Below, piece after piece: positions 1-42,615 of a stretch of DNA of 42,615 nt. Numbering within the stretch: position 1 is the stretch's first letter; every line of letters begins with the position of its first letter. The notes beneath the pieces were generated by a model. That model made no database searches. It saw nothing but the letters and a program-made list of their open reading frames with translations, and was not told the origin of the DNA. The stretch covers positions 1-42,615 of the forward strand of contig CAMWNH010000010.1 of assembly GCA_947175605.1 (NCBI GenBank), in the 5' to 3' direction. Made by a program: the position numbers and the translations under genes. This DNA comes from an uncultured Porphyromonadaceae bacterium (lineage in GTDB: Bacteria > Bacteroidota > Bacteroidia > Bacteroidales > Muribaculaceae).

Positions 1-108
1 CCATTTAACAAATAACAATCACAGTCACGTCCGATAGGACGCAACGTAACCGAAAACCTGAAATTACTTGACGATTATGTCCTTAGTTTTAGAACTTGAA
101 ATCCATAA

Positions 109-134
109 CCTGTACGGACGTGCCTTTGGCACGT
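109..134. repeat. Dispersed intergenic palindrome, copy A
   Basis: The core ACGTGCC-TTT-GGCACGT is a perfect 7-bp inverted repeat, preceded by TGTACGGACG. The same GTACGGACG-led element recurs at 21180-21209 and, inverted, at 39771-39803. It lies just downstream of the last gene of the minus-strand glycan operon. The rest of positions 1-150 holds no gene; a short CGTCC-GATA-GGACG hairpin is visible at 28-41. Confidence 0.6.
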
Positions 135-150
135 AGCTTTGCTGCGCCGC

Positions 151-1029
151 TTATTGCGCCTGAATGTCCCTCCTCCTCTTCCAGCGGTTGTGGCTCCATA
201 GCCACGCCCATGGCGTCCGGCGGATACTTTGCTCAAGCTCACGCAGATATGCACGCGTATACGGATTCGGCTCCCCGTCCTCTATTGCCTTCAAAGGCTT
301 GATTGTCAGGTCGTAGTATCCCCTCCTTCTCGGCTCCATGTCTACATAGAGGAATCGGGCGCCGATCTTGCTGCCTATCACCTCGCCCCCGTTCACGTAT
401 GCCGTGTCGATTCCCAAAAAATCAGTCCAGTTCTTTAGCTCGCGGCTGAACGGTCGCTGATCCGAGATAAAGCCGCACACGAATGGCCGCCCGCTCCGAT
501 GCACCTCCAGAAGACGACGCACGGCATTATTCATCGGGATGTTCTCCGTCCCGAACCGTGTGCGCAGGTCAAGCATCAGTCGGTCGAAAGCCTTGTCGCG
601 CAGAGGATGATAGATCTCGGAGGATAAAGCTCGGGAAGAGATTTCGGGCGCCATGGCCGTCACCCATTCCCAGTTGCCGAAATGACCCAGCAGTAGCACC
701 ACCGACTGTCCGGCATCCACAGCATCGTTGATATGCTCCATTCCGCTCACCCGTACTCGCCGTGCAGCCTCCGCATCGCTTATGTGAGCCAGTTTTGCAG
801 TCTCGATAAAGATGTCGCATAGATGGCGGTAGAATTGCTTCTCGATCTGCCTGCGTTCCTTGTCGCTCTTCTCCGGAAAAGCCATGGCCAGATTCTTCCG
901 CACGACCTCCACGCGGTATCCCACCAAACGATGGAGCGTCAGCGCCGCCACATCGCTTAGCAGATACATGGCCCGCAGTGGAAGCCGGGCAAAAGTCTTG
1001 ATTGCTGTGCTGTAGAAGCGATATTTCAT
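151..1029 (-). CDS. Lipid A biosynthesis acyltransferase (LpxL/HtrB family)
   Basis: Predicted 292-aa membrane-associated acyltransferase that adds a secondary acyl chain to lipid A on the cytoplasmic face of the inner membrane. The family signature is visible: HFGNWE at residues 116-121 fits the HX4(D/E) catalytic motif, and a hydrophobic N-terminal segment (about residues 18-36) fits a membrane anchor. The length is normal for the family. The ATG overlaps the stop of the upstream glycosyltransferase in an ATGA (1026-1029), so the two are translationally coupled. It is the last gene of the envelope-glycan operon. Which acyl chain and position it uses cannot be read from sequence. Confidence 0.9.
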   Translation of the reverse strand: MKYRFYSTAIKTFARLPLRAMYLLSDVAALTLHRLVGYRVEVVRKNLAMAFPEKSDKERRQIEKQFYRHLCDIFIETAKLAHISDAEAARRVRVSGMEHINDAVDAGQSVVLLLGHFGNWEWVTAMAPEISSRALSSEIYHPLRDKAFDRLMLDLRTRFGTENIPMNNAVRRLLEVHRSGRPFVCGFISDQRPFSRELKNWTDFLGIDTAYVNGGEVIGSKIGARFLYVDMEPRRRGYYDLTIKPLKAIEDGEPNPYTRAYLRELEQSIRRTPWAWLWSHNRWKRRRDIQAQ

Positions 1030-1919
1030 CCCTGTTTCAGGTTTTTATACAGAATATCAATGATTTCCCCGTCTACGTTCTCGTCGAATTTCCGGGCCCA
1101 CATGTGTTCCACTCCCTGCAGCAAGTCAAGATCATCGGCCCTGAAAACCCACGGATGACGGATGCTTTCGCCGCGAGTCCAGTCGATAAAGCGCATGTTA
1201 GCCCTGTTCACTTCCTTCTGATTCTTAACCGGTTCGGCCACAAAGAGCCTGTCGCGGAAAGGCGAGTTGCACACCAGTGTTGGCAGGAATATCTCATCGC
1301 AGGTGCTCGTCCGTCGGAAAACTTTCTCGAGCCAGTCGCGCTTCTCAAGCACGTAACGCGCAAGCTCATCGGTAATGCTGAACCACTGCGACCCGAAATA
1401 GAACTCCACATCGCGGTTGATCCGAAATCCGACAGCCATCTGCAGTCCCTTGAAAATGTGGTTGATGATGCGCGTCCGGAAACGGCCCTCCCCCTCGGGG
1501 AACACCGTGTAGTATCTGAATCGCGATAGCGTCGACTTCTTGAACTCCCAGAGATTCAGGAACTCACGCCCCCGGTGAGCATCGAAAAACGCGTGAATCT
1601 CGTCCTGAGTCTTTATCGGAAGGTCCATGCCCGATAGCAGATGGTAGTAGTCGTAATGGCCCCGGGCCGTTGCCGCCTGCAGCAGGGCGAGCTCGCTGCG
1701 CATGATGCTCACTCCTCCCCAGTTCACCTTCATCCGTTCAGGCAGAAACACAAGACTCGAATGCCGTGTCGCCCCCTTCCAGTCCTCCTCCCGGAAGCCC
1801 TCGGCCTTGGCGTCTACATGCACGAAAATATCGTTGCGCGCATCGTCCAGAAGCTCTATCAGCTTCCGCAACTGCCCGAAATTCTTGTGAGCCAGAATCA
1901 GATACGCGTGTTTTCCCAT
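1026..1919 (-). CDS. Beta-1,6-N-acetylglucosaminyltransferase-like glycosyltransferase (GT14, core-2/I-branching family)
   Basis: A 297-aa cytosolic glycosyltransferase. Motifs typical of the core-2/I-branching (GT14) fold are readable: LILAHKN near the N-terminus, VHVDAK at about 33-38, LSGMDLPI near residue 97, GSQWFSIT, and DEIFLPTLV. Bacterial members are retaining or branching sugar transferases in surface polysaccharide loci; donor and acceptor are unknown here. It follows the Caps_synth-like gene by 7 nt and overlaps the acyltransferase gene by 4 nt, placing it firmly in the glycan operon. No signal peptide or membrane segment is seen. Confidence 0.88.
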   Translation of the reverse strand: MGKHAYLILAHKNFGQLRKLIELLDDARNDIFVHVDAKAEGFREEDWKGATRHSSLVFLPERMKVNWGGVSIMRSELALLQAATARGHYDYYHLLSGMDLPIKTQDEIHAFFDAHRGREFLNLWEFKKSTLSRFRYYTVFPEGEGRFRTRIINHIFKGLQMAVGFRINRDVEFYFGSQWFSITDELARYVLEKRDWLEKVFRRTSTCDEIFLPTLVCNSPFRDRLFVAEPVKNQKEVNRANMRFIDWTRGESIRHPWVFRADDLDLLQGVEHMWARKFDENVDGEIIDILYKNLKQG

Positions 1920-1926
1920 CCCCGGC

Positions 1927-2847
1927 TTAGCTATTGATTATGAATTCAGCTACAGAACCCGGCCTCAGATCGTTCAGGCGCTTGTCCTTGTAGTTGGTCT
2001 TCTGGAAGAAAGCCCCCGAAGTCAGTTTCCTGAAGCTTTCCTCGTCGAATGGGTCGTTGCAGTGTTCCCCCCACAGCGCATGAGTTGGGTCCTGCTCCAC
2101 ACGAGGCATTTTCGAAAAACCGAGCGCCGCATGCCCGTTCACGTCCACCGACAGCTTAAGTAGCAGATGGTGAATGAAATAGTTTATCTTGCTGTTCTCC
2201 TCCTTCCAGTAGATGCTGTTGGCCTCGCGCCATACGCCCAAAACTGGATTGCCCTTGCGCGCTCGGATAAAGCAGCTCTGTATCAATGCATAAGACCCTC
2301 TGATTTTATTTCCGGCCATGAACATGAACAGATCCTCGTCCATGATATATTGCGGCACGGGCGCCGTCACATAATCGGTAGCGTCCAGCCACAAGCCCCC
2401 GTGTTCATACAGAAGTTCCACACGGCAAATATCGCTGAACTGTGTATGCAGGATCTTTCCCTCCTTCCATTTTCTCACGATGTGTTCCGGAAGGCTTATC
2501 CAGTCGAAAAGCGTATCCTTGTCAAGCACCACAAGCTCCTGTTTGAGATTCCGGCGCATGCTGCGGAAACAGGCCTTCACCAGCTCCGGAGCCTTGTCTT
2601 CGCCCTGGAACCATATCGTGAATGCCCGTTCCGGTTCTGCCGGAGTTGTCACGGCTTCGGGCGTTACCTTGCTAACGGCCGGCGCATATCTCTGCAGATA
2701 ACCCATGGCCGATTCGCGGGTGGCCTTGTATCTTTTCTTGCGCCGGGCCTCGCGCCCATGCCAGAAGGGATTGGCAATATGGCCTTCGAAAATCAGATGC
2801 ATTTGCATCCCGGCCCGTCCTGCGACGCGTCTGATCCAGCTGCTCAT
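1927..2847 (-). CDS. Capsular polysaccharide synthesis-type glycosyltransferase (GT32-like, Caps_synth)
   Basis: A glycosyltransferase with the sugar-binding region typical of the GT32/Caps_synth group: FTIWFQGEDKAPELV, then SDICRVELLYEHGGLWLD followed by ATD, where the GGLWLDATD stretch carries the DxD-like nucleotide-sugar/metal site. The frame is open to 2877, but the ATG at 2847 forms a clean ATGA overlap (2844-2847) with the stop of the licD-like gene, so I prefer the 306-aa product starting MSSWIRR. Such proteins add sugars to capsule, O-antigen or lipooligosaccharide. Substrate unknown. Confidence 0.85.
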   Translation of the reverse strand: MSSWIRRVAGRAGMQMHLIFEGHIANPFWHGREARRKKRYKATRESAMGYLQRYAPAVSKVTPEAVTTPAEPERAFTIWFQGEDKAPELVKACFRSMRRNLKQELVVLDKDTLFDWISLPEHIVRKWKEGKILHTQFSDICRVELLYEHGGLWLDATDYVTAPVPQYIMDEDLFMFMAGNKIRGSYALIQSCFIRARKGNPVLGVWREANSIYWKEENSKINYFIHHLLLKLSVDVNGHAALGFSKMPRVEQDPTHALWGEHCNDPFDEESFRKLTSGAFFQKTNYKDKRLNDLRPGSVAEFIINS

Positions 2848-3608
2848 TTCCTGTACACTTTTGTGTCGTGCGACCATTTCTTGGGCTTCATGTAGTCGGG
2901 CCCGTAGACCATTTCCAGATAGCTGTGCGTATCCTTGAATCCAAGGAAATTATAGCCCTCGAAAGGCGTGTCCACAAGCGTCTTGAAACGATCCTTGTCG
3001 ATTACCGTGCGGTAGTTTGTGGTCCCTACGATATGGGCCACCTTCTGATTTCCGGCATAGGCCGGATTGTGCACCAGCGTGTTCATCTTGTTCATCCACC
3101 AGTCCAGTGAGTGGCGGTACGACTTGATTATTGACAGCAGATCCTTGCGCTGGCGGTGATAGATGCGGTTGTGCACGCTCATCACGCTGTGCATATACCG
3201 TTTCCGCTCCTTTGGATCATCCGGAACATAGTCCAGCGGAAAAATGTCTACGAACACACCGTGGTTCGTCATCGTCAGCGATTCCCCGATGTATGTCGAG
3301 GGATCGTTCACCTTGGCATAGCCCGAGGCGAAGAACTCATCCTTTGTGCGTGTATTGAACAGCAGATGGTATCTGTCGCTCTTGTAGATCTTTACGAAGC
3401 GGTCGAAGTCCTCGCGGAGCATGAACATGTCCGCATCGTCGTCCCAGGGGATGAAGCCCCCGTGGCGCACCGCGCCCAGAAGCGTTCCGCTCGAAAGGGT
3501 GTAGGGAATATCGTTTGCGCGGCAGAAACGGTCGATGTCCTTCATGATTTCAAGGATTATCTCCTGTTTCTCCTTTATGCTAAGTTCTTGTTTGTTTTCC
3601 ATTTGCAT
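2844..3608 (-). CDS. LicD family phosphotransferase
   Basis: A 254-aa LicD-type nucleotidyl/phosphotransferase. The family core is clear: TLLGAVRHGGFIPWDDDAD at about 42-60, with the acidic DDDAD metal-binding cluster. LicD proteins move phosphocholine, or other phospho-alcohols, from a CDP-activated donor to a glycan; the eukaryotic homologues fukutin and FKRP transfer ribitol phosphate from CDP-ribitol. Two ATGs lie 6 nt apart (3608 and 3602); either could be used. It is separated by about 58 nt from the SDR gene and overlaps the next glycosyltransferase by 4 nt. No choline kinase or choline transporter is visible, so a donor other than CDP-choline is plausible (inference). Confidence 0.92.
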   Translation of the reverse strand: MQMENKQELSIKEKQEIILEIMKDIDRFCRANDIPYTLSSGTLLGAVRHGGFIPWDDDADMFMLREDFDRFVKIYKSDRYHLLFNTRTKDEFFASGYAKVNDPSTYIGESLTMTNHGVFVDIFPLDYVPDDPKERKRYMHSVMSVHNRIYHRQRKDLLSIIKSYRHSLDWWMNKMNTLVHNPAYAGNQKVAHIVGTTNYRTVIDKDRFKTLVDTPFEGYNFLGFKDTHSYLEMVYGPDYMKPKKWSHDTKVYRK

Positions 3609-3666
3609 GTTAGTTTCAGGCTATGCCTCGCCGTGGAGTGCAAAGATATGGATTTTTTCCGAGAAT

Positions 3667-4695
3667 TCACTCCTCTTGAAGATAATCTATCAGCCTGCCC
3701 ATCATTTCCCGGAGACCGTAACGCGGTGTCCAGCCCATAGCGAGAAGTTTCCCGGAATCGAGATTCACCCGCGTGTCGGGCGCATAGCCCGCATTCTCCA
3801 GTGGCTGAACCCTCACTCCCATAGCAGGATTGAAGCAGTTGCGACACAGCTCCGCAAGCCCGCGGATAGTGATGTAGCTGCCGGGTGTGGCAACATTGTA
3901 GGCCTCGCCGGCCTGCCCCTTCAGCAGAATATGGATCAGGGCCGAAACGCAGTCCGTCGTATAGCAGTAGGGCTTGGCCGACACCCCTTCCGTGTGCAGC
4001 ACAATGTCGCGCCCCTCGATCACGCTGCGTGCGAACTGCGCGAACACCCGCTTGTCGTCCTTCCGGATGCCGGCCCCGAACGTCTGCGTGAGGCGAGCCG
4101 TCTTCACCGGCATACCGTACTCCGTCGCATAACAGTAGCATAGATACTCTGCGGCCTGCTTCCCCAGCGCATATGAGCTGCGAGGCGACTGTCTGTCCAC
4201 ATAACCCTCCATCTCCTCCGCAATCGGTGCATCCGAGTTCATCTGCCCGTATTGCTCTATGGATGAAAGATATACGATGCCTTTCGTGCCATGTCGTCTC
4301 GAATAGTCGAGAAGCGCACGAGTCGAGTCCACCGCCAGCATGAATGTCTCCGTCGGATGGGCGCACATGTATTTTCCGTCCGTCGGGCTGGCGCAATGGA
4401 GTATGTAGTCGCACCTGTCGGACGCGGTGCTGAAAAACTCCGTAAGCTTGCTCTCTACTATCGTCACGCTCCCGGACGCCAACTCCGCCTCGAATATCTC
4501 TGCCGCTTTCTCAGCATTGCGCACGGGAAGAACGAAACGGATGCCTGCATCAAGTCCTGCGAGACACTTCACGAACACCGACCCGATAAGCCCCGTGGCG
4601 CCCGTCACGAGAATGGTCGAGTTGCGCAGGCGCTCGGTCAGCTCATCCGGAAGCCGGAACGAGTCAATGTCCTCTTGAAGAATTCTGTTTTCCAT
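3667..4695 (-). CDS. NAD-dependent epimerase/dehydratase (extended SDR)
   Basis: A 342-aa extended short-chain dehydrogenase. The Rossmann dinucleotide motif TGATGLIGS is at residues 31-39, the catalytic Ser at about 144-145 (VYLSSIEQYG), and the YxxxK pair is Y175/K179 in SSYALGKQ. The frame runs to a TTG at 4707, but ATG at 4695 is 8 nt after the cytidylyltransferase stop and is the likelier start. Sitting between an IspD/TarI-like cytidylyltransferase and LicD, it may act on the sugar or alditol moiety (or its CDP form); that role is inferred from position only. It could equally be a UDP-sugar epimerase for the same glycan. Confidence 0.88.
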   Translation of the reverse strand: MENRILQEDIDSFRLPDELTERLRNSTILVTGATGLIGSVFVKCLAGLDAGIRFVLPVRNAEKAAEIFEAELASGSVTIVESKLTEFFSTASDRCDYILHCASPTDGKYMCAHPTETFMLAVDSTRALLDYSRRHGTKGIVYLSSIEQYGQMNSDAPIAEEMEGYVDRQSPRSSYALGKQAAEYLCYCYATEYGMPVKTARLTQTFGAGIRKDDKRVFAQFARSVIEGRDIVLHTEGVSAKPYCYTTDCVSALIHILLKGQAGEAYNVATPGSYITIRGLAELCRNCFNPAMGVRVQPLENAGYAPDTRVNLDSGKLLAMGWTPRYGLREMMGRLIDYLQEE

Positions 4696-4703
4696 CCCCC
4701 AAC

Positions 4704-5441
4704 TCAAAATCCGAATATCTGCTGATTCTCGTGCACAGCGACTAAAGTCCTGAAAACGAAGAAGTCCGTCGGTGTGGTTATCTTTATATTTTCCACCGGA
4801 CCCATGATCGTGTGAATCCTGTGCCCGTACTGCGACATCATCGTGCAGCTGTCTATAAAGTCCTTCCGGCCCTCGCTCCTCGCCCGCTCGTGGGCCTCGA
4901 GGATATCCGTGAGGCGGAATGTCTGCGGCGCTCGGACTATTATCGAGTCAGCCCGGCTGGGAATTTCCAGCGACCCGTCATCGTGCTTCACGACAATCGT
5001 TTCCGTGGCCGGCACGCAGGTGATGCAATTGCCGTGCTTGTTCACGCCCTCGATATTGTCGGATATGGTCTGCCGCGTAATCAGCGGACGCACACCATCG
5101 TGAATCAGCACGTTGCACGCCGGACCATAGACTTCACGCGCTGCAATCAGGCCGTTGTATATGCTTTCCTGTCCCGTCTCGCCCCCCGGCACTACTGCTC
5201 CGATTTTGGTGACGCCGAACTTCCGGAGCTGTTTTTCGAGGTACGGAATCCAATCCTTCAGACACACGACGACGATACCATCGATCTGCGGATGCTCGTC
5301 GAACAGCTCGAGAGTGTAGATGATTACCGGCTTTCCGTTCAGCTCGAGAAACTGCTTTGGCTTGGCCACCGTGTGCATGCGTCGGCCCGTGCCCCCGGCG
5401 AATATCACCGCGATATTCTTGACATGTTCGGAATTCTGCAT
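4704..5441 (-). CDS. IspD/TarI-like cytidylyltransferase (CDP-alditol or CDP-methylerythritol forming)
   Basis: A 245-aa cytidylyltransferase of the IspD/TarI family, which joins CMP to a sugar-alcohol phosphate. Visible motifs are FAGGTGRRM (about 14-22), KPKQFLELNGKPVI (27-40), IHDGVRPLI, RAPQTFRL and ENIKITTPTDF. The sequence reads closer to the TarI/CDP-ribitol side (FLELNGKPVIIYTLE, FIDSCTMM, IKITTPTD) than to housekeeping IspD, and its neighbours are glycan genes, so synthesis of a CDP-activated alditol for LicD is the favoured inference. A role in the MEP isoprenoid pathway cannot be excluded without knowing whether another ispD exists. It lies 7 nt after the first glycosyltransferase gene. 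Confidence 0.85.
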   Translation of the reverse strand: MQNSEHVKNIAVIFAGGTGRRMHTVAKPKQFLELNGKPVIIYTLELFDEHPQIDGIVVVCLKDWIPYLEKQLRKFGVTKIGAVVPGGETGQESIYNGLIAAREVYGPACNVLIHDGVRPLITRQTISDNIEGVNKHGNCITCVPATETIVVKHDDGSLEIPSRADSIIVRAPQTFRLTDILEAHERARSEGRKDFIDSCTMMSQYGHRIHTIMGPVENIKITTPTDFFVFRTLVAVHENQQIFGF

Positions 5442-5448
5442 GCTCGGC

Positions 5449-6288
5449 TTAGATTATTTTTCGGAAACGTTCGGGAATGGTGGCCACGAAACGGATGCCG
5501 AACGTGGTGGGCTTGTTCAAGGCGAAAATCGGGCGGCACAGCGTTTGCATGGTTCGCACAGGACCCACAAGCGAGTCCCACGGACGGGCCTTCACCCGGC
5601 TTATTTTATCGATTGCTCGGCTGCGTTTCAGCTGGTGGCGGGTCCACCCGTTCTTCACTCTGTCTGCGTCCGCCGAGATTTCGCGCAGATGCTCCAGATC
5701 CACACCTCCGAAATGGAACAGATACAGATCCTTGGCGATATGGAAATTCTGCCCTTTCACGCGATGACAGCCGCCACCCCATGTGAGAGGCCGCGTAATC
5801 ACCGAGGGTTTGCTATAGCGCGAATACAGCCATCCTCGGCTCCGCTGCTCGAGGAATGGCCGCGAAAAGTCTACCGGACCTTCCGTGGGAAGATGTTGAA
5901 GCACGTCGACACCGAGACCCGAGTGGCAGGGATGGTCGGGCAGCTTTGAAAGAAATTCCGCCAGGCCCATATTGAGCGCCGGATCCACCACGAGGAACTC
6001 GTCCGCATCAGTGGCTATGACCATATCTGCCCCCGCTTCCATAACCTCGCGTGCCTTCTCCGAGATGAAACGCGAGCGCTGACGCTCGGTCGACACGACA
6101 TTGCCCTGCATTTTCGGAACCAGCAAGGTGTTCACCCCCCGGCAGCATTCGGGCACGGGCTGGTCCTCGCCGTCGAAGAACACATAGAGATTCTCGCGGC
6201 CCAACTGCGAGCCGTAGTATTCAACCCATTTGGGCAGGAAGCGATCCTTGCGGACCATCGTCATCGCCTTGATATTCTTGATGCTCAT
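5449..6288 (-). CDS. Glycosyltransferase family 2/92-like (DADEF type)
   Basis: A 279-aa glycosyltransferase. It begins with IKAMTMVRKDRFLPKWVEYY, typical of the Glyco_tranf_2_4/GT92-like group, and carries DADEF at residues 94-98 as the nucleotide-sugar and metal site, followed by a WGGGCHRVKG stretch and a late FHFGGVDLEHLRE segment. The frame is open to 6396, but the -7 promoter element at 6313-6320 lies inside that extension and ATG 6288 starts a normal family N-terminus, so 6288 is chosen. It is the first gene of the seven-gene envelope-glycan operon. Donor and acceptor unknown. Confidence 0.85.
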   Translation of the reverse strand: MSIKNIKAMTMVRKDRFLPKWVEYYGSQLGRENLYVFFDGEDQPVPECCRGVNTLLVPKMQGNVVSTERQRSRFISEKAREVMEAGADMVIATDADEFLVVDPALNMGLAEFLSKLPDHPCHSGLGVDVLQHLPTEGPVDFSRPFLEQRSRGWLYSRYSKPSVITRPLTWGGGCHRVKGQNFHIAKDLYLFHFGGVDLEHLREISADADRVKNGWTRHQLKRSRAIDKISRVKARPWDSLVGPVRTMQTLCRPIFALNKPTTFGIRFVATIPERFRKII

Positions 6289-6312
6289 AACGCTATAAAA
6301 CTGTTGTTCCCA

Positions 6313-6320
6313 CAAATATA
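6313..6320 (-). promoter_or_regulatory. Bacteroidetes -7 element for the glycan operon
   Basis: On the minus strand the sequence reads TATATTTG (TAnnTTTG), about 25 nt upstream of the ATG at 6288. No clear -33 TTTG is found at the usual distance, so the call rests on the -7 box and its position in the 85-nt gap after the histidine kinase gene. Confidence 0.5.
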
Positions 6321-6373
6321 GTGAAAATCCCCAACATAACCTTAATCCACGGCAATAAAAGATGTTATGACCG

Positions 6374-7573
6374 TTATTCCGCAAGGGGCAGTTCAATGCG
6401 GAAGGTGGTGCCTTGGCCGGGGGTGCTGTCTTTCACGAAGATATGTCCTTTGTGGTACTCCTCGATTATTCGTTTGGCAAGCGTCAGGCCCAGACCCCAG
6501 CCGCGGCTCTTGGTCGTGAAGCCCGGATTGAATACGTTCTTGAAATTCTTGCGTGCAATGCCCTTGCCCGTGTCCGAAACTTCAATTACGCCCCGGCGCG
6601 AACCAAGGTCCGCCGAAAGATCTACCGTGATTTTGCCGGCACCGTTCATTGCATCTACGGCATTTTTGATAAGATTCTCAATAACCCATTCAAGCAGCGG
6701 GGCCGATGCGCTCACCGGAATCTTTATTGCCGAATTGCGCGGCCATGTTAGTGTGATGCGTGGTGATATGCGGGTAGCCATGTACGAGGCGGCTCTGTCC
6801 ACAAGTGCTGTCAGGTCGCCTCCTTCCATCTTGGGCTCTGATCCGATCTTGGAGAATCGCGAAGCGATCATGCTCAGCCGGCTCACATCCTTGTTCATCT
6901 CCTCGATTGTCTCGGCGTCCACTCCATAGTCAGGCAGTAATTCCATCCAGGCCATCAGCGAGGAAATGGGAGTCCCGAGCTGATGGGCTGTCTCCTTGGA
7001 AAGGCCCACCCACACCTTGTTCTGCTCTGCTTTCTTCGTCGAGAGAACGGCAAAATACACCACAGCCACAAAGGCCAGCATCACCACAAGCTGGATTAGC
7101 GGATACCAGCTCATGCGCTTCAGCAGCGTCGAGTCCTCGTAATAGAGGTGCTGGATCAGCCCCGGGGCTATTTCGATGGTGATGGTGTTCGGACCATTGC
7201 GCAGCTTGTCGAGCTTCCGTTGTAGATACGCCGTGTTCTCGGGAGGGTCCTGATAGAAGCCGTCCTCGTCCGTATCCTGTGGCGCCGGAAGCGAGAAATT
7301 GCGGTGGCGCAGGATATTGCCCTCGTCATCGGTCAGGAGCACGGGAATGGTCGTGTTTCCCTCAATTATACGCAGGAGAAAGTCGATGTCCGCATCGGGG
7401 CTCGACACGATTTCCTTCGTTGCATCAGCCCAAATCTGCATTCGCTCGCGCTCCTGAACGGCGAGTTCGGAGACCAGCGAATTGGAAAAGTAGAAAAACG
7501 AGGCAACCACGGCCGCTGCCGAAATCAGGAATGTGAAGCGGCCGTAGCGCCGTATGTCATAAATGTTGGCCAT
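6374..7573 (-). CDS. Membrane sensor histidine kinase (orphan)
   Basis: A 399-aa two-component sensor kinase. Two transmembrane segments (about 13-30 and 157-176) bracket a periplasmic domain of roughly 125 residues. The dimerisation/phosphoacceptor box is KETAHQLGTP with H197; the N box is ENLIKNAVD (299-307), the G1 box DTGKGI (334-339), and the last ATP-lid motif FNPGFTTKSRGWGLGLTLAK. No HAMP domain is obvious. No response regulator gene is adjacent: upstream is aroB (25 nt) and downstream the glycan operon. Its periplasmic domain contains LLTDDEGNIL, reminiscent of a PAS/dCache-like sensor, but the ligand is unknown. Confidence 0.92.
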   Translation of the reverse strand: MANIYDIRRYGRFTFLISAAAVVASFFYFSNSLVSELAVQERERMQIWADATKEIVSSPDADIDFLLRIIEGNTTIPVLLTDDEGNILRHRNFSLPAPQDTDEDGFYQDPPENTAYLQRKLDKLRNGPNTITIEIAPGLIQHLYYEDSTLLKRMSWYPLIQLVVMLAFVAVVYFAVLSTKKAEQNKVWVGLSKETAHQLGTPISSLMAWMELLPDYGVDAETIEEMNKDVSRLSMIASRFSKIGSEPKMEGGDLTALVDRAASYMATRISPRITLTWPRNSAIKIPVSASAPLLEWVIENLIKNAVDAMNGAGKITVDLSADLGSRRGVIEVSDTGKGIARKNFKNVFNPGFTTKSRGWGLGLTLAKRIIEEYHKGHIFVKDSTPGQGTTFRIELPLAE

Positions 7574-7598
7574 TCGTGCTCTTGTGTGGTGTCAGCGC

Positions 7599-8669
7599 TT
7601 ATTGTCCGCTCAGGTCGCGGTATATGTCCAGCGCGGCTTTGATTTTGTCGTCCGTCACGGCACAGTCGATGCGCGGATGCCCCACGGATTCGAGGAGCGT
7701 GAAGCTGATGGTGTCCGGCGTCGCGTTCTTCTTGTCCTGTCGCATCAGGCCAAGAAGTTCGGGATAGTCCGAACATGATAGCGCATGCACGCCGAAGTTC
7801 GTCCGGACAAAATCGGAGAAGGAGTGAAGCGTTTCCGAGGGGAAGCCCAGAAGCATGTTCGAAAGTACCAGTGCGCACACCGTGCCCCATGCAACGGCAT
7901 AACCGTGAGGAATAGGGCTCTGGCGCTTCATGGCCAGTGCCTCGAAGGCATGTCCTATGGTGTGGCCCAGATTCAGGGCTTTGCGGATTCCGGCCTCCTT
8001 CAGGTCCGTCTCGCAGATTCGTTGTTTGGTGATGATGCTTTCGCGTATCACGGGCAGCAGCGCCTCCGAATTGAAGGAGGGATAGACCGGACTGAACTTG
8101 AGCACATCGCCCAAGGTCTTCTCATCCTCGAGCAGGGCGTGTTTCAGCATCTCGGCATAGCCCGAGAGGATTTCCTGCTGTGGGAGAGTGTTGAAGTAGA
8201 CGGTGGAGATTATCGTGGCCACGGGTTCCGTGAAGCTGCCCACGAGATTCTTCACACCGTTGAAGTTTATGCCCGTCTTGCCGCCTATGGATGCGTCTAC
8301 TGCGGCCAGAAGTGTCGTCGGCACATTGATACAGCGCAGGCCGCGCTTGAACGTGGCGGCAGCGAAACCGCCCAGATCCGTCACTACGCCTCCTCCCACG
8401 TTTATTATCAGCGTGCGTCGTGTGGCCTCATGCTCTGCCAGACGTTTCCATACGGCCGTAAGCTCATCGAGAGTCTTATTGGTATCCCCGCTTTTCACTA
8501 CAATCCGTCTGGCCTGTGCCACGCTTTTCGAGTCATTCACCAGAATCGGAAGCACGAACTGGTCCGTGTTGGTGTCCGTAAGGACTATGCAGTCAGGATT
8601 GCCGAGCGATTCTACAAGGGTGTCAATGGCCCCGCCGACCATATTGGTAAAGATAAGTTGCTGTTCCAT
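7599..8669 (-). CDS. aroB: 3-dehydroquinate synthase
   Basis: Converts DAHP to 3-dehydroquinate, the second step of the shikimate pathway, with NAD and a divalent metal. Family motifs are readable: NVGGGVVTDLGGFAAATFKRG (broken by the conserved GGG and GG-F pattern), TTLLAAVDASIGGKTGIN, and the zinc-binding LNLGHTIGHAFE. The frame extends to 8741, but that would cover the end of the HAD gene; ATG 8669 gives 356 aa, the usual length, and starts at MEQQLIF. It sits 32 nt after the HAD gene and 25 nt before the histidine kinase, in the same transcription direction. Confidence 0.95.
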   Translation of the reverse strand: MEQQLIFTNMVGGAIDTLVESLGNPDCIVLTDTNTDQFVLPILVNDSKSVAQARRIVVKSGDTNKTLDELTAVWKRLAEHEATRRTLIINVGGGVVTDLGGFAAATFKRGLRCINVPTTLLAAVDASIGGKTGINFNGVKNLVGSFTEPVATIISTVYFNTLPQQEILSGYAEMLKHALLEDEKTLGDVLKFSPVYPSFNSEALLPVIRESIITKQRICETDLKEAGIRKALNLGHTIGHAFEALAMKRQSPIPHGYAVAWGTVCALVLSNMLLGFPSETLHSFSDFVRTNFGVHALSCSDYPELLGLMRQDKKNATPDTISFTLLESVGHPRIDCAVTDDKIKAALDIYRDLSGQ

Positions 8670-8701
8670 AGAATATGTAGTATAGTATGACATTAAAACG
8701 A

Positions 8702-9454
8702 TTACACAATATGAAACAATTCCCGCAGCAGATTTGTGCACTCCTCCATGGATTTTAATTCAATATCCGCCCCTGCCTCGAGTAGAGCGCCGTGCGGGAT
8801 CGGGCCCGTGTTCACCCCGATTGTGAATGCCCCGGATTCCGAGGCGCTGCGAACGCCCAGCGGCGCATTGTCCACGGCTACTACGGCTTCCGGGACTATT
8901 CCGGCGCCGGCTTTCTCCCGCCCTTTTATGAAAGGCTCCGGATCGGGTTTGCCGTGCGAGACATCGGCTGCCGTTACGCGCCGTCCGGATGGAAAAGCTT
9001 CGGGAAACTCGGCGTCGAGGCGCTTCAGCAGCGAACTCTGGCCCGAGCCCGTTACGAGCACGGAGGGAATCCCTTCTGTCCGGCAGAGGTCGAGCGCTTC
9101 CCTCGCGCCGGCCATGGTGTCCACGGGCGGCATCTTGCGGAAGAGTTCCGATTTGCGGGCATAGAGCTTTTCTATTTCCTCTGTACTTGCCTCCCGCCCG
9201 TAAGTGCGCCGGAATAGAATGTTGATGGTCGAAGCGCCTGTGCGGCCCTCGTAAGCGAAAAACTCCTCCTCGCTGGCCGGTATGCCGTTTTCGTCGCACA
9301 TGCGCTTCCATGCCGCGGCGTGTCCGGGCATGGAGTTGAACAGCACTCCGTCCATATCGAACAGCACGGCTCGTGGAGGCTGCGGAAGCTTTCCCGTGCG
9401 CCTGCGGTAGCGCTCGATGGCCTCGGCTATAGTGTGTTTGTCAGGCTCAGTCAT
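8702..9454 (-). CDS. HAD-superfamily phosphatase (beta-phosphoglucomutase-like subfamily)
   Basis: A 250-aa HAD hydrolase. The catalytic motif I FDMDGVLFNSMP (nucleophile D33, acid/base D35), motif II SVLVTGSGQ, motif III lysine in HGKPDPEPF, and motif IV VVAVDNAPLG are all present, with a helical cap of the C1 type between I and II. This pattern fits phosphoglycolate phosphatase or beta-phosphoglucomutase-like enzymes; the exact phosphate ester is unknown. An N-terminal extension of about 28 residues precedes motif I. It overlaps the AsmA-like gene by ATGA (9451-9454) and precedes aroB. Confidence 0.9.
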   Translation of the reverse strand: MTEPDKHTIAEAIERYRRRTGKLPQPPRAVLFDMDGVLFNSMPGHAAAWKRMCDENGIPASEEEFFAYEGRTGASTINILFRRTYGREASTEEIEKLYARKSELFRKMPPVDTMAGAREALDLCRTEGIPSVLVTGSGQSSLLKRLDAEFPEAFPSGRRVTAADVSHGKPDPEPFIKGREKAGAGIVPEAVVAVDNAPLGVRSASESGAFTIGVNTGPIPHGALLEAGADIELKSMEECTNLLRELFHIV

Positions 9455-12400
9455 TCCTTTTCGAGTTTCAGTTTCTTACTTGTCACAGCTTCGCCCGTGG
9501 GAGGTGTTTTGTCCTTGCGGCGCGATTTCTTGTCGGAGGCTTTTCCGGTCTTCGTGCTCTGTGTCGCACCGGCGTTCAGCTGTGCTTTTGCTTCGATTTC
9601 CTCTTGTGTGAGTGTGGATTCGAGCATGCCCTCGCGCATGAGGGCCAGAGAGTCGGATGCCGACAGCTCGGGCTCGGTCTCGAGTTCGGCAGACATGCTG
9701 CGGCGTGCCGGAGAGGATCCGGTATTGATCCGTGCGAAGCGACTGGCGCTCACGCCCCTGCGGAATATATTCTGGATCTGTGAAATCAGGTTCACGCGTG
9801 CCGTGTCCACAATGGCAACACTGGCTGCCGGAGCGTCCGACTTGAATCTTGCGCCTCCGAACCGCACCTTGTACTTGTCAGGATTGCCCTTGATCGTGAT
9901 GCCGAACTTGAAGGGGATGGGCGACTTGAGCACGGCGATATGGTAGTCGAAGTTCATGTTCAGGTCGTTGTAGCCCTGCACGCCAAGGCGGTAGCGGTCG
10001 ATGTCCAGCATGAAAGGATAGATCTGCAGCACATCGTCCGAAACGGTCAGTTCCACATCCAGATGCTTGATGATGTTCGAATTCTTGTCCTTGAAGCCGA
10101 GCCACTTGCCTATGGTGCGATAGGTCTTGGAGTCGATGAACTGAAGCGAATCGCCCTGCAGGCGCACGGCGGCATCCAGCGTCGGGAGCACGAGATTCAT
10201 GGCCGAGTCGATGTCGCAGGTGGCTGCAATATCGGCGGAGATGATTCCTCCGAAATCGCGCATCAGCGGCATTATCGAGTCGATGGTGGGCACGAGGTTC
10301 AGGAAGCGGCGGATGTCGAAGCGATTGGCGTCAAGACCGAATCCGAATTTCATATTGTCCGGCGAGGGAGCGCTGTAAAGGGCATCCAGCGTAAGCGAAC
10401 CTATGTCCGACGTACAGCGCAGGTCGTGCAGATTCACGGCGCCGTTGTAGAGCAGTATGTCGCCCTTCAGATCGCTCATGTTGAGGTCGGAGTAGAAGAT
10501 CGAGTCGGCCACCACGTGCAGCTGTCCGTCGATGTTGGTGGGCAGGAGGAGCGGTCCTGAGCTTGTAGTGTCCGCCAGGGCGTCGAATTTGCGGTCCATC
10601 TCATCCTCTGAGCCCTCAAGATCGTCAAGCCCGAAGTGTATGGCTCTTCCATGTCGGGCTCGCTCGGTGTAGGCCGCTCCGGCAAATGTAGCCGCGGCCA
10701 GCTCGTTGATGTCGATTTTCCGGCTCACGACCTCGAAATTGGCCTTCAGCGCACTGGTGTAACCTGCGGAGGTGAAGCCGCGTCGGATGTTGGATATTAT
10801 TCCGTTTAAGGTCAGGTCGCTGCGTCCTCCTCTATAACGTAGATTCGTCACGACGATAGAGTCCGTGGTGAAGGCTATGTCCACATTGGATATGCGGTTG
10901 CGCAGGGGGAAGGCCGGCGTGTACAGGCGGGCTTTGCGCGTGGAGATGCGGCCATTGATGCGCCAGCGCGTGAGGAATTCGCGCAGTGCGCTGGTCGTGC
11001 CCCATTCTAAGGTCTGTCGGTCGCCGTCGACAAGCTCAGTATGCACGCGGTGATGCACCTTCTCGCCCGGGCGATGCTTACGCTTGGCGATTGCCAGCGC
11101 GAGCACCGAATCTGCCGACAGCTCCGGATGCTCCTTCGCAAGCTTGCGGAGTTTGCGCGCGTGTTTCTCCTCGGCCGTGCGCGAATGCACTTTGTGTGCC
11201 TCGACCTTTATCGTAGGCTCGAGCAGCATAACGCGTGCCGCCGGAGCTCCCGCAGCGATGCGTCCGGCCTTCACGTCCAGCGAGTACTGGGCCTGTCGGC
11301 TGCGGTTCTTGTATCGGCTGATTCCCACGTGGCCTTCGAGATTCCGCAGGCGCATGCCCGCCGAGTCGCTCACGGAAGTAACGTTGAAGCGCCCGAGCTT
11401 GAGCATGCCGCCCAGGGGCACCACGGTCGTTGAATCCAGAGTGGCCATGGAGCGCGTATTCTCCACACCCATCCCCAGCGAGAGCGCTCCGAGAGCTATG
11501 TCCACACCACCGGAAAGAATGTTGGCCGTGTCCACGCGCAGCGACGCGGCCAGCGAGCGTGCCGATATGCTGTCGGCGCGCCGTATCTGCACGTCCGATC
11601 CGAAGCGCAGGGCCGCATTGCCCACGCTGGCCATCAGATTGGTGTCGTTACGCAGGTAGTAGAGATCCTTGGCGTCGATGCGCCCCTTCACGTCGAGACG
11701 GTGTATGTTCTCCTGCGCGAACATGCTCATGCTGCCGTCGAGATCCACATCGGCGTCCACCGTGCCGGCAATGTATCCGTTGGCCATGTCGGCCACTATC
11801 GCCGGCAGGAGTTCGAGCCGTGTCTTGATCTTGACACAGGTGCTGAATGCCGGGTCGGTTTGCAGGCCGTCCACGCGTCCCCGGACTTCGATCGTCGTAG
11901 CCGGGCCCGAGGCCTCGAAATTGCGGATTTCCACGGATGCCGAATCGAGGTCGTTGCCGCCGAGCCGCACGCCCAGGTCCAGAGCCACGCGCCGGAGCTG
12001 CATCTTCCCGTAGTCGAGAGTTGTGAGGGGCACGGCAATGTCCACGACAGCTGCGGGAATGGAGTCCACGGCCGGCACGAAGGGCCGCGTAAGGCGTGCC
12101 GAAAGCGATATGGTGGCCGGCGTGTGTAGGCTTCCGAGACGGTATTGATCGCGCATCTCCTCGGGCACGAACTGCAAGAGCGAATCCACCGGCACGGGAT
12201 CGAGCGCGATGTCAGCCGAGCGCACGGACATCACATCGCTGAAGTCCACCTCGGTCGATACCCTCGCTGCGAGGAAAGCCCCCCTGACACTGAGGGATTC
12301 AAGCGCTACGAGGGCCGGTGTAGATGGGTCCCAGCGCACCTTACCATCGGCTCCGAACGTGATGTTTTCAAGATTTATCATCGCTCCGGCCAGTGGCGAA

Positions 12401-13044
12401 TGGATATTGCCGTCGATTTTTATCCGGTATGCAGGCGCTTCCGTGCCGTCCAGGCCGGCATCGCTGAGCAGCAATACCGTCGCCCCCGTGGAGTCCACGG
12501 CATTGTAGTAGCGAATCGCGCGGGCATCCTCGAGCCGGAAATGATCGATGCTGAATGGAGGGATGTCAAGGGCCGTCTCTGTCGTGTCCTGCGGAGCGGC
12601 TCCGAGCAGATCGTAATTATAGAGCGAATCGGAGGCGATGACCAGATTCACGGCCGGGCCCTTGAGAAGCACGTCTGACAGGGCGATCTCCCCTTTGCGC
12701 AGCAGCCGGTCAAGGCCTATGGAGCCCGAAAAATGGTCGAAGGTCAGCAGCGTGTCGGCATATTCCGGCAGCGTGGCCCGTTCCTCGGGCGTGAGGACGG
12801 TGAAAGCGCGCGAAACGACCGTGGCGGAATCCACGCTCACCCGCAGCACGGGGAAGCCCGGCTCGAACGCGAGAGCCACACGCCCCAGCGAAACGTCCGC
12901 GGCCAGATACTTATTGGCCAGATGTTGGGCGATGGGTGTGAGTTTATCGGGGGTCAGGATCTTAACGGCACAGACCAGTGCGCCTGCCGCTGCGAGGCAG
13001 AGAGCCATGAGGGTCCAGAGGACAACTTTGACGGCTGTTTTCAT
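9451..13044 (-). CDS. Giant AsmA-like inner-membrane/periplasmic protein
   Basis: A 1197-aa protein with one N-terminal membrane anchor (about residues 6-30) and a long periplasmic part dominated by beta-rich repeats, matching AsmA-family architecture (AsmA, TamB, YhdP relatives). The C-terminal part (IDRYRLGVQGYNDLNMNFDYH, then SPIPFKFGITIKG) is typical of the AsmA-like C-terminal region in Bacteroidota. Such proteins are thought to bridge the periplasm and carry phospholipid or affect outer-membrane assembly. The last about 50 residues are Lys/Arg-rich and low in complexity (KTGKASDKKSRRKDK). Both ends overlap neighbours by 4 nt (DUF5715 upstream, HAD downstream). Confidence 0.88.
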   Translation of the reverse strand: MKTAVKVVLWTLMALCLAAAGALVCAVKILTPDKLTPIAQHLANKYLAADVSLGRVALAFEPGFPVLRVSVDSATVVSRAFTVLTPEERATLPEYADTLLTFDHFSGSIGLDRLLRKGEIALSDVLLKGPAVNLVIASDSLYNYDLLGAAPQDTTETALDIPPFSIDHFRLEDARAIRYYNAVDSTGATVLLLSDAGLDGTEAPAYRIKIDGNIHSPLAGAMINLENITFGADGKVRWDPSTPALVALESLSVRGAFLAARVSTEVDFSDVMSVRSADIALDPVPVDSLLQFVPEEMRDQYRLGSLHTPATISLSARLTRPFVPAVDSIPAAVVDIAVPLTTLDYGKMQLRRVALDLGVRLGGNDLDSASVEIRNFEASGPATTIEVRGRVDGLQTDPAFSTCVKIKTRLELLPAIVADMANGYIAGTVDADVDLDGSMSMFAQENIHRLDVKGRIDAKDLYYLRNDTNLMASVGNAALRFGSDVQIRRADSISARSLAASLRVDTANILSGGVDIALGALSLGMGVENTRSMATLDSTTVVPLGGMLKLGRFNVTSVSDSAGMRLRNLEGHVGISRYKNRSRQAQYSLDVKAGRIAAGAPAARVMLLEPTIKVEAHKVHSRTAEEKHARKLRKLAKEHPELSADSVLALAIAKRKHRPGEKVHHRVHTELVDGDRQTLEWGTTSALREFLTRWRINGRISTRKARLYTPAFPLRNRISNVDIAFTTDSIVVTNLRYRGGRSDLTLNGIISNIRRGFTSAGYTSALKANFEVVSRKIDINELAAATFAGAAYTERARHGRAIHFGLDDLEGSEDEMDRKFDALADTTSSGPLLLPTNIDGQLHVVADSIFYSDLNMSDLKGDILLYNGAVNLHDLRCTSDIGSLTLDALYSAPSPDNMKFGFGLDANRFDIRRFLNLVPTIDSIMPLMRDFGGIISADIAATCDIDSAMNLVLPTLDAAVRLQGDSLQFIDSKTYRTIGKWLGFKDKNSNIIKHLDVELTVSDDVLQIYPFMLDIDRYRLGVQGYNDLNMNFDYHIAVLKSPIPFKFGITIKGNPDKYKVRFGGARFKSDAPAASVAIVDTARVNLISQIQNIFRRGVSASRFARINTGSSPARRSMSAELETEPELSASDSLALMREGMLESTLTQEEIEAKAQLNAGATQSTKTGKASDKKSRRKDKTPPTGEAVTSKKLKLEKE

Positions 13045-13784
13045 TCTTTATCGGATTGAGGACGGACGGTGATGTGGAAGCATGCCTGGCGACGTTCGTG
13101 TTTCACGTAGCAGCGCCCCTCGTCGCGGAGGTCGCGCACCACGCAGGCCAGAAGGTTCTTGAGGTCTTCGAAGGTACGCCGCGTGGCCGTGGAATCATCG
13201 CAGATGAATTTGCTGTAGCTTATGTCGAAGGTCGTGGCGAACTGATGTGCAGAACTGTCCGAGGCATTGCGGTTCACGCGCCGCAGACGCCCCAGAGTGT
13301 GCGGTGTGCGCAGCACGCTCGTCACCTTGGGCCGGTACGCGCCGCCCCCGCGAGCCTCGAGCGAGTCGGCGAACCGCGCGCCGATTTCTTGCAGTAGCTG
13401 CGCAGCCTCGGGTACGAGATAGGGGTAGGAATGCGACAGCGGCGCCAGATAGTATTCCCGGCACGAGCCAATGCGCACGAGGCCACGCCCCTCAGTCCAG
13501 GCCGAGCGGAGGTCGCCCACAGGGTGAATGCCCAGCTCGCGGGCAGCCCGCAGATGGAGATAGTTGCTGTCGTTGAACATGCGGCCTATGCTGCCCAGAC
13601 CGGGGAAACGCATGCGCGCGCAGCCCCCGTCGGGCGCCGAGTCCAGATGGTTATCCCATTGATTCTCGGGCTGTTCGAGGATCGGCGGCAGCGTGGCCAT
13701 GATTTCCGGCACTCCCTTTCCGCATGCGCCGGGAAGCACACACAGCAGAGCCGTGATGACTAATGCAATTAAAATGCGTCTCAT
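13041..13784 (-). CDS. DUF5715-family lipoprotein, M15-like fold
   Basis: A 247-aa predicted lipoprotein: MRRILIALVITALLCVLPGAC gives a lipobox with Cys21. The middle carries SSAHQFATTFDIS, which resembles the SxHxxGxAxD zinc motif of M15 D,D-/L,D-peptidases, and a later ACFHITV supplies a second histidine, so a peptidoglycan-peptidase-like fold is inferred; the glycines of the classic motif are replaced. I believe the family is DUF5715. The frame is open to 13814, but the -7 promoter box at 13792-13799 sits inside that extension, so ATG 13784 is preferred. It is coupled to the AsmA-like gene by an ATGA overlap. Confidence 0.75.
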   Translation of the reverse strand: MRRILIALVITALLCVLPGACGKGVPEIMATLPPILEQPENQWDNHLDSAPDGGCARMRFPGLGSIGRMFNDSNYLHLRAARELGIHPVGDLRSAWTEGRGLVRIGSCREYYLAPLSHSYPYLVPEAAQLLQEIGARFADSLEARGGGAYRPKVTSVLRTPHTLGRLRRVNRNASDSSAHQFATTFDISYSKFICDDSTATRRTFEDLKNLLACVVRDLRDEGRCYVKHERRQACFHITVRPQSDKE

Positions 13785-13791
13785 AAACCTC

Positions 13792-13799
13792 CAAAGATA
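13792..13799 (-). promoter_or_regulatory. -7 element TATCTTTG for the DUF5715 gene
   Basis: CAAAGATA on the plus strand is TATCTTTG on the minus strand, a full match to TAnnTTTG. It lies only 8 nt upstream of the ATG at 13784, which predicts a leaderless or nearly leaderless transcript, and it abuts the ald terminator. Confidence 0.5.
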
Positions 13800-13800
13800 C

Positions 13801-13832
13801 AAAAATCCCCGCACCTACGCAATAGGTGCGGG
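13801..13832 (-). terminator. Intrinsic terminator of ald
   Basis: CCCGCACCTA (13808-13817) pairs perfectly with TAGGTGCGGG (13823-13832) around a 5-nt loop; read on the minus strand it is followed by ATTTTT. A second hairpin (about 13845-13869, CCGTCCCGG pairing with CCGGGACGG) lies between it and the ald stop codon. Confidence 0.88.
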
Positions 13833-13883
13833 AAAAATACCTGTCCGTCCCGGGCGAAAGCCGGGACGGGATGTTGATGTAGC

Positions 13884-14990
13884 TTAGTACTCTACCTTTG
13901 CCAGCGGGAGATCCCAGGCTTCGGCCACAGCGGGGTACACAACCTTGCCGTCCACGATGTTCAGGCCCTCGGCCAGACCCTTGTTTTCCTTGCAGGCCTT
14001 CTGCCAGCCCTTGTCGGCCAGCTGGATGGCATAGGGCAGGGTGGCGTTGGTGAGTGCAAGCGTCGACGTACAGGGCACGGCGCCGGGGATATTGGCAACG
14101 GCATAATGTACGATACCATCCACGGTGTAGACCGGATCTGCGTGGGTCGTGGGATGCGATGTCTCGAAGCAGCCGCCCTGGTCGATGGCAACGTCTACCA
14201 TCACCGTGCCCGGACGCATGAGCGCGAGCATGTCGGCTGTCACAAGGTGCGGAGCCTTCGCGCCGGGGATAAGCACCGAACCTATCACGAGGTCCGTCGT
14301 GGGCAGCTCCTGTTCGATATTGTGGCGCGACGAGTAGAGCGTGCGCACGTTTGCGGGCATCGTTTCGGCCACGTGGCGCAAGGTGGGCAGCGAGATGTCC
14401 GTGATGGTTACGTCCGCACCGAGGCCTGCGGCCATCAGTGCCGCATTGCGGCCCACGACCCCCGCGCCGAGGATGAGCACGCGTGCGGGTTTCACGCCCG
14501 GCACGCCGCCGAGCAGTATGCCGCGGCCGCCCTGCGGCTTCTCAAGGAAGCGCGCGCCTTCCTGAACGGACATGCGCCCGGCCACCTCGCTCATGGGTAT
14601 CAGCAGGGGCAGACCTCCCTGCGGACCGATGACGGTCTCGTAGGCAATGCACACGGCGCCCGAGGCAATCATGGCTTCGGTGAGCGCGCGGTCCGAGGCG
14701 AAATGGAAGTAGGTGAAGAGCAACTGACCCTTGCGCACGAGCGGATATTCCGAGGCGATCGGCTCCTTGACCTTTACGATCATCTCGGCCGTGGCGTAAA
14801 CTTCCTCTATGGTCGGAAGGATTTTTGCGCCTGCGCGCGTGTAGTCTTCGTCGGAGAAGCCCGAGCCGTTGCCGGCCGTGTGCTGTACGTAGACGGTGTG
14901 TCCTTTGCGGACGAGTTCGCTCACGCCTGACGGGGTCATGGCCACGCGATTCTCATTGTTTTTGATTTCTTTAGGTACGCCAATAATCAT
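13884..14990 (-). CDS. ald: Alanine dehydrogenase
   Basis: A 368-aa NAD-dependent alanine dehydrogenase (L-alanine to pyruvate plus ammonia and the reverse). Key residues known in the family fall at the expected positions: R15 (NENRVAM), K75 (VKVKEP), H96 (YFHFAS). The Rossmann motif is VLILGAGVVGRNAA, and the C-terminal AVANIPGAVPCTSTLALTNATL is characteristic. Length is normal. It is monocistronic: a strong double-hairpin terminator follows, and upstream is a 422-nt divergent region shared with the sigma factor gene. Confidence 0.96.
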   Translation of the reverse strand: MIIGVPKEIKNNENRVAMTPSGVSELVRKGHTVYVQHTAGNGSGFSDEDYTRAGAKILPTIEEVYATAEMIVKVKEPIASEYPLVRKGQLLFTYFHFASDRALTEAMIASGAVCIAYETVIGPQGGLPLLIPMSEVAGRMSVQEGARFLEKPQGGRGILLGGVPGVKPARVLILGAGVVGRNAALMAAGLGADVTITDISLPTLRHVAETMPANVRTLYSSRHNIEQELPTTDLVIGSVLIPGAKAPHLVTADMLALMRPGTVMVDVAIDQGGCFETSHPTTHADPVYTVDGIVHYAVANIPGAVPCTSTLALTNATLPYAIQLADKGWQKACKENKGLAEGLNIVDGKVVYPAVAEAWDLPLAKVEY

Positions 14991-15066
14991 AGAGCGGGAC
15001 CCAAGGGGTGTTAGAAGTGGATAGATTTAGGGTTAGTTTTTCATGGTGCTCTTGTTCGAGCCGCCC

Positions 15067-15097
15067 TAAAGTTACGCAAAAAAGCTGTAAATACAAG
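15067..15097 (-). promoter_or_regulatory. Promoter of ald
   Basis: On the minus strand CTTG (15094-15097), a 19-nt spacer and TAACTTTA (15067-15074) give a near match to TTTG-N19-TAnnTTTG, with one mismatch in each box. It leaves a leader of about 70 nt before the ald ATG. Confidence 0.45.
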
Positions 15098-15170
15098 CGC
15101 AGCGGCCAAAAAATGATGAAAATCACATGCGAAAATGTTCACGAAATGTGGTTGCAAAAGACGCGCAAAG

Positions 15171-15240
15171 CTGTTACAAACGTGTAACAGATTTATAAAT
15201 TTTGAAACATGTAACAATGCTGTAACAATTTGTTGCAACA
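15171..15240. repeat. TGTAACA box array
   Basis: CTGTTACA (15171-15178) and TGTAACAG (15183-15190) form a perfect 8-bp palindrome around AACG. Two further direct TGTAACA copies start at 15210 and 15221, and TGTTGCAACA (15231-15240) is itself a 10-bp palindrome. The array lies between the divergent ald and sigma-factor promoters and looks like a set of binding sites for a dimeric regulator. Confidence 0.5.
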
Positions 15241-15316
15241 ATACTATGTTGATATTAAGATAGTTGCGAATAAAATCCAAGAAAATTTCAAAATTAACAT
15301 TTGTTAGCACTAAAAA

Positions 15317-15348
15317 CTTGCGCACGGCTGATATTGGCAGTAATTTTG
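15317..15348 (+). promoter_or_regulatory. Promoter of the ECF sigma factor gene
   Basis: CTTG (15317-15320), a 20-nt spacer, then TAATTTTG (15341-15348), a full match to the TAnnTTTG -7 element with one mismatch in the -33 element. The leader to the ATG at 15413 is about 57 nt. Confidence 0.65.
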
Positions 15349-15412
15349 AGCGTCGAACAACAAAAGACGACACAAAATTAAACTTAGAAATCTTCCCAAA
15401 AAACTTACAATT

Positions 15413-15916
15413 ATGGCAAGCGCGAAATTCCAATCTAACCTCATGGGTCTTCAGTCGAACCTCCTGAACTTTGCTTACATGCTCACGTCTAACCGCGACG
15501 ACGCATACGATCTTCTGCAGGATACAACCCTTAAGGCTCTGGACAATGAAGAGAAATACACAGAGGGCACGAACCTCAAGGGTTGGCTCTTTACAATAAT
15601 GCGTAATATCTTCATCAACAACTATCGCCGTATCTCGCGTGCCGCTACGATTGTCGATACTACCGATAACCAGTATCTTATCAACCTCCCCGCTGAATCC
15701 GCCACCGAAAGTCCCGAAGGCACTTATACCGCCAACGAAATCACCGAAGCCATCAATGCACTCTCCGAAGACTATCGCAAGCCCTTCTCGATGCACGTCG
15801 CAGGCTATAAGTACGAAGAGATTGCCGAAGAAATGAGCCTTCCCCTCGGAACAGTCAAGAGCCGCATCTTCTCGGCCCGCAAGCGCCTCCAGGAGCGTTT
15901 CGCCGACTACCGCTGA
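15413..15916 (+). CDS. ECF-type RNA polymerase sigma factor
   Basis: A 167-aa sigma-70 family protein of the ECF group. Region 2 is LLNFAYMLTSNRDDAYDLLQDTTLKAL (aa 17-43, quoted in part: SNRDDAYDLLQDT), with the LKGWLFTIMRNIFINNYRR segment following; region 4 is the HTH in YKYEEIAEEMSLPLGTVKSRIF near the C-terminus. No anti-sigma factor gene is adjacent: the gene stands alone between the divergent ald and a terminator at 16005. It therefore looks like a constitutively available or transcriptionally controlled Bacteroidota ECF sigma rather than one held by a linked membrane anti-sigma. Target promoters unknown. Confidence 0.93.
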   Translation: MASAKFQSNLMGLQSNLLNFAYMLTSNRDDAYDLLQDTTLKALDNEEKYTEGTNLKGWLFTIMRNIFINNYRRISRAATIVDTTDNQYLINLPAESATESPEGTYTANEITEAINALSEDYRKPFSMHVAGYKYEEIAEEMSLPLGTVKSRIFSARKRLQERFADYR

Positions 15917-16004
15917 TCTGACTCCCGGCGATAAGCCCGCATACGGCCCACCGACGGAAAAGCGTTCGCAAAGTTTTTTTGGAAGAAGCCATGAATCGAT
16001 AAAG

Positions 16005-16037
16005 ATGCCTCTGCCCGGAAGGGTGGGGGCATTTTCT
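16005..16037 (+). terminator. Intrinsic terminator after the sigma factor gene
   Basis: ATGCCTCTGCCC (16005-16016) pairs with GGGTGGGGGCAT (16021-16032) over 12 bp including three G-U pairs, capped by a GGAA tetraloop and followed by TTTCTT. Confidence 0.8.
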
Positions 16038-16067
16038 TGCATATGTCATGGGAAATACGTAAATTTG
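16036..16067 (+). promoter_or_regulatory. Promoter of the manC-argS operon
   Basis: CTTG (16036-16039), a 20-nt spacer and TAAATTTG (16060-16067, full TAnnTTTG match) lie right behind the sigma-gene terminator and about 43 nt before the manC start. Confidence 0.65.
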
Positions 16068-16109
16068 TGGGACAAACATTCCCCTGAAAACTAACTTGCT
16101 TATAGGAAT

Positions 16110-17201
16110 ATGGAAATGAGCAGTCACAGATATTGCGTGATAATGTGCGGCGGCATAGGCAGCCGCTTCTGGCCTTATTCGCGCGAGGCACGCCCAAAAC
16201 AGTTCATTGACTTCCTCGGCACGGGCCGTACACTCCTGCAGATGAGCTACGACCGTGTGCGCACCATGTTGCCTGCCGAGAATGTGATAATTGTCACAAA
16301 CAGCCGCTATCGCGATCTGGTGAAGGAACAGTTGCCCGAGCTGCACGACGACCAGATTTTGTGCGAGCCCGCACGACGCAACACCGCCCCATGCATCGCC
16401 TGGGCCGCATGGCACATCGCCGCTCGCGATCCCGAGGCATCCATGATCGTCGCCTCCAGCGACCATGTCATCACCCGCGAAGCCGAATTCGAGCGTGCCA
16501 TACGTGCGGGATTCGATTTTGTTGAGACTCGCGATGCCCTCCTCACCCTGGGCATCGAGCCCACGCGTCCCGAAACCGGATATGGCTACATCCAGGTGGG
16601 CGAGCACGTGGAAGGCGAGATAAGCCGCGTGAAGACATTCACCGAAAAGCCCGATCTCGAGCTGGCCAAGGTCTTTCTCTCCACGGGCGAATTCTTCTGG
16701 AATTCCGGAATTTTCCTCTGGAGCGCCGCAAGCATCCGCAAGGCCCTCCGCGACATGGCTCCCGATATTGCCGCCACATTCGATAGCGCCGATGCATCCG
16801 TTTATCTCGACGCTGCGCGCGAACGCGAGTTCATCGCCTCCGTCTTCCCCGGCTGCCTCAGCATCTCCATTGACTTCGCCGTCATGGAGAAGGCCCCCAA
16901 CGTATATGTCGAGACCGTACATTTCGGTTGGAGCGACCTGGGCACATGGAGCGCCCTCTACGACATGTCGCCCAAGAACGCCGATGCCAACGTCACGCAG
17001 AACTGCCGCGTCCTGGCCTACAATTCGCGCGGAAATGTGTTTGCCGTGCGCGGAGAGAAATTGATTGTCGTCGACGGCCTCGAGGATTATATCGTGGCCG
17101 ATGCCGACGATGTTCTGCTCATTTGCCCCAAGAGCCGCGAGCAGAAAATCAAGCAGATGGTCAACGACGCCAAAGTCAAGTTCGGCGATAAATTCCTCTA
17201 A
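16110..17201 (+). CDS. manC: Mannose-1-phosphate guanylyltransferase
   Basis: A 363-aa GDP-mannose pyrophosphorylase that forms GDP-mannose from GTP and mannose-1-phosphate for surface glycans and GDP-fucose. Signature elements: MCGGIGSRFWPYSREARPKQF (the GGxGxRxWPxSR...PKQF nucleotide-binding motif), VASSDHVI, TFTEKPDLE, FFWNSGIFLW. Only the guanylyltransferase part is present; there is no fused phosphomannose isomerase domain. Two ATGs lie 6 nt apart (16110, 16116). It has a well-formed promoter and is followed 46 nt later by argS, with no terminator between. Confidence 0.95.
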   Translation: MEMSSHRYCVIMCGGIGSRFWPYSREARPKQFIDFLGTGRTLLQMSYDRVRTMLPAENVIIVTNSRYRDLVKEQLPELHDDQILCEPARRNTAPCIAWAAWHIAARDPEASMIVASSDHVITREAEFERAIRAGFDFVETRDALLTLGIEPTRPETGYGYIQVGEHVEGEISRVKTFTEKPDLELAKVFLSTGEFFWNSGIFLWSAASIRKALRDMAPDIAATFDSADASVYLDAAREREFIASVFPGCLSISIDFAVMEKAPNVYVETVHFGWSDLGTWSALYDMSPKNADANVTQNCRVLAYNSRGNVFAVRGEKLIVVDGLEDYIVADADDVLLICPKSREQKIKQMVNDAKVKFGDKFL

Positions 17202-17247
17202 ACTCCGGAAAAAAGATTCTAAAGTAAAAAAGATAAAGATAGAAAAG

Positions 17248-19047
17248 ATGTATACAGCACCTGAAAAGATATTGGCCCAAGGCGTTTCCGACGCCGTGAA
17301 GGCTCTCTATGGTCTCGATGCGGACCCTGCGTCCATCGTGTCCTCGGCCACCCGCAAGGAGTTCGAAGGCAATCTCACCGTCATGGTGTTCCCCTTCGTG
17401 AAGGCCGCCCGCAAGGCCCCCGAAGCCGTGGGCAATGAGATTGGACAGTGGCTGGTCGAGAACGTGCCCGCAGTGAGCCGCTTCAATGTTGTCAAGGGTT
17501 TCCTCAACATCGTCATCGCTCCCTCGTTCTGGACCGGTGTGCTCGCCGGCATCGAAAAAACCGAACACTTCGGCCACAAGCCCGACACTGACGCGAGTCC
17601 GCTCGTGATGGTGGAATACTCCTCGCCCAACACCAACAAGCCCCTACACCTCGGCCACTTGCGCAATATCCTCCTGGGCTACAGCCTCTCGCAGATTCTC
17701 GCCGCATGCGGCAACCGCGTGGTCAAGACCAATATCGTCAACGACCGCGGCATCCACATCTGCAAAAGCATGCTCGCGTGGCAGAAGTGGTTCGACGGCC
17801 GCACGCCCGAGAGCGCGCATGTGAAAGGCGACCACCTCGTCGGCGACTGCTACGTGGCTTTCGACAAGCACTTCAAGGAAGAAGTGAAAAAATTGATGGC
17901 CGAGAATCCCGGCATGGACGAGGAACAGGCCAAGGCCGCGTCGCCTCTTATGCAGGAAGCACGCGAGATGCTGCTCAAGTGGGAAGCCCGCGACCCCGAA
18001 GTGCGTGCCCTCTGGGAGCGCATGAATCGCTGGGTCTACGACGGCTTCGACGAGACCTACAAGCGCATGGGCGTCGGCTTCGACAAGATCTATTACGAGT
18101 CCGACACATATCTCGAAGGCAAGGAGAAGGTGCTCGAAGGCCTCGAGAAAGGCGTGCTCTACCGCCGCGAGGACGGCTCCGTTTGGGCCGACCTGCGCAA
18201 CGACGGCCTCGACGAAAAGCTCCTGCTGCGTAAGGACGGAACCTCCGTCTACATGACCCAGGACATCGGCACGGCCAAGCTCCGTTTCCGCGACTATCCC
18301 ATCGACAAGATGATCTACGTCGTGGGCAACGAGCAGAACTATCACTTCCAGGTTCTCTCCATCCTGCTCGATCGTCTGGGCTTCTCCTGGGGCAAGGACC
18401 TCGTGCATTTCTCCTATGGCATGGTCGAGCTCCCCGAGGGCAAGATGAAGAGCCGCGAGGGCACCGTGGTCGACGCCGACGACCTCATGGCCAAGATGGT
18501 CGAAACCGCAGCCGAAGTGTCCGAACAGCTCGGCAAGCTCGACGGCCTCAGCGAGGCCGAACGCGCCGACATCGCCGAGATTGTGGGTCTCGGAGCGCTC
18601 AAGTACTTCCTCCTGAAGGTCGATCCCCGCAAGAACATTACCTTCAATCCCAAGGAATCCATCGACTTCAACGGCAATACGGGTCCCTTCATCCAGTACA
18701 CCTACGCCCGCATCCGCTCCGTGCTCCGCCGTGCCGCGGAAGCCGGATTCGCCGGTGGCGACTATTCCGCCGTCGAGCCCGGTGAAAAGGAGTCCGATCT
18801 CATCCAGCGCCTGGCCGACTATCCTGCCGTCCTCGCCGAGGCCGGTCGCACCTACTCCCCCGCGCTCGTGGCTAATTATGTCTACGACCTGGTGAAGCAG
18901 TACAACCAGTTCTACCACGACTGCCCCATCCTCAAGGAAGAAAACGCCGGCGTGCGCTCGCTCCGCCTGGCCATTAGCGATGCCACGGCGCGAATCGTGG
19001 CCGACGGCATGCAGCTCCTCGGAATCCGCGTGCCCGAAAGAATGTAA
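17248..19047 (+). CDS. argS: Arginyl-tRNA synthetase
   Basis: A 599-aa class I aminoacyl-tRNA synthetase charging tRNA-Arg. It has the N-terminal Add-1 domain, the HIGH-type signature EYSSPNTNKPLHLGHLRN, the KMSK-equivalent GKMKSREGTVV, and the C-terminal anticodon-binding DALR domain ending in GIRVPERM. The frame is open upstream into manC; ATG 17248 (MYTAPEKIL) gives the standard length. It lies between manC and the Bax inhibitor-1 gene in an apparently housekeeping operon. Confidence 0.97.
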   Translation: MYTAPEKILAQGVSDAVKALYGLDADPASIVSSATRKEFEGNLTVMVFPFVKAARKAPEAVGNEIGQWLVENVPAVSRFNVVKGFLNIVIAPSFWTGVLAGIEKTEHFGHKPDTDASPLVMVEYSSPNTNKPLHLGHLRNILLGYSLSQILAACGNRVVKTNIVNDRGIHICKSMLAWQKWFDGRTPESAHVKGDHLVGDCYVAFDKHFKEEVKKLMAENPGMDEEQAKAASPLMQEAREMLLKWEARDPEVRALWERMNRWVYDGFDETYKRMGVGFDKIYYESDTYLEGKEKVLEGLEKGVLYRREDGSVWADLRNDGLDEKLLLRKDGTSVYMTQDIGTAKLRFRDYPIDKMIYVVGNEQNYHFQVLSILLDRLGFSWGKDLVHFSYGMVELPEGKMKSREGTVVDADDLMAKMVETAAEVSEQLGKLDGLSEAERADIAEIVGLGALKYFLLKVDPRKNITFNPKESIDFNGNTGPFIQYTYARIRSVLRRAAEAGFAGGDYSAVEPGEKESDLIQRLADYPAVLAEAGRTYSPALVANYVYDLVKQYNQFYHDCPILKEENAGVRSLRLAISDATARIVADGMQLLGIRVPERM

Positions 19048-19070
19048 AACCTCTGTAAACAAACGCAAAT

Positions 19071-19763
19071 ATGCAAGACTACAACTACAACGGCGGTTCG
19101 GCCGTCGCCTCCCTCACTTCATCCGTGATGAAGCGCGTGTATCTGAAAATGACGCTCGGGCTCCTTCTCACCGCTTTCACCGCGCTTTTCTGCGCCTCAA
19201 GTTCATTCATCCACTTCTACATCACCCATCAGTGGCTCATGTGGGTGCTCATCATCGCTGAATTCGGAATCCTTTTCAGCCTCAGCGGTGCCATCCGCAA
19301 GATGGGAAATACCGCCGGGTCGGCCCTCTTCTACCTCTTCAGCATCATCAACGGCATGATGTTCTGTACCCTATTCCTTGCCTACAGCCCCACGGCCATG
19401 GTCAAGACATTCTTCATCACGGCCGGAACTTTCGGTGCCATGAGCGTCTACGGCTATTTCACCGACCGCGACCTTAGCAAGATCGGCTCCATACTCACCA
19501 TGGCCTTGTTCGGTCTCATCATTGCCATGCTGGTCAACCTTTTCCTAAAATCAAGCGGCCTCGACTGGATTATCAGCATCGTCGGCGTGATTATCTTCGT
19601 CGGCCTTACCGCTTGGGACACCCAGCAGGTCAAGACCATGGCCCAGTACGCAAGCCCCGAGCAGGCAGGTAGCCTCGCTATCGTGGGTGCCTTGAACCTC
19701 TATCTCGACTTCCTCAATCTCTTCCTCTTCCTCCTGCGTATTTTCGGCGGTTCGAGAGACTGA
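19071..19763 (+). CDS. Bax inhibitor-1/YccA family membrane protein
   Basis: A 230-aa integral membrane protein with about seven hydrophobic helices, matching the BI-1/YbhL/YccA family (TMBIM fold). The family-typical AWDTQQVKTMAQ segment after the penultimate helix is present. Bacterial members act as pH-sensitive cation (Ca2+) leak channels or modulate FtsH; the role here is not deducible. It begins 23 nt after argS and ends 2 nt before the MATE gene, so it is cotranscribed with both. Confidence 0.93.
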   Translation: MQDYNYNGGSAVASLTSSVMKRVYLKMTLGLLLTAFTALFCASSSFIHFYITHQWLMWVLIIAEFGILFSLSGAIRKMGNTAGSALFYLFSIINGMMFCTLFLAYSPTAMVKTFFITAGTFGAMSVYGYFTDRDLSKIGSILTMALFGLIIAMLVNLFLKSSGLDWIISIVGVIIFVGLTAWDTQQVKTMAQYASPEQAGSLAIVGALNLYLDFLNLFLFLLRIFGGSRD

Positions 19764-19765
19764 GG

Positions 19766-21124
19766 ATGGAACAACAACCCAATACACACATCGCCGAGCC
19801 GGGCATGCGCAATAGATACATGCGCATCGTCCGGCTCGGTTGGCCCATACTCGTAGGCCAGCTGGGCATGATCCTCACGGGCTTTGCCGATAATATTATG
19901 GTCGGCAGATACTCCACCGAGGCTCTTGCCTCGGCTTCCTTCGTCAACAACGTTTTCAATATCGCCATACTGGCGTGCATAGGCTTCACCTACGGAGTCA
20001 CTCCCGTCATAGGCGCCATGTTCGCCCGTGGCCGCTACGACGATATAGGAGCGGAAGTCCGTGCTTCCGCCGTGGTAAATCTCCTTTATTCCCTGCTCAT
20101 AACGGCAGCGATGTACGGCGTTTACATCGCTCTGCCTCATCTGGGCCAGCCCGTGCAGCTTCTGCCCCTTATAAAGCCCTACTTCCTGACGCATCTCGCC
20201 GGAGTCTGGGCCGTCGGACTCTTCAACGTATACTCCCAGTGGAGCTATGGCGTCAACGACACCAAAACACCCACAGTCATCGCCCTTGCAGCCAATGCCC
20301 TTAATGTGGCCGGAAACTACGCATTGATCTACGGCAACTGGGGCATGCCCGAACTCGGATTGACGGGTGCGGGACTCAGCACCCTCCTGGCCCGCGTCGT
20401 GTGTCCGGCAGCGATGTTTGCCGTGTTCCGTTTCGCGCGTCGCAACCGCGTGTATCATCCCGGCTACCGCTCTGCCCGGCTAACGGCCCGCAAAGCCTTG
20501 CGTATCGTGCGCGGATCCTTGCCCCTCTCGCTGCAGATGGCCTTCGAGACTGGCGCTTTCTCCGGCGCAGCCATAATAGCCGGATGGCTCGGAGCCATAC
20601 AGCTTGCCGCCTTCCAGATCATCATCGTTGTAGGTATGCTCGGCTTCTGCATATACTACTCCATAGGCTCGGCCACGAGCGTGCTCGTGGCCCATGCCGC
20701 AGGACGTGGCTCCGGACGCGAGATGCGACGCATGGCCTGGGCCGGATATCATGTCATGTTGGCAGTAATGTGCGTCTCAAGCCTCGTATTTGTCTTCTTC
20801 GGGCGCGACCTCATGGGAGCCTTCACCGACGATCGCGCTGTCCTTACGATGGCCTATACACTCATCTTCCCGCTTGTGCTCTATCAGCTCGGCGACGCCA
20901 CGCAGATAAGCTTTGCCAACTCGCTGCGCGGCACCGGACATGTAGGACCCATGTTCCTGATAGCGCTTGTTAGCTATATTCTCGTAGGCCTCCCCAGCAC
21001 CTATCTTATCGCCATACCTCTCGGTCTTGGCCTCCGGGGCATCGTCTTCAGCTTCTCTGTAAGCCTCTTCCTCGCAGGAGCGCTTTTCCTGCTCACCTTC
21101 CTCCGCGCCACCCACCGCAAGTGA
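19766..21124 (+). CDS. MATE family efflux transporter
   Basis: A 452-aa transporter with about 12 membrane helices of the multidrug and toxin extrusion family, antiporting organic cations or other compounds with Na+ or H+. The two-fold pseudo-repeat is visible (RLGWPILVGQLGMILTGFAD near the N-terminus; SLPLSLQMAFETGAFSGAA in the second half), as is the family motif around NDTKTPTVIALAANALNV. It starts 2 nt after the BI-1 gene. Substrate unknown. It is the last gene of the plus-strand operon, convergent with the TonB receptor gene. Confidence 0.93.
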   Translation: MEQQPNTHIAEPGMRNRYMRIVRLGWPILVGQLGMILTGFADNIMVGRYSTEALASASFVNNVFNIAILACIGFTYGVTPVIGAMFARGRYDDIGAEVRASAVVNLLYSLLITAAMYGVYIALPHLGQPVQLLPLIKPYFLTHLAGVWAVGLFNVYSQWSYGVNDTKTPTVIALAANALNVAGNYALIYGNWGMPELGLTGAGLSTLLARVVCPAAMFAVFRFARRNRVYHPGYRSARLTARKALRIVRGSLPLSLQMAFETGAFSGAAIIAGWLGAIQLAAFQIIIVVGMLGFCIYYSIGSATSVLVAHAAGRGSGREMRRMAWAGYHVMLAVMCVSSLVFVFFGRDLMGAFTDDRAVLTMAYTLIFPLVLYQLGDATQISFANSLRGTGHVGPMFLIALVSYILVGLPSTYLIAIPLGLGLRGIVFSFSVSLFLAGALFLLTFLRATHRK

Positions 21125-21179
21125 TGCCCCGCATTCATTATTGCCCGGTCCGTATCTTTTCCTGATATTGTGTACGAAC

Positions 21180-21209
21180 GTACGGACGAGCCTTCGGCCC
21201 GTCCGCAAC
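21180..21209. repeat. Dispersed intergenic palindrome, copy C
   Basis: CGGACGAGCC (21183-21192) and GGCCCGTCCG (21196-21205) form a 10-bp stem with one mismatch and a 3-nt loop, in the gap between two convergent genes. It shares 20 of 23 positions with copy A (112-134) and aligns without gaps to the inverted copy B (39771-39803). It could serve as a two-way transcription stop, but no T-run follows it. Confidence 0.6.
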
Positions 21210-21244
21210 TGAAATTGTATGATAAGCTTGTATTATCCCTATCC

Positions 21245-23554
21245 TTAGAATCGCGACTTCTCGGAGTTTCCGGCGCCTGTACCGCGATAGCGGTTTCGGC
21301 TGCTATTGAAGCGATACTGAAGTGTCAGCATTACTGAGCGGCCCGGTGAGTAGTTCTTCTGCACAATCCGCACGGCATCGTTATACATTATCGCGTCGTT
21401 CTGCGATGTGTTGAATATATCCTTTGCTTCAAGTGTCACGCTGAGCTTATTGTCCAAAAAGCCCTTGTAAATCTTCGCATTGACATACCATGGCGTGTTG
21501 GATAGCTTCATGTTGTTGTCCCACGAGTGTGTCATCAGCTGCGCGTCCACGTTCAGCCATATGTCGAACGGTAGCTTCAAAGCATTCTGCCACTGAAATA
21601 GAAAGCCCGGAGTATTCATCTTCATAGGCTCGCCCTCTACAGGAAGTGTAAGCCATTGCTTCATCATCCCGATATTCACTCGTGGCTGCCATATGCCTAT
21701 CCTGAACTGTGCGCCTGCGAAAGCCTGAAGATAGTGTCTGTGATTCAGATTCGCTGTTCTGATGATAGTGGCCTCGCCGTCCGTTCCGTATGGCTCGGTG
21801 ATATGGTACACGCCATCCTTGAAGTATGTATAGGAAAGCTGGGCGAAGAACTGACGCCACTGGGCCATATACTCCACTGTCTGGAGTTTGGTGGGCTTGA
21901 GATATGGATTCCCGCTTTCATACGTTAGTCGGTTGATGTAGCTCACTGCGCCGTCCAACTGTCCGTATCCGGGGCGTACGGTCTTTCCCGAGTAATTCAG
22001 GCCCATGCGCACACGGCCTATCTGCGTGGCCACATTCAACGATGGAAACAGATTGTTGTATGTCTTGCTCTGGCCATCGCGATGCATTCCCATTTCGAAG
22101 TAGTCAAACGTGACGTGTTCGTATCGGAGTCCTACGCCCAGATCGAAGCGCCCTAATTCCTGCTCTAATTCCACGAATGCGGCTGCATTGTTTTCGTCAA
22201 CGCGGTTATCGGTATCTTCGACTTCCTCGATGTTTGCGCTGAAGAGATTTGTCGCACGGGTTGACGTGTATTCCTCGCCGAAGCTGATCTGTCCACGCCA
22301 TAGTGGGTGACTCACTACTAATTTTTCGGCGAACATACGGTTGTGATTCGTTGAGCTCGTGTGCACTGCGCGGTCCTCTCCGGTTTCGCTGAATTCATCG
22401 CTCACGGACACTTCCCGATTTTTATACCATATATAGTCGGCATTAAAATCAATCGTCCACTTGCCGAGGATGCCGTTGTAGTATAGATTGGCGTTGTGTC
22501 TCGGCATTGCTATTGATTTGTTGTCGACGGCCGAACTGTATCGGTCAAGAAGACTTCCGTTTAGCCACACTTCACTTGGAATACTTCCGCTTGTATTATG
22601 CTTATTACGGCTGTTCTGGTAGTAGGCACCTATATTGTGCTTATCATTAAACATATATGAGAACCCGATTTTTCCGGTCATATCGTTGTATGTTTGCTTG
22701 CCCAGAGTGTGGAATGTCTGATTGTACACTCCTGTCGGGGTGTGGGTGGTCATATCGTTGCTGCGGTCATCGCGATTTGCTCCGTACCACCAGCCATAGT
22801 TGGCGAATAGTTCGAGCCCTCGCGTCCGATATTTCAGATCTATCGAGTTGCCTGTGCGGAAGTAGTGCTGCACCCCATTGTCCGTGCGGAGGGTGCCGCT
22901 GAGTCCGTCGCCTTTCGGTGCCTTGGTACGGATAAGTACAACTGATTTCACGTTTGCTGCGTATGCTGCTCCGGGATTGGTGATGACGGACACGTTTTTC
23001 ATGTCTTGTGAGTTGAGTTGGGCCAGTTCCTGAAGATCGGTTACTTTGCGTCCGTTGATGTAGATTTCGGGCGCGCCCTTACCGAATACTTCCAGTGTGC
23101 CTCCGTTGTTTACGATCATGGGCACACGTGACAGTACGTCATTGGCTGTCCCGGCCATGGCCAGCGCGCTTCCATCGATATTCGTTACAAGTGCGTTGCC
23201 TTTCATTGCAGTCGTGGGGCGGGTACTTTTTACAACTACCTCCCCAAGCTCTATAGAGGTGGGAATAAGATTGATTACACCCATATCACCGGATGAAGGC
23301 ACAGCTTCGGTTCGGCTTTCATATCCGACAAAAGAAAATTTTGCGGTAAGCGTACCTGTAAAGTCGGTGTCTATGCTGAATGCTCCGTCTTGATCCGTGA
23401 TCGTTCCTGTCACATAGGTGGAATCTCGTAGCAGAACCACATTCACAAAGTCGAGGGGGATACCGTTTTCCCCTGTCACTGTCCCCTTTATCTCTCGGCA
23501 AAATGCGGGGACTACTGCCGCGAAGGCGATAAGAATTAAAAATATACGTTTCAT
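21245..23554 (-). CDS. TonB-dependent outer-membrane receptor (OMP_b-brl_3 type)
   Basis: A 769-aa outer-membrane protein. A signal peptide (MKRIFLILIAFAAVVPAFC) is followed by a carboxypeptidase-regulatory-like beta domain (EIKGTVTGENGIPLDFVNV, about 20-100), a plug-like region (DVLSRVPMIVNNGGTLEVFGKGAPEIYINGRKV split in the text, about 135-220) and a large C-terminal barrel. This matches the outer-membrane beta-barrel family of Bacteroidota that lacks a SusD partner. ATGs at 23560 and 23554 are both possible. It follows the small lipoprotein by about 10 nt, so the two form an operon. Ligand unknown. Confidence 0.9.
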   Translation of the reverse strand: MKRIFLILIAFAAVVPAFCREIKGTVTGENGIPLDFVNVVLLRDSTYVTGTITDQDGAFSIDTDFTGTLTAKFSFVGYESRTEAVPSSGDMGVINLIPTSIELGEVVVKSTRPTTAMKGNALVTNIDGSALAMAGTANDVLSRVPMIVNNGGTLEVFGKGAPEIYINGRKVTDLQELAQLNSQDMKNVSVITNPGAAYAANVKSVVLIRTKAPKGDGLSGTLRTDNGVQHYFRTGNSIDLKYRTRGLELFANYGWWYGANRDDRSNDMTTHTPTGVYNQTFHTLGKQTYNDMTGKIGFSYMFNDKHNIGAYYQNSRNKHNTSGSIPSEVWLNGSLLDRYSSAVDNKSIAMPRHNANLYYNGILGKWTIDFNADYIWYKNREVSVSDEFSETGEDRAVHTSSTNHNRMFAEKLVVSHPLWRGQISFGEEYTSTRATNLFSANIEEVEDTDNRVDENNAAAFVELEQELGRFDLGVGLRYEHVTFDYFEMGMHRDGQSKTYNNLFPSLNVATQIGRVRMGLNYSGKTVRPGYGQLDGAVSYINRLTYESGNPYLKPTKLQTVEYMAQWRQFFAQLSYTYFKDGVYHITEPYGTDGEATIIRTANLNHRHYLQAFAGAQFRIGIWQPRVNIGMMKQWLTLPVEGEPMKMNTPGFLFQWQNALKLPFDIWLNVDAQLMTHSWDNNMKLSNTPWYVNAKIYKGFLDNKLSVTLEAKDIFNTSQNDAIMYNDAVRIVQKNYSPGRSVMLTLQYRFNSSRNRYRGTGAGNSEKSRF

Positions 23555-23564
23555 ATTCATGTTT

Positions 23565-23981
23565 TTAGTGGTTTTTCATTTCAATAAGTGCGTCAATAAG
23601 GCTGCCGTCAGTGACTATGCCCTTTTCCTCAAGCTTGTTTGCTATTTTTTGCTTGACGTCGCTGTAAACGGAAGTACCTGTTTCTTCCCAAGTGTAGAGC
23701 ACGGAGCAATCATAATTACTCGTCACACGGGCGTTTCGCTCTATCCGGGTGCCGGCGGAGTCGCTTGTGTAAAATATGACTACTGTCTGAAGCTTGTTTC
23801 CGTCGACTTCGCGAACGTCCGACATTCCTATGTATCGGACTTCGGAGATTGAATCGTACTTTGCATGTACTATGCCGGCGAGATTTTTGTCCCGCACATC
23901 TCCGATACCTGCGTTGCATGACAGGAGGAGATGGAATGCCATCAGTATTGCAATGGCGGGAATAATGGATTTCTTTTTCAT
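23565..23981 (-). CDS. Small predicted lipoprotein of unknown function
   Basis: A 138-aa protein (141 aa from the alternative ATG at 23990) that I do not recognise. MKKKSIIPAIAILMAFHLLLSC gives a clear lipobox with Cys22. The mature part is short and predicted alpha/beta: HAKYDSISEVRYIGMSDVREV, LQTVVIFYTSDSAGT, then a C-terminal helix VKQKIANKLEEKG. No enzymatic motif is evident. It lies directly upstream of, and is cotranscribed with, the TonB receptor, so an accessory surface or periplasmic role for that receptor is a reasonable inference. Confidence 0.75.
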   Translation of the reverse strand: MKKKSIIPAIAILMAFHLLLSCNAGIGDVRDKNLAGIVHAKYDSISEVRYIGMSDVREVDGNKLQTVVIFYTSDSAGTRIERNARVTSNYDCSVLYTWEETGTSVYSDVKQKIANKLEEKGIVTDGSLIDALIEMKNH

Positions 23982-24015
23982 TTTTTGCATCGGGTTTTTT
24001 ATGTTTTCCTGGATG

Positions 24016-24048
24016 CAAAATTATGCCTAAAAGAATTTTTATTCCAAA
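24016..24048 (-). promoter_or_regulatory. Promoter of the lipoprotein-TonB receptor operon
   Basis: On the minus strand TTTG (24045-24048), a 21-nt spacer and TAATTTTG (24016-24023) match the Bacteroidetes consensus in both boxes, about 30 nt upstream of the lipoprotein start. Confidence 0.7.
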
Positions 24049-24067
24049 TCTTAGAGTTTTAATACAA

Positions 24068-24103
24068 ACGATGCAACCTGCTGATATTCAGAGGCTGCAT
24101 CGT
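24068..24103 (-). terminator. Probable terminator of the LuxR-type regulator gene
   Basis: ACGATGCA (24068-24075) pairs perfectly with TGCATCGT (24096-24103), with a further CCT/AGG and CTG/CAG inside. On the minus strand the hairpin is followed by TTGTATT, a weak U-tract, 40 nt after the regulator stop codon. Confidence 0.55.
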
Positions 24104-24144
24104 GTAAAAGTTTTAATTCGGTTCTTTCGCGTCTATATAGTGTC

Positions 24145-25812
24145 TTAATGCTGATATTGATTTTGCAGAAAGTGGACTATATCTTCCTTCTCGGGCACTC
24201 CGAGTTTCTTGCGTATCGCGGTTTTCCTTACATAGATGGTCGAAGTTGTATGCCCGCTGATCACACTTATTTCCTTTGTGGAAAATCCGGCTATCATCAG
24301 AACTATTATTTGTTCTTCCTTCCTGCTGAGTAGATTGCCATAATTGGAATGAAGCTTTGTGTAGAAACCGGAATAGAGGTTGTCTATTATCTCATACACC
24401 GACGTCCAGTCCACAAGCTCGCCGTTTGTATCTCCGTCAATAGAGGAAATCCTTCGCAACATCTCTTGATTCTGCTCTGTTGGTGCTTCCGCCACCATCT
24501 TGATAATGCCTAATTGCCTTAGCATGGCGCTTCTCAATGCCGCCGATTCAGGATGCCCCTGTTCTTGTGCGGCCGGTGCGGATTTATATTCTTCAACCAT
24601 TTTCTGTAGGGCCTCGATGCGTTCCTCGTTTTCGCGTTCGCGTTCACGTCTTATGAAGATTATCCACGATGCGAATCCTATGCTCATCAGAGCCACCAGA
24701 ACAATGACGAGTATCACAACCGTCTTGCGCTCATTCGCTGCTTTAAGTTCAAGAGCGCGACCTTGTTGGATCAGTGCCCCCCGCTCCGATTCCCATTGTG
24801 AGGCTTTAATACGATTGAATCGCTCGTTCTGGCGATTATTCAACCCGTTGATATGAGCCAGTGTTATTTTCCCGGTGTTTTTATAGTCAAGGATCGCATG
24901 CAGCAGATTGGTATAGCTGCGATAATGAGCGTCTTCTTCGCCTCTTAGTTCCATAGCCAGACTGTCCGCCATTGCAAGGTGTCGTGCCGTTAGGTGCAGG
25001 TCGCCTCTGCTAAGCGCGTTGATTGCTTGTTGAAAATGGAGTAAATCAGCGCCCCCGTTCTGGCGCCCGGCCTTTTGGAATATTTCTTCAATCAGAGCCT
25101 CGCTTTCATCAGGCTTGCCGGCTTCCGTCAGTAGCTGTGCCCGCTCGATTTCAAGCGCGAATTGTGTTTTTCCTCGATTGCTCTTTCGGGCATAATCTAT
25201 TAGTTCATCCAGAATATACAGCGCCGAATCTGCCATATTGGAGTATTCATATCCTGCTGCGAGCATATATTTGGCCTCAAGTTTTCTAAGTGAATCCTTC
25301 TCGAGGCTGATGAGCCTTTTAGCCAGCGGGAGCAGCTCTTTTCCGTGATATTCCGAGGCACCTAACAGTGTTCGCACCCTGAGCGTCTGCACCATTATCG
25401 AATCCGGAACATTTTTCAGATTCGTGAGTGAGTCCAGCATGGATATGGCCCCTCGTGTATCTCCAACCCAGAATTTATACCATGCATAGGCTATTCCGCT
25501 TCGTACATCCCTCACCATGTCTTTCCCACGGTAGTAGTCGTGAGCGTATTGGATCAGCGAATCCGCAATCATCGACCGATTCTGTTTCATATGTCCATAA
25601 GCCTTGAGATAGATGAGCTTTGCACGTATTGAGTCAGCCTTGAGATCAGAAGGATCTATATTTTCGAGTATCACCAGTGCGCTGTCGGAATTAGTCTGCA
25701 TTAGTTTCTCGGCTTCTCCGATTTCTTTGTCGTATTCCGACATCGATCTCGAACAGGAGAACATAATTCCCGATGCGATTATCAGCAGCAAAAAGTAGAT
25801 TACAGTCTTCAT
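24145..25812 (-). CDS. Membrane-spanning TPR protein with LuxR-type DNA-binding domain
   Basis: A 555-aa one-component regulator. The N-terminus MKTVIYFLLLIIASGIMFSC is a lipoprotein-type signal with Cys20. Residues about 25-345 are helical with TPR-like repeats (SDSALVILENIDPSDLKADS; MADSALYILDELIDYARKS). A transmembrane helix (364-387) is followed by a charged coiled coil (388-412) and, at 495-540, a LuxR-type HTH (LSRKEEQIIVLMIAGFSTKE, then STIYVRKTAIRKKLGV). This predicts a periplasmic TPR sensor linked to a cytosolic DNA-binding domain. The frame opens at 25914 but ATG 25812 starts the signal peptide. It lies upstream of, and is a candidate regulator for, the TonB receptor operon. Confidence 0.88.
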   Translation of the reverse strand: MKTVIYFLLLIIASGIMFSCSRSMSEYDKEIGEAEKLMQTNSDSALVILENIDPSDLKADSIRAKLIYLKAYGHMKQNRSMIADSLIQYAHDYYRGKDMVRDVRSGIAYAWYKFWVGDTRGAISMLDSLTNLKNVPDSIMVQTLRVRTLLGASEYHGKELLPLAKRLISLEKDSLRKLEAKYMLAAGYEYSNMADSALYILDELIDYARKSNRGKTQFALEIERAQLLTEAGKPDESEALIEEIFQKAGRQNGGADLLHFQQAINALSRGDLHLTARHLAMADSLAMELRGEEDAHYRSYTNLLHAILDYKNTGKITLAHINGLNNRQNERFNRIKASQWESERGALIQQGRALELKAANERKTVVILVIVLVALMSIGFASWIIFIRRERERENEERIEALQKMVEEYKSAPAAQEQGHPESAALRSAMLRQLGIIKMVAEAPTEQNQEMLRRISSIDGDTNGELVDWTSVYEIIDNLYSGFYTKLHSNYGNLLSRKEEQIIVLMIAGFSTKEISVISGHTTSTIYVRKTAIRKKLGVPEKEDIVHFLQNQYQH

Positions 25813-25889
25813 TATATGGCTTATACCGATTTTGGTGATCTCAATGAATGGATTTGATTTGTTTGTGGCCCTCGGAGGCTTGCATGGCG

Positions 25890-25897
25890 CAAAGATA
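25890..25897 (-). promoter_or_regulatory. -7 element TATCTTTG for the LuxR-type gene
   Basis: A full TAnnTTTG match on the minus strand, about 78 nt upstream of the ATG at 25812. No good -33 box was found. Confidence 0.45.
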
Positions 25898-25950
25898 CGA
25901 CAAATAATCCACACTGCTACCTAATCTTGGTCATGCGTGGACATTTAACA

Positions 25951-25984
25951 AAAAGAAAACGCGGCGCCTGCGTGGCGCCGCGTT
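25951..25984 (-). terminator. Intrinsic terminator of the OmpA-family gene
   Basis: AACGCGGCGCC (25958-25968) pairs perfectly with GGCGCCGCGTT (25974-25984) over 11 bp; read on the minus strand the stem is followed by TTCTTTT. Confidence 0.92.
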
Positions 25985-26005
25985 CTCGTATGGGGGGTGT
26001 CCCGA

Positions 26006-27229
26006 TTAGTTGTTCTCGGTGATGGTGACAGCGCGGTCGAGCGATGCGCACTTCTTGCCGAGGTCCTGATGCAGGTTGTTGGTGTTGTTGTCAACGATGG
26101 TGAGCTGGTTAGCATTCACGCCGTTGCGGAGGAGAACCTTCTCAACGCCGGCTGCACGGTTCTTGCGGAGACGGGCGTTGATGGCGTCAGTGCCGGTGAA
26201 GTTGTCAGCCCAGCCGGTAACGGTGTACTTCTGATCGGGGTGCTGTGCCATTTCAGCTGCAACAGCCTTGATTACGCGTGCATTTTCAGCAGAGAGACGC
26301 GATACGCCGATGGGGTAGTAAACCGTAGCGAGGGGAGCCTTGATGGTCTCCACAACGCGCTCGACAGGACGCTCGAGGCATGCCTTGAGCTGTGCTTCCA
26401 GCTCTTCGATGCGACGGTTGGCTGCGTCGAGGCGTGCGCGCAGAGGATCGCAGTTTTCGGGTTCGGGGCAAACGGGAACGATGGGTGCGCTCCAGTTGCG
26501 TCCGCGGAAGTTATAGGTCAGGGCCAGGTTAGCCGAGATGTTGTTCCAGGAACGGTTGCCGCCTACTACATCCGTGATGCCTTCGTAAAGCGTGTAGCGA
26601 ATGTCAAGAGCGAGAGCCATCTGCTTGGAGATGCGGAAGGAGTTGATGATGCCGGCGCGGAGGGCGAGCACTTTATCCTTGAAGAAGTGGTACTTGCCGC
26701 CCATTTCGGACTTCTCGAAGGGGAATACGCCTTCGCCGCCTGCATAGGCGATGAAGTTGTAGCCACGGTTGGGCTTGTAGCCGCACCACCAGTTGGTGAT
26801 GTTCAGCATGGCGTCGAAGTTCAGACCGAGAGTGTTGAACTTCTGGCGGTAGTAGCCGTCAACGGTGGGCTGGCCGGGAACTACACCCGAAGCGTCCTTG
26901 AAGTCGGACAGCGATTTTAGCTGTGCCCAGTTCAGGCCAACGCGAAGACCCATGATGGGCGAGAACCACTTGCCCACATAGAGAGCGGCCTGGGGCGAGA
27001 AGCGGTCCTTGAGATCGCGATGCGAGGTGTACTCGCTGAAGTTTACGTTTGCGCCGCCTTCTGCGGTGATGAACCAGTTGTCTTTGAAGCGGTTGAAGAG
27101 ATAGCCCTGTGAGGCATCCTCCACTGTCGTAACTTCCTGCACGACAGCGAGCTCTTCTACTACTTCCTGAGCCGAGAGAGCCTGGCCGGCAACGACTGCG
27201 AGGCCGAGAGCTAAGAGAGCTTTTTTCAT
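26006..27229 (-). CDS. OmpA family outer-membrane protein
   Basis: A 407-aa protein: signal peptide MKKALLALGLAVVAGQALSA, an N-terminal beta-barrel of about 220 residues, a Pro/Glu linker with a short coiled coil (CDPLRARLDAANRRIEELEA), and a C-terminal OmpA-like peptidoglycan-binding domain (TVYYPIGVSRLSAENARVI; VTGWADNFTG; NARLRKNRAAGVEKVL). This is the major-porin/OmpA architecture that ties the outer membrane to the cell wall. The frame is open to 27298; ATG 27229 begins the signal peptide and sits downstream of a -7 box. It is monocistronic with a strong terminator. Confidence 0.94.
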   Translation of the reverse strand: MKKALLALGLAVVAGQALSAQEVVEELAVVQEVTTVEDASQGYLFNRFKDNWFITAEGGANVNFSEYTSHRDLKDRFSPQAALYVGKWFSPIMGLRVGLNWAQLKSLSDFKDASGVVPGQPTVDGYYRQKFNTLGLNFDAMLNITNWWCGYKPNRGYNFIAYAGGEGVFPFEKSEMGGKYHFFKDKVLALRAGIINSFRISKQMALALDIRYTLYEGITDVVGGNRSWNNISANLALTYNFRGRNWSAPIVPVCPEPENCDPLRARLDAANRRIEELEAQLKACLERPVERVVETIKAPLATVYYPIGVSRLSAENARVIKAVAAEMAQHPDQKYTVTGWADNFTGTDAINARLRKNRAAGVEKVLLRNGVNANQLTIVDNNTNNLHQDLGKKCASLDRAVTITENN

Positions 27230-27295
27230 AGGAGAAATTTTGTTATGGTTGTTGTTATAAAATAGTTTCTGTCTTGGACGGACTCTAAAGTCTCG

Positions 27296-27303
27296 CAAAA
27301 TTA
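27296..27303 (-). promoter_or_regulatory. -7 element TAATTTTG for the OmpA-family gene
   Basis: A full TAnnTTTG match on the minus strand, 66 nt upstream of the ATG at 27229 and within a 154-nt gap; the -33 region is poorly conserved (TTTA at an atypical distance). Confidence 0.5.
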
Positions 27304-27383
27304 CAACATTTTTTTTAATTAAACCGCCTGAATGTGAAAAAAGTTTTCGTCCTCCTGCGGTTTTATAAAAACTGTTGCGGTTT

Positions 27384-29456
27384 TTAGTAGTTCTCGCGCA
27401 GCGGATTTTCGATTCCGAGTTTGCCTTTCACCCAGTTGAAGATATTGTCAGGGGTGTAGCCGAACTTTTCATCGAGCACCTTGTAGGGAGCCGATGCGCC
27501 GAAGCGGCCCATCGAGTAAATCTCGCCGCGGAATCCGTCGATCAGCCGGATCGAGTCGGGCAATCCGGCCGTGAGTCCTAACTGCGGAACCCCCAGCGGC
27601 AGCACGCTAAGGCGATAGGCCTCGTCCTGATCGTTGAACAGACCCGTCGAAGGCACGGACACAACCGATGCACGGATTCCCTCGGCAGCCAGCATCGCAC
27701 GCACATCGCAGAGCAGCGATACTTCCGAGCCGTTGGCCACGAGCACCACATCCGGTGTTCCCTCGCCCGGCGCAGGAAGCGCCACATATCCGCCGCGAAG
27801 CGCGCCGGCCGCGGCCTCGATGCGCGTCATGCCCTCCGGAGCGGGCAGGTCCTTGATGTCCTGACGCGAAGTGATCAGGCCTGTGGGACGCTTGTCGGCT
27901 GCCATGGCCATCTGCCATGCATAGGACGTCTCCGCAGCATCGGCCGGACGGAGCACAAGCATGGAGCGCTCGCCGCTGAAATTGCGGATTTCCTCAAGCA
28001 GGCGCAGCTGAGCCTCCTGCTCCACGGGCTCGTGGGTCGGACCATCCTCGCCCACGCGGAATGCATCGTGGCTCCAGACGTATTTCACGGGCAGTTGCAT
28101 CAGCGCCGACATGCGTATCGCAGGCTTCTGATAGTCAGAGAATACGAAGAAGGTACCGCAGGCGGCGATGCACCCCCCGTGCAGGGCAATGCCGTTCATT
28201 ATGGCGGCCATGGTCAGCTCGGCCACGCCTGCATGCAGGAATGCGCCCGTGAAGTCGTGCGGCGCAAAGGCATGCGTTTTCTTCAGGAAGCCGTCCGTCT
28301 TATCGGAATTGGCCAGGTCGGCCGACGATACGATCATGTTGCCCACCTTCTCGGCCAGCACGCCTAACACATCGGCCGATGCCGTGCGCGTGGCCACATC
28401 GGCCTTGTGCACGATGGCGGCATAGTCGATTTCGGGAATGTAGCCGTCAAGGTAGCCTTTGAGCGTCACGGCCTCGGCCGGATGCGCTTCCGCCCACTGG
28501 CGGTGTGCCTCCTTGCGTTCGGCCACGATCTTGCGCAGCTCCTCGGCGCGGCGGCGGTAGAGCTCGGCCGTCTCGGGGAAGATTGCGAAAGGCGCGTCCG
28601 GGTCGGCCCCCAGATTGCGGTATGTTGCAGGCATGTCCACGCCGGCCTTGCTCAGGGGCTGCCCGTGCGTGCTGCACAGGCCTTCCATCTTCTCGCCGGC
28701 GGCATTGCGTGCGCCCAGACCCATCACCGTGCGACCGATAATGAGGGTGGGGCGCTGTGTCTCCTCGCCGGCCGCAGCCAGTGCGTGAGCCACCTCGTCG
28801 GGGTCGTTGCCGTTGATTTCAAGCACGTTCCAGCCCCATGCGCGGTATTTAGCAGCATAGTCTTCGCTGTCCACGGCGTCCACGTCTGTCGACAGCTGCA
28901 CGCCGTTCGAGTCGTAGAACATGATGAGGTTCGCAAGGCCCAGGTAGCCGGCTATGCGGCCTGCGCCCTGCGAGATTTCCTCCTGGATGCCGCCGTCGGA
29001 GATGAAGGCGTAGGTCTTGTGCGCGCATGTCTCGCCGAAGCGGGCCACGAGGAAGCGCTCGGCGATAGCGGCGCCCACGGCCATGGTATGGCCTTGGCCG
29101 AGGGGGCCGGAAGTGTTTTCAATACCGTGAGCCGGATCCACTTCGGGGTGGCCGGGCGTCACCGAACCCCACTGGCGGAACTGCTGCAGCTCGGCCAGCG
29201 TGTAGCGGCCCGTAAGGGCCAGCACCGAGTAGAGCATCGGCGACATGTGGCCCGGATCGAGGAAGAATCGGTCACGCCAGGGCCAGGTGGCATCGTCAGG
29301 GTCGTATACGAGAAATTTCGAATAGAGGACGTTGACAAAGTCAGCGCCACCCATAGCGCCTCCGGGATGTCCGGACTTGGCTTTTTCGACCATTGCGGCC
29401 GATAGCACGCGGATATTGTCGGCTGCCCGGGTGAGAGTCTTCGCGTCGGTTACCAT
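27384..29456 (-). CDS. tkt: Transketolase
   Basis: A 690-aa thiamine diphosphate enzyme of the non-oxidative pentose phosphate pathway. The TPP-binding region (FISDGGIQEEISQGAGR then NLIMFYDSNGVQ), the N-terminal SGHPGGAMGGADF, GPLGQGHTMAVGAA, and the second-domain VGEDGPTHEPVEQ are all as expected. Length is full. It is the last of four co-directional genes (DUF4494, yggS, MFS transporter, tkt), 52 nt after the transporter. No convincing terminator was found in the 154-nt gap towards the OmpA gene. Confidence 0.96.
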   Translation of the reverse strand: MVTDAKTLTRAADNIRVLSAAMVEKAKSGHPGGAMGGADFVNVLYSKFLVYDPDDATWPWRDRFFLDPGHMSPMLYSVLALTGRYTLAELQQFRQWGSVTPGHPEVDPAHGIENTSGPLGQGHTMAVGAAIAERFLVARFGETCAHKTYAFISDGGIQEEISQGAGRIAGYLGLANLIMFYDSNGVQLSTDVDAVDSEDYAAKYRAWGWNVLEINGNDPDEVAHALAAAGEETQRPTLIIGRTVMGLGARNAAGEKMEGLCSTHGQPLSKAGVDMPATYRNLGADPDAPFAIFPETAELYRRRAEELRKIVAERKEAHRQWAEAHPAEAVTLKGYLDGYIPEIDYAAIVHKADVATRTASADVLGVLAEKVGNMIVSSADLANSDKTDGFLKKTHAFAPHDFTGAFLHAGVAELTMAAIMNGIALHGGCIAACGTFFVFSDYQKPAIRMSALMQLPVKYVWSHDAFRVGEDGPTHEPVEQEAQLRLLEEIRNFSGERSMLVLRPADAAETSYAWQMAMAADKRPTGLITSRQDIKDLPAPEGMTRIEAAAGALRGGYVALPAPGEGTPDVVLVANGSEVSLLCDVRAMLAAEGIRASVVSVPSTGLFNDQDEAYRLSVLPLGVPQLGLTAGLPDSIRLIDGFRGEIYSMGRFGASAPYKVLDEKFGYTPDNIFNWVKGKLGIENPLRENY

Positions 29457-29508
29457 AGCAGTTCTTTAAAATGGGGAATGATGTTGTATTTGGTGATGAA
29501 TTAGAAGC

Positions 29509-30882
29509 TTAGAGGTTGCGCGGATCGGGAGCCTCGTCCTCGTCGTTGACGGGGATGTCCGTATTCACGTTGCGCGAGCCCACGAGGCCGTAGTACAGCA
29601 GATATGCCAGCATAGCCACGATGAGCCAGTAGGACGTCATGTAGTCCGTCGCTCCGGCTATAGCGTTCTGGATCAGAGGCATCACGCCGCCGCCTACTAC
29701 CATCATCATGAAGATGCCGGAAGCCTTGGCCGTGTACTTGCCCAGGCCTTCGACGGCAAGGTTGAAGATGCCGCCCCACATCACCGATGTGCAGAGGCCG
29801 CAAAGCACCAGAAGCAGGGCCTTGGCGGGCACCATGGCGGTGGTGAAGCCTTCGCCGGCCGAGTATGCGGGCATGCTCAGGCGGATGTCGGAGGGCAGGA
29901 AGATGGCGATGCATACGAGCGCGATGGCAACTGTGCTGACGGTGATGAGCTGCGCGCGCGACGATACCTTGCCCGAGATGACGCTCGATACCAGACGGCC
30001 CACCAGCATCAGCAGCCAGTAGATGGCGGCAACACCGCCGGCCACGGCCGTAGCATTTTCAGTGATGCCCGAGGCTGCGGAGTCGGAAAGATAGAAGATA
30101 AGCATGCCGGGGATGCCCACTTCCAGGCCAACATAGAAGAAGATGCCGATCACGCCAAGCACCGTGTGGCGGAAGCTCCAGGGGCTGTGGGGCTCCTTGC
30201 GGGCCTTGTCGCCGCCCTTGCGCAGGTGCGGTTCGGGGATAGCTACGAAGCTAATGATGATGAACGCCAGCACGAATACTGTCATGGCGATGTAGAGCAG
30301 CGGAGCCACGTCGTTCATCGACGTGCGGTCCGTCACCTGGCCGATGAGCATACCCACGAAGAAGGGCGTGAGCGTGCCGGCCAGAGAGTTGAAGGAGCCA
30401 CCGGCCTGCACGAGCTGGTTGCCGCGGTTGCCGCCGCCGCCCAGGAGGTTGAGCATCGGGTTAACGACCGTGTTGAGCATGCACACGCTGAAACCGCAGA
30501 CGAATGCGCCCAGCAGGTAGATGATAAAGTTGAGTGTGACGGCCACCGAGTCAACCATGAACACGTCCACCGTCGTGCCCGTGAAGCCCGAAAGCCACTG
30601 CAGCACAAGGCCCACGAAGCCTACGGCCATGGCGGCGAGCGCCGTTTTCTTGTAGCCGATGCGCGAGAGCATGTTGCCTGCGGGGATGCCCATGAAGAGA
30701 TAGGCCAGGAAGTTCATGAGGTTGCCCAGCATGCCGGACCAGTCGTAATTGTTTTTCCAGATAGTGCCCAGAGGGGCGGCGAGGTTGGTCACGAAGGAAA
30801 TCATTGCGAAGAGGAAGAACATCGCAACGATTGCCACAACGTTTGTCGAGGCCCCGCTTTGTCTTGCATTGGTGTTAGCCAT
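29509..30882 (-). CDS. FHS-family sugar:H+ symporter (MFS)
   Basis: A 457-aa major facilitator with about 12 membrane helices. The LVQAGGSFNSLAGTLTPFFVG stretch (broken here at Phe-Phe), GNLMNFLAYLFMGIPAGNML and RIGYKKTALAAM match the fucose-galactose-glucose:H+ symporter (FucP/GluP-like) family common in Bacteroidota. The substrate is probably a hexose, judging by family only. It lies 25 nt downstream of yggS and upstream of transketolase, a pairing consistent with sugar uptake feeding the pentose phosphate pathway (inference). Confidence 0.88.
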   Translation of the reverse strand: MANTNARQSGASTNVVAIVAMFFLFAMISFVTNLAAPLGTIWKNNYDWSGMLGNLMNFLAYLFMGIPAGNMLSRIGYKKTALAAMAVGFVGLVLQWLSGFTGTTVDVFMVDSVAVTLNFIIYLLGAFVCGFSVCMLNTVVNPMLNLLGGGGNRGNQLVQAGGSFNSLAGTLTPFFVGMLIGQVTDRTSMNDVAPLLYIAMTVFVLAFIIISFVAIPEPHLRKGGDKARKEPHSPWSFRHTVLGVIGIFFYVGLEVGIPGMLIFYLSDSAASGITENATAVAGGVAAIYWLLMLVGRLVSSVISGKVSSRAQLITVSTVAIALVCIAIFLPSDIRLSMPAYSAGEGFTTAMVPAKALLLVLCGLCTSVMWGGIFNLAVEGLGKYTAKASGIFMMMVVGGGVMPLIQNAIAGATDYMTSYWLIVAMLAYLLYYGLVGSRNVNTDIPVNDEDEAPDPRNL

Positions 30883-30907
30883 TTGGTTTTAGGGTTTTAA
30901 GGATTTT

Positions 30908-31606
30908 TTATTTTGATTGGTTTTGTATTTCCGGATTTTGGGCGGCCGCGCGTTCGCCGAAAATGGCTGTGCCTATGCGCACGTGTGTGCTGCCTTCTTC
31001 GATGGCCGTGCGGTAGTCGTCGCTCATGCCCATCGAGAGTATGTCGAATCCGCGCAGGTCGGGAGCCAGCTCCAGGATGCGGCGTCGCAGCTCGGCCACG
31101 CGGCGGAAATCCTCGCGCACCCGCTCTGCGTCGTCGGTATTCGAGGCCATGGCCATCAGTCCGCACAGATGTGTGGCCCGCAGCTTTTCAAAGCGGCGGG
31201 CGCCGAAATAGTCCAGAAGTTCCTCGGGCGAGAAGCCGAATTTTGTCTCCTCCTGCGCCACGTGCACCTGCAGCAGCACGCGCGATGTCACGCCCGCGCG
31301 CTCGCTCTCGCTGTCCACGAGCTCCAGCAGGCGCTCCGAGTCTATGGATTCTATCAGAGTGGCATGGCCCACCAGTCGGCGCACCTTGTTGGTCTGCAGG
31401 TGGCCGATGAAGTGCCAGTTGACGTCGGCAGGCAGTTGCGGGGCCTTTTCTGTCAGTTCCTGAATCCGGCTCTCGCCGAAACTGCGCTGTCCGGCTTCGT
31501 ATGCCTCGAGTATTTGTTCCACGGGGTGGAATTTCGACACGGCCACGAGCTCCACGCCCTCGGGGAGGGTGGCGCGTATGCTGCGTATGCGGTCGGCTAT
31601 GCTCAT
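30908..31606 (-). CDS. yggS: YggS/PLPBP family pyridoxal phosphate-binding protein
   Basis: A 232-aa PLP-homeostasis protein of the YggS/PROSC family with an alanine-racemase-like TIM barrel. The PLP lysine is K25 in VAVSKFHP; FGESRIQELTEKAPQL, WHFIGHLQTNKV, and the phosphate-binding SMGMSDDYRTAIEEGSTHVRIG are typical. No catalytic activity is known for the family; it controls cellular PLP and amino acid balance. It begins 19 nt after the DUF4494 gene. Confidence 0.94.
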   Translation of the reverse strand: MSIADRIRSIRATLPEGVELVAVSKFHPVEQILEAYEAGQRSFGESRIQELTEKAPQLPADVNWHFIGHLQTNKVRRLVGHATLIESIDSERLLELVDSESERAGVTSRVLLQVHVAQEETKFGFSPEELLDYFGARRFEKLRATHLCGLMAMASNTDDAERVREDFRRVAELRRRILELAPDLRGFDILSMGMSDDYRTAIEEGSTHVRIGTAIFGERAAAQNPEIQNQSK

Positions 31607-31625
31607 GGCTTGTGTTGTTGGTCGG

Positions 31626-32078
31626 TTATTCCTGGCGCGGGCCGTCGGCCACCACTTTCATTTTGTACACATCCATCAGGGGTGTTTCCTGGATGGACAC
31701 GATTTCGTAGTCGGCCATCGTATTGGCCATGCCTTTGGTGAAGTTCTCGAAGGCGCTCTTGAAGCCGTTGCACTGCACCAGAATCTGCGATACCGAGCGT
31801 TTCTCGGCGCCGGAGCGCTCGTCTATGGTTATGAAGGCAACTTTGGCCAGATACCAGCGGTCGCCGCCCTCGTTCCAGAAGATTTCGGAGATGCGCGAGC
31901 GTTTCACGGCCGCTACGGAGAATTCACCCGATATGAAGGGCCTCTGTTCCTCGGTTATGCGGGCCTCAGCCTCCGTGAAGGTCAGCGCATCCACAAGGTA
32001 GGGCTCTGTCACCTTCTTGGCCGAGCCGTTTTCCTGAATCTTATCGTAGCGTACTTTGCATTCAAACCAGTTGGACAT
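31626..32078 (-). CDS. DUF4494 domain protein
   Basis: A 150-aa cytosolic protein of a Bacteroidota-specific family (DUF4494), beginning MSNWFECKVRYDKIQENGSA, with the central AEARITEEQRPFISGEFSV and GDRWYLAKVAFITIDERSG segments I associate with that family. Function is unknown. The frame extends to 32147, but ATG 32078 starts the conserved N-terminus and lies below the -7 promoter box at 32156-32163. It is the first gene of the DUF4494-yggS-MFS-tkt operon. Confidence 0.85.
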   Translation of the reverse strand: MSNWFECKVRYDKIQENGSAKKVTEPYLVDALTFTEAEARITEEQRPFISGEFSVAAVKRSRISEIFWNEGGDRWYLAKVAFITIDERSGAEKRSVSQILVQCNGFKSAFENFTKGMANTMADYEIVSIQETPLMDVYKMKVVADGPRQE

Positions 32079-32155
32079 GGCGTTTCGTGAGATAATGATT
32101 GTGAAAATTCTGCGATTTATATTAAATAGGAGAAATCCGTGGGACAATCCGGCTA

Positions 32156-32163
32156 CAAAGATA
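32156..32163 (-). promoter_or_regulatory. -7 element TATCTTTG for the DUF4494 operon
   Basis: Full TAnnTTTG match on the minus strand about 78 nt upstream of the ATG at 32078. No matching -33 box was seen. Confidence 0.5.
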
Positions 32164-32403
32164 CAACTTTTTTTTTATTCAGAGACCTTTCGCGCGGAAA
32201 TGCGTGTGATCTGTAGCATATGGCTGCGCGGCATTGTGATTTTTTGAACAAAAAATGTTAAATATACGTTTTTGCGCTAAGTGGCTGATAGTATGGGGTA
32301 CATATGTTGTATAGATATGCTTTTTAACATGATTTCAACCTTTCAAAGTGTCATTGCTCCCAATTTTTTTGTTTCAAAAATTTAAAGAATCAAATATTTG
32401 TAT

Positions 32404-32411
32404 TAATTTTG
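32404..32411 (+). promoter_or_regulatory. -7 element TAATTTTG for the susC operon
   Basis: Full TAnnTTTG match, leaving a leader of about 85 nt to the susC ATG at 32504. The -33 position carries only TTTA, suggesting dependence on an activator or a weak basal promoter. Confidence 0.5.
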
Positions 32412-32503
32412 CACAATCATCGCGCTCTGTACGCAGGGGTGTGGTGTGTTCCAATAGCAGAAAACAACTAATCAACCAATTTTATGTCTAATTAAATTTT
32501 TGT

Positions 32504-35500
32504 ATGAAAAAGCTGTTTCTATTATTTCTGACAGTGCTTTCGATCGGCTTGTGTGCGTCGGCGCAGACGCGCACCGTCACGGGTACTGTCTATGACGCTC
32601 AGGCGAGTGGCGAGCCGCTCGTGGGCGTTTCGGTTACAGCCGGCCAGGGCCATGGCGCGGTTACGGACATCGACGGTCACTTCTCGATTTCCGTGCCTGC
32701 TTCCATCAAGGCTCTGAGCTTCGCTTATGTAGGCTACAAGAGCCAGGATGTTAACATTCCCGCCAACGGCAAGATGAGCGTTTATCTCAGCCCCGCCACA
32801 GAGATGCTCGATGAAGTTATCGCTGTGGCTTACGGTGAGCAGAAGCGCTCGGCCTTCACCGGTTCGGCAGCTGTCGTAGGTGCCGCCGCTATCGAAAAGA
32901 CGCAGAGCTCCAACGTGCTCGATGCTCTTTCGGGTCGTGTGGCCGGTCTTCAGCTGTCCAACGCATCCGGCGCTCCCGGTTCGGGCAACCCCACCATCCG
33001 CGTGCGTGGTTTCTCCTCGCTGAACTCCGATATGAACGCCCCCCTCATCATTGTGGACGGCGCTCCCTTCACCGGTGATATCACCACTCTGAATAACAAC
33101 GATATCGAGAGCATGACCGTCCTCAAGGACGCCGCTTCCAACGCACTCTACGGTGCCCGCGGCGCTAACGGCGTCATCCTCATCACCACCAAGCGCGCCA
33201 AGTACGGCGAGGCTCAGGTGGTTGTAGACGCCAAGTGGGGTGCCAATACGCGCGCCACGCAGGACTACAACTATATCACCGATCCCGGCCAGTACTACGA
33301 AACTTATTATCAGAGTCTTTACAATTATGCAAGCTTTTCTCCGGAAATTGGAGGCCTCGGTTTGTCCAATGAAGCTGCGAATGTTTGGGCCAACTCCAAT
33401 ATGATCAACTCCAGCACCTATGGTCTCGGCTATAATGTATATACCGTGCCCGCAGGTCAGATGCTTATCGGTCAGAACGGCAAGCTCAATCCAAACGCAA
33501 CCCTCGGCAATGTGGTCAACTACCGCGGTGTTGAATATCTGCTGACTCCCGACAACTGGCTGGACGCTACCTACAAGAGCAGCCTCCGTCAGGAATACAA
33601 CCTGAGCGTGGCACAGGGTACGGAAAAGAGCAACTTCCGCGCTTCTGTCGGCTACCTTGACAATCAGGGTATCATCGCTTCCAAGACGGACTACAAGCGC
33701 TTCACAGGCCGCTTGACCGCAGACATTCAGGCCAAGCCCTGGCTGAAGGTCGGCGCTAATGTGAACTATACACACTACTCCGCTCACTTTATGGACGGCG
33801 ATGAAGGTTCGTCCAACTCGACCGGCAACGTTTTCGCTGCTGCTACCGAAATCGCTCCCATCTATCCTCTCTACATACGCGATGCCAACGGTAACATCAT
33901 GATTGATGCCAACGGCCTCCAGCGTTACGACTATGGCGACGGTGCAAATGCAGGTCTCATGCGTCCGGTATTCCCGAATTCCAATGCTCTAAATGCTGCC
34001 ATGCTCGACACAAGCGAGAGCAATGGCAACCTCTTCAGTGCCACCGGCTACTTCGAAGTGCGCTTCCTCAAGGATTTCCGCTTCACTTCGAACAACACCG
34101 TCTACCTGAACGAACGTCGTGCAAGCAGCATCACCAACCCCTTCTACGGCTCCTATGCCGATATGAACGGTATTGCCAGCAAGAGCCACACCCGTCAGTT
34201 CAATCAGAGCTATCAGCAGCTCCTCAACTGGAACCACGAGTTCGGCAAGCACAACGTAGGTGTTCTCGCCGGTCACGAATACAACCTCCAGAAGGGCTTT
34301 ACGCTGAGCGCTTCTAAGAACAATATGTTCGATCCCTGGAATTCCGAGCTCAACAATGCTATCGTTGACGGTTCCGCTTCGTCCTACACTACCGAGTATA
34401 ACAACGAAGGTTGGATTTTCCGCGGTCTTTACGACTACGATGCCAAGTACTTCGGCAATGTATCCTACCGTCGCGACGCTTCCTCCAAGTTCGATCCCAA
34501 GCACCGCTGGGGTAACTTCTGGAGTATCGGTGCATCGTGGATCATCTCCAAGGAATCCTTCATGGAGTCCACGCAGAGCTGGCTCAACTCCCTCAAGGTG
34601 AAGGTGTCGTATGGCGAGCAGGGTAATGATAACATCCCGAACTTCCTCTACACCAACAACTACAGCCTTGCTAATGTAAACGGCTATCCCGCAGCCGTTC
34701 CCACACTCATGGGTAACAAGAAGATCTCCTGGGAAAAGGGTGGTAACCTTAATGCAGGTGTCGAGTTCTCGATGTTCAATAATCGCTTCTCCGGCGGCAT
34801 CGACGGCTTCTACCGCAAGACCACCGACATGCTCATGTACTTCTCGCTTCCCACATCTTTCGGCTACACCGGCTACTACCGCAATGTGGGCGACATGATG
34901 AACGCAGGTATCGAACTCGAGCTCTCCGGTATCGCCGTGCAGACCCATGACTTCACCTGGACTGTGAACTTCAACATGACTTGGTATAAGAACCGCGTAA
35001 CATATCTCGATCCTGAAACCAAGCAGAATATCGCTTATAGACCTGATTTCAAGAATGGCGAGTGCAAGGATAGCTTCGGTGGTTATGGTAGCGGCTCCTA
35101 TTTCTATGGCGAAGGTCTCCCCATGTACACTTACTACAACCAGAAGTATGCAGGCGTAGATCCTGACTCCGGTAAGGCTCTTTGGTATAAGGCTATCAAG
35201 TACACTGAACAGGATTTGGCGGACGGCATCATTTCCGACGAAAAGCTTATTGGTACGCCTACCGGCGAAATGACAACTACCGACGTTTATGGTGATGCAG
35301 ATCGCTTCCTTGTAGGTTCCTGTCTCGCTCCGGTTTACGGCGGTCTTAGCACGAGCTTCGACTATAAGGGCTTCGATCTTACCGTGAACTGCAACTATCA
35401 GATCGGTGGTCTGGTCTACGATTCAGGCTACTCTCGTCTGATGACCAATCCTACGTCCACGCAGTTCAAGGGTCAGAATCTGCATGCCGACCTGCTCAAT

Positions 35501-35821
35501 GCCTGGACTCCCGCCAACAGCACAAGCGATATTCCCCGCTTCTTCTTCGGTGATGAATATGCCGCACAGGCTTCGTCGCGCTTCCTGACCAATGCAAGCT
35601 ACTTCTCGATCGAGAACATCAACTTCGGCTACACTCTGCCCGCGTCGCTAACGCGCCGCATGTTCCTCCAGAAGCTCCGCTTCTACTTCGCATGCGAGAA
35701 CGTATGGGTATGGAGCAAGCGTCAGGGTCTCGATCCCCGTCAGAGCTTCACAGGCGGCAACAACAACACCTATTACGCACCTGTCCGCACTATCTCGGGC
35801 GGCTTATCCGTAACTTTCTAA
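32504..35821 (+). CDS. SusC/RagA-type TonB-dependent outer-membrane transporter
   Basis: A 1105-aa outer-membrane importer. Order of parts: signal peptide (to about residue 20), carboxypeptidase-regulatory-like domain (VTGTVYDAQASGEPLVGVSV onwards), TonB-box/plug region (EVIAVAYGEQKRSAFTGSA; SGRVAGLQLSNASGAPGSG; IRVRGFSSLN; LKDAASNALYGARGANGVIL), then the barrel, ending in an aromatic residue (GGLSVTF) as needed for barrel insertion. The plug motifs are those of SusC proteins that pair with SusD. It is followed 15 nt later by susD. The substrate (glycan or peptide) is unknown since no degrading enzyme is linked. Confidence 0.96.
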   Translation: MKKLFLLFLTVLSIGLCASAQTRTVTGTVYDAQASGEPLVGVSVTAGQGHGAVTDIDGHFSISVPASIKALSFAYVGYKSQDVNIPANGKMSVYLSPATEMLDEVIAVAYGEQKRSAFTGSAAVVGAAAIEKTQSSNVLDALSGRVAGLQLSNASGAPGSGNPTIRVRGFSSLNSDMNAPLIIVDGAPFTGDITTLNNNDIESMTVLKDAASNALYGARGANGVILITTKRAKYGEAQVVVDAKWGANTRATQDYNYITDPGQYYETYYQSLYNYASFSPEIGGLGLSNEAANVWANSNMINSSTYGLGYNVYTVPAGQMLIGQNGKLNPNATLGNVVNYRGVEYLLTPDNWLDATYKSSLRQEYNLSVAQGTEKSNFRASVGYLDNQGIIASKTDYKRFTGRLTADIQAKPWLKVGANVNYTHYSAHFMDGDEGSSNSTGNVFAAATEIAPIYPLYIRDANGNIMIDANGLQRYDYGDGANAGLMRPVFPNSNALNAAMLDTSESNGNLFSATGYFEVRFLKDFRFTSNNTVYLNERRASSITNPFYGSYADMNGIASKSHTRQFNQSYQQLLNWNHEFGKHNVGVLAGHEYNLQKGFTLSASKNNMFDPWNSELNNAIVDGSASSYTTEYNNEGWIFRGLYDYDAKYFGNVSYRRDASSKFDPKHRWGNFWSIGASWIISKESFMESTQSWLNSLKVKVSYGEQGNDNIPNFLYTNNYSLANVNGYPAAVPTLMGNKKISWEKGGNLNAGVEFSMFNNRFSGGIDGFYRKTTDMLMYFSLPTSFGYTGYYRNVGDMMNAGIELELSGIAVQTHDFTWTVNFNMTWYKNRVTYLDPETKQNIAYRPDFKNGECKDSFGGYGSGSYFYGEGLPMYTYYNQKYAGVDPDSGKALWYKAIKYTEQDLADGIISDEKLIGTPTGEMTTTDVYGDADRFLVGSCLAPVYGGLSTSFDYKGFDLTVNCNYQIGGLVYDSGYSRLMTNPTSTQFKGQNLHADLLNAWTPANSTSDIPRFFFGDEYAAQASSRFLTNASYFSIENINFGYTLPASLTRRMFLQKLRFYFACENVWVWSKRQGLDPRQSFTGGNNNTYYAPVRTISGGLSVTF

Positions 35822-35836
35822 TTAACTTAAGAAATA

Positions 35837-37510
35837 ATGAAGACTTCATATATTACTCTTATTGTCGCAGCGCTGGGCGCTTCCGCCCTGACGAGCTGCG
35901 TGGAGGAAGTGTTCCCCACCAGCGGCATGGTGCAGTCGCAGCTTGAAGGTTCTCCCAAGGCAACCGAGGCCATCGTGATGGGCATGCCCGCCTATCTGAA
36001 TGTGGCTGATGTCATGAACGCCGATCAGGCATACGACTGGGGTAACCCCGCTCTTATGCACGTCCGCGACGTAATGACCGAGGACCTCTGCGCTCCCAAT
36101 ATCGGCTACAACTGGTTCACGACATGGAGCAGTGTGCGTGTTTCCGTCGGTGAACAGTACATGGCAACACAGTGGATCTGGTACAGCTATTCCAAGCAGG
36201 TACAGACCACCAACCAGGCGGTTGCAGCGATTGATCCCGAGACTACGGATCCCACGCTGCGGGCTTATCTCGGTGCTGCCCATGCCTTCCGCGCTTCGGT
36301 CTATATGGACTGGGCCCGTATGTACGAGTTTATGCCTAATGATGTTGTTTCCGGCGTGAATGGCGACGGTAACAATGTAACCGGTTATACCGTGCCTATC
36401 GTAACGGAAAAGACCACCGAGGAGGATAGCCGTGACAATCCCCGTCGTACGCATGCTGAAATGGTAGAATTCATCAAGAGCGATCTTGAAAAGGCAATCG
36501 AGCTGATGAGCAGCAACTGTGCAGCCCGTCCTTCGAAGATTCTTCCCGACCTTTCGGTGGCTTACGGTCTTATGGCCCGCCTGAACATGTGGGATGCCAG
36601 CTTCTATGATGTTGCCTATAACGTGCCTGAACAGGATGCAGCAAAGGCCGCCGCAGGCTATGCAGAGGCTCTTAAATATGCACAGCTCGCAACCGCAGGC
36701 TATACTCCCACCACCGAAGACCAGTGGCTCTCCACCGCTACCGGCTTCAACGACCTGTCCACTCCTTCGTGGATGTGGGGTCAGCAGTATGTGACGGAGG
36801 ACGATGCCGTGCAGACCGCGCTTCTCAACTGGACTTCCTGGATGTGTAACGAAACTACTTTCGGCTATGCTTCCGCAGGTGTGTGGTTGCAGATCGGCGC
36901 CAGCCTCTACAACCAGATCAACGACCGCGACTTCCGTAAGCTCACTTTCGTGGCACCCAACGGTTCTTCGCTCGAGAGCCGCGTGCCCTTCATCAGCGAG
37001 GAGTTCGCGAAGGAAAACTTCGAGCCTTATTACTCCGTGAAGTTCCGTCCCGGCTCGGGTGTGACTACCGACTATAAGACCTCTTGTGTTGTGGCTATAC
37101 CCTTGATGCGTGTTGAGGAAATGTACCTCATCGCAGCCGAGGCTGCAGCACATGCGAATCCCGCAGAGGGTGCATCTCTTCTTGAAAACTTCATGAAGAC
37201 GTATCGCTTCAATACCTACAAGTGCTATGCAACTCAGATGGACGACGTGATCAATGAAATCATCCTGCAGAAGCGTATCGAGCTCTGGGGCGAAGGTCAG
37301 ACCTTCTTCGATGTGAAGCGTCTGAACATGAGCGTGACACGCGCTTACAATGGCACGAACTTCAACTGGGGAGCCGATACTTACAATACAAACGGCCGTC
37401 CCGCCTGGATGAACTTCGTGATCATTGTTTCCGAGGGTGATAATAACGCCGGTGTCCGCGGCTGGAACAATCCTAATCCTTACGGCGCTTATAAACCCAT
37501 CGACGAATAA
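35837..37510 (+). CDS. SusD/RagB-type surface nutrient-binding lipoprotein
   Basis: A 557-aa SusD-family lid protein. Lipobox ASALTSC with Cys21; TPR-rich helical body (LRAYLGAAHAFRASVYMDWA; EFIKSDLEKAIELM; YGLMARLNMWDA) and a SusD C-terminal domain with the typical LMRVEEMYLIAAEAAAHANP and INEIILQKRIELWGEGQTFF segments. Works on the cell surface as the lid of the adjacent SusC channel. It is cotranscribed with susC and followed by a 94-nt gap with a hairpin before the third lipoprotein. Confidence 0.95.
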   Translation: MKTSYITLIVAALGASALTSCVEEVFPTSGMVQSQLEGSPKATEAIVMGMPAYLNVADVMNADQAYDWGNPALMHVRDVMTEDLCAPNIGYNWFTTWSSVRVSVGEQYMATQWIWYSYSKQVQTTNQAVAAIDPETTDPTLRAYLGAAHAFRASVYMDWARMYEFMPNDVVSGVNGDGNNVTGYTVPIVTEKTTEEDSRDNPRRTHAEMVEFIKSDLEKAIELMSSNCAARPSKILPDLSVAYGLMARLNMWDASFYDVAYNVPEQDAAKAAAGYAEALKYAQLATAGYTPTTEDQWLSTATGFNDLSTPSWMWGQQYVTEDDAVQTALLNWTSWMCNETTFGYASAGVWLQIGASLYNQINDRDFRKLTFVAPNGSSLESRVPFISEEFAKENFEPYYSVKFRPGSGVTTDYKTSCVVAIPLMRVEEMYLIAAEAAAHANPAEGASLLENFMKTYRFNTYKCYATQMDDVINEIILQKRIELWGEGQTFFDVKRLNMSVTRAYNGTNFNWGADTYNTNGRPAWMNFVIIVSEGDNNAGVRGWNNPNPYGAYKPIDE

Positions 37511-37527
37511 GCTTTCCGCTTTCTTTC

Positions 37528-37564
37528 CCGCGGGCCTTGATGCCCGAAACGGATCGGCCCGCGG
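37528..37564 (+). other. Intercistronic hairpin between susD and the third lipoprotein gene
   Basis: CCGCGGGCC (37528-37536) pairs perfectly with GGCCCGCGG (37556-37564) around a 19-nt loop. No T-run follows (AGAAATTAAATTT), so it looks like an mRNA-stabilising or partial-attenuation element rather than a full terminator. Confidence 0.55.
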
Positions 37565-37604
37565 AGAAATTAAATTTCCAAACAAATAACCACTCCACAA
37601 AAAT

Positions 37605-39641
37605 ATGAAATTCAATAAAATCTTCTCTGTGCTCGCATGCGCCGCTCTTTTGGCCGGAACGTACGCCTGCACCGACAAGGTGGAGCCCACGCCTTCGCCC
37701 GTGGCCGGCAATGAGGAGGTCTACTTCCCCTTTGAAGAATCGGCAAACATCACGATACCCGTGAATGCCACGATGATCTCGGTAACGGTAAATCGTGTGG
37801 ATGCAAGCGAGGAATCCACTGTTGCTCTCGCTTCAGCGGTAACGTATACCAACGAAGATAGCGGCGAAGCTGTTGCCGTAACGGATATCTTCACTGTTCC
37901 TTCGAGCATCACCTTCCCCAAGGATGTGAAACAGGTGACACTCGAGATAGGTGTTGACTTCGAAAAGGTCGTTATGGATCGTGAATACAATATCGATCTT
38001 ACGCTCGACAGCTCTAAGACCGGTTCCTATGGTCTCGGTCACAAGCTCTTTACAGCTACGTATCTCCCTTGGAGCGAATGGGAACTCTATAGTGAGACAG
38101 AGCCCGGTGTATACCAGATGGGTGCTTACTGGGACTATGAATACAACACTCCCGTCTACACTCGTAAGTCGCTTACTACGGAAGGCCTCGAGCAGTATCT
38201 GGTTCTGTCTCCGTTCTCGAATCTGGATTACGAGGAAGTTATTCAGGTTAGCGCAGACCAGTTCGTTGAAGTTGATGGTGTGCAGTGCCCGGTTGTAAAG
38301 CTCACTGAAGCAATCAATACCACGATTGTCAATGAGAAGTACGGTCAGGTGTATATGTACACTACCGCTTATGAGTATCTTAACGATTACTATGAGGGCG
38401 GCGGTGCGTTCCCTCTGCCAAACGGTACGACAGCAATGGATGCAATGCAGGCTCAGGGCTGGCATCTGTCCTACTTCAATCCTGTTCAGGGGCGCTTCTA
38501 TCTCTATATGGTTCTGTTTATCGAGGATGGTTTCTTCGGTGAATACCTTGAGACCCTTCAGCTCCCCGGTGAGTTCAACGACTACTATTTCACGTTCAAT
38601 TACTCCGGTAACTTCGTGGATAAGACGGGTGCGGAATATGCATATGTTGAAGTTGTTCCTTCGCCTGATTTGGACCACTTCGCTTGCGAGATGGTGCCCG
38701 GCAAGCTTTCGGCCCAGGACGCAGAGGCTGCTTGTGAAGCTCTGGCCGAGGACGATGATGCCGAGATGATCTATGCCGGTTCGTACACCATGTCCTACGC
38801 TTTTGAGGAGGCCGGTGACTATACTGCAATTGCTGTCGGCTATGACAAGAATAACAAGGTTGTCTGCACGGGCTACAAGAACTATGTGTTCGAAACCGTC
38901 CAGAGCGAGAGCGAATGGAAGAAGCTGGGCAATGTTGACTATACTGACGGCTTCTTTGTTGGTCTCTGTCTCAATAAGGCTGCTGTAGATACATATGAGG
39001 TTGCAATCGAAGAGCGCAAGGATACCCCCGGATACTATCGTCTGGTGAATCCTTATGCAGGATGGTGGGTTCTTCCCGAACTTGGCTGGCCTCTGCTTGA
39101 GGGCAACTATTACATCGAAATCGATGCTCAGGATCCGGAAGCTGTTCTTCTTCCTCTCTGTGAACTCGGCGTTGACTGCAAAACCAAGATCTCACAGTCG
39201 GAAATGATGGGTGCTGCAAAGGGTATGAGCGATGGCTGGTATAATATCAACTACGGAAACAGCACGCTGGCACAGGAAAAGGCTGACGGAAACGTCGGAG
39301 TAATCGCTGACAGCCGCCTTACCTTCCCTGCCGCATCTCTGCTGATGGTAGCCGGGAACGGTAAGAATATCTTCTATGCCAACCTTGATCCGGATGCTCC
39401 CGAAGGTGCTCCGATTGATTATGGTGAGGGATTCTTCGAGGTAAGCTTCGAGCCTGTCTATGGTGTGTCCGCCAAGAAGGTGCACCGCAATGTGAAGGGA
39501 ATGGTTTCTGCTGTTTCGATGAAGCGTCTTCTCGATGCACGCAAGAAGAATGCCAAGGCAATCAATGTCCGCAAGGGCCACGATCTTAGCCAGAAGGCAG
39601 CTCGCGAACTCCGCCTCTCCACTGTCAAGACTCTGAAATAA
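37605..39641 (+). CDS. Large surface lipoprotein of a SusCD locus (SusE/F position)
   Basis: A 678-aa predicted lipoprotein (lipobox LAGTYAC, Cys22). The first domain (about 35-145) looks like a Calx-beta/immunoglobulin-type beta sandwich (ITIPVNATMISVTVNRVDAS; VKQVTLEIGVDFEKVV). The middle (150-590) has many aromatic and acidic residues, as in glycan- or protein-binding surface lipoproteins. The last about 45 residues are strongly basic (MKRLLDARKKNAKAINVRKG; QKAARELRLSTVKTLK), unlike the acidic remainder. It occupies the SusE/SusF position behind susD, but I do not recognise a named family. It probably captures ligand at the cell surface for the SusCD channel (inference). Confidence 0.8.
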   Translation: MKFNKIFSVLACAALLAGTYACTDKVEPTPSPVAGNEEVYFPFEESANITIPVNATMISVTVNRVDASEESTVALASAVTYTNEDSGEAVAVTDIFTVPSSITFPKDVKQVTLEIGVDFEKVVMDREYNIDLTLDSSKTGSYGLGHKLFTATYLPWSEWELYSETEPGVYQMGAYWDYEYNTPVYTRKSLTTEGLEQYLVLSPFSNLDYEEVIQVSADQFVEVDGVQCPVVKLTEAINTTIVNEKYGQVYMYTTAYEYLNDYYEGGGAFPLPNGTTAMDAMQAQGWHLSYFNPVQGRFYLYMVLFIEDGFFGEYLETLQLPGEFNDYYFTFNYSGNFVDKTGAEYAYVEVVPSPDLDHFACEMVPGKLSAQDAEAACEALAEDDDAEMIYAGSYTMSYAFEEAGDYTAIAVGYDKNNKVVCTGYKNYVFETVQSESEWKKLGNVDYTDGFFVGLCLNKAAVDTYEVAIEERKDTPGYYRLVNPYAGWWVLPELGWPLLEGNYYIEIDAQDPEAVLLPLCELGVDCKTKISQSEMMGAAKGMSDGWYNINYGNSTLAQEKADGNVGVIADSRLTFPAASLLMVAGNGKNIFYANLDPDAPEGAPIDYGEGFFEVSFEPVYGVSAKKVHRNVKGMVSAVSMKRLLDARKKNAKAINVRKGHDLSQKAARELRLSTVKTLK

Positions 39642-39664
39642 TTAGAAATCAGATATTCTCCGCA

Positions 39665-39695
39665 AGCAGCCCGGCAATCAGCCGGGCTGCTTTTT
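39665..39695 (+). terminator. Intrinsic terminator of the susC operon
   Basis: AGCAGCCCGGC (39665-39675) pairs perfectly with GCCGGGCTGCT (39681-39691) around AATCA and runs into TTTTT, 24 nt after the last stop codon. Confidence 0.95.
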
Positions 39696-39770
39696 GCATC
39701 AATAATACCCGCCCTTGGATGGTGGAGTGGAATCCCCCCCCCTGTTTATTGAGCTCAGTTGCGGGCTGTC

Positions 39771-39803
39771 GTTGGCGACGTTCCAAGCCCACGTCCGTAC
39801 AGG
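39771..39803. repeat. Dispersed intergenic palindrome, copy B (inverted)
   Basis: GTTGGCGACGTTCC at the left end recurs with one change at 41408-41421, and ACGTCCGTACAGG at the right end is the exact reverse complement of positions 109-121. The first 30 nt align without gaps to the reverse complement of copy C. It lies between the susC-operon terminator and the promoter of the S24 gene; a run of nine C (39734-39742) is nearby. Confidence 0.6.
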
Positions 39804-39850
39804 GCGTGTGGGGGTGTTGCCGTTAAATTTGTTGTCGTGCAGGGGGAATA

Positions 39851-39882
39851 TTTGCGTATTTCAAATTTTTGACGTATCTTTG
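39851..39882 (+). promoter_or_regulatory. Consensus Bacteroidetes promoter of the S24-membrane protein unit
   Basis: TTTG (39851-39854), a 20-nt spacer and TATCTTTG (39875-39882) match the -33/-7 consensus at every defined position. This is the best promoter in the window and leaves a leader of about 27 nt to the ATG at 39916, so the unit has its own strong housekeeping-type start. Confidence 0.8.
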
Positions 39883-39915
39883 AGCGCTATTTTAAATTAA
39901 CGACTTATTTGCTTG

Positions 39916-40593
39916 ATGAACAAGGTTCTGAAGTCGATCATTGCATTGATTGACGATTGGATATCTATAAATTCCTGGGAGGACAAGAATTGGCACGCAC
40001 CTTCGTGCTGCGTAGCTGCCGGAGATCCGGCGTATGGGTCGCAGACAGGCGGCGACCGGGATAATCTCCCTCCATATGTGAGGGTGAATGATGAGCAGGT
40101 GGAAACCGCAAGATATATGAATCTTATTGTAGACGGTTCTTCCATGTCGCCGGAAAGGATTTCGAACGGGGATTTTCTCTTGTGTACAAAAATTGGGGAT
40201 GAGGAGCGAGAGAATCTTGGCTATGGTGAGCACGTCGTTGTAAAAACCGACAAGGATTATTATTGCAAGAAAAATAAGCCGGTAAGGTTTGACTATAAAC
40301 TGCGCCGCACGATATGCAAGGTCAAGGCGGGGGAGACCTATGAGCAGTTGGTGGAGCGGATAGAGAGCGAGAATCTGGAAGATTCGATTTTTTTGTCGGC
40401 TAATAAGAAGATGCTGAAGGAGAAGTTTTCTGAAAGCCACAAATATTATGATTTTTCCAAGTCCATGATGCTCTCCGCAACATATAGGGACGGCGAAATC
40501 CGTTATTCATTCCATCCTGTTTCGTTGATTGAGTATAAGGCGGATTATGTTGTTTCGCCTACAAGGGGGATGAATAATACCCGCAAACTCTGA
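39916..40593 (+). CDS. S24-like (LexA/UmuD-type) autoprotease domain protein without DNA-binding domain
   Basis: A 225-aa protein. Residues 33-38 (VAAGDP) resemble the Ala-Gly self-cleavage site of LexA (A35-G36); DGSSMSP at 73-79 supplies nucleophile S76, SNGD at 83-86 is the following conserved turn, and GEHVVV at 104-109 leads to K118, the expected catalytic lysine. Site-to-Ser (41) and Gly-to-Lys (15 positions) spacings fit the family. There is no HTH: only about 34 residues precede the cleavage site. Residues about 125-225 form an unrecognised extension. A TTG lies just before, but ATG 39916 is taken as start. Base use is AT-richer than in the neighbours. It is coupled to the membrane protein gene 9 nt downstream. 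A UmuD role is unlikely as no umuC follows. Confidence 0.75.
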   Translation: MNKVLKSIIALIDDWISINSWEDKNWHAPSCCVAAGDPAYGSQTGGDRDNLPPYVRVNDEQVETARYMNLIVDGSSMSPERISNGDFLLCTKIGDEERENLGYGEHVVVKTDKDYYCKKNKPVRFDYKLRRTICKVKAGETYEQLVERIESENLEDSIFLSANKKMLKEKFSESHKYYDFSKSMMLSATYRDGEIRYSFHPVSLIEYKADYVVSPTRGMNNTRKL

Positions 40594-40602
40594 TTCGAAG
40601 TT

Positions 40603-41316
40603 ATGACGCTGATGGATTGTGTCAATCTTTTGGCATTTATTCAGATTGCCGTGGCATTCGACTTTGGGTTGCTATATCTGCATAACTCCCATTTGTTGAA
40701 GTCGTTGCATGGCGATTTTATATATGGTCATAGAAACAGGGTTGAGCCTACGACTTGTTGCGCTTGCGATATATTGAAGGACTTAAAGTATAAACATGGT
40801 TTTAGTGTGAAAATCAGGCGGGGCTCGTTGAAGAGATGGGTGGATCGTCTGACGTTTCTTACTGATGTGCAGCAGGCCAACTGGAGCAAATATGTTTATT
40901 TGGGGCTCTGCGGGGGCTTGTATTCACTTCTGTCGTTAGTGTTGATAGGTGTTACGGGATCTTCTTATGATCCGGAGATCCGGAATTTCCTTCTTGTTTC
41001 AGGTGAGGTGTTTTTGGTGTATGAATTTTTTATAGTATATCAAATCGGGAAGGTGAGGACCAACGGAATTTCGGTTATTCCATTGGTTAAGAAGGCGATA
41101 CTTCTGATTGTGATCATGGGGATTGTGGGAGTTTTTGTGTATAATGGTTGGTATTTTAAATTTTTCTCCAGTTTTCGGAAAACTTATATAGTGCTCTTGT
41201 TTTCAATTGTTTACTTCCCGATTTTTGTATATTTATGGAAAATGTGGGAATTAAACCGCAATATTGCCAAGGCAAAAAAAGAGTGCGAGAGATGGATCAA
41301 AGACGATAGTCAGTGA
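40603..41316 (+). CDS. Unrecognised five-helix membrane protein
   Basis: A 237-aa protein I do not recognise. Hydrophobic segments lie at about 5-26, 97-118, 127-148, 160-182 and 192-213. Between the first and second is a roughly 70-residue polar, basic loop with a Cys cluster (TTCCACDILKD, C52, C53, C55) and KIRRGSLKRWVDR. The C-terminal tail is charged and helical (NRNIAKAKKECERWIKDDSQ). Codon use is AT-rich like that of the S24 gene, with which it shares the promoter (9-nt gap), so both probably arrived together and work together. It could be a pore, a transporter or a membrane-anchored partner of the protease; sequence alone does not decide. Confidence 0.72.
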   Translation: MTLMDCVNLLAFIQIAVAFDFGLLYLHNSHLLKSLHGDFIYGHRNRVEPTTCCACDILKDLKYKHGFSVKIRRGSLKRWVDRLTFLTDVQQANWSKYVYLGLCGGLYSLLSLVLIGVTGSSYDPEIRNFLLVSGEVFLVYEFFIVYQIGKVRTNGISVIPLVKKAILLIVIMGIVGVFVYNGWYFKFFSSFRKTYIVLLFSIVYFPIFVYLWKMWELNRNIAKAKKECERWIKDDSQ

Positions 41317-41358
41317 GCTGAAACTCAAATGGTGTTTGCCGGAATCGGGAGCTAACGG

Positions 41359-41383
41359 TCGACTAATTCGCTGAATTAGTCGA
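41359..41383 (+). repeat. Perfect inverted repeat after the S24 unit
   Basis: TCGACTAATTC (41359-41369) and GAATTAGTCGA (41373-41383) are perfectly complementary over 11 bp around GCT, about 40 nt after the membrane protein stop. No T-run follows, so it is either an operator, a mobile-element end or a factor-dependent stop. Confidence 0.7.
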
Positions 41384-41407
41384 AGTGGGGTGATTTATGA
41401 GGGAGGC

Positions 41408-41421
41408 GTTGGCGACGTGCC
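41408..41421. repeat. Dispersed intergenic repeat, partial copy D
   Basis: GTTGGCGACGTGCC matches the left end of copy B (39771-39784) at 13 of 14 positions; the other half of the repeat is missing and is replaced by the tandem array. Confidence 0.5.
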
Positions 41422-41500
41422 GGTTTCGCAGGCCGGTTTCGCAGATCGGTTTCGCAGGTCGGTTTCGCAGGTCGGTTTCGCAGGCCGGGGTTTCGCAGGC
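41421..41500. repeat. 13-bp tandem repeat, six units
   Basis: Units of the form CGGTTTCGCAGGC start at 41421, 41434, 41447, 41460, 41473 and 41486. Units 1 and 5 are identical, 3 and 4 end in T, 2 ends in AT, and unit 6 has two extra G. The unit is too short and lacks spacers for CRISPR. Confidence 0.92.
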
Positions 41501-41613
41501 CGGGAGGCCTACGATCCCGGAAGGGGGGGATTTGGATTTGGATTTTTGGAGTTTTTGTTGTAATTTTGTGGTGCGAAACCGCGTGGCGGGTTTGCTGTGG
41601 AAAGATTTGGCTG

Positions 41614-41644
41614 CTTGCAACCACTCGAAAAAATGCTAAAATTG
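41614..41644 (+). promoter_or_regulatory. Possible promoter of metK
   Basis: CTTG (41614-41617), a 19-nt spacer and TAAAATTG (41637-41644) match the Bacteroidetes consensus with one mismatch per box. It would give a leader of about 130 nt that contains the terminator hairpin at 41723. Confidence 0.4.
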
Positions 41645-41722
41645 CCTTTGATTCAGGTGCTTGCTCTGCGCATCGGGGCTGTGCGCCGGCGAGGGCGGCT
41701 TTTTGAGACTTTTTACGGCTGA

Positions 41723-41759
41723 CGGCTGTGCGGTGTGCGCACGGTCGAATTTTTTTTTG
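41723..41759 (+). terminator. Intrinsic terminator or attenuator in front of metK
   Basis: CGGCTGTGCG (41723-41732) pairs with CGCACGGTCG (41738-41747) over 10 bp with two G-U pairs and a GTGTG loop, followed by AAT and eight to nine T. It ends about 24 nt before the metK ATG and more than 400 nt after the S24 unit, so it fits an attenuator of metK better than a terminator of the unit. Confidence 0.75.
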
Positions 41760-41782
41760 TGTATAATCTTAAATCAAGGAAT

Positions 41783-42615
41783 ATGAAGACATATCTTTTT
41801 ACGTCGGAATCCGTTTCGGAGGGACATCCCGACAAGGTTGCGGATCAGATTTCGGATGCTGTGCTGGATGAGTTTCTGGCGCGTGACCCGCATTCGAAGG
41901 TTGCGTGCGAGACGCTCGTGACGACGGGACAGACTGTGATTGCGGGCGAGGTGAAGAGTGATGCGTACGTGGACCTGCAGGAGGTGGCGCGGCGCGTGAT
42001 TAAGGAAATAGGATATGACCGCTCGGAGCTGTGTTTCGACGGGAATTCGTGCGGCGTGCTGTCGGCGCTGCACGAGCAGAGCGCTGACATCAACCGCGGT
42101 GTGGAGCGCGAGAAGTCGGAGGATCAGGGTGCGGGCGACCAGGGCATGATGTTCGGATATGCCACGGACGAGACTCCGCTGTACATCCCTCTGACGCTGG
42201 CGCTGAGCCACGGGCTGCTGATGGAGCTTGCGGCTATCCGCCGCGAGGGTAAGGAGATGACTTATCTGCGCCCGGACGCCAAGAGTCAGGTGACGGTGGA
42301 GTATGACGAGCAGCACCGCCCGCTGCGGGTGCACACGATCGTGGTGTCGACGCAGCACGATGAGTTCGTGAAGCCGGATCCGTCGAAGGGCATCTCGCAG
42401 AAGGAGGCTGACCGCCAGATGGCGCAGATCATCCGTAGGGATGTGCAGAACATCCTCATTCCCCGGCTGAAGCGCACGCTGGCGCCGGAAATAGCCCGCC
42501 TGATCGACAAGGATGTGACGCTGCACGTGAATCCGACGGGGAAGTTCGTGATAGGGGGCCCGCACGGGGATACGGGTCTGACGGGCCGCAAGATAATCGT
42601 GGATACTTACGGGGG
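41783..42615 (+). CDS. metK: S-adenosylmethionine synthetase, 3' end cut by the window
   Basis: The first 277 codons of methionine adenosyltransferase, which makes SAM from methionine and ATP. It starts [20 protein letters not shown], and has [15 protein letters not shown] (ATP/P-loop region) and [14 protein letters not shown], followed by the IVDTYGG signature at the window edge. The family is normally about 390-430 aa, so roughly a third is outside the window. The frame is open and undamaged to position 42615. The ATG follows a terminator-like hairpin by 24 nt. Minus-strand frames here are shadows. Confidence 0.97.

Follow-up and report, generated by a model that had tools for sequence, protein, structure and literature searches.

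A Bacteroidales gene pair of an S24-type protease without a DNA-binding domain and a membrane protein: a candidate self-cleavage switch

Introduction

Self-cleavage by S24 proteases is usually stimulated by RecA filaments and is known so far as a switch for genes or polymerases. Lambda RexAB consists of a soluble sensor gene followed by a membrane effector gene; RexA is not known to be a protease. For IrvR of Streptococcus mutans, excerpts of the published work describe a LexA-like self-cleavage that exposes a degron and report it as RecA-independent (PMC7101444). For the Bacteroidetes, excerpts of a study on non-canonical LexA proteins give CTAA-N5-TTAG and GGA-N5-TCC as SOS boxes known from these bacteria and report that Bacteroidales are without both non-canonical LexA ortholog groups (PMC8565304).

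Here we analyse a gene pair on a contig of 42,615 bp (G000:C10; this whole stretch is referred to as the window) from a 2.24-Mb genome of a gut Bacteroidales bacterium. No published description of such a protease/membrane pair was found in the open-access literature searched. Both proteins, like the conserved site, can be read directly from the sequence, and the pair represents a new S24 family variant. Our leading interpretation, tentative and in our estimate slightly short of an even chance, is that the two genes, for a protease and a membrane protein, form a switch that moves horizontally and is expressed autonomously, most likely serving anti-phage abortive infection.

Results

The locus and its insertion site

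The two open reading frames and the 9-nt gap between them were confirmed as given in a preliminary description of the window (Table 1). Genes for SusC plug- and SusD-domain proteins (Pfam) and a SusE-like ORF, for which Pfam gave no match, lie 5' of the pair; metK, preceded by a SAM-II riboswitch, lies 3', and the inserted pair sits before this riboswitch. In G037, the nearest by metK among 29 other congeners searched, metK and the SusE-like ORF (equated with that of the window by reading and a 44-nt blastn match) are ~470 nt apart with no pair in between, and similarity to the window picks up again at 41588, at the riboswitch. The G+C content is 0.457 in the protease gene, 0.402 in the membrane gene and 0.549 in the window. 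A 13-nt unit, GCCGGTTTCGCAG, is repeated in tandem (6.4 copies, 41419-41503) downstream of the membrane gene and ahead of the riboswitch.

Table 1. Positions of the features of the locus in the window
Feature	Position	Strand	Basis or remark
Protease of S24 type, presumed self-cleaving, no HTH (type A; 225 aa)	39916..40593	+	ORF, Pfam, alignment, structure model
N-terminal residues 1-35, helix predicted at 3-16, ends VAA at presumed cut	39916..40020	+	
A35-G36, presumed self-cleavage bond	40018..40023	+	invariant, 15/15 family members
S76 in GSSM, presumed nucleophile	40141..40143	+	invariant, 15/15
K118, lysine chosen in the preliminary description	40267..40269	+	not conserved
K128 in YKLRR, presumed general base	40297..40299	+	invariant, 15/15; on strand 127-136
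Helical insertion in S24 fold, residues 142-178	40339..40449	+	structure model
C-terminal family motif S187-x-T189 ... Y197-S198-x-H200	40474..40515	+	five residues invariant, 15/15
Membrane protein of 237 aa with five predicted TM helices	40603..41316	+	ORF, hydrophobicity; N-out/C-in by loop charge
Strongly conserved first TM helix, CVNLLAFIQIAVAFDFGL	40618..40671	+	codon comparison, six loci
K/R-rich loop TM1-TM2, 75 aa, presumed cytoplasmic	40675..40899	+	13 K/R
Bacteroidota-type promoter TTTG-N20-TAnnTTTG	39851..39882	+	pattern match 5' of pair
SAM-II riboswitch, Rfam RF01726	41591-41649	+	60 bits, E 1.7e-10; directly upstream of metK
Maximal stretch with nothing equivalent at the corresponding site of G037	39642..41587	.	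lies between SusE-like ORF and metK leader

Fold and catalytic residues of the protease

Pfam PF00717 (Peptidase_S24) matches residues 33-119 of the protease with 27.7 bits against a cut-off of 23.3; when the whole genome was searched with PF00717, the hits were two other S24 proteins, the UmuD-like L041 and the HTH-type L042, without the window protease. The predicted structure agrees with the S24/S26 fold that had been proposed, and in a model comparison the match to LexA covers residues 30-216. Foldseek with the same model returned nothing at E 0.001, and in the VIA comparison, in which a family missing from the list is not thereby excluded, signal peptidase I scores equal to LexA (9.1). 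As first described, the protease has no helix-turn-helix: Pfam and further profile searches matched no DNA-binding family, and 32 residues precede the domain. In this N-terminal part pLDDT is <50 at residues 1-8 and 11-25, and no TM segment was found in the protein (KD maximum 0.74). About 100 extra C-terminal residues had also been described; the model rules out a separate C-terminal domain of that size, since the strands 184-213 come after the insertion and lie within the fold.

Twelve alignment columns, M1 among them, are invariant in the 15 family members at a median identity of 22.5%, and because these include A35, G36, S76 and K128, the cleavage motif set exceeds what chance would give. 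The self-cleavage set of the preliminary description therefore stands for A35-G36 and S76 and fails for its lysine. K118 had been chosen for a Gly-to-Lys spacing like that of LexA, an argument that is fair for one sequence because profile alignments do place the LexA lysine at this position; across the 15 members, however, the column reads KKRAEKSFA--K-KR, and on this ground K118 was rejected. In the model, K118 is at a helix end and K128 on a strand. Conservation and model together make K128 the most likely catalytic lysine, and the Ser-Lys dyad of S24 proteases is found as S76 and K128 in 15/15 members.

Relatives fall into two architectures

Among the genomes sampled, relatives were found in 1/49 of the genus (the window genome itself; completeness is 90% or more for 33 of these 49), in 5/397 of the family and 4/393 of the order (both including the window genome) and in 3/296 of the phylum, where the window is joined by two LexA-like proteins with short matches. 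The family of G651 gave 13/251, six of them full-length and seven short matches (UmuD/LexA/S24-type), and 3 of 72,556 plasmid records carry a relative; in the two annotated plasmid records the pair is labelled S24/S26 family peptidase and hypothetical protein. Searching genome_contigs with the membrane alignment gave four loci, all paired and two already known, and with a single protease no relative. There was likewise no relative in viral contigs, none of the protease in phage records and none of a type-B protease in plasmids. Short matches reading as ordinary LexA/UmuD/S24-type proteins (L014 and L015 of the phylum sample and L029-L035) were removed before counting, and L033 and L034, which seem to duplicate L029 and L032, were also kept out of the comparison alignment. 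With plasmid copies counted once, the total is 16 loci; the distinct proteases number 15, since L037 and L038 encode the same protein and L038 was left out.

In type A (the window, L006, L009, L007, L008, L011/L016, L021/L022 and L036), a soluble protease is followed 4-16 nt on by the five-helix membrane gene. In type B (L004/L019, L005/L020, L012/L017, L013/L018, L037, L038, L039 and L040), which lay beyond the single-window view of the preliminary description, the protease carries an N-terminal TM helix, the A-G bond lies 8-24 residues past this predicted helix, and the gene preceding it encodes a protein of 137-175 aa for which three or four TM helices are predicted; in L005 this partner is reduced to a 71-aa piece. 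Only type A has the VAA end of the N-terminal piece. In a FastTree phylogeny that includes nine ordinary S24 proteins, the eight type-A and the seven type-B proteases form separate clades with support of 0.85 and 0.76, respectively. The type-A and type-B membrane partners have no detectable homology (hhalign 0.2%), and P0023, the sole type-B protein put to Pfam, had no match at E 0.01. Between L006 and L009, dN/dS (Nei-Gojobori) is 0.10 for the protease and 0.11 for the membrane gene. The N-termini of type A pass a shuffle comparison for amphipathicity at p <0.05 in 4/8 cases; they are thus not clearly amphipathic, and a membrane tether is weakly founded for type A.

The adjacency of the two genes was confirmed, as a membrane gene adjoins the protease in every family member found, and no umuC was seen among the neighbours read, in line with its reported absence next to the window protease. 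These two observations, together with the separate UmuD-like S24 protein of the window genome (L041), make it extremely unlikely that the protease is a UmuD-like DNA-repair accessory beside which the membrane gene is incidental.

The invariant A-G bond (15/15) is as self-cleavage would predict. It speaks against the alternative that the protease acts in trans, in the manner of a signal peptidase, on the membrane partner or other membrane proteins, as does the type-A partner alignment, which has no conserved A-G. Signal peptidase acts outside, whereas the basic residues after the type-B TM helix (in L039 on both sides) point to a cytoplasmic protease domain; the window protease has no TM anchor. 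We regard trans-processing as highly improbable.

The membrane partner

The five helices first described for the second protein correspond to five hydrophobic stretches (6-24, 100-118, 130-148, 161-179 and 196-214). The numbers of K/R in the successive loops (0, 13, 1, 2, 3 and 6) suggest an N-out, C-in protein with the basic 75-residue loop inside. Whole type-A membrane proteins are 27-40% identical to that of the window, and those of L036 and L011 diverge more from the motif of the first helix. Over six loci, 13 of the 18 codons of this helix vary only synonymously, one is identical and four change the residue; since most vary only synonymously, the constraint acts on the protein. The best matches of the window protein were insignificant in Pfam (E 0.33), PHROGs (0.23) and NCBIfam (0.45), PADLOC gave none, and its structure model is poor (pLDDT 60). 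The membrane profile also matches G1245 partially, within a 554-aa frame (E 4.6e-4).

A partner of the five-helix type is present in 8/8 type-A loci. In L011, where it lies beside AbiH, the gene shifts frame internally (L011 1150-1455 / L016 6304-6609, minus strand), which stems either from decay of this copy or from an error in the assembly; it was excluded from the membrane alignments.

Expression of the pair

The consensus promoter noted in the preliminary description is present (Table 1). In the window, TTTG-N18-22-TAnnTTTG, which we take to be the Bacteroidota promoter consensus, has three matches against 0.20 expected, one of them just 5' of the pair; a match stands at -65 before the L006 and L009 pairs as well, as in the window. 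Overall, 5/15 pairs (window, L006, L009, L017 and L037) have a match whose end is 19-33 nt from the first gene, with a chance of at most 0.035 per region and L006 and L009 being near copies. These promoters directly before the pairs suggest independent expression.

Exact SOS boxes of either form were absent from the 250 nt 5' of all 15 pairs, the single match with one mismatch being at L039, so that SOS-box control of the pair is unsupported. Given this absence and the regulators reported as missing from Bacteroidales in the excerpts cited above, post-translational control is the simpler reading.

Genomic neighbourhoods

Neighbourhoods were counted over 14 independent loci (L006 merged with L009, L037 with L038, and plasmid copies together). 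The defence setting envisaged in the preliminary description finds partial support: a strong defence match (PADLOC, Pfam) lies directly beside the pair at 5/14 loci, but 9/14 have none and non-specific PADLOC matches also occur in controls. The neighbours are the KAP NTPase PDC-S49 at L006 (the same gene in L009), the AAA ATPase PDC-M29A with PDC-M29B at L007, AbiH at L016 (Pfam E 3.7e-25, PADLOC 8.7e-7), PDC-S71 at L020 and the FRG protein PDC-S15 at L021; in L022 a PDC-S49 is also encoded two genes upstream. At L036 a GNAT gene without a PADLOC match adjoins and an MNT/HepT pair (PDC-S09) is farther off. The PADLOC scan covered a selection of 27 neighbouring ORFs up to ~4 genes away, in sets of seven (chosen by eye), 10 and 10; eight gave defence-type matches, two, both in the last set, seemingly non-specific ones (beta-galactosidase, RecA) and 17 none, compared with one non-specific match in 10 more distant control genes. 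Against PADLOC-DB, the pair proteins themselves gave at best weak matches, to GajA (P0001, E 0.02) and Cas6 (P0013, E 0.0035), and P0002, P0014 and P0023 gave none.

Polysaccharide genes surround 6/14 loci (L006/L009, L007, L008, L016, L036 and L019, amid glycosyltransferase, flippase or export genes), as judged by eye from the translated ORFs; the flippase of L019, the sole capsule-type gene checked, was confirmed by Pfam. The pair could accordingly be a surface-polysaccharide accessory that uses regulated proteolysis to sense the envelope or to control how the capsule is made, which would explain its capsule loci. We consider this unlikely, as the other 8/14 loci lie elsewhere (a ribosomal operon, T6SS regions, beside recA and SusCD-metK among them) and 5/15 pairs have their own consensus promoters. 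Two of these settings concern type-B pairs: that of L018 (1742-3900, G632:C394), a protease/4-TM pair, lies in a ribosomal protein cluster on the same strand between apparent rpsJ and rplC, and that of L017 (1716-4049, G638:C3) lies 1.2 kb upstream of an apparent recA on the same strand.

T6SS genes adjoin 3/14 loci, again read partly by eye: L022 (TssD annotated), L039 (TssD and VgrG domains, Pfam) and L037/L038 (by eye). Excerpts of a study on Bacteroidales T6SS loci describe divergent regions carrying effector and immunity genes, all with TM segments in two strains (PMC4714493), and a T6SS-linked effector/immunity unit, whose membrane protein would be either a membrane-acting effector or the protection against one, would fit there. 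No T6SS gene was recognised beside the pair at the other 11 loci, the window included, and the best NCBIfam immunity-family match of the membrane protein is insignificant (E 0.45); we judge such a unit to be very unlikely. In the T6SS region of L037, a gene of the Pfam 8xMP (octameric membrane protein) family (8784-9476, minus strand, E 9.6e-21) lies near the type-B pair and adjoins a gene for an 874-aa protein without a Pfam or PADLOC match.

Discussion

The computation supports the fold, the invariant catalytic set, the consistent pairing, mobility, purifying selection and, at some loci, defence neighbours. The unit first described is real and unusual, with one residue and one domain boundary misplaced. 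A fold other than S24, lack of the Ser/Lys pair or lack of pairing would each have spoken against it; what was found is an S24-type fold, an invariant serine with its lysine at K128, and constant adjacency. The switch model thus survives in outline and is partly supported.

Combining these data, we suggest the following mechanism: (i) the pair would be steadily expressed, (ii) the N-terminus of the protease, rather than binding DNA, would tether the protease to the membrane or to its partner, the tether in type B being the predicted transmembrane helix, (iii) the second gene would encode a dedicated membrane partner, (iv) upon a stress or infection signal the protease would cut itself at A35-G36 with S76 as nucleophile and K128 as base, (v) the N-terminal piece, ending in VAA like that of LexA, may be open to ClpXP and lost, (vi) the cut would separate the protease core from the tether and in that way free or activate the membrane partner, and (vii) the partner would cause growth arrest or death, most likely as anti-phage abortive infection. 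RecA filaments are the obvious candidate for the signal or co-protease; IrvR is reported, in the excerpts cited, to cleave without RecA (PMC7101444). We infer that cleavage occurs, what triggers it, that the tether controls the partner, that the output is toxic or defensive, and the order of events, and a defence function is our leading guess. It is possible, if on the whole doubtful, that the pairs constitute a damage- or phage-sensing path in Bacteroidales that leads from a LexA-like protease directly to the membrane with no transcription step, in two sister clades with unrelated partners and two kinds of tether (a TM helix and a soluble N-terminus).

If the pairs work in this way, the same S24 reaction releases a membrane effector, Bacteroidales can respond to DNA damage or phage infection without transcription, and a new module is added to their mobile cargo. 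The switch idea is directly testable, as it involves one bond, two catalytic residues and one partner.

With LexA, UmuD and CI, the window protease has in common the fold, the A-G bond and the Ser-Lys pair, and VAA precedes the cut as in the VAAGEP of LexA. It differs from them in lacking a helix-turn-helix, in its helical insertion, in the invariant C-terminal S-x-T...YS-x-H motif of its family and in being paired with a membrane gene; its conserved lysine lies ten residues past the LexA spacing and, in contrast to UmuD, its partner at every locus is a membrane protein and not umuC. The non-canonical LexA proteins of the same phylum also have an A-G bond and a Ser-Lys pair, yet are described in the excerpts as HTH repressors (PMC8565304), whereas the pairs here have neither HTH nor exact SOS box. 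Similarly, IrvR shares LexA-like self-cleavage with the proposed protease but is, according to the excerpts, a DNA-binding repressor (PMC7101444). Type I signal peptidase (S26) differs from the protease of the pair, which has the invariant A-G bond and is predicted to lie on the cytoplasmic side. In its proposed working, with a sensor followed by a membrane effector, the pair would by analogy resemble lambda RexAB.
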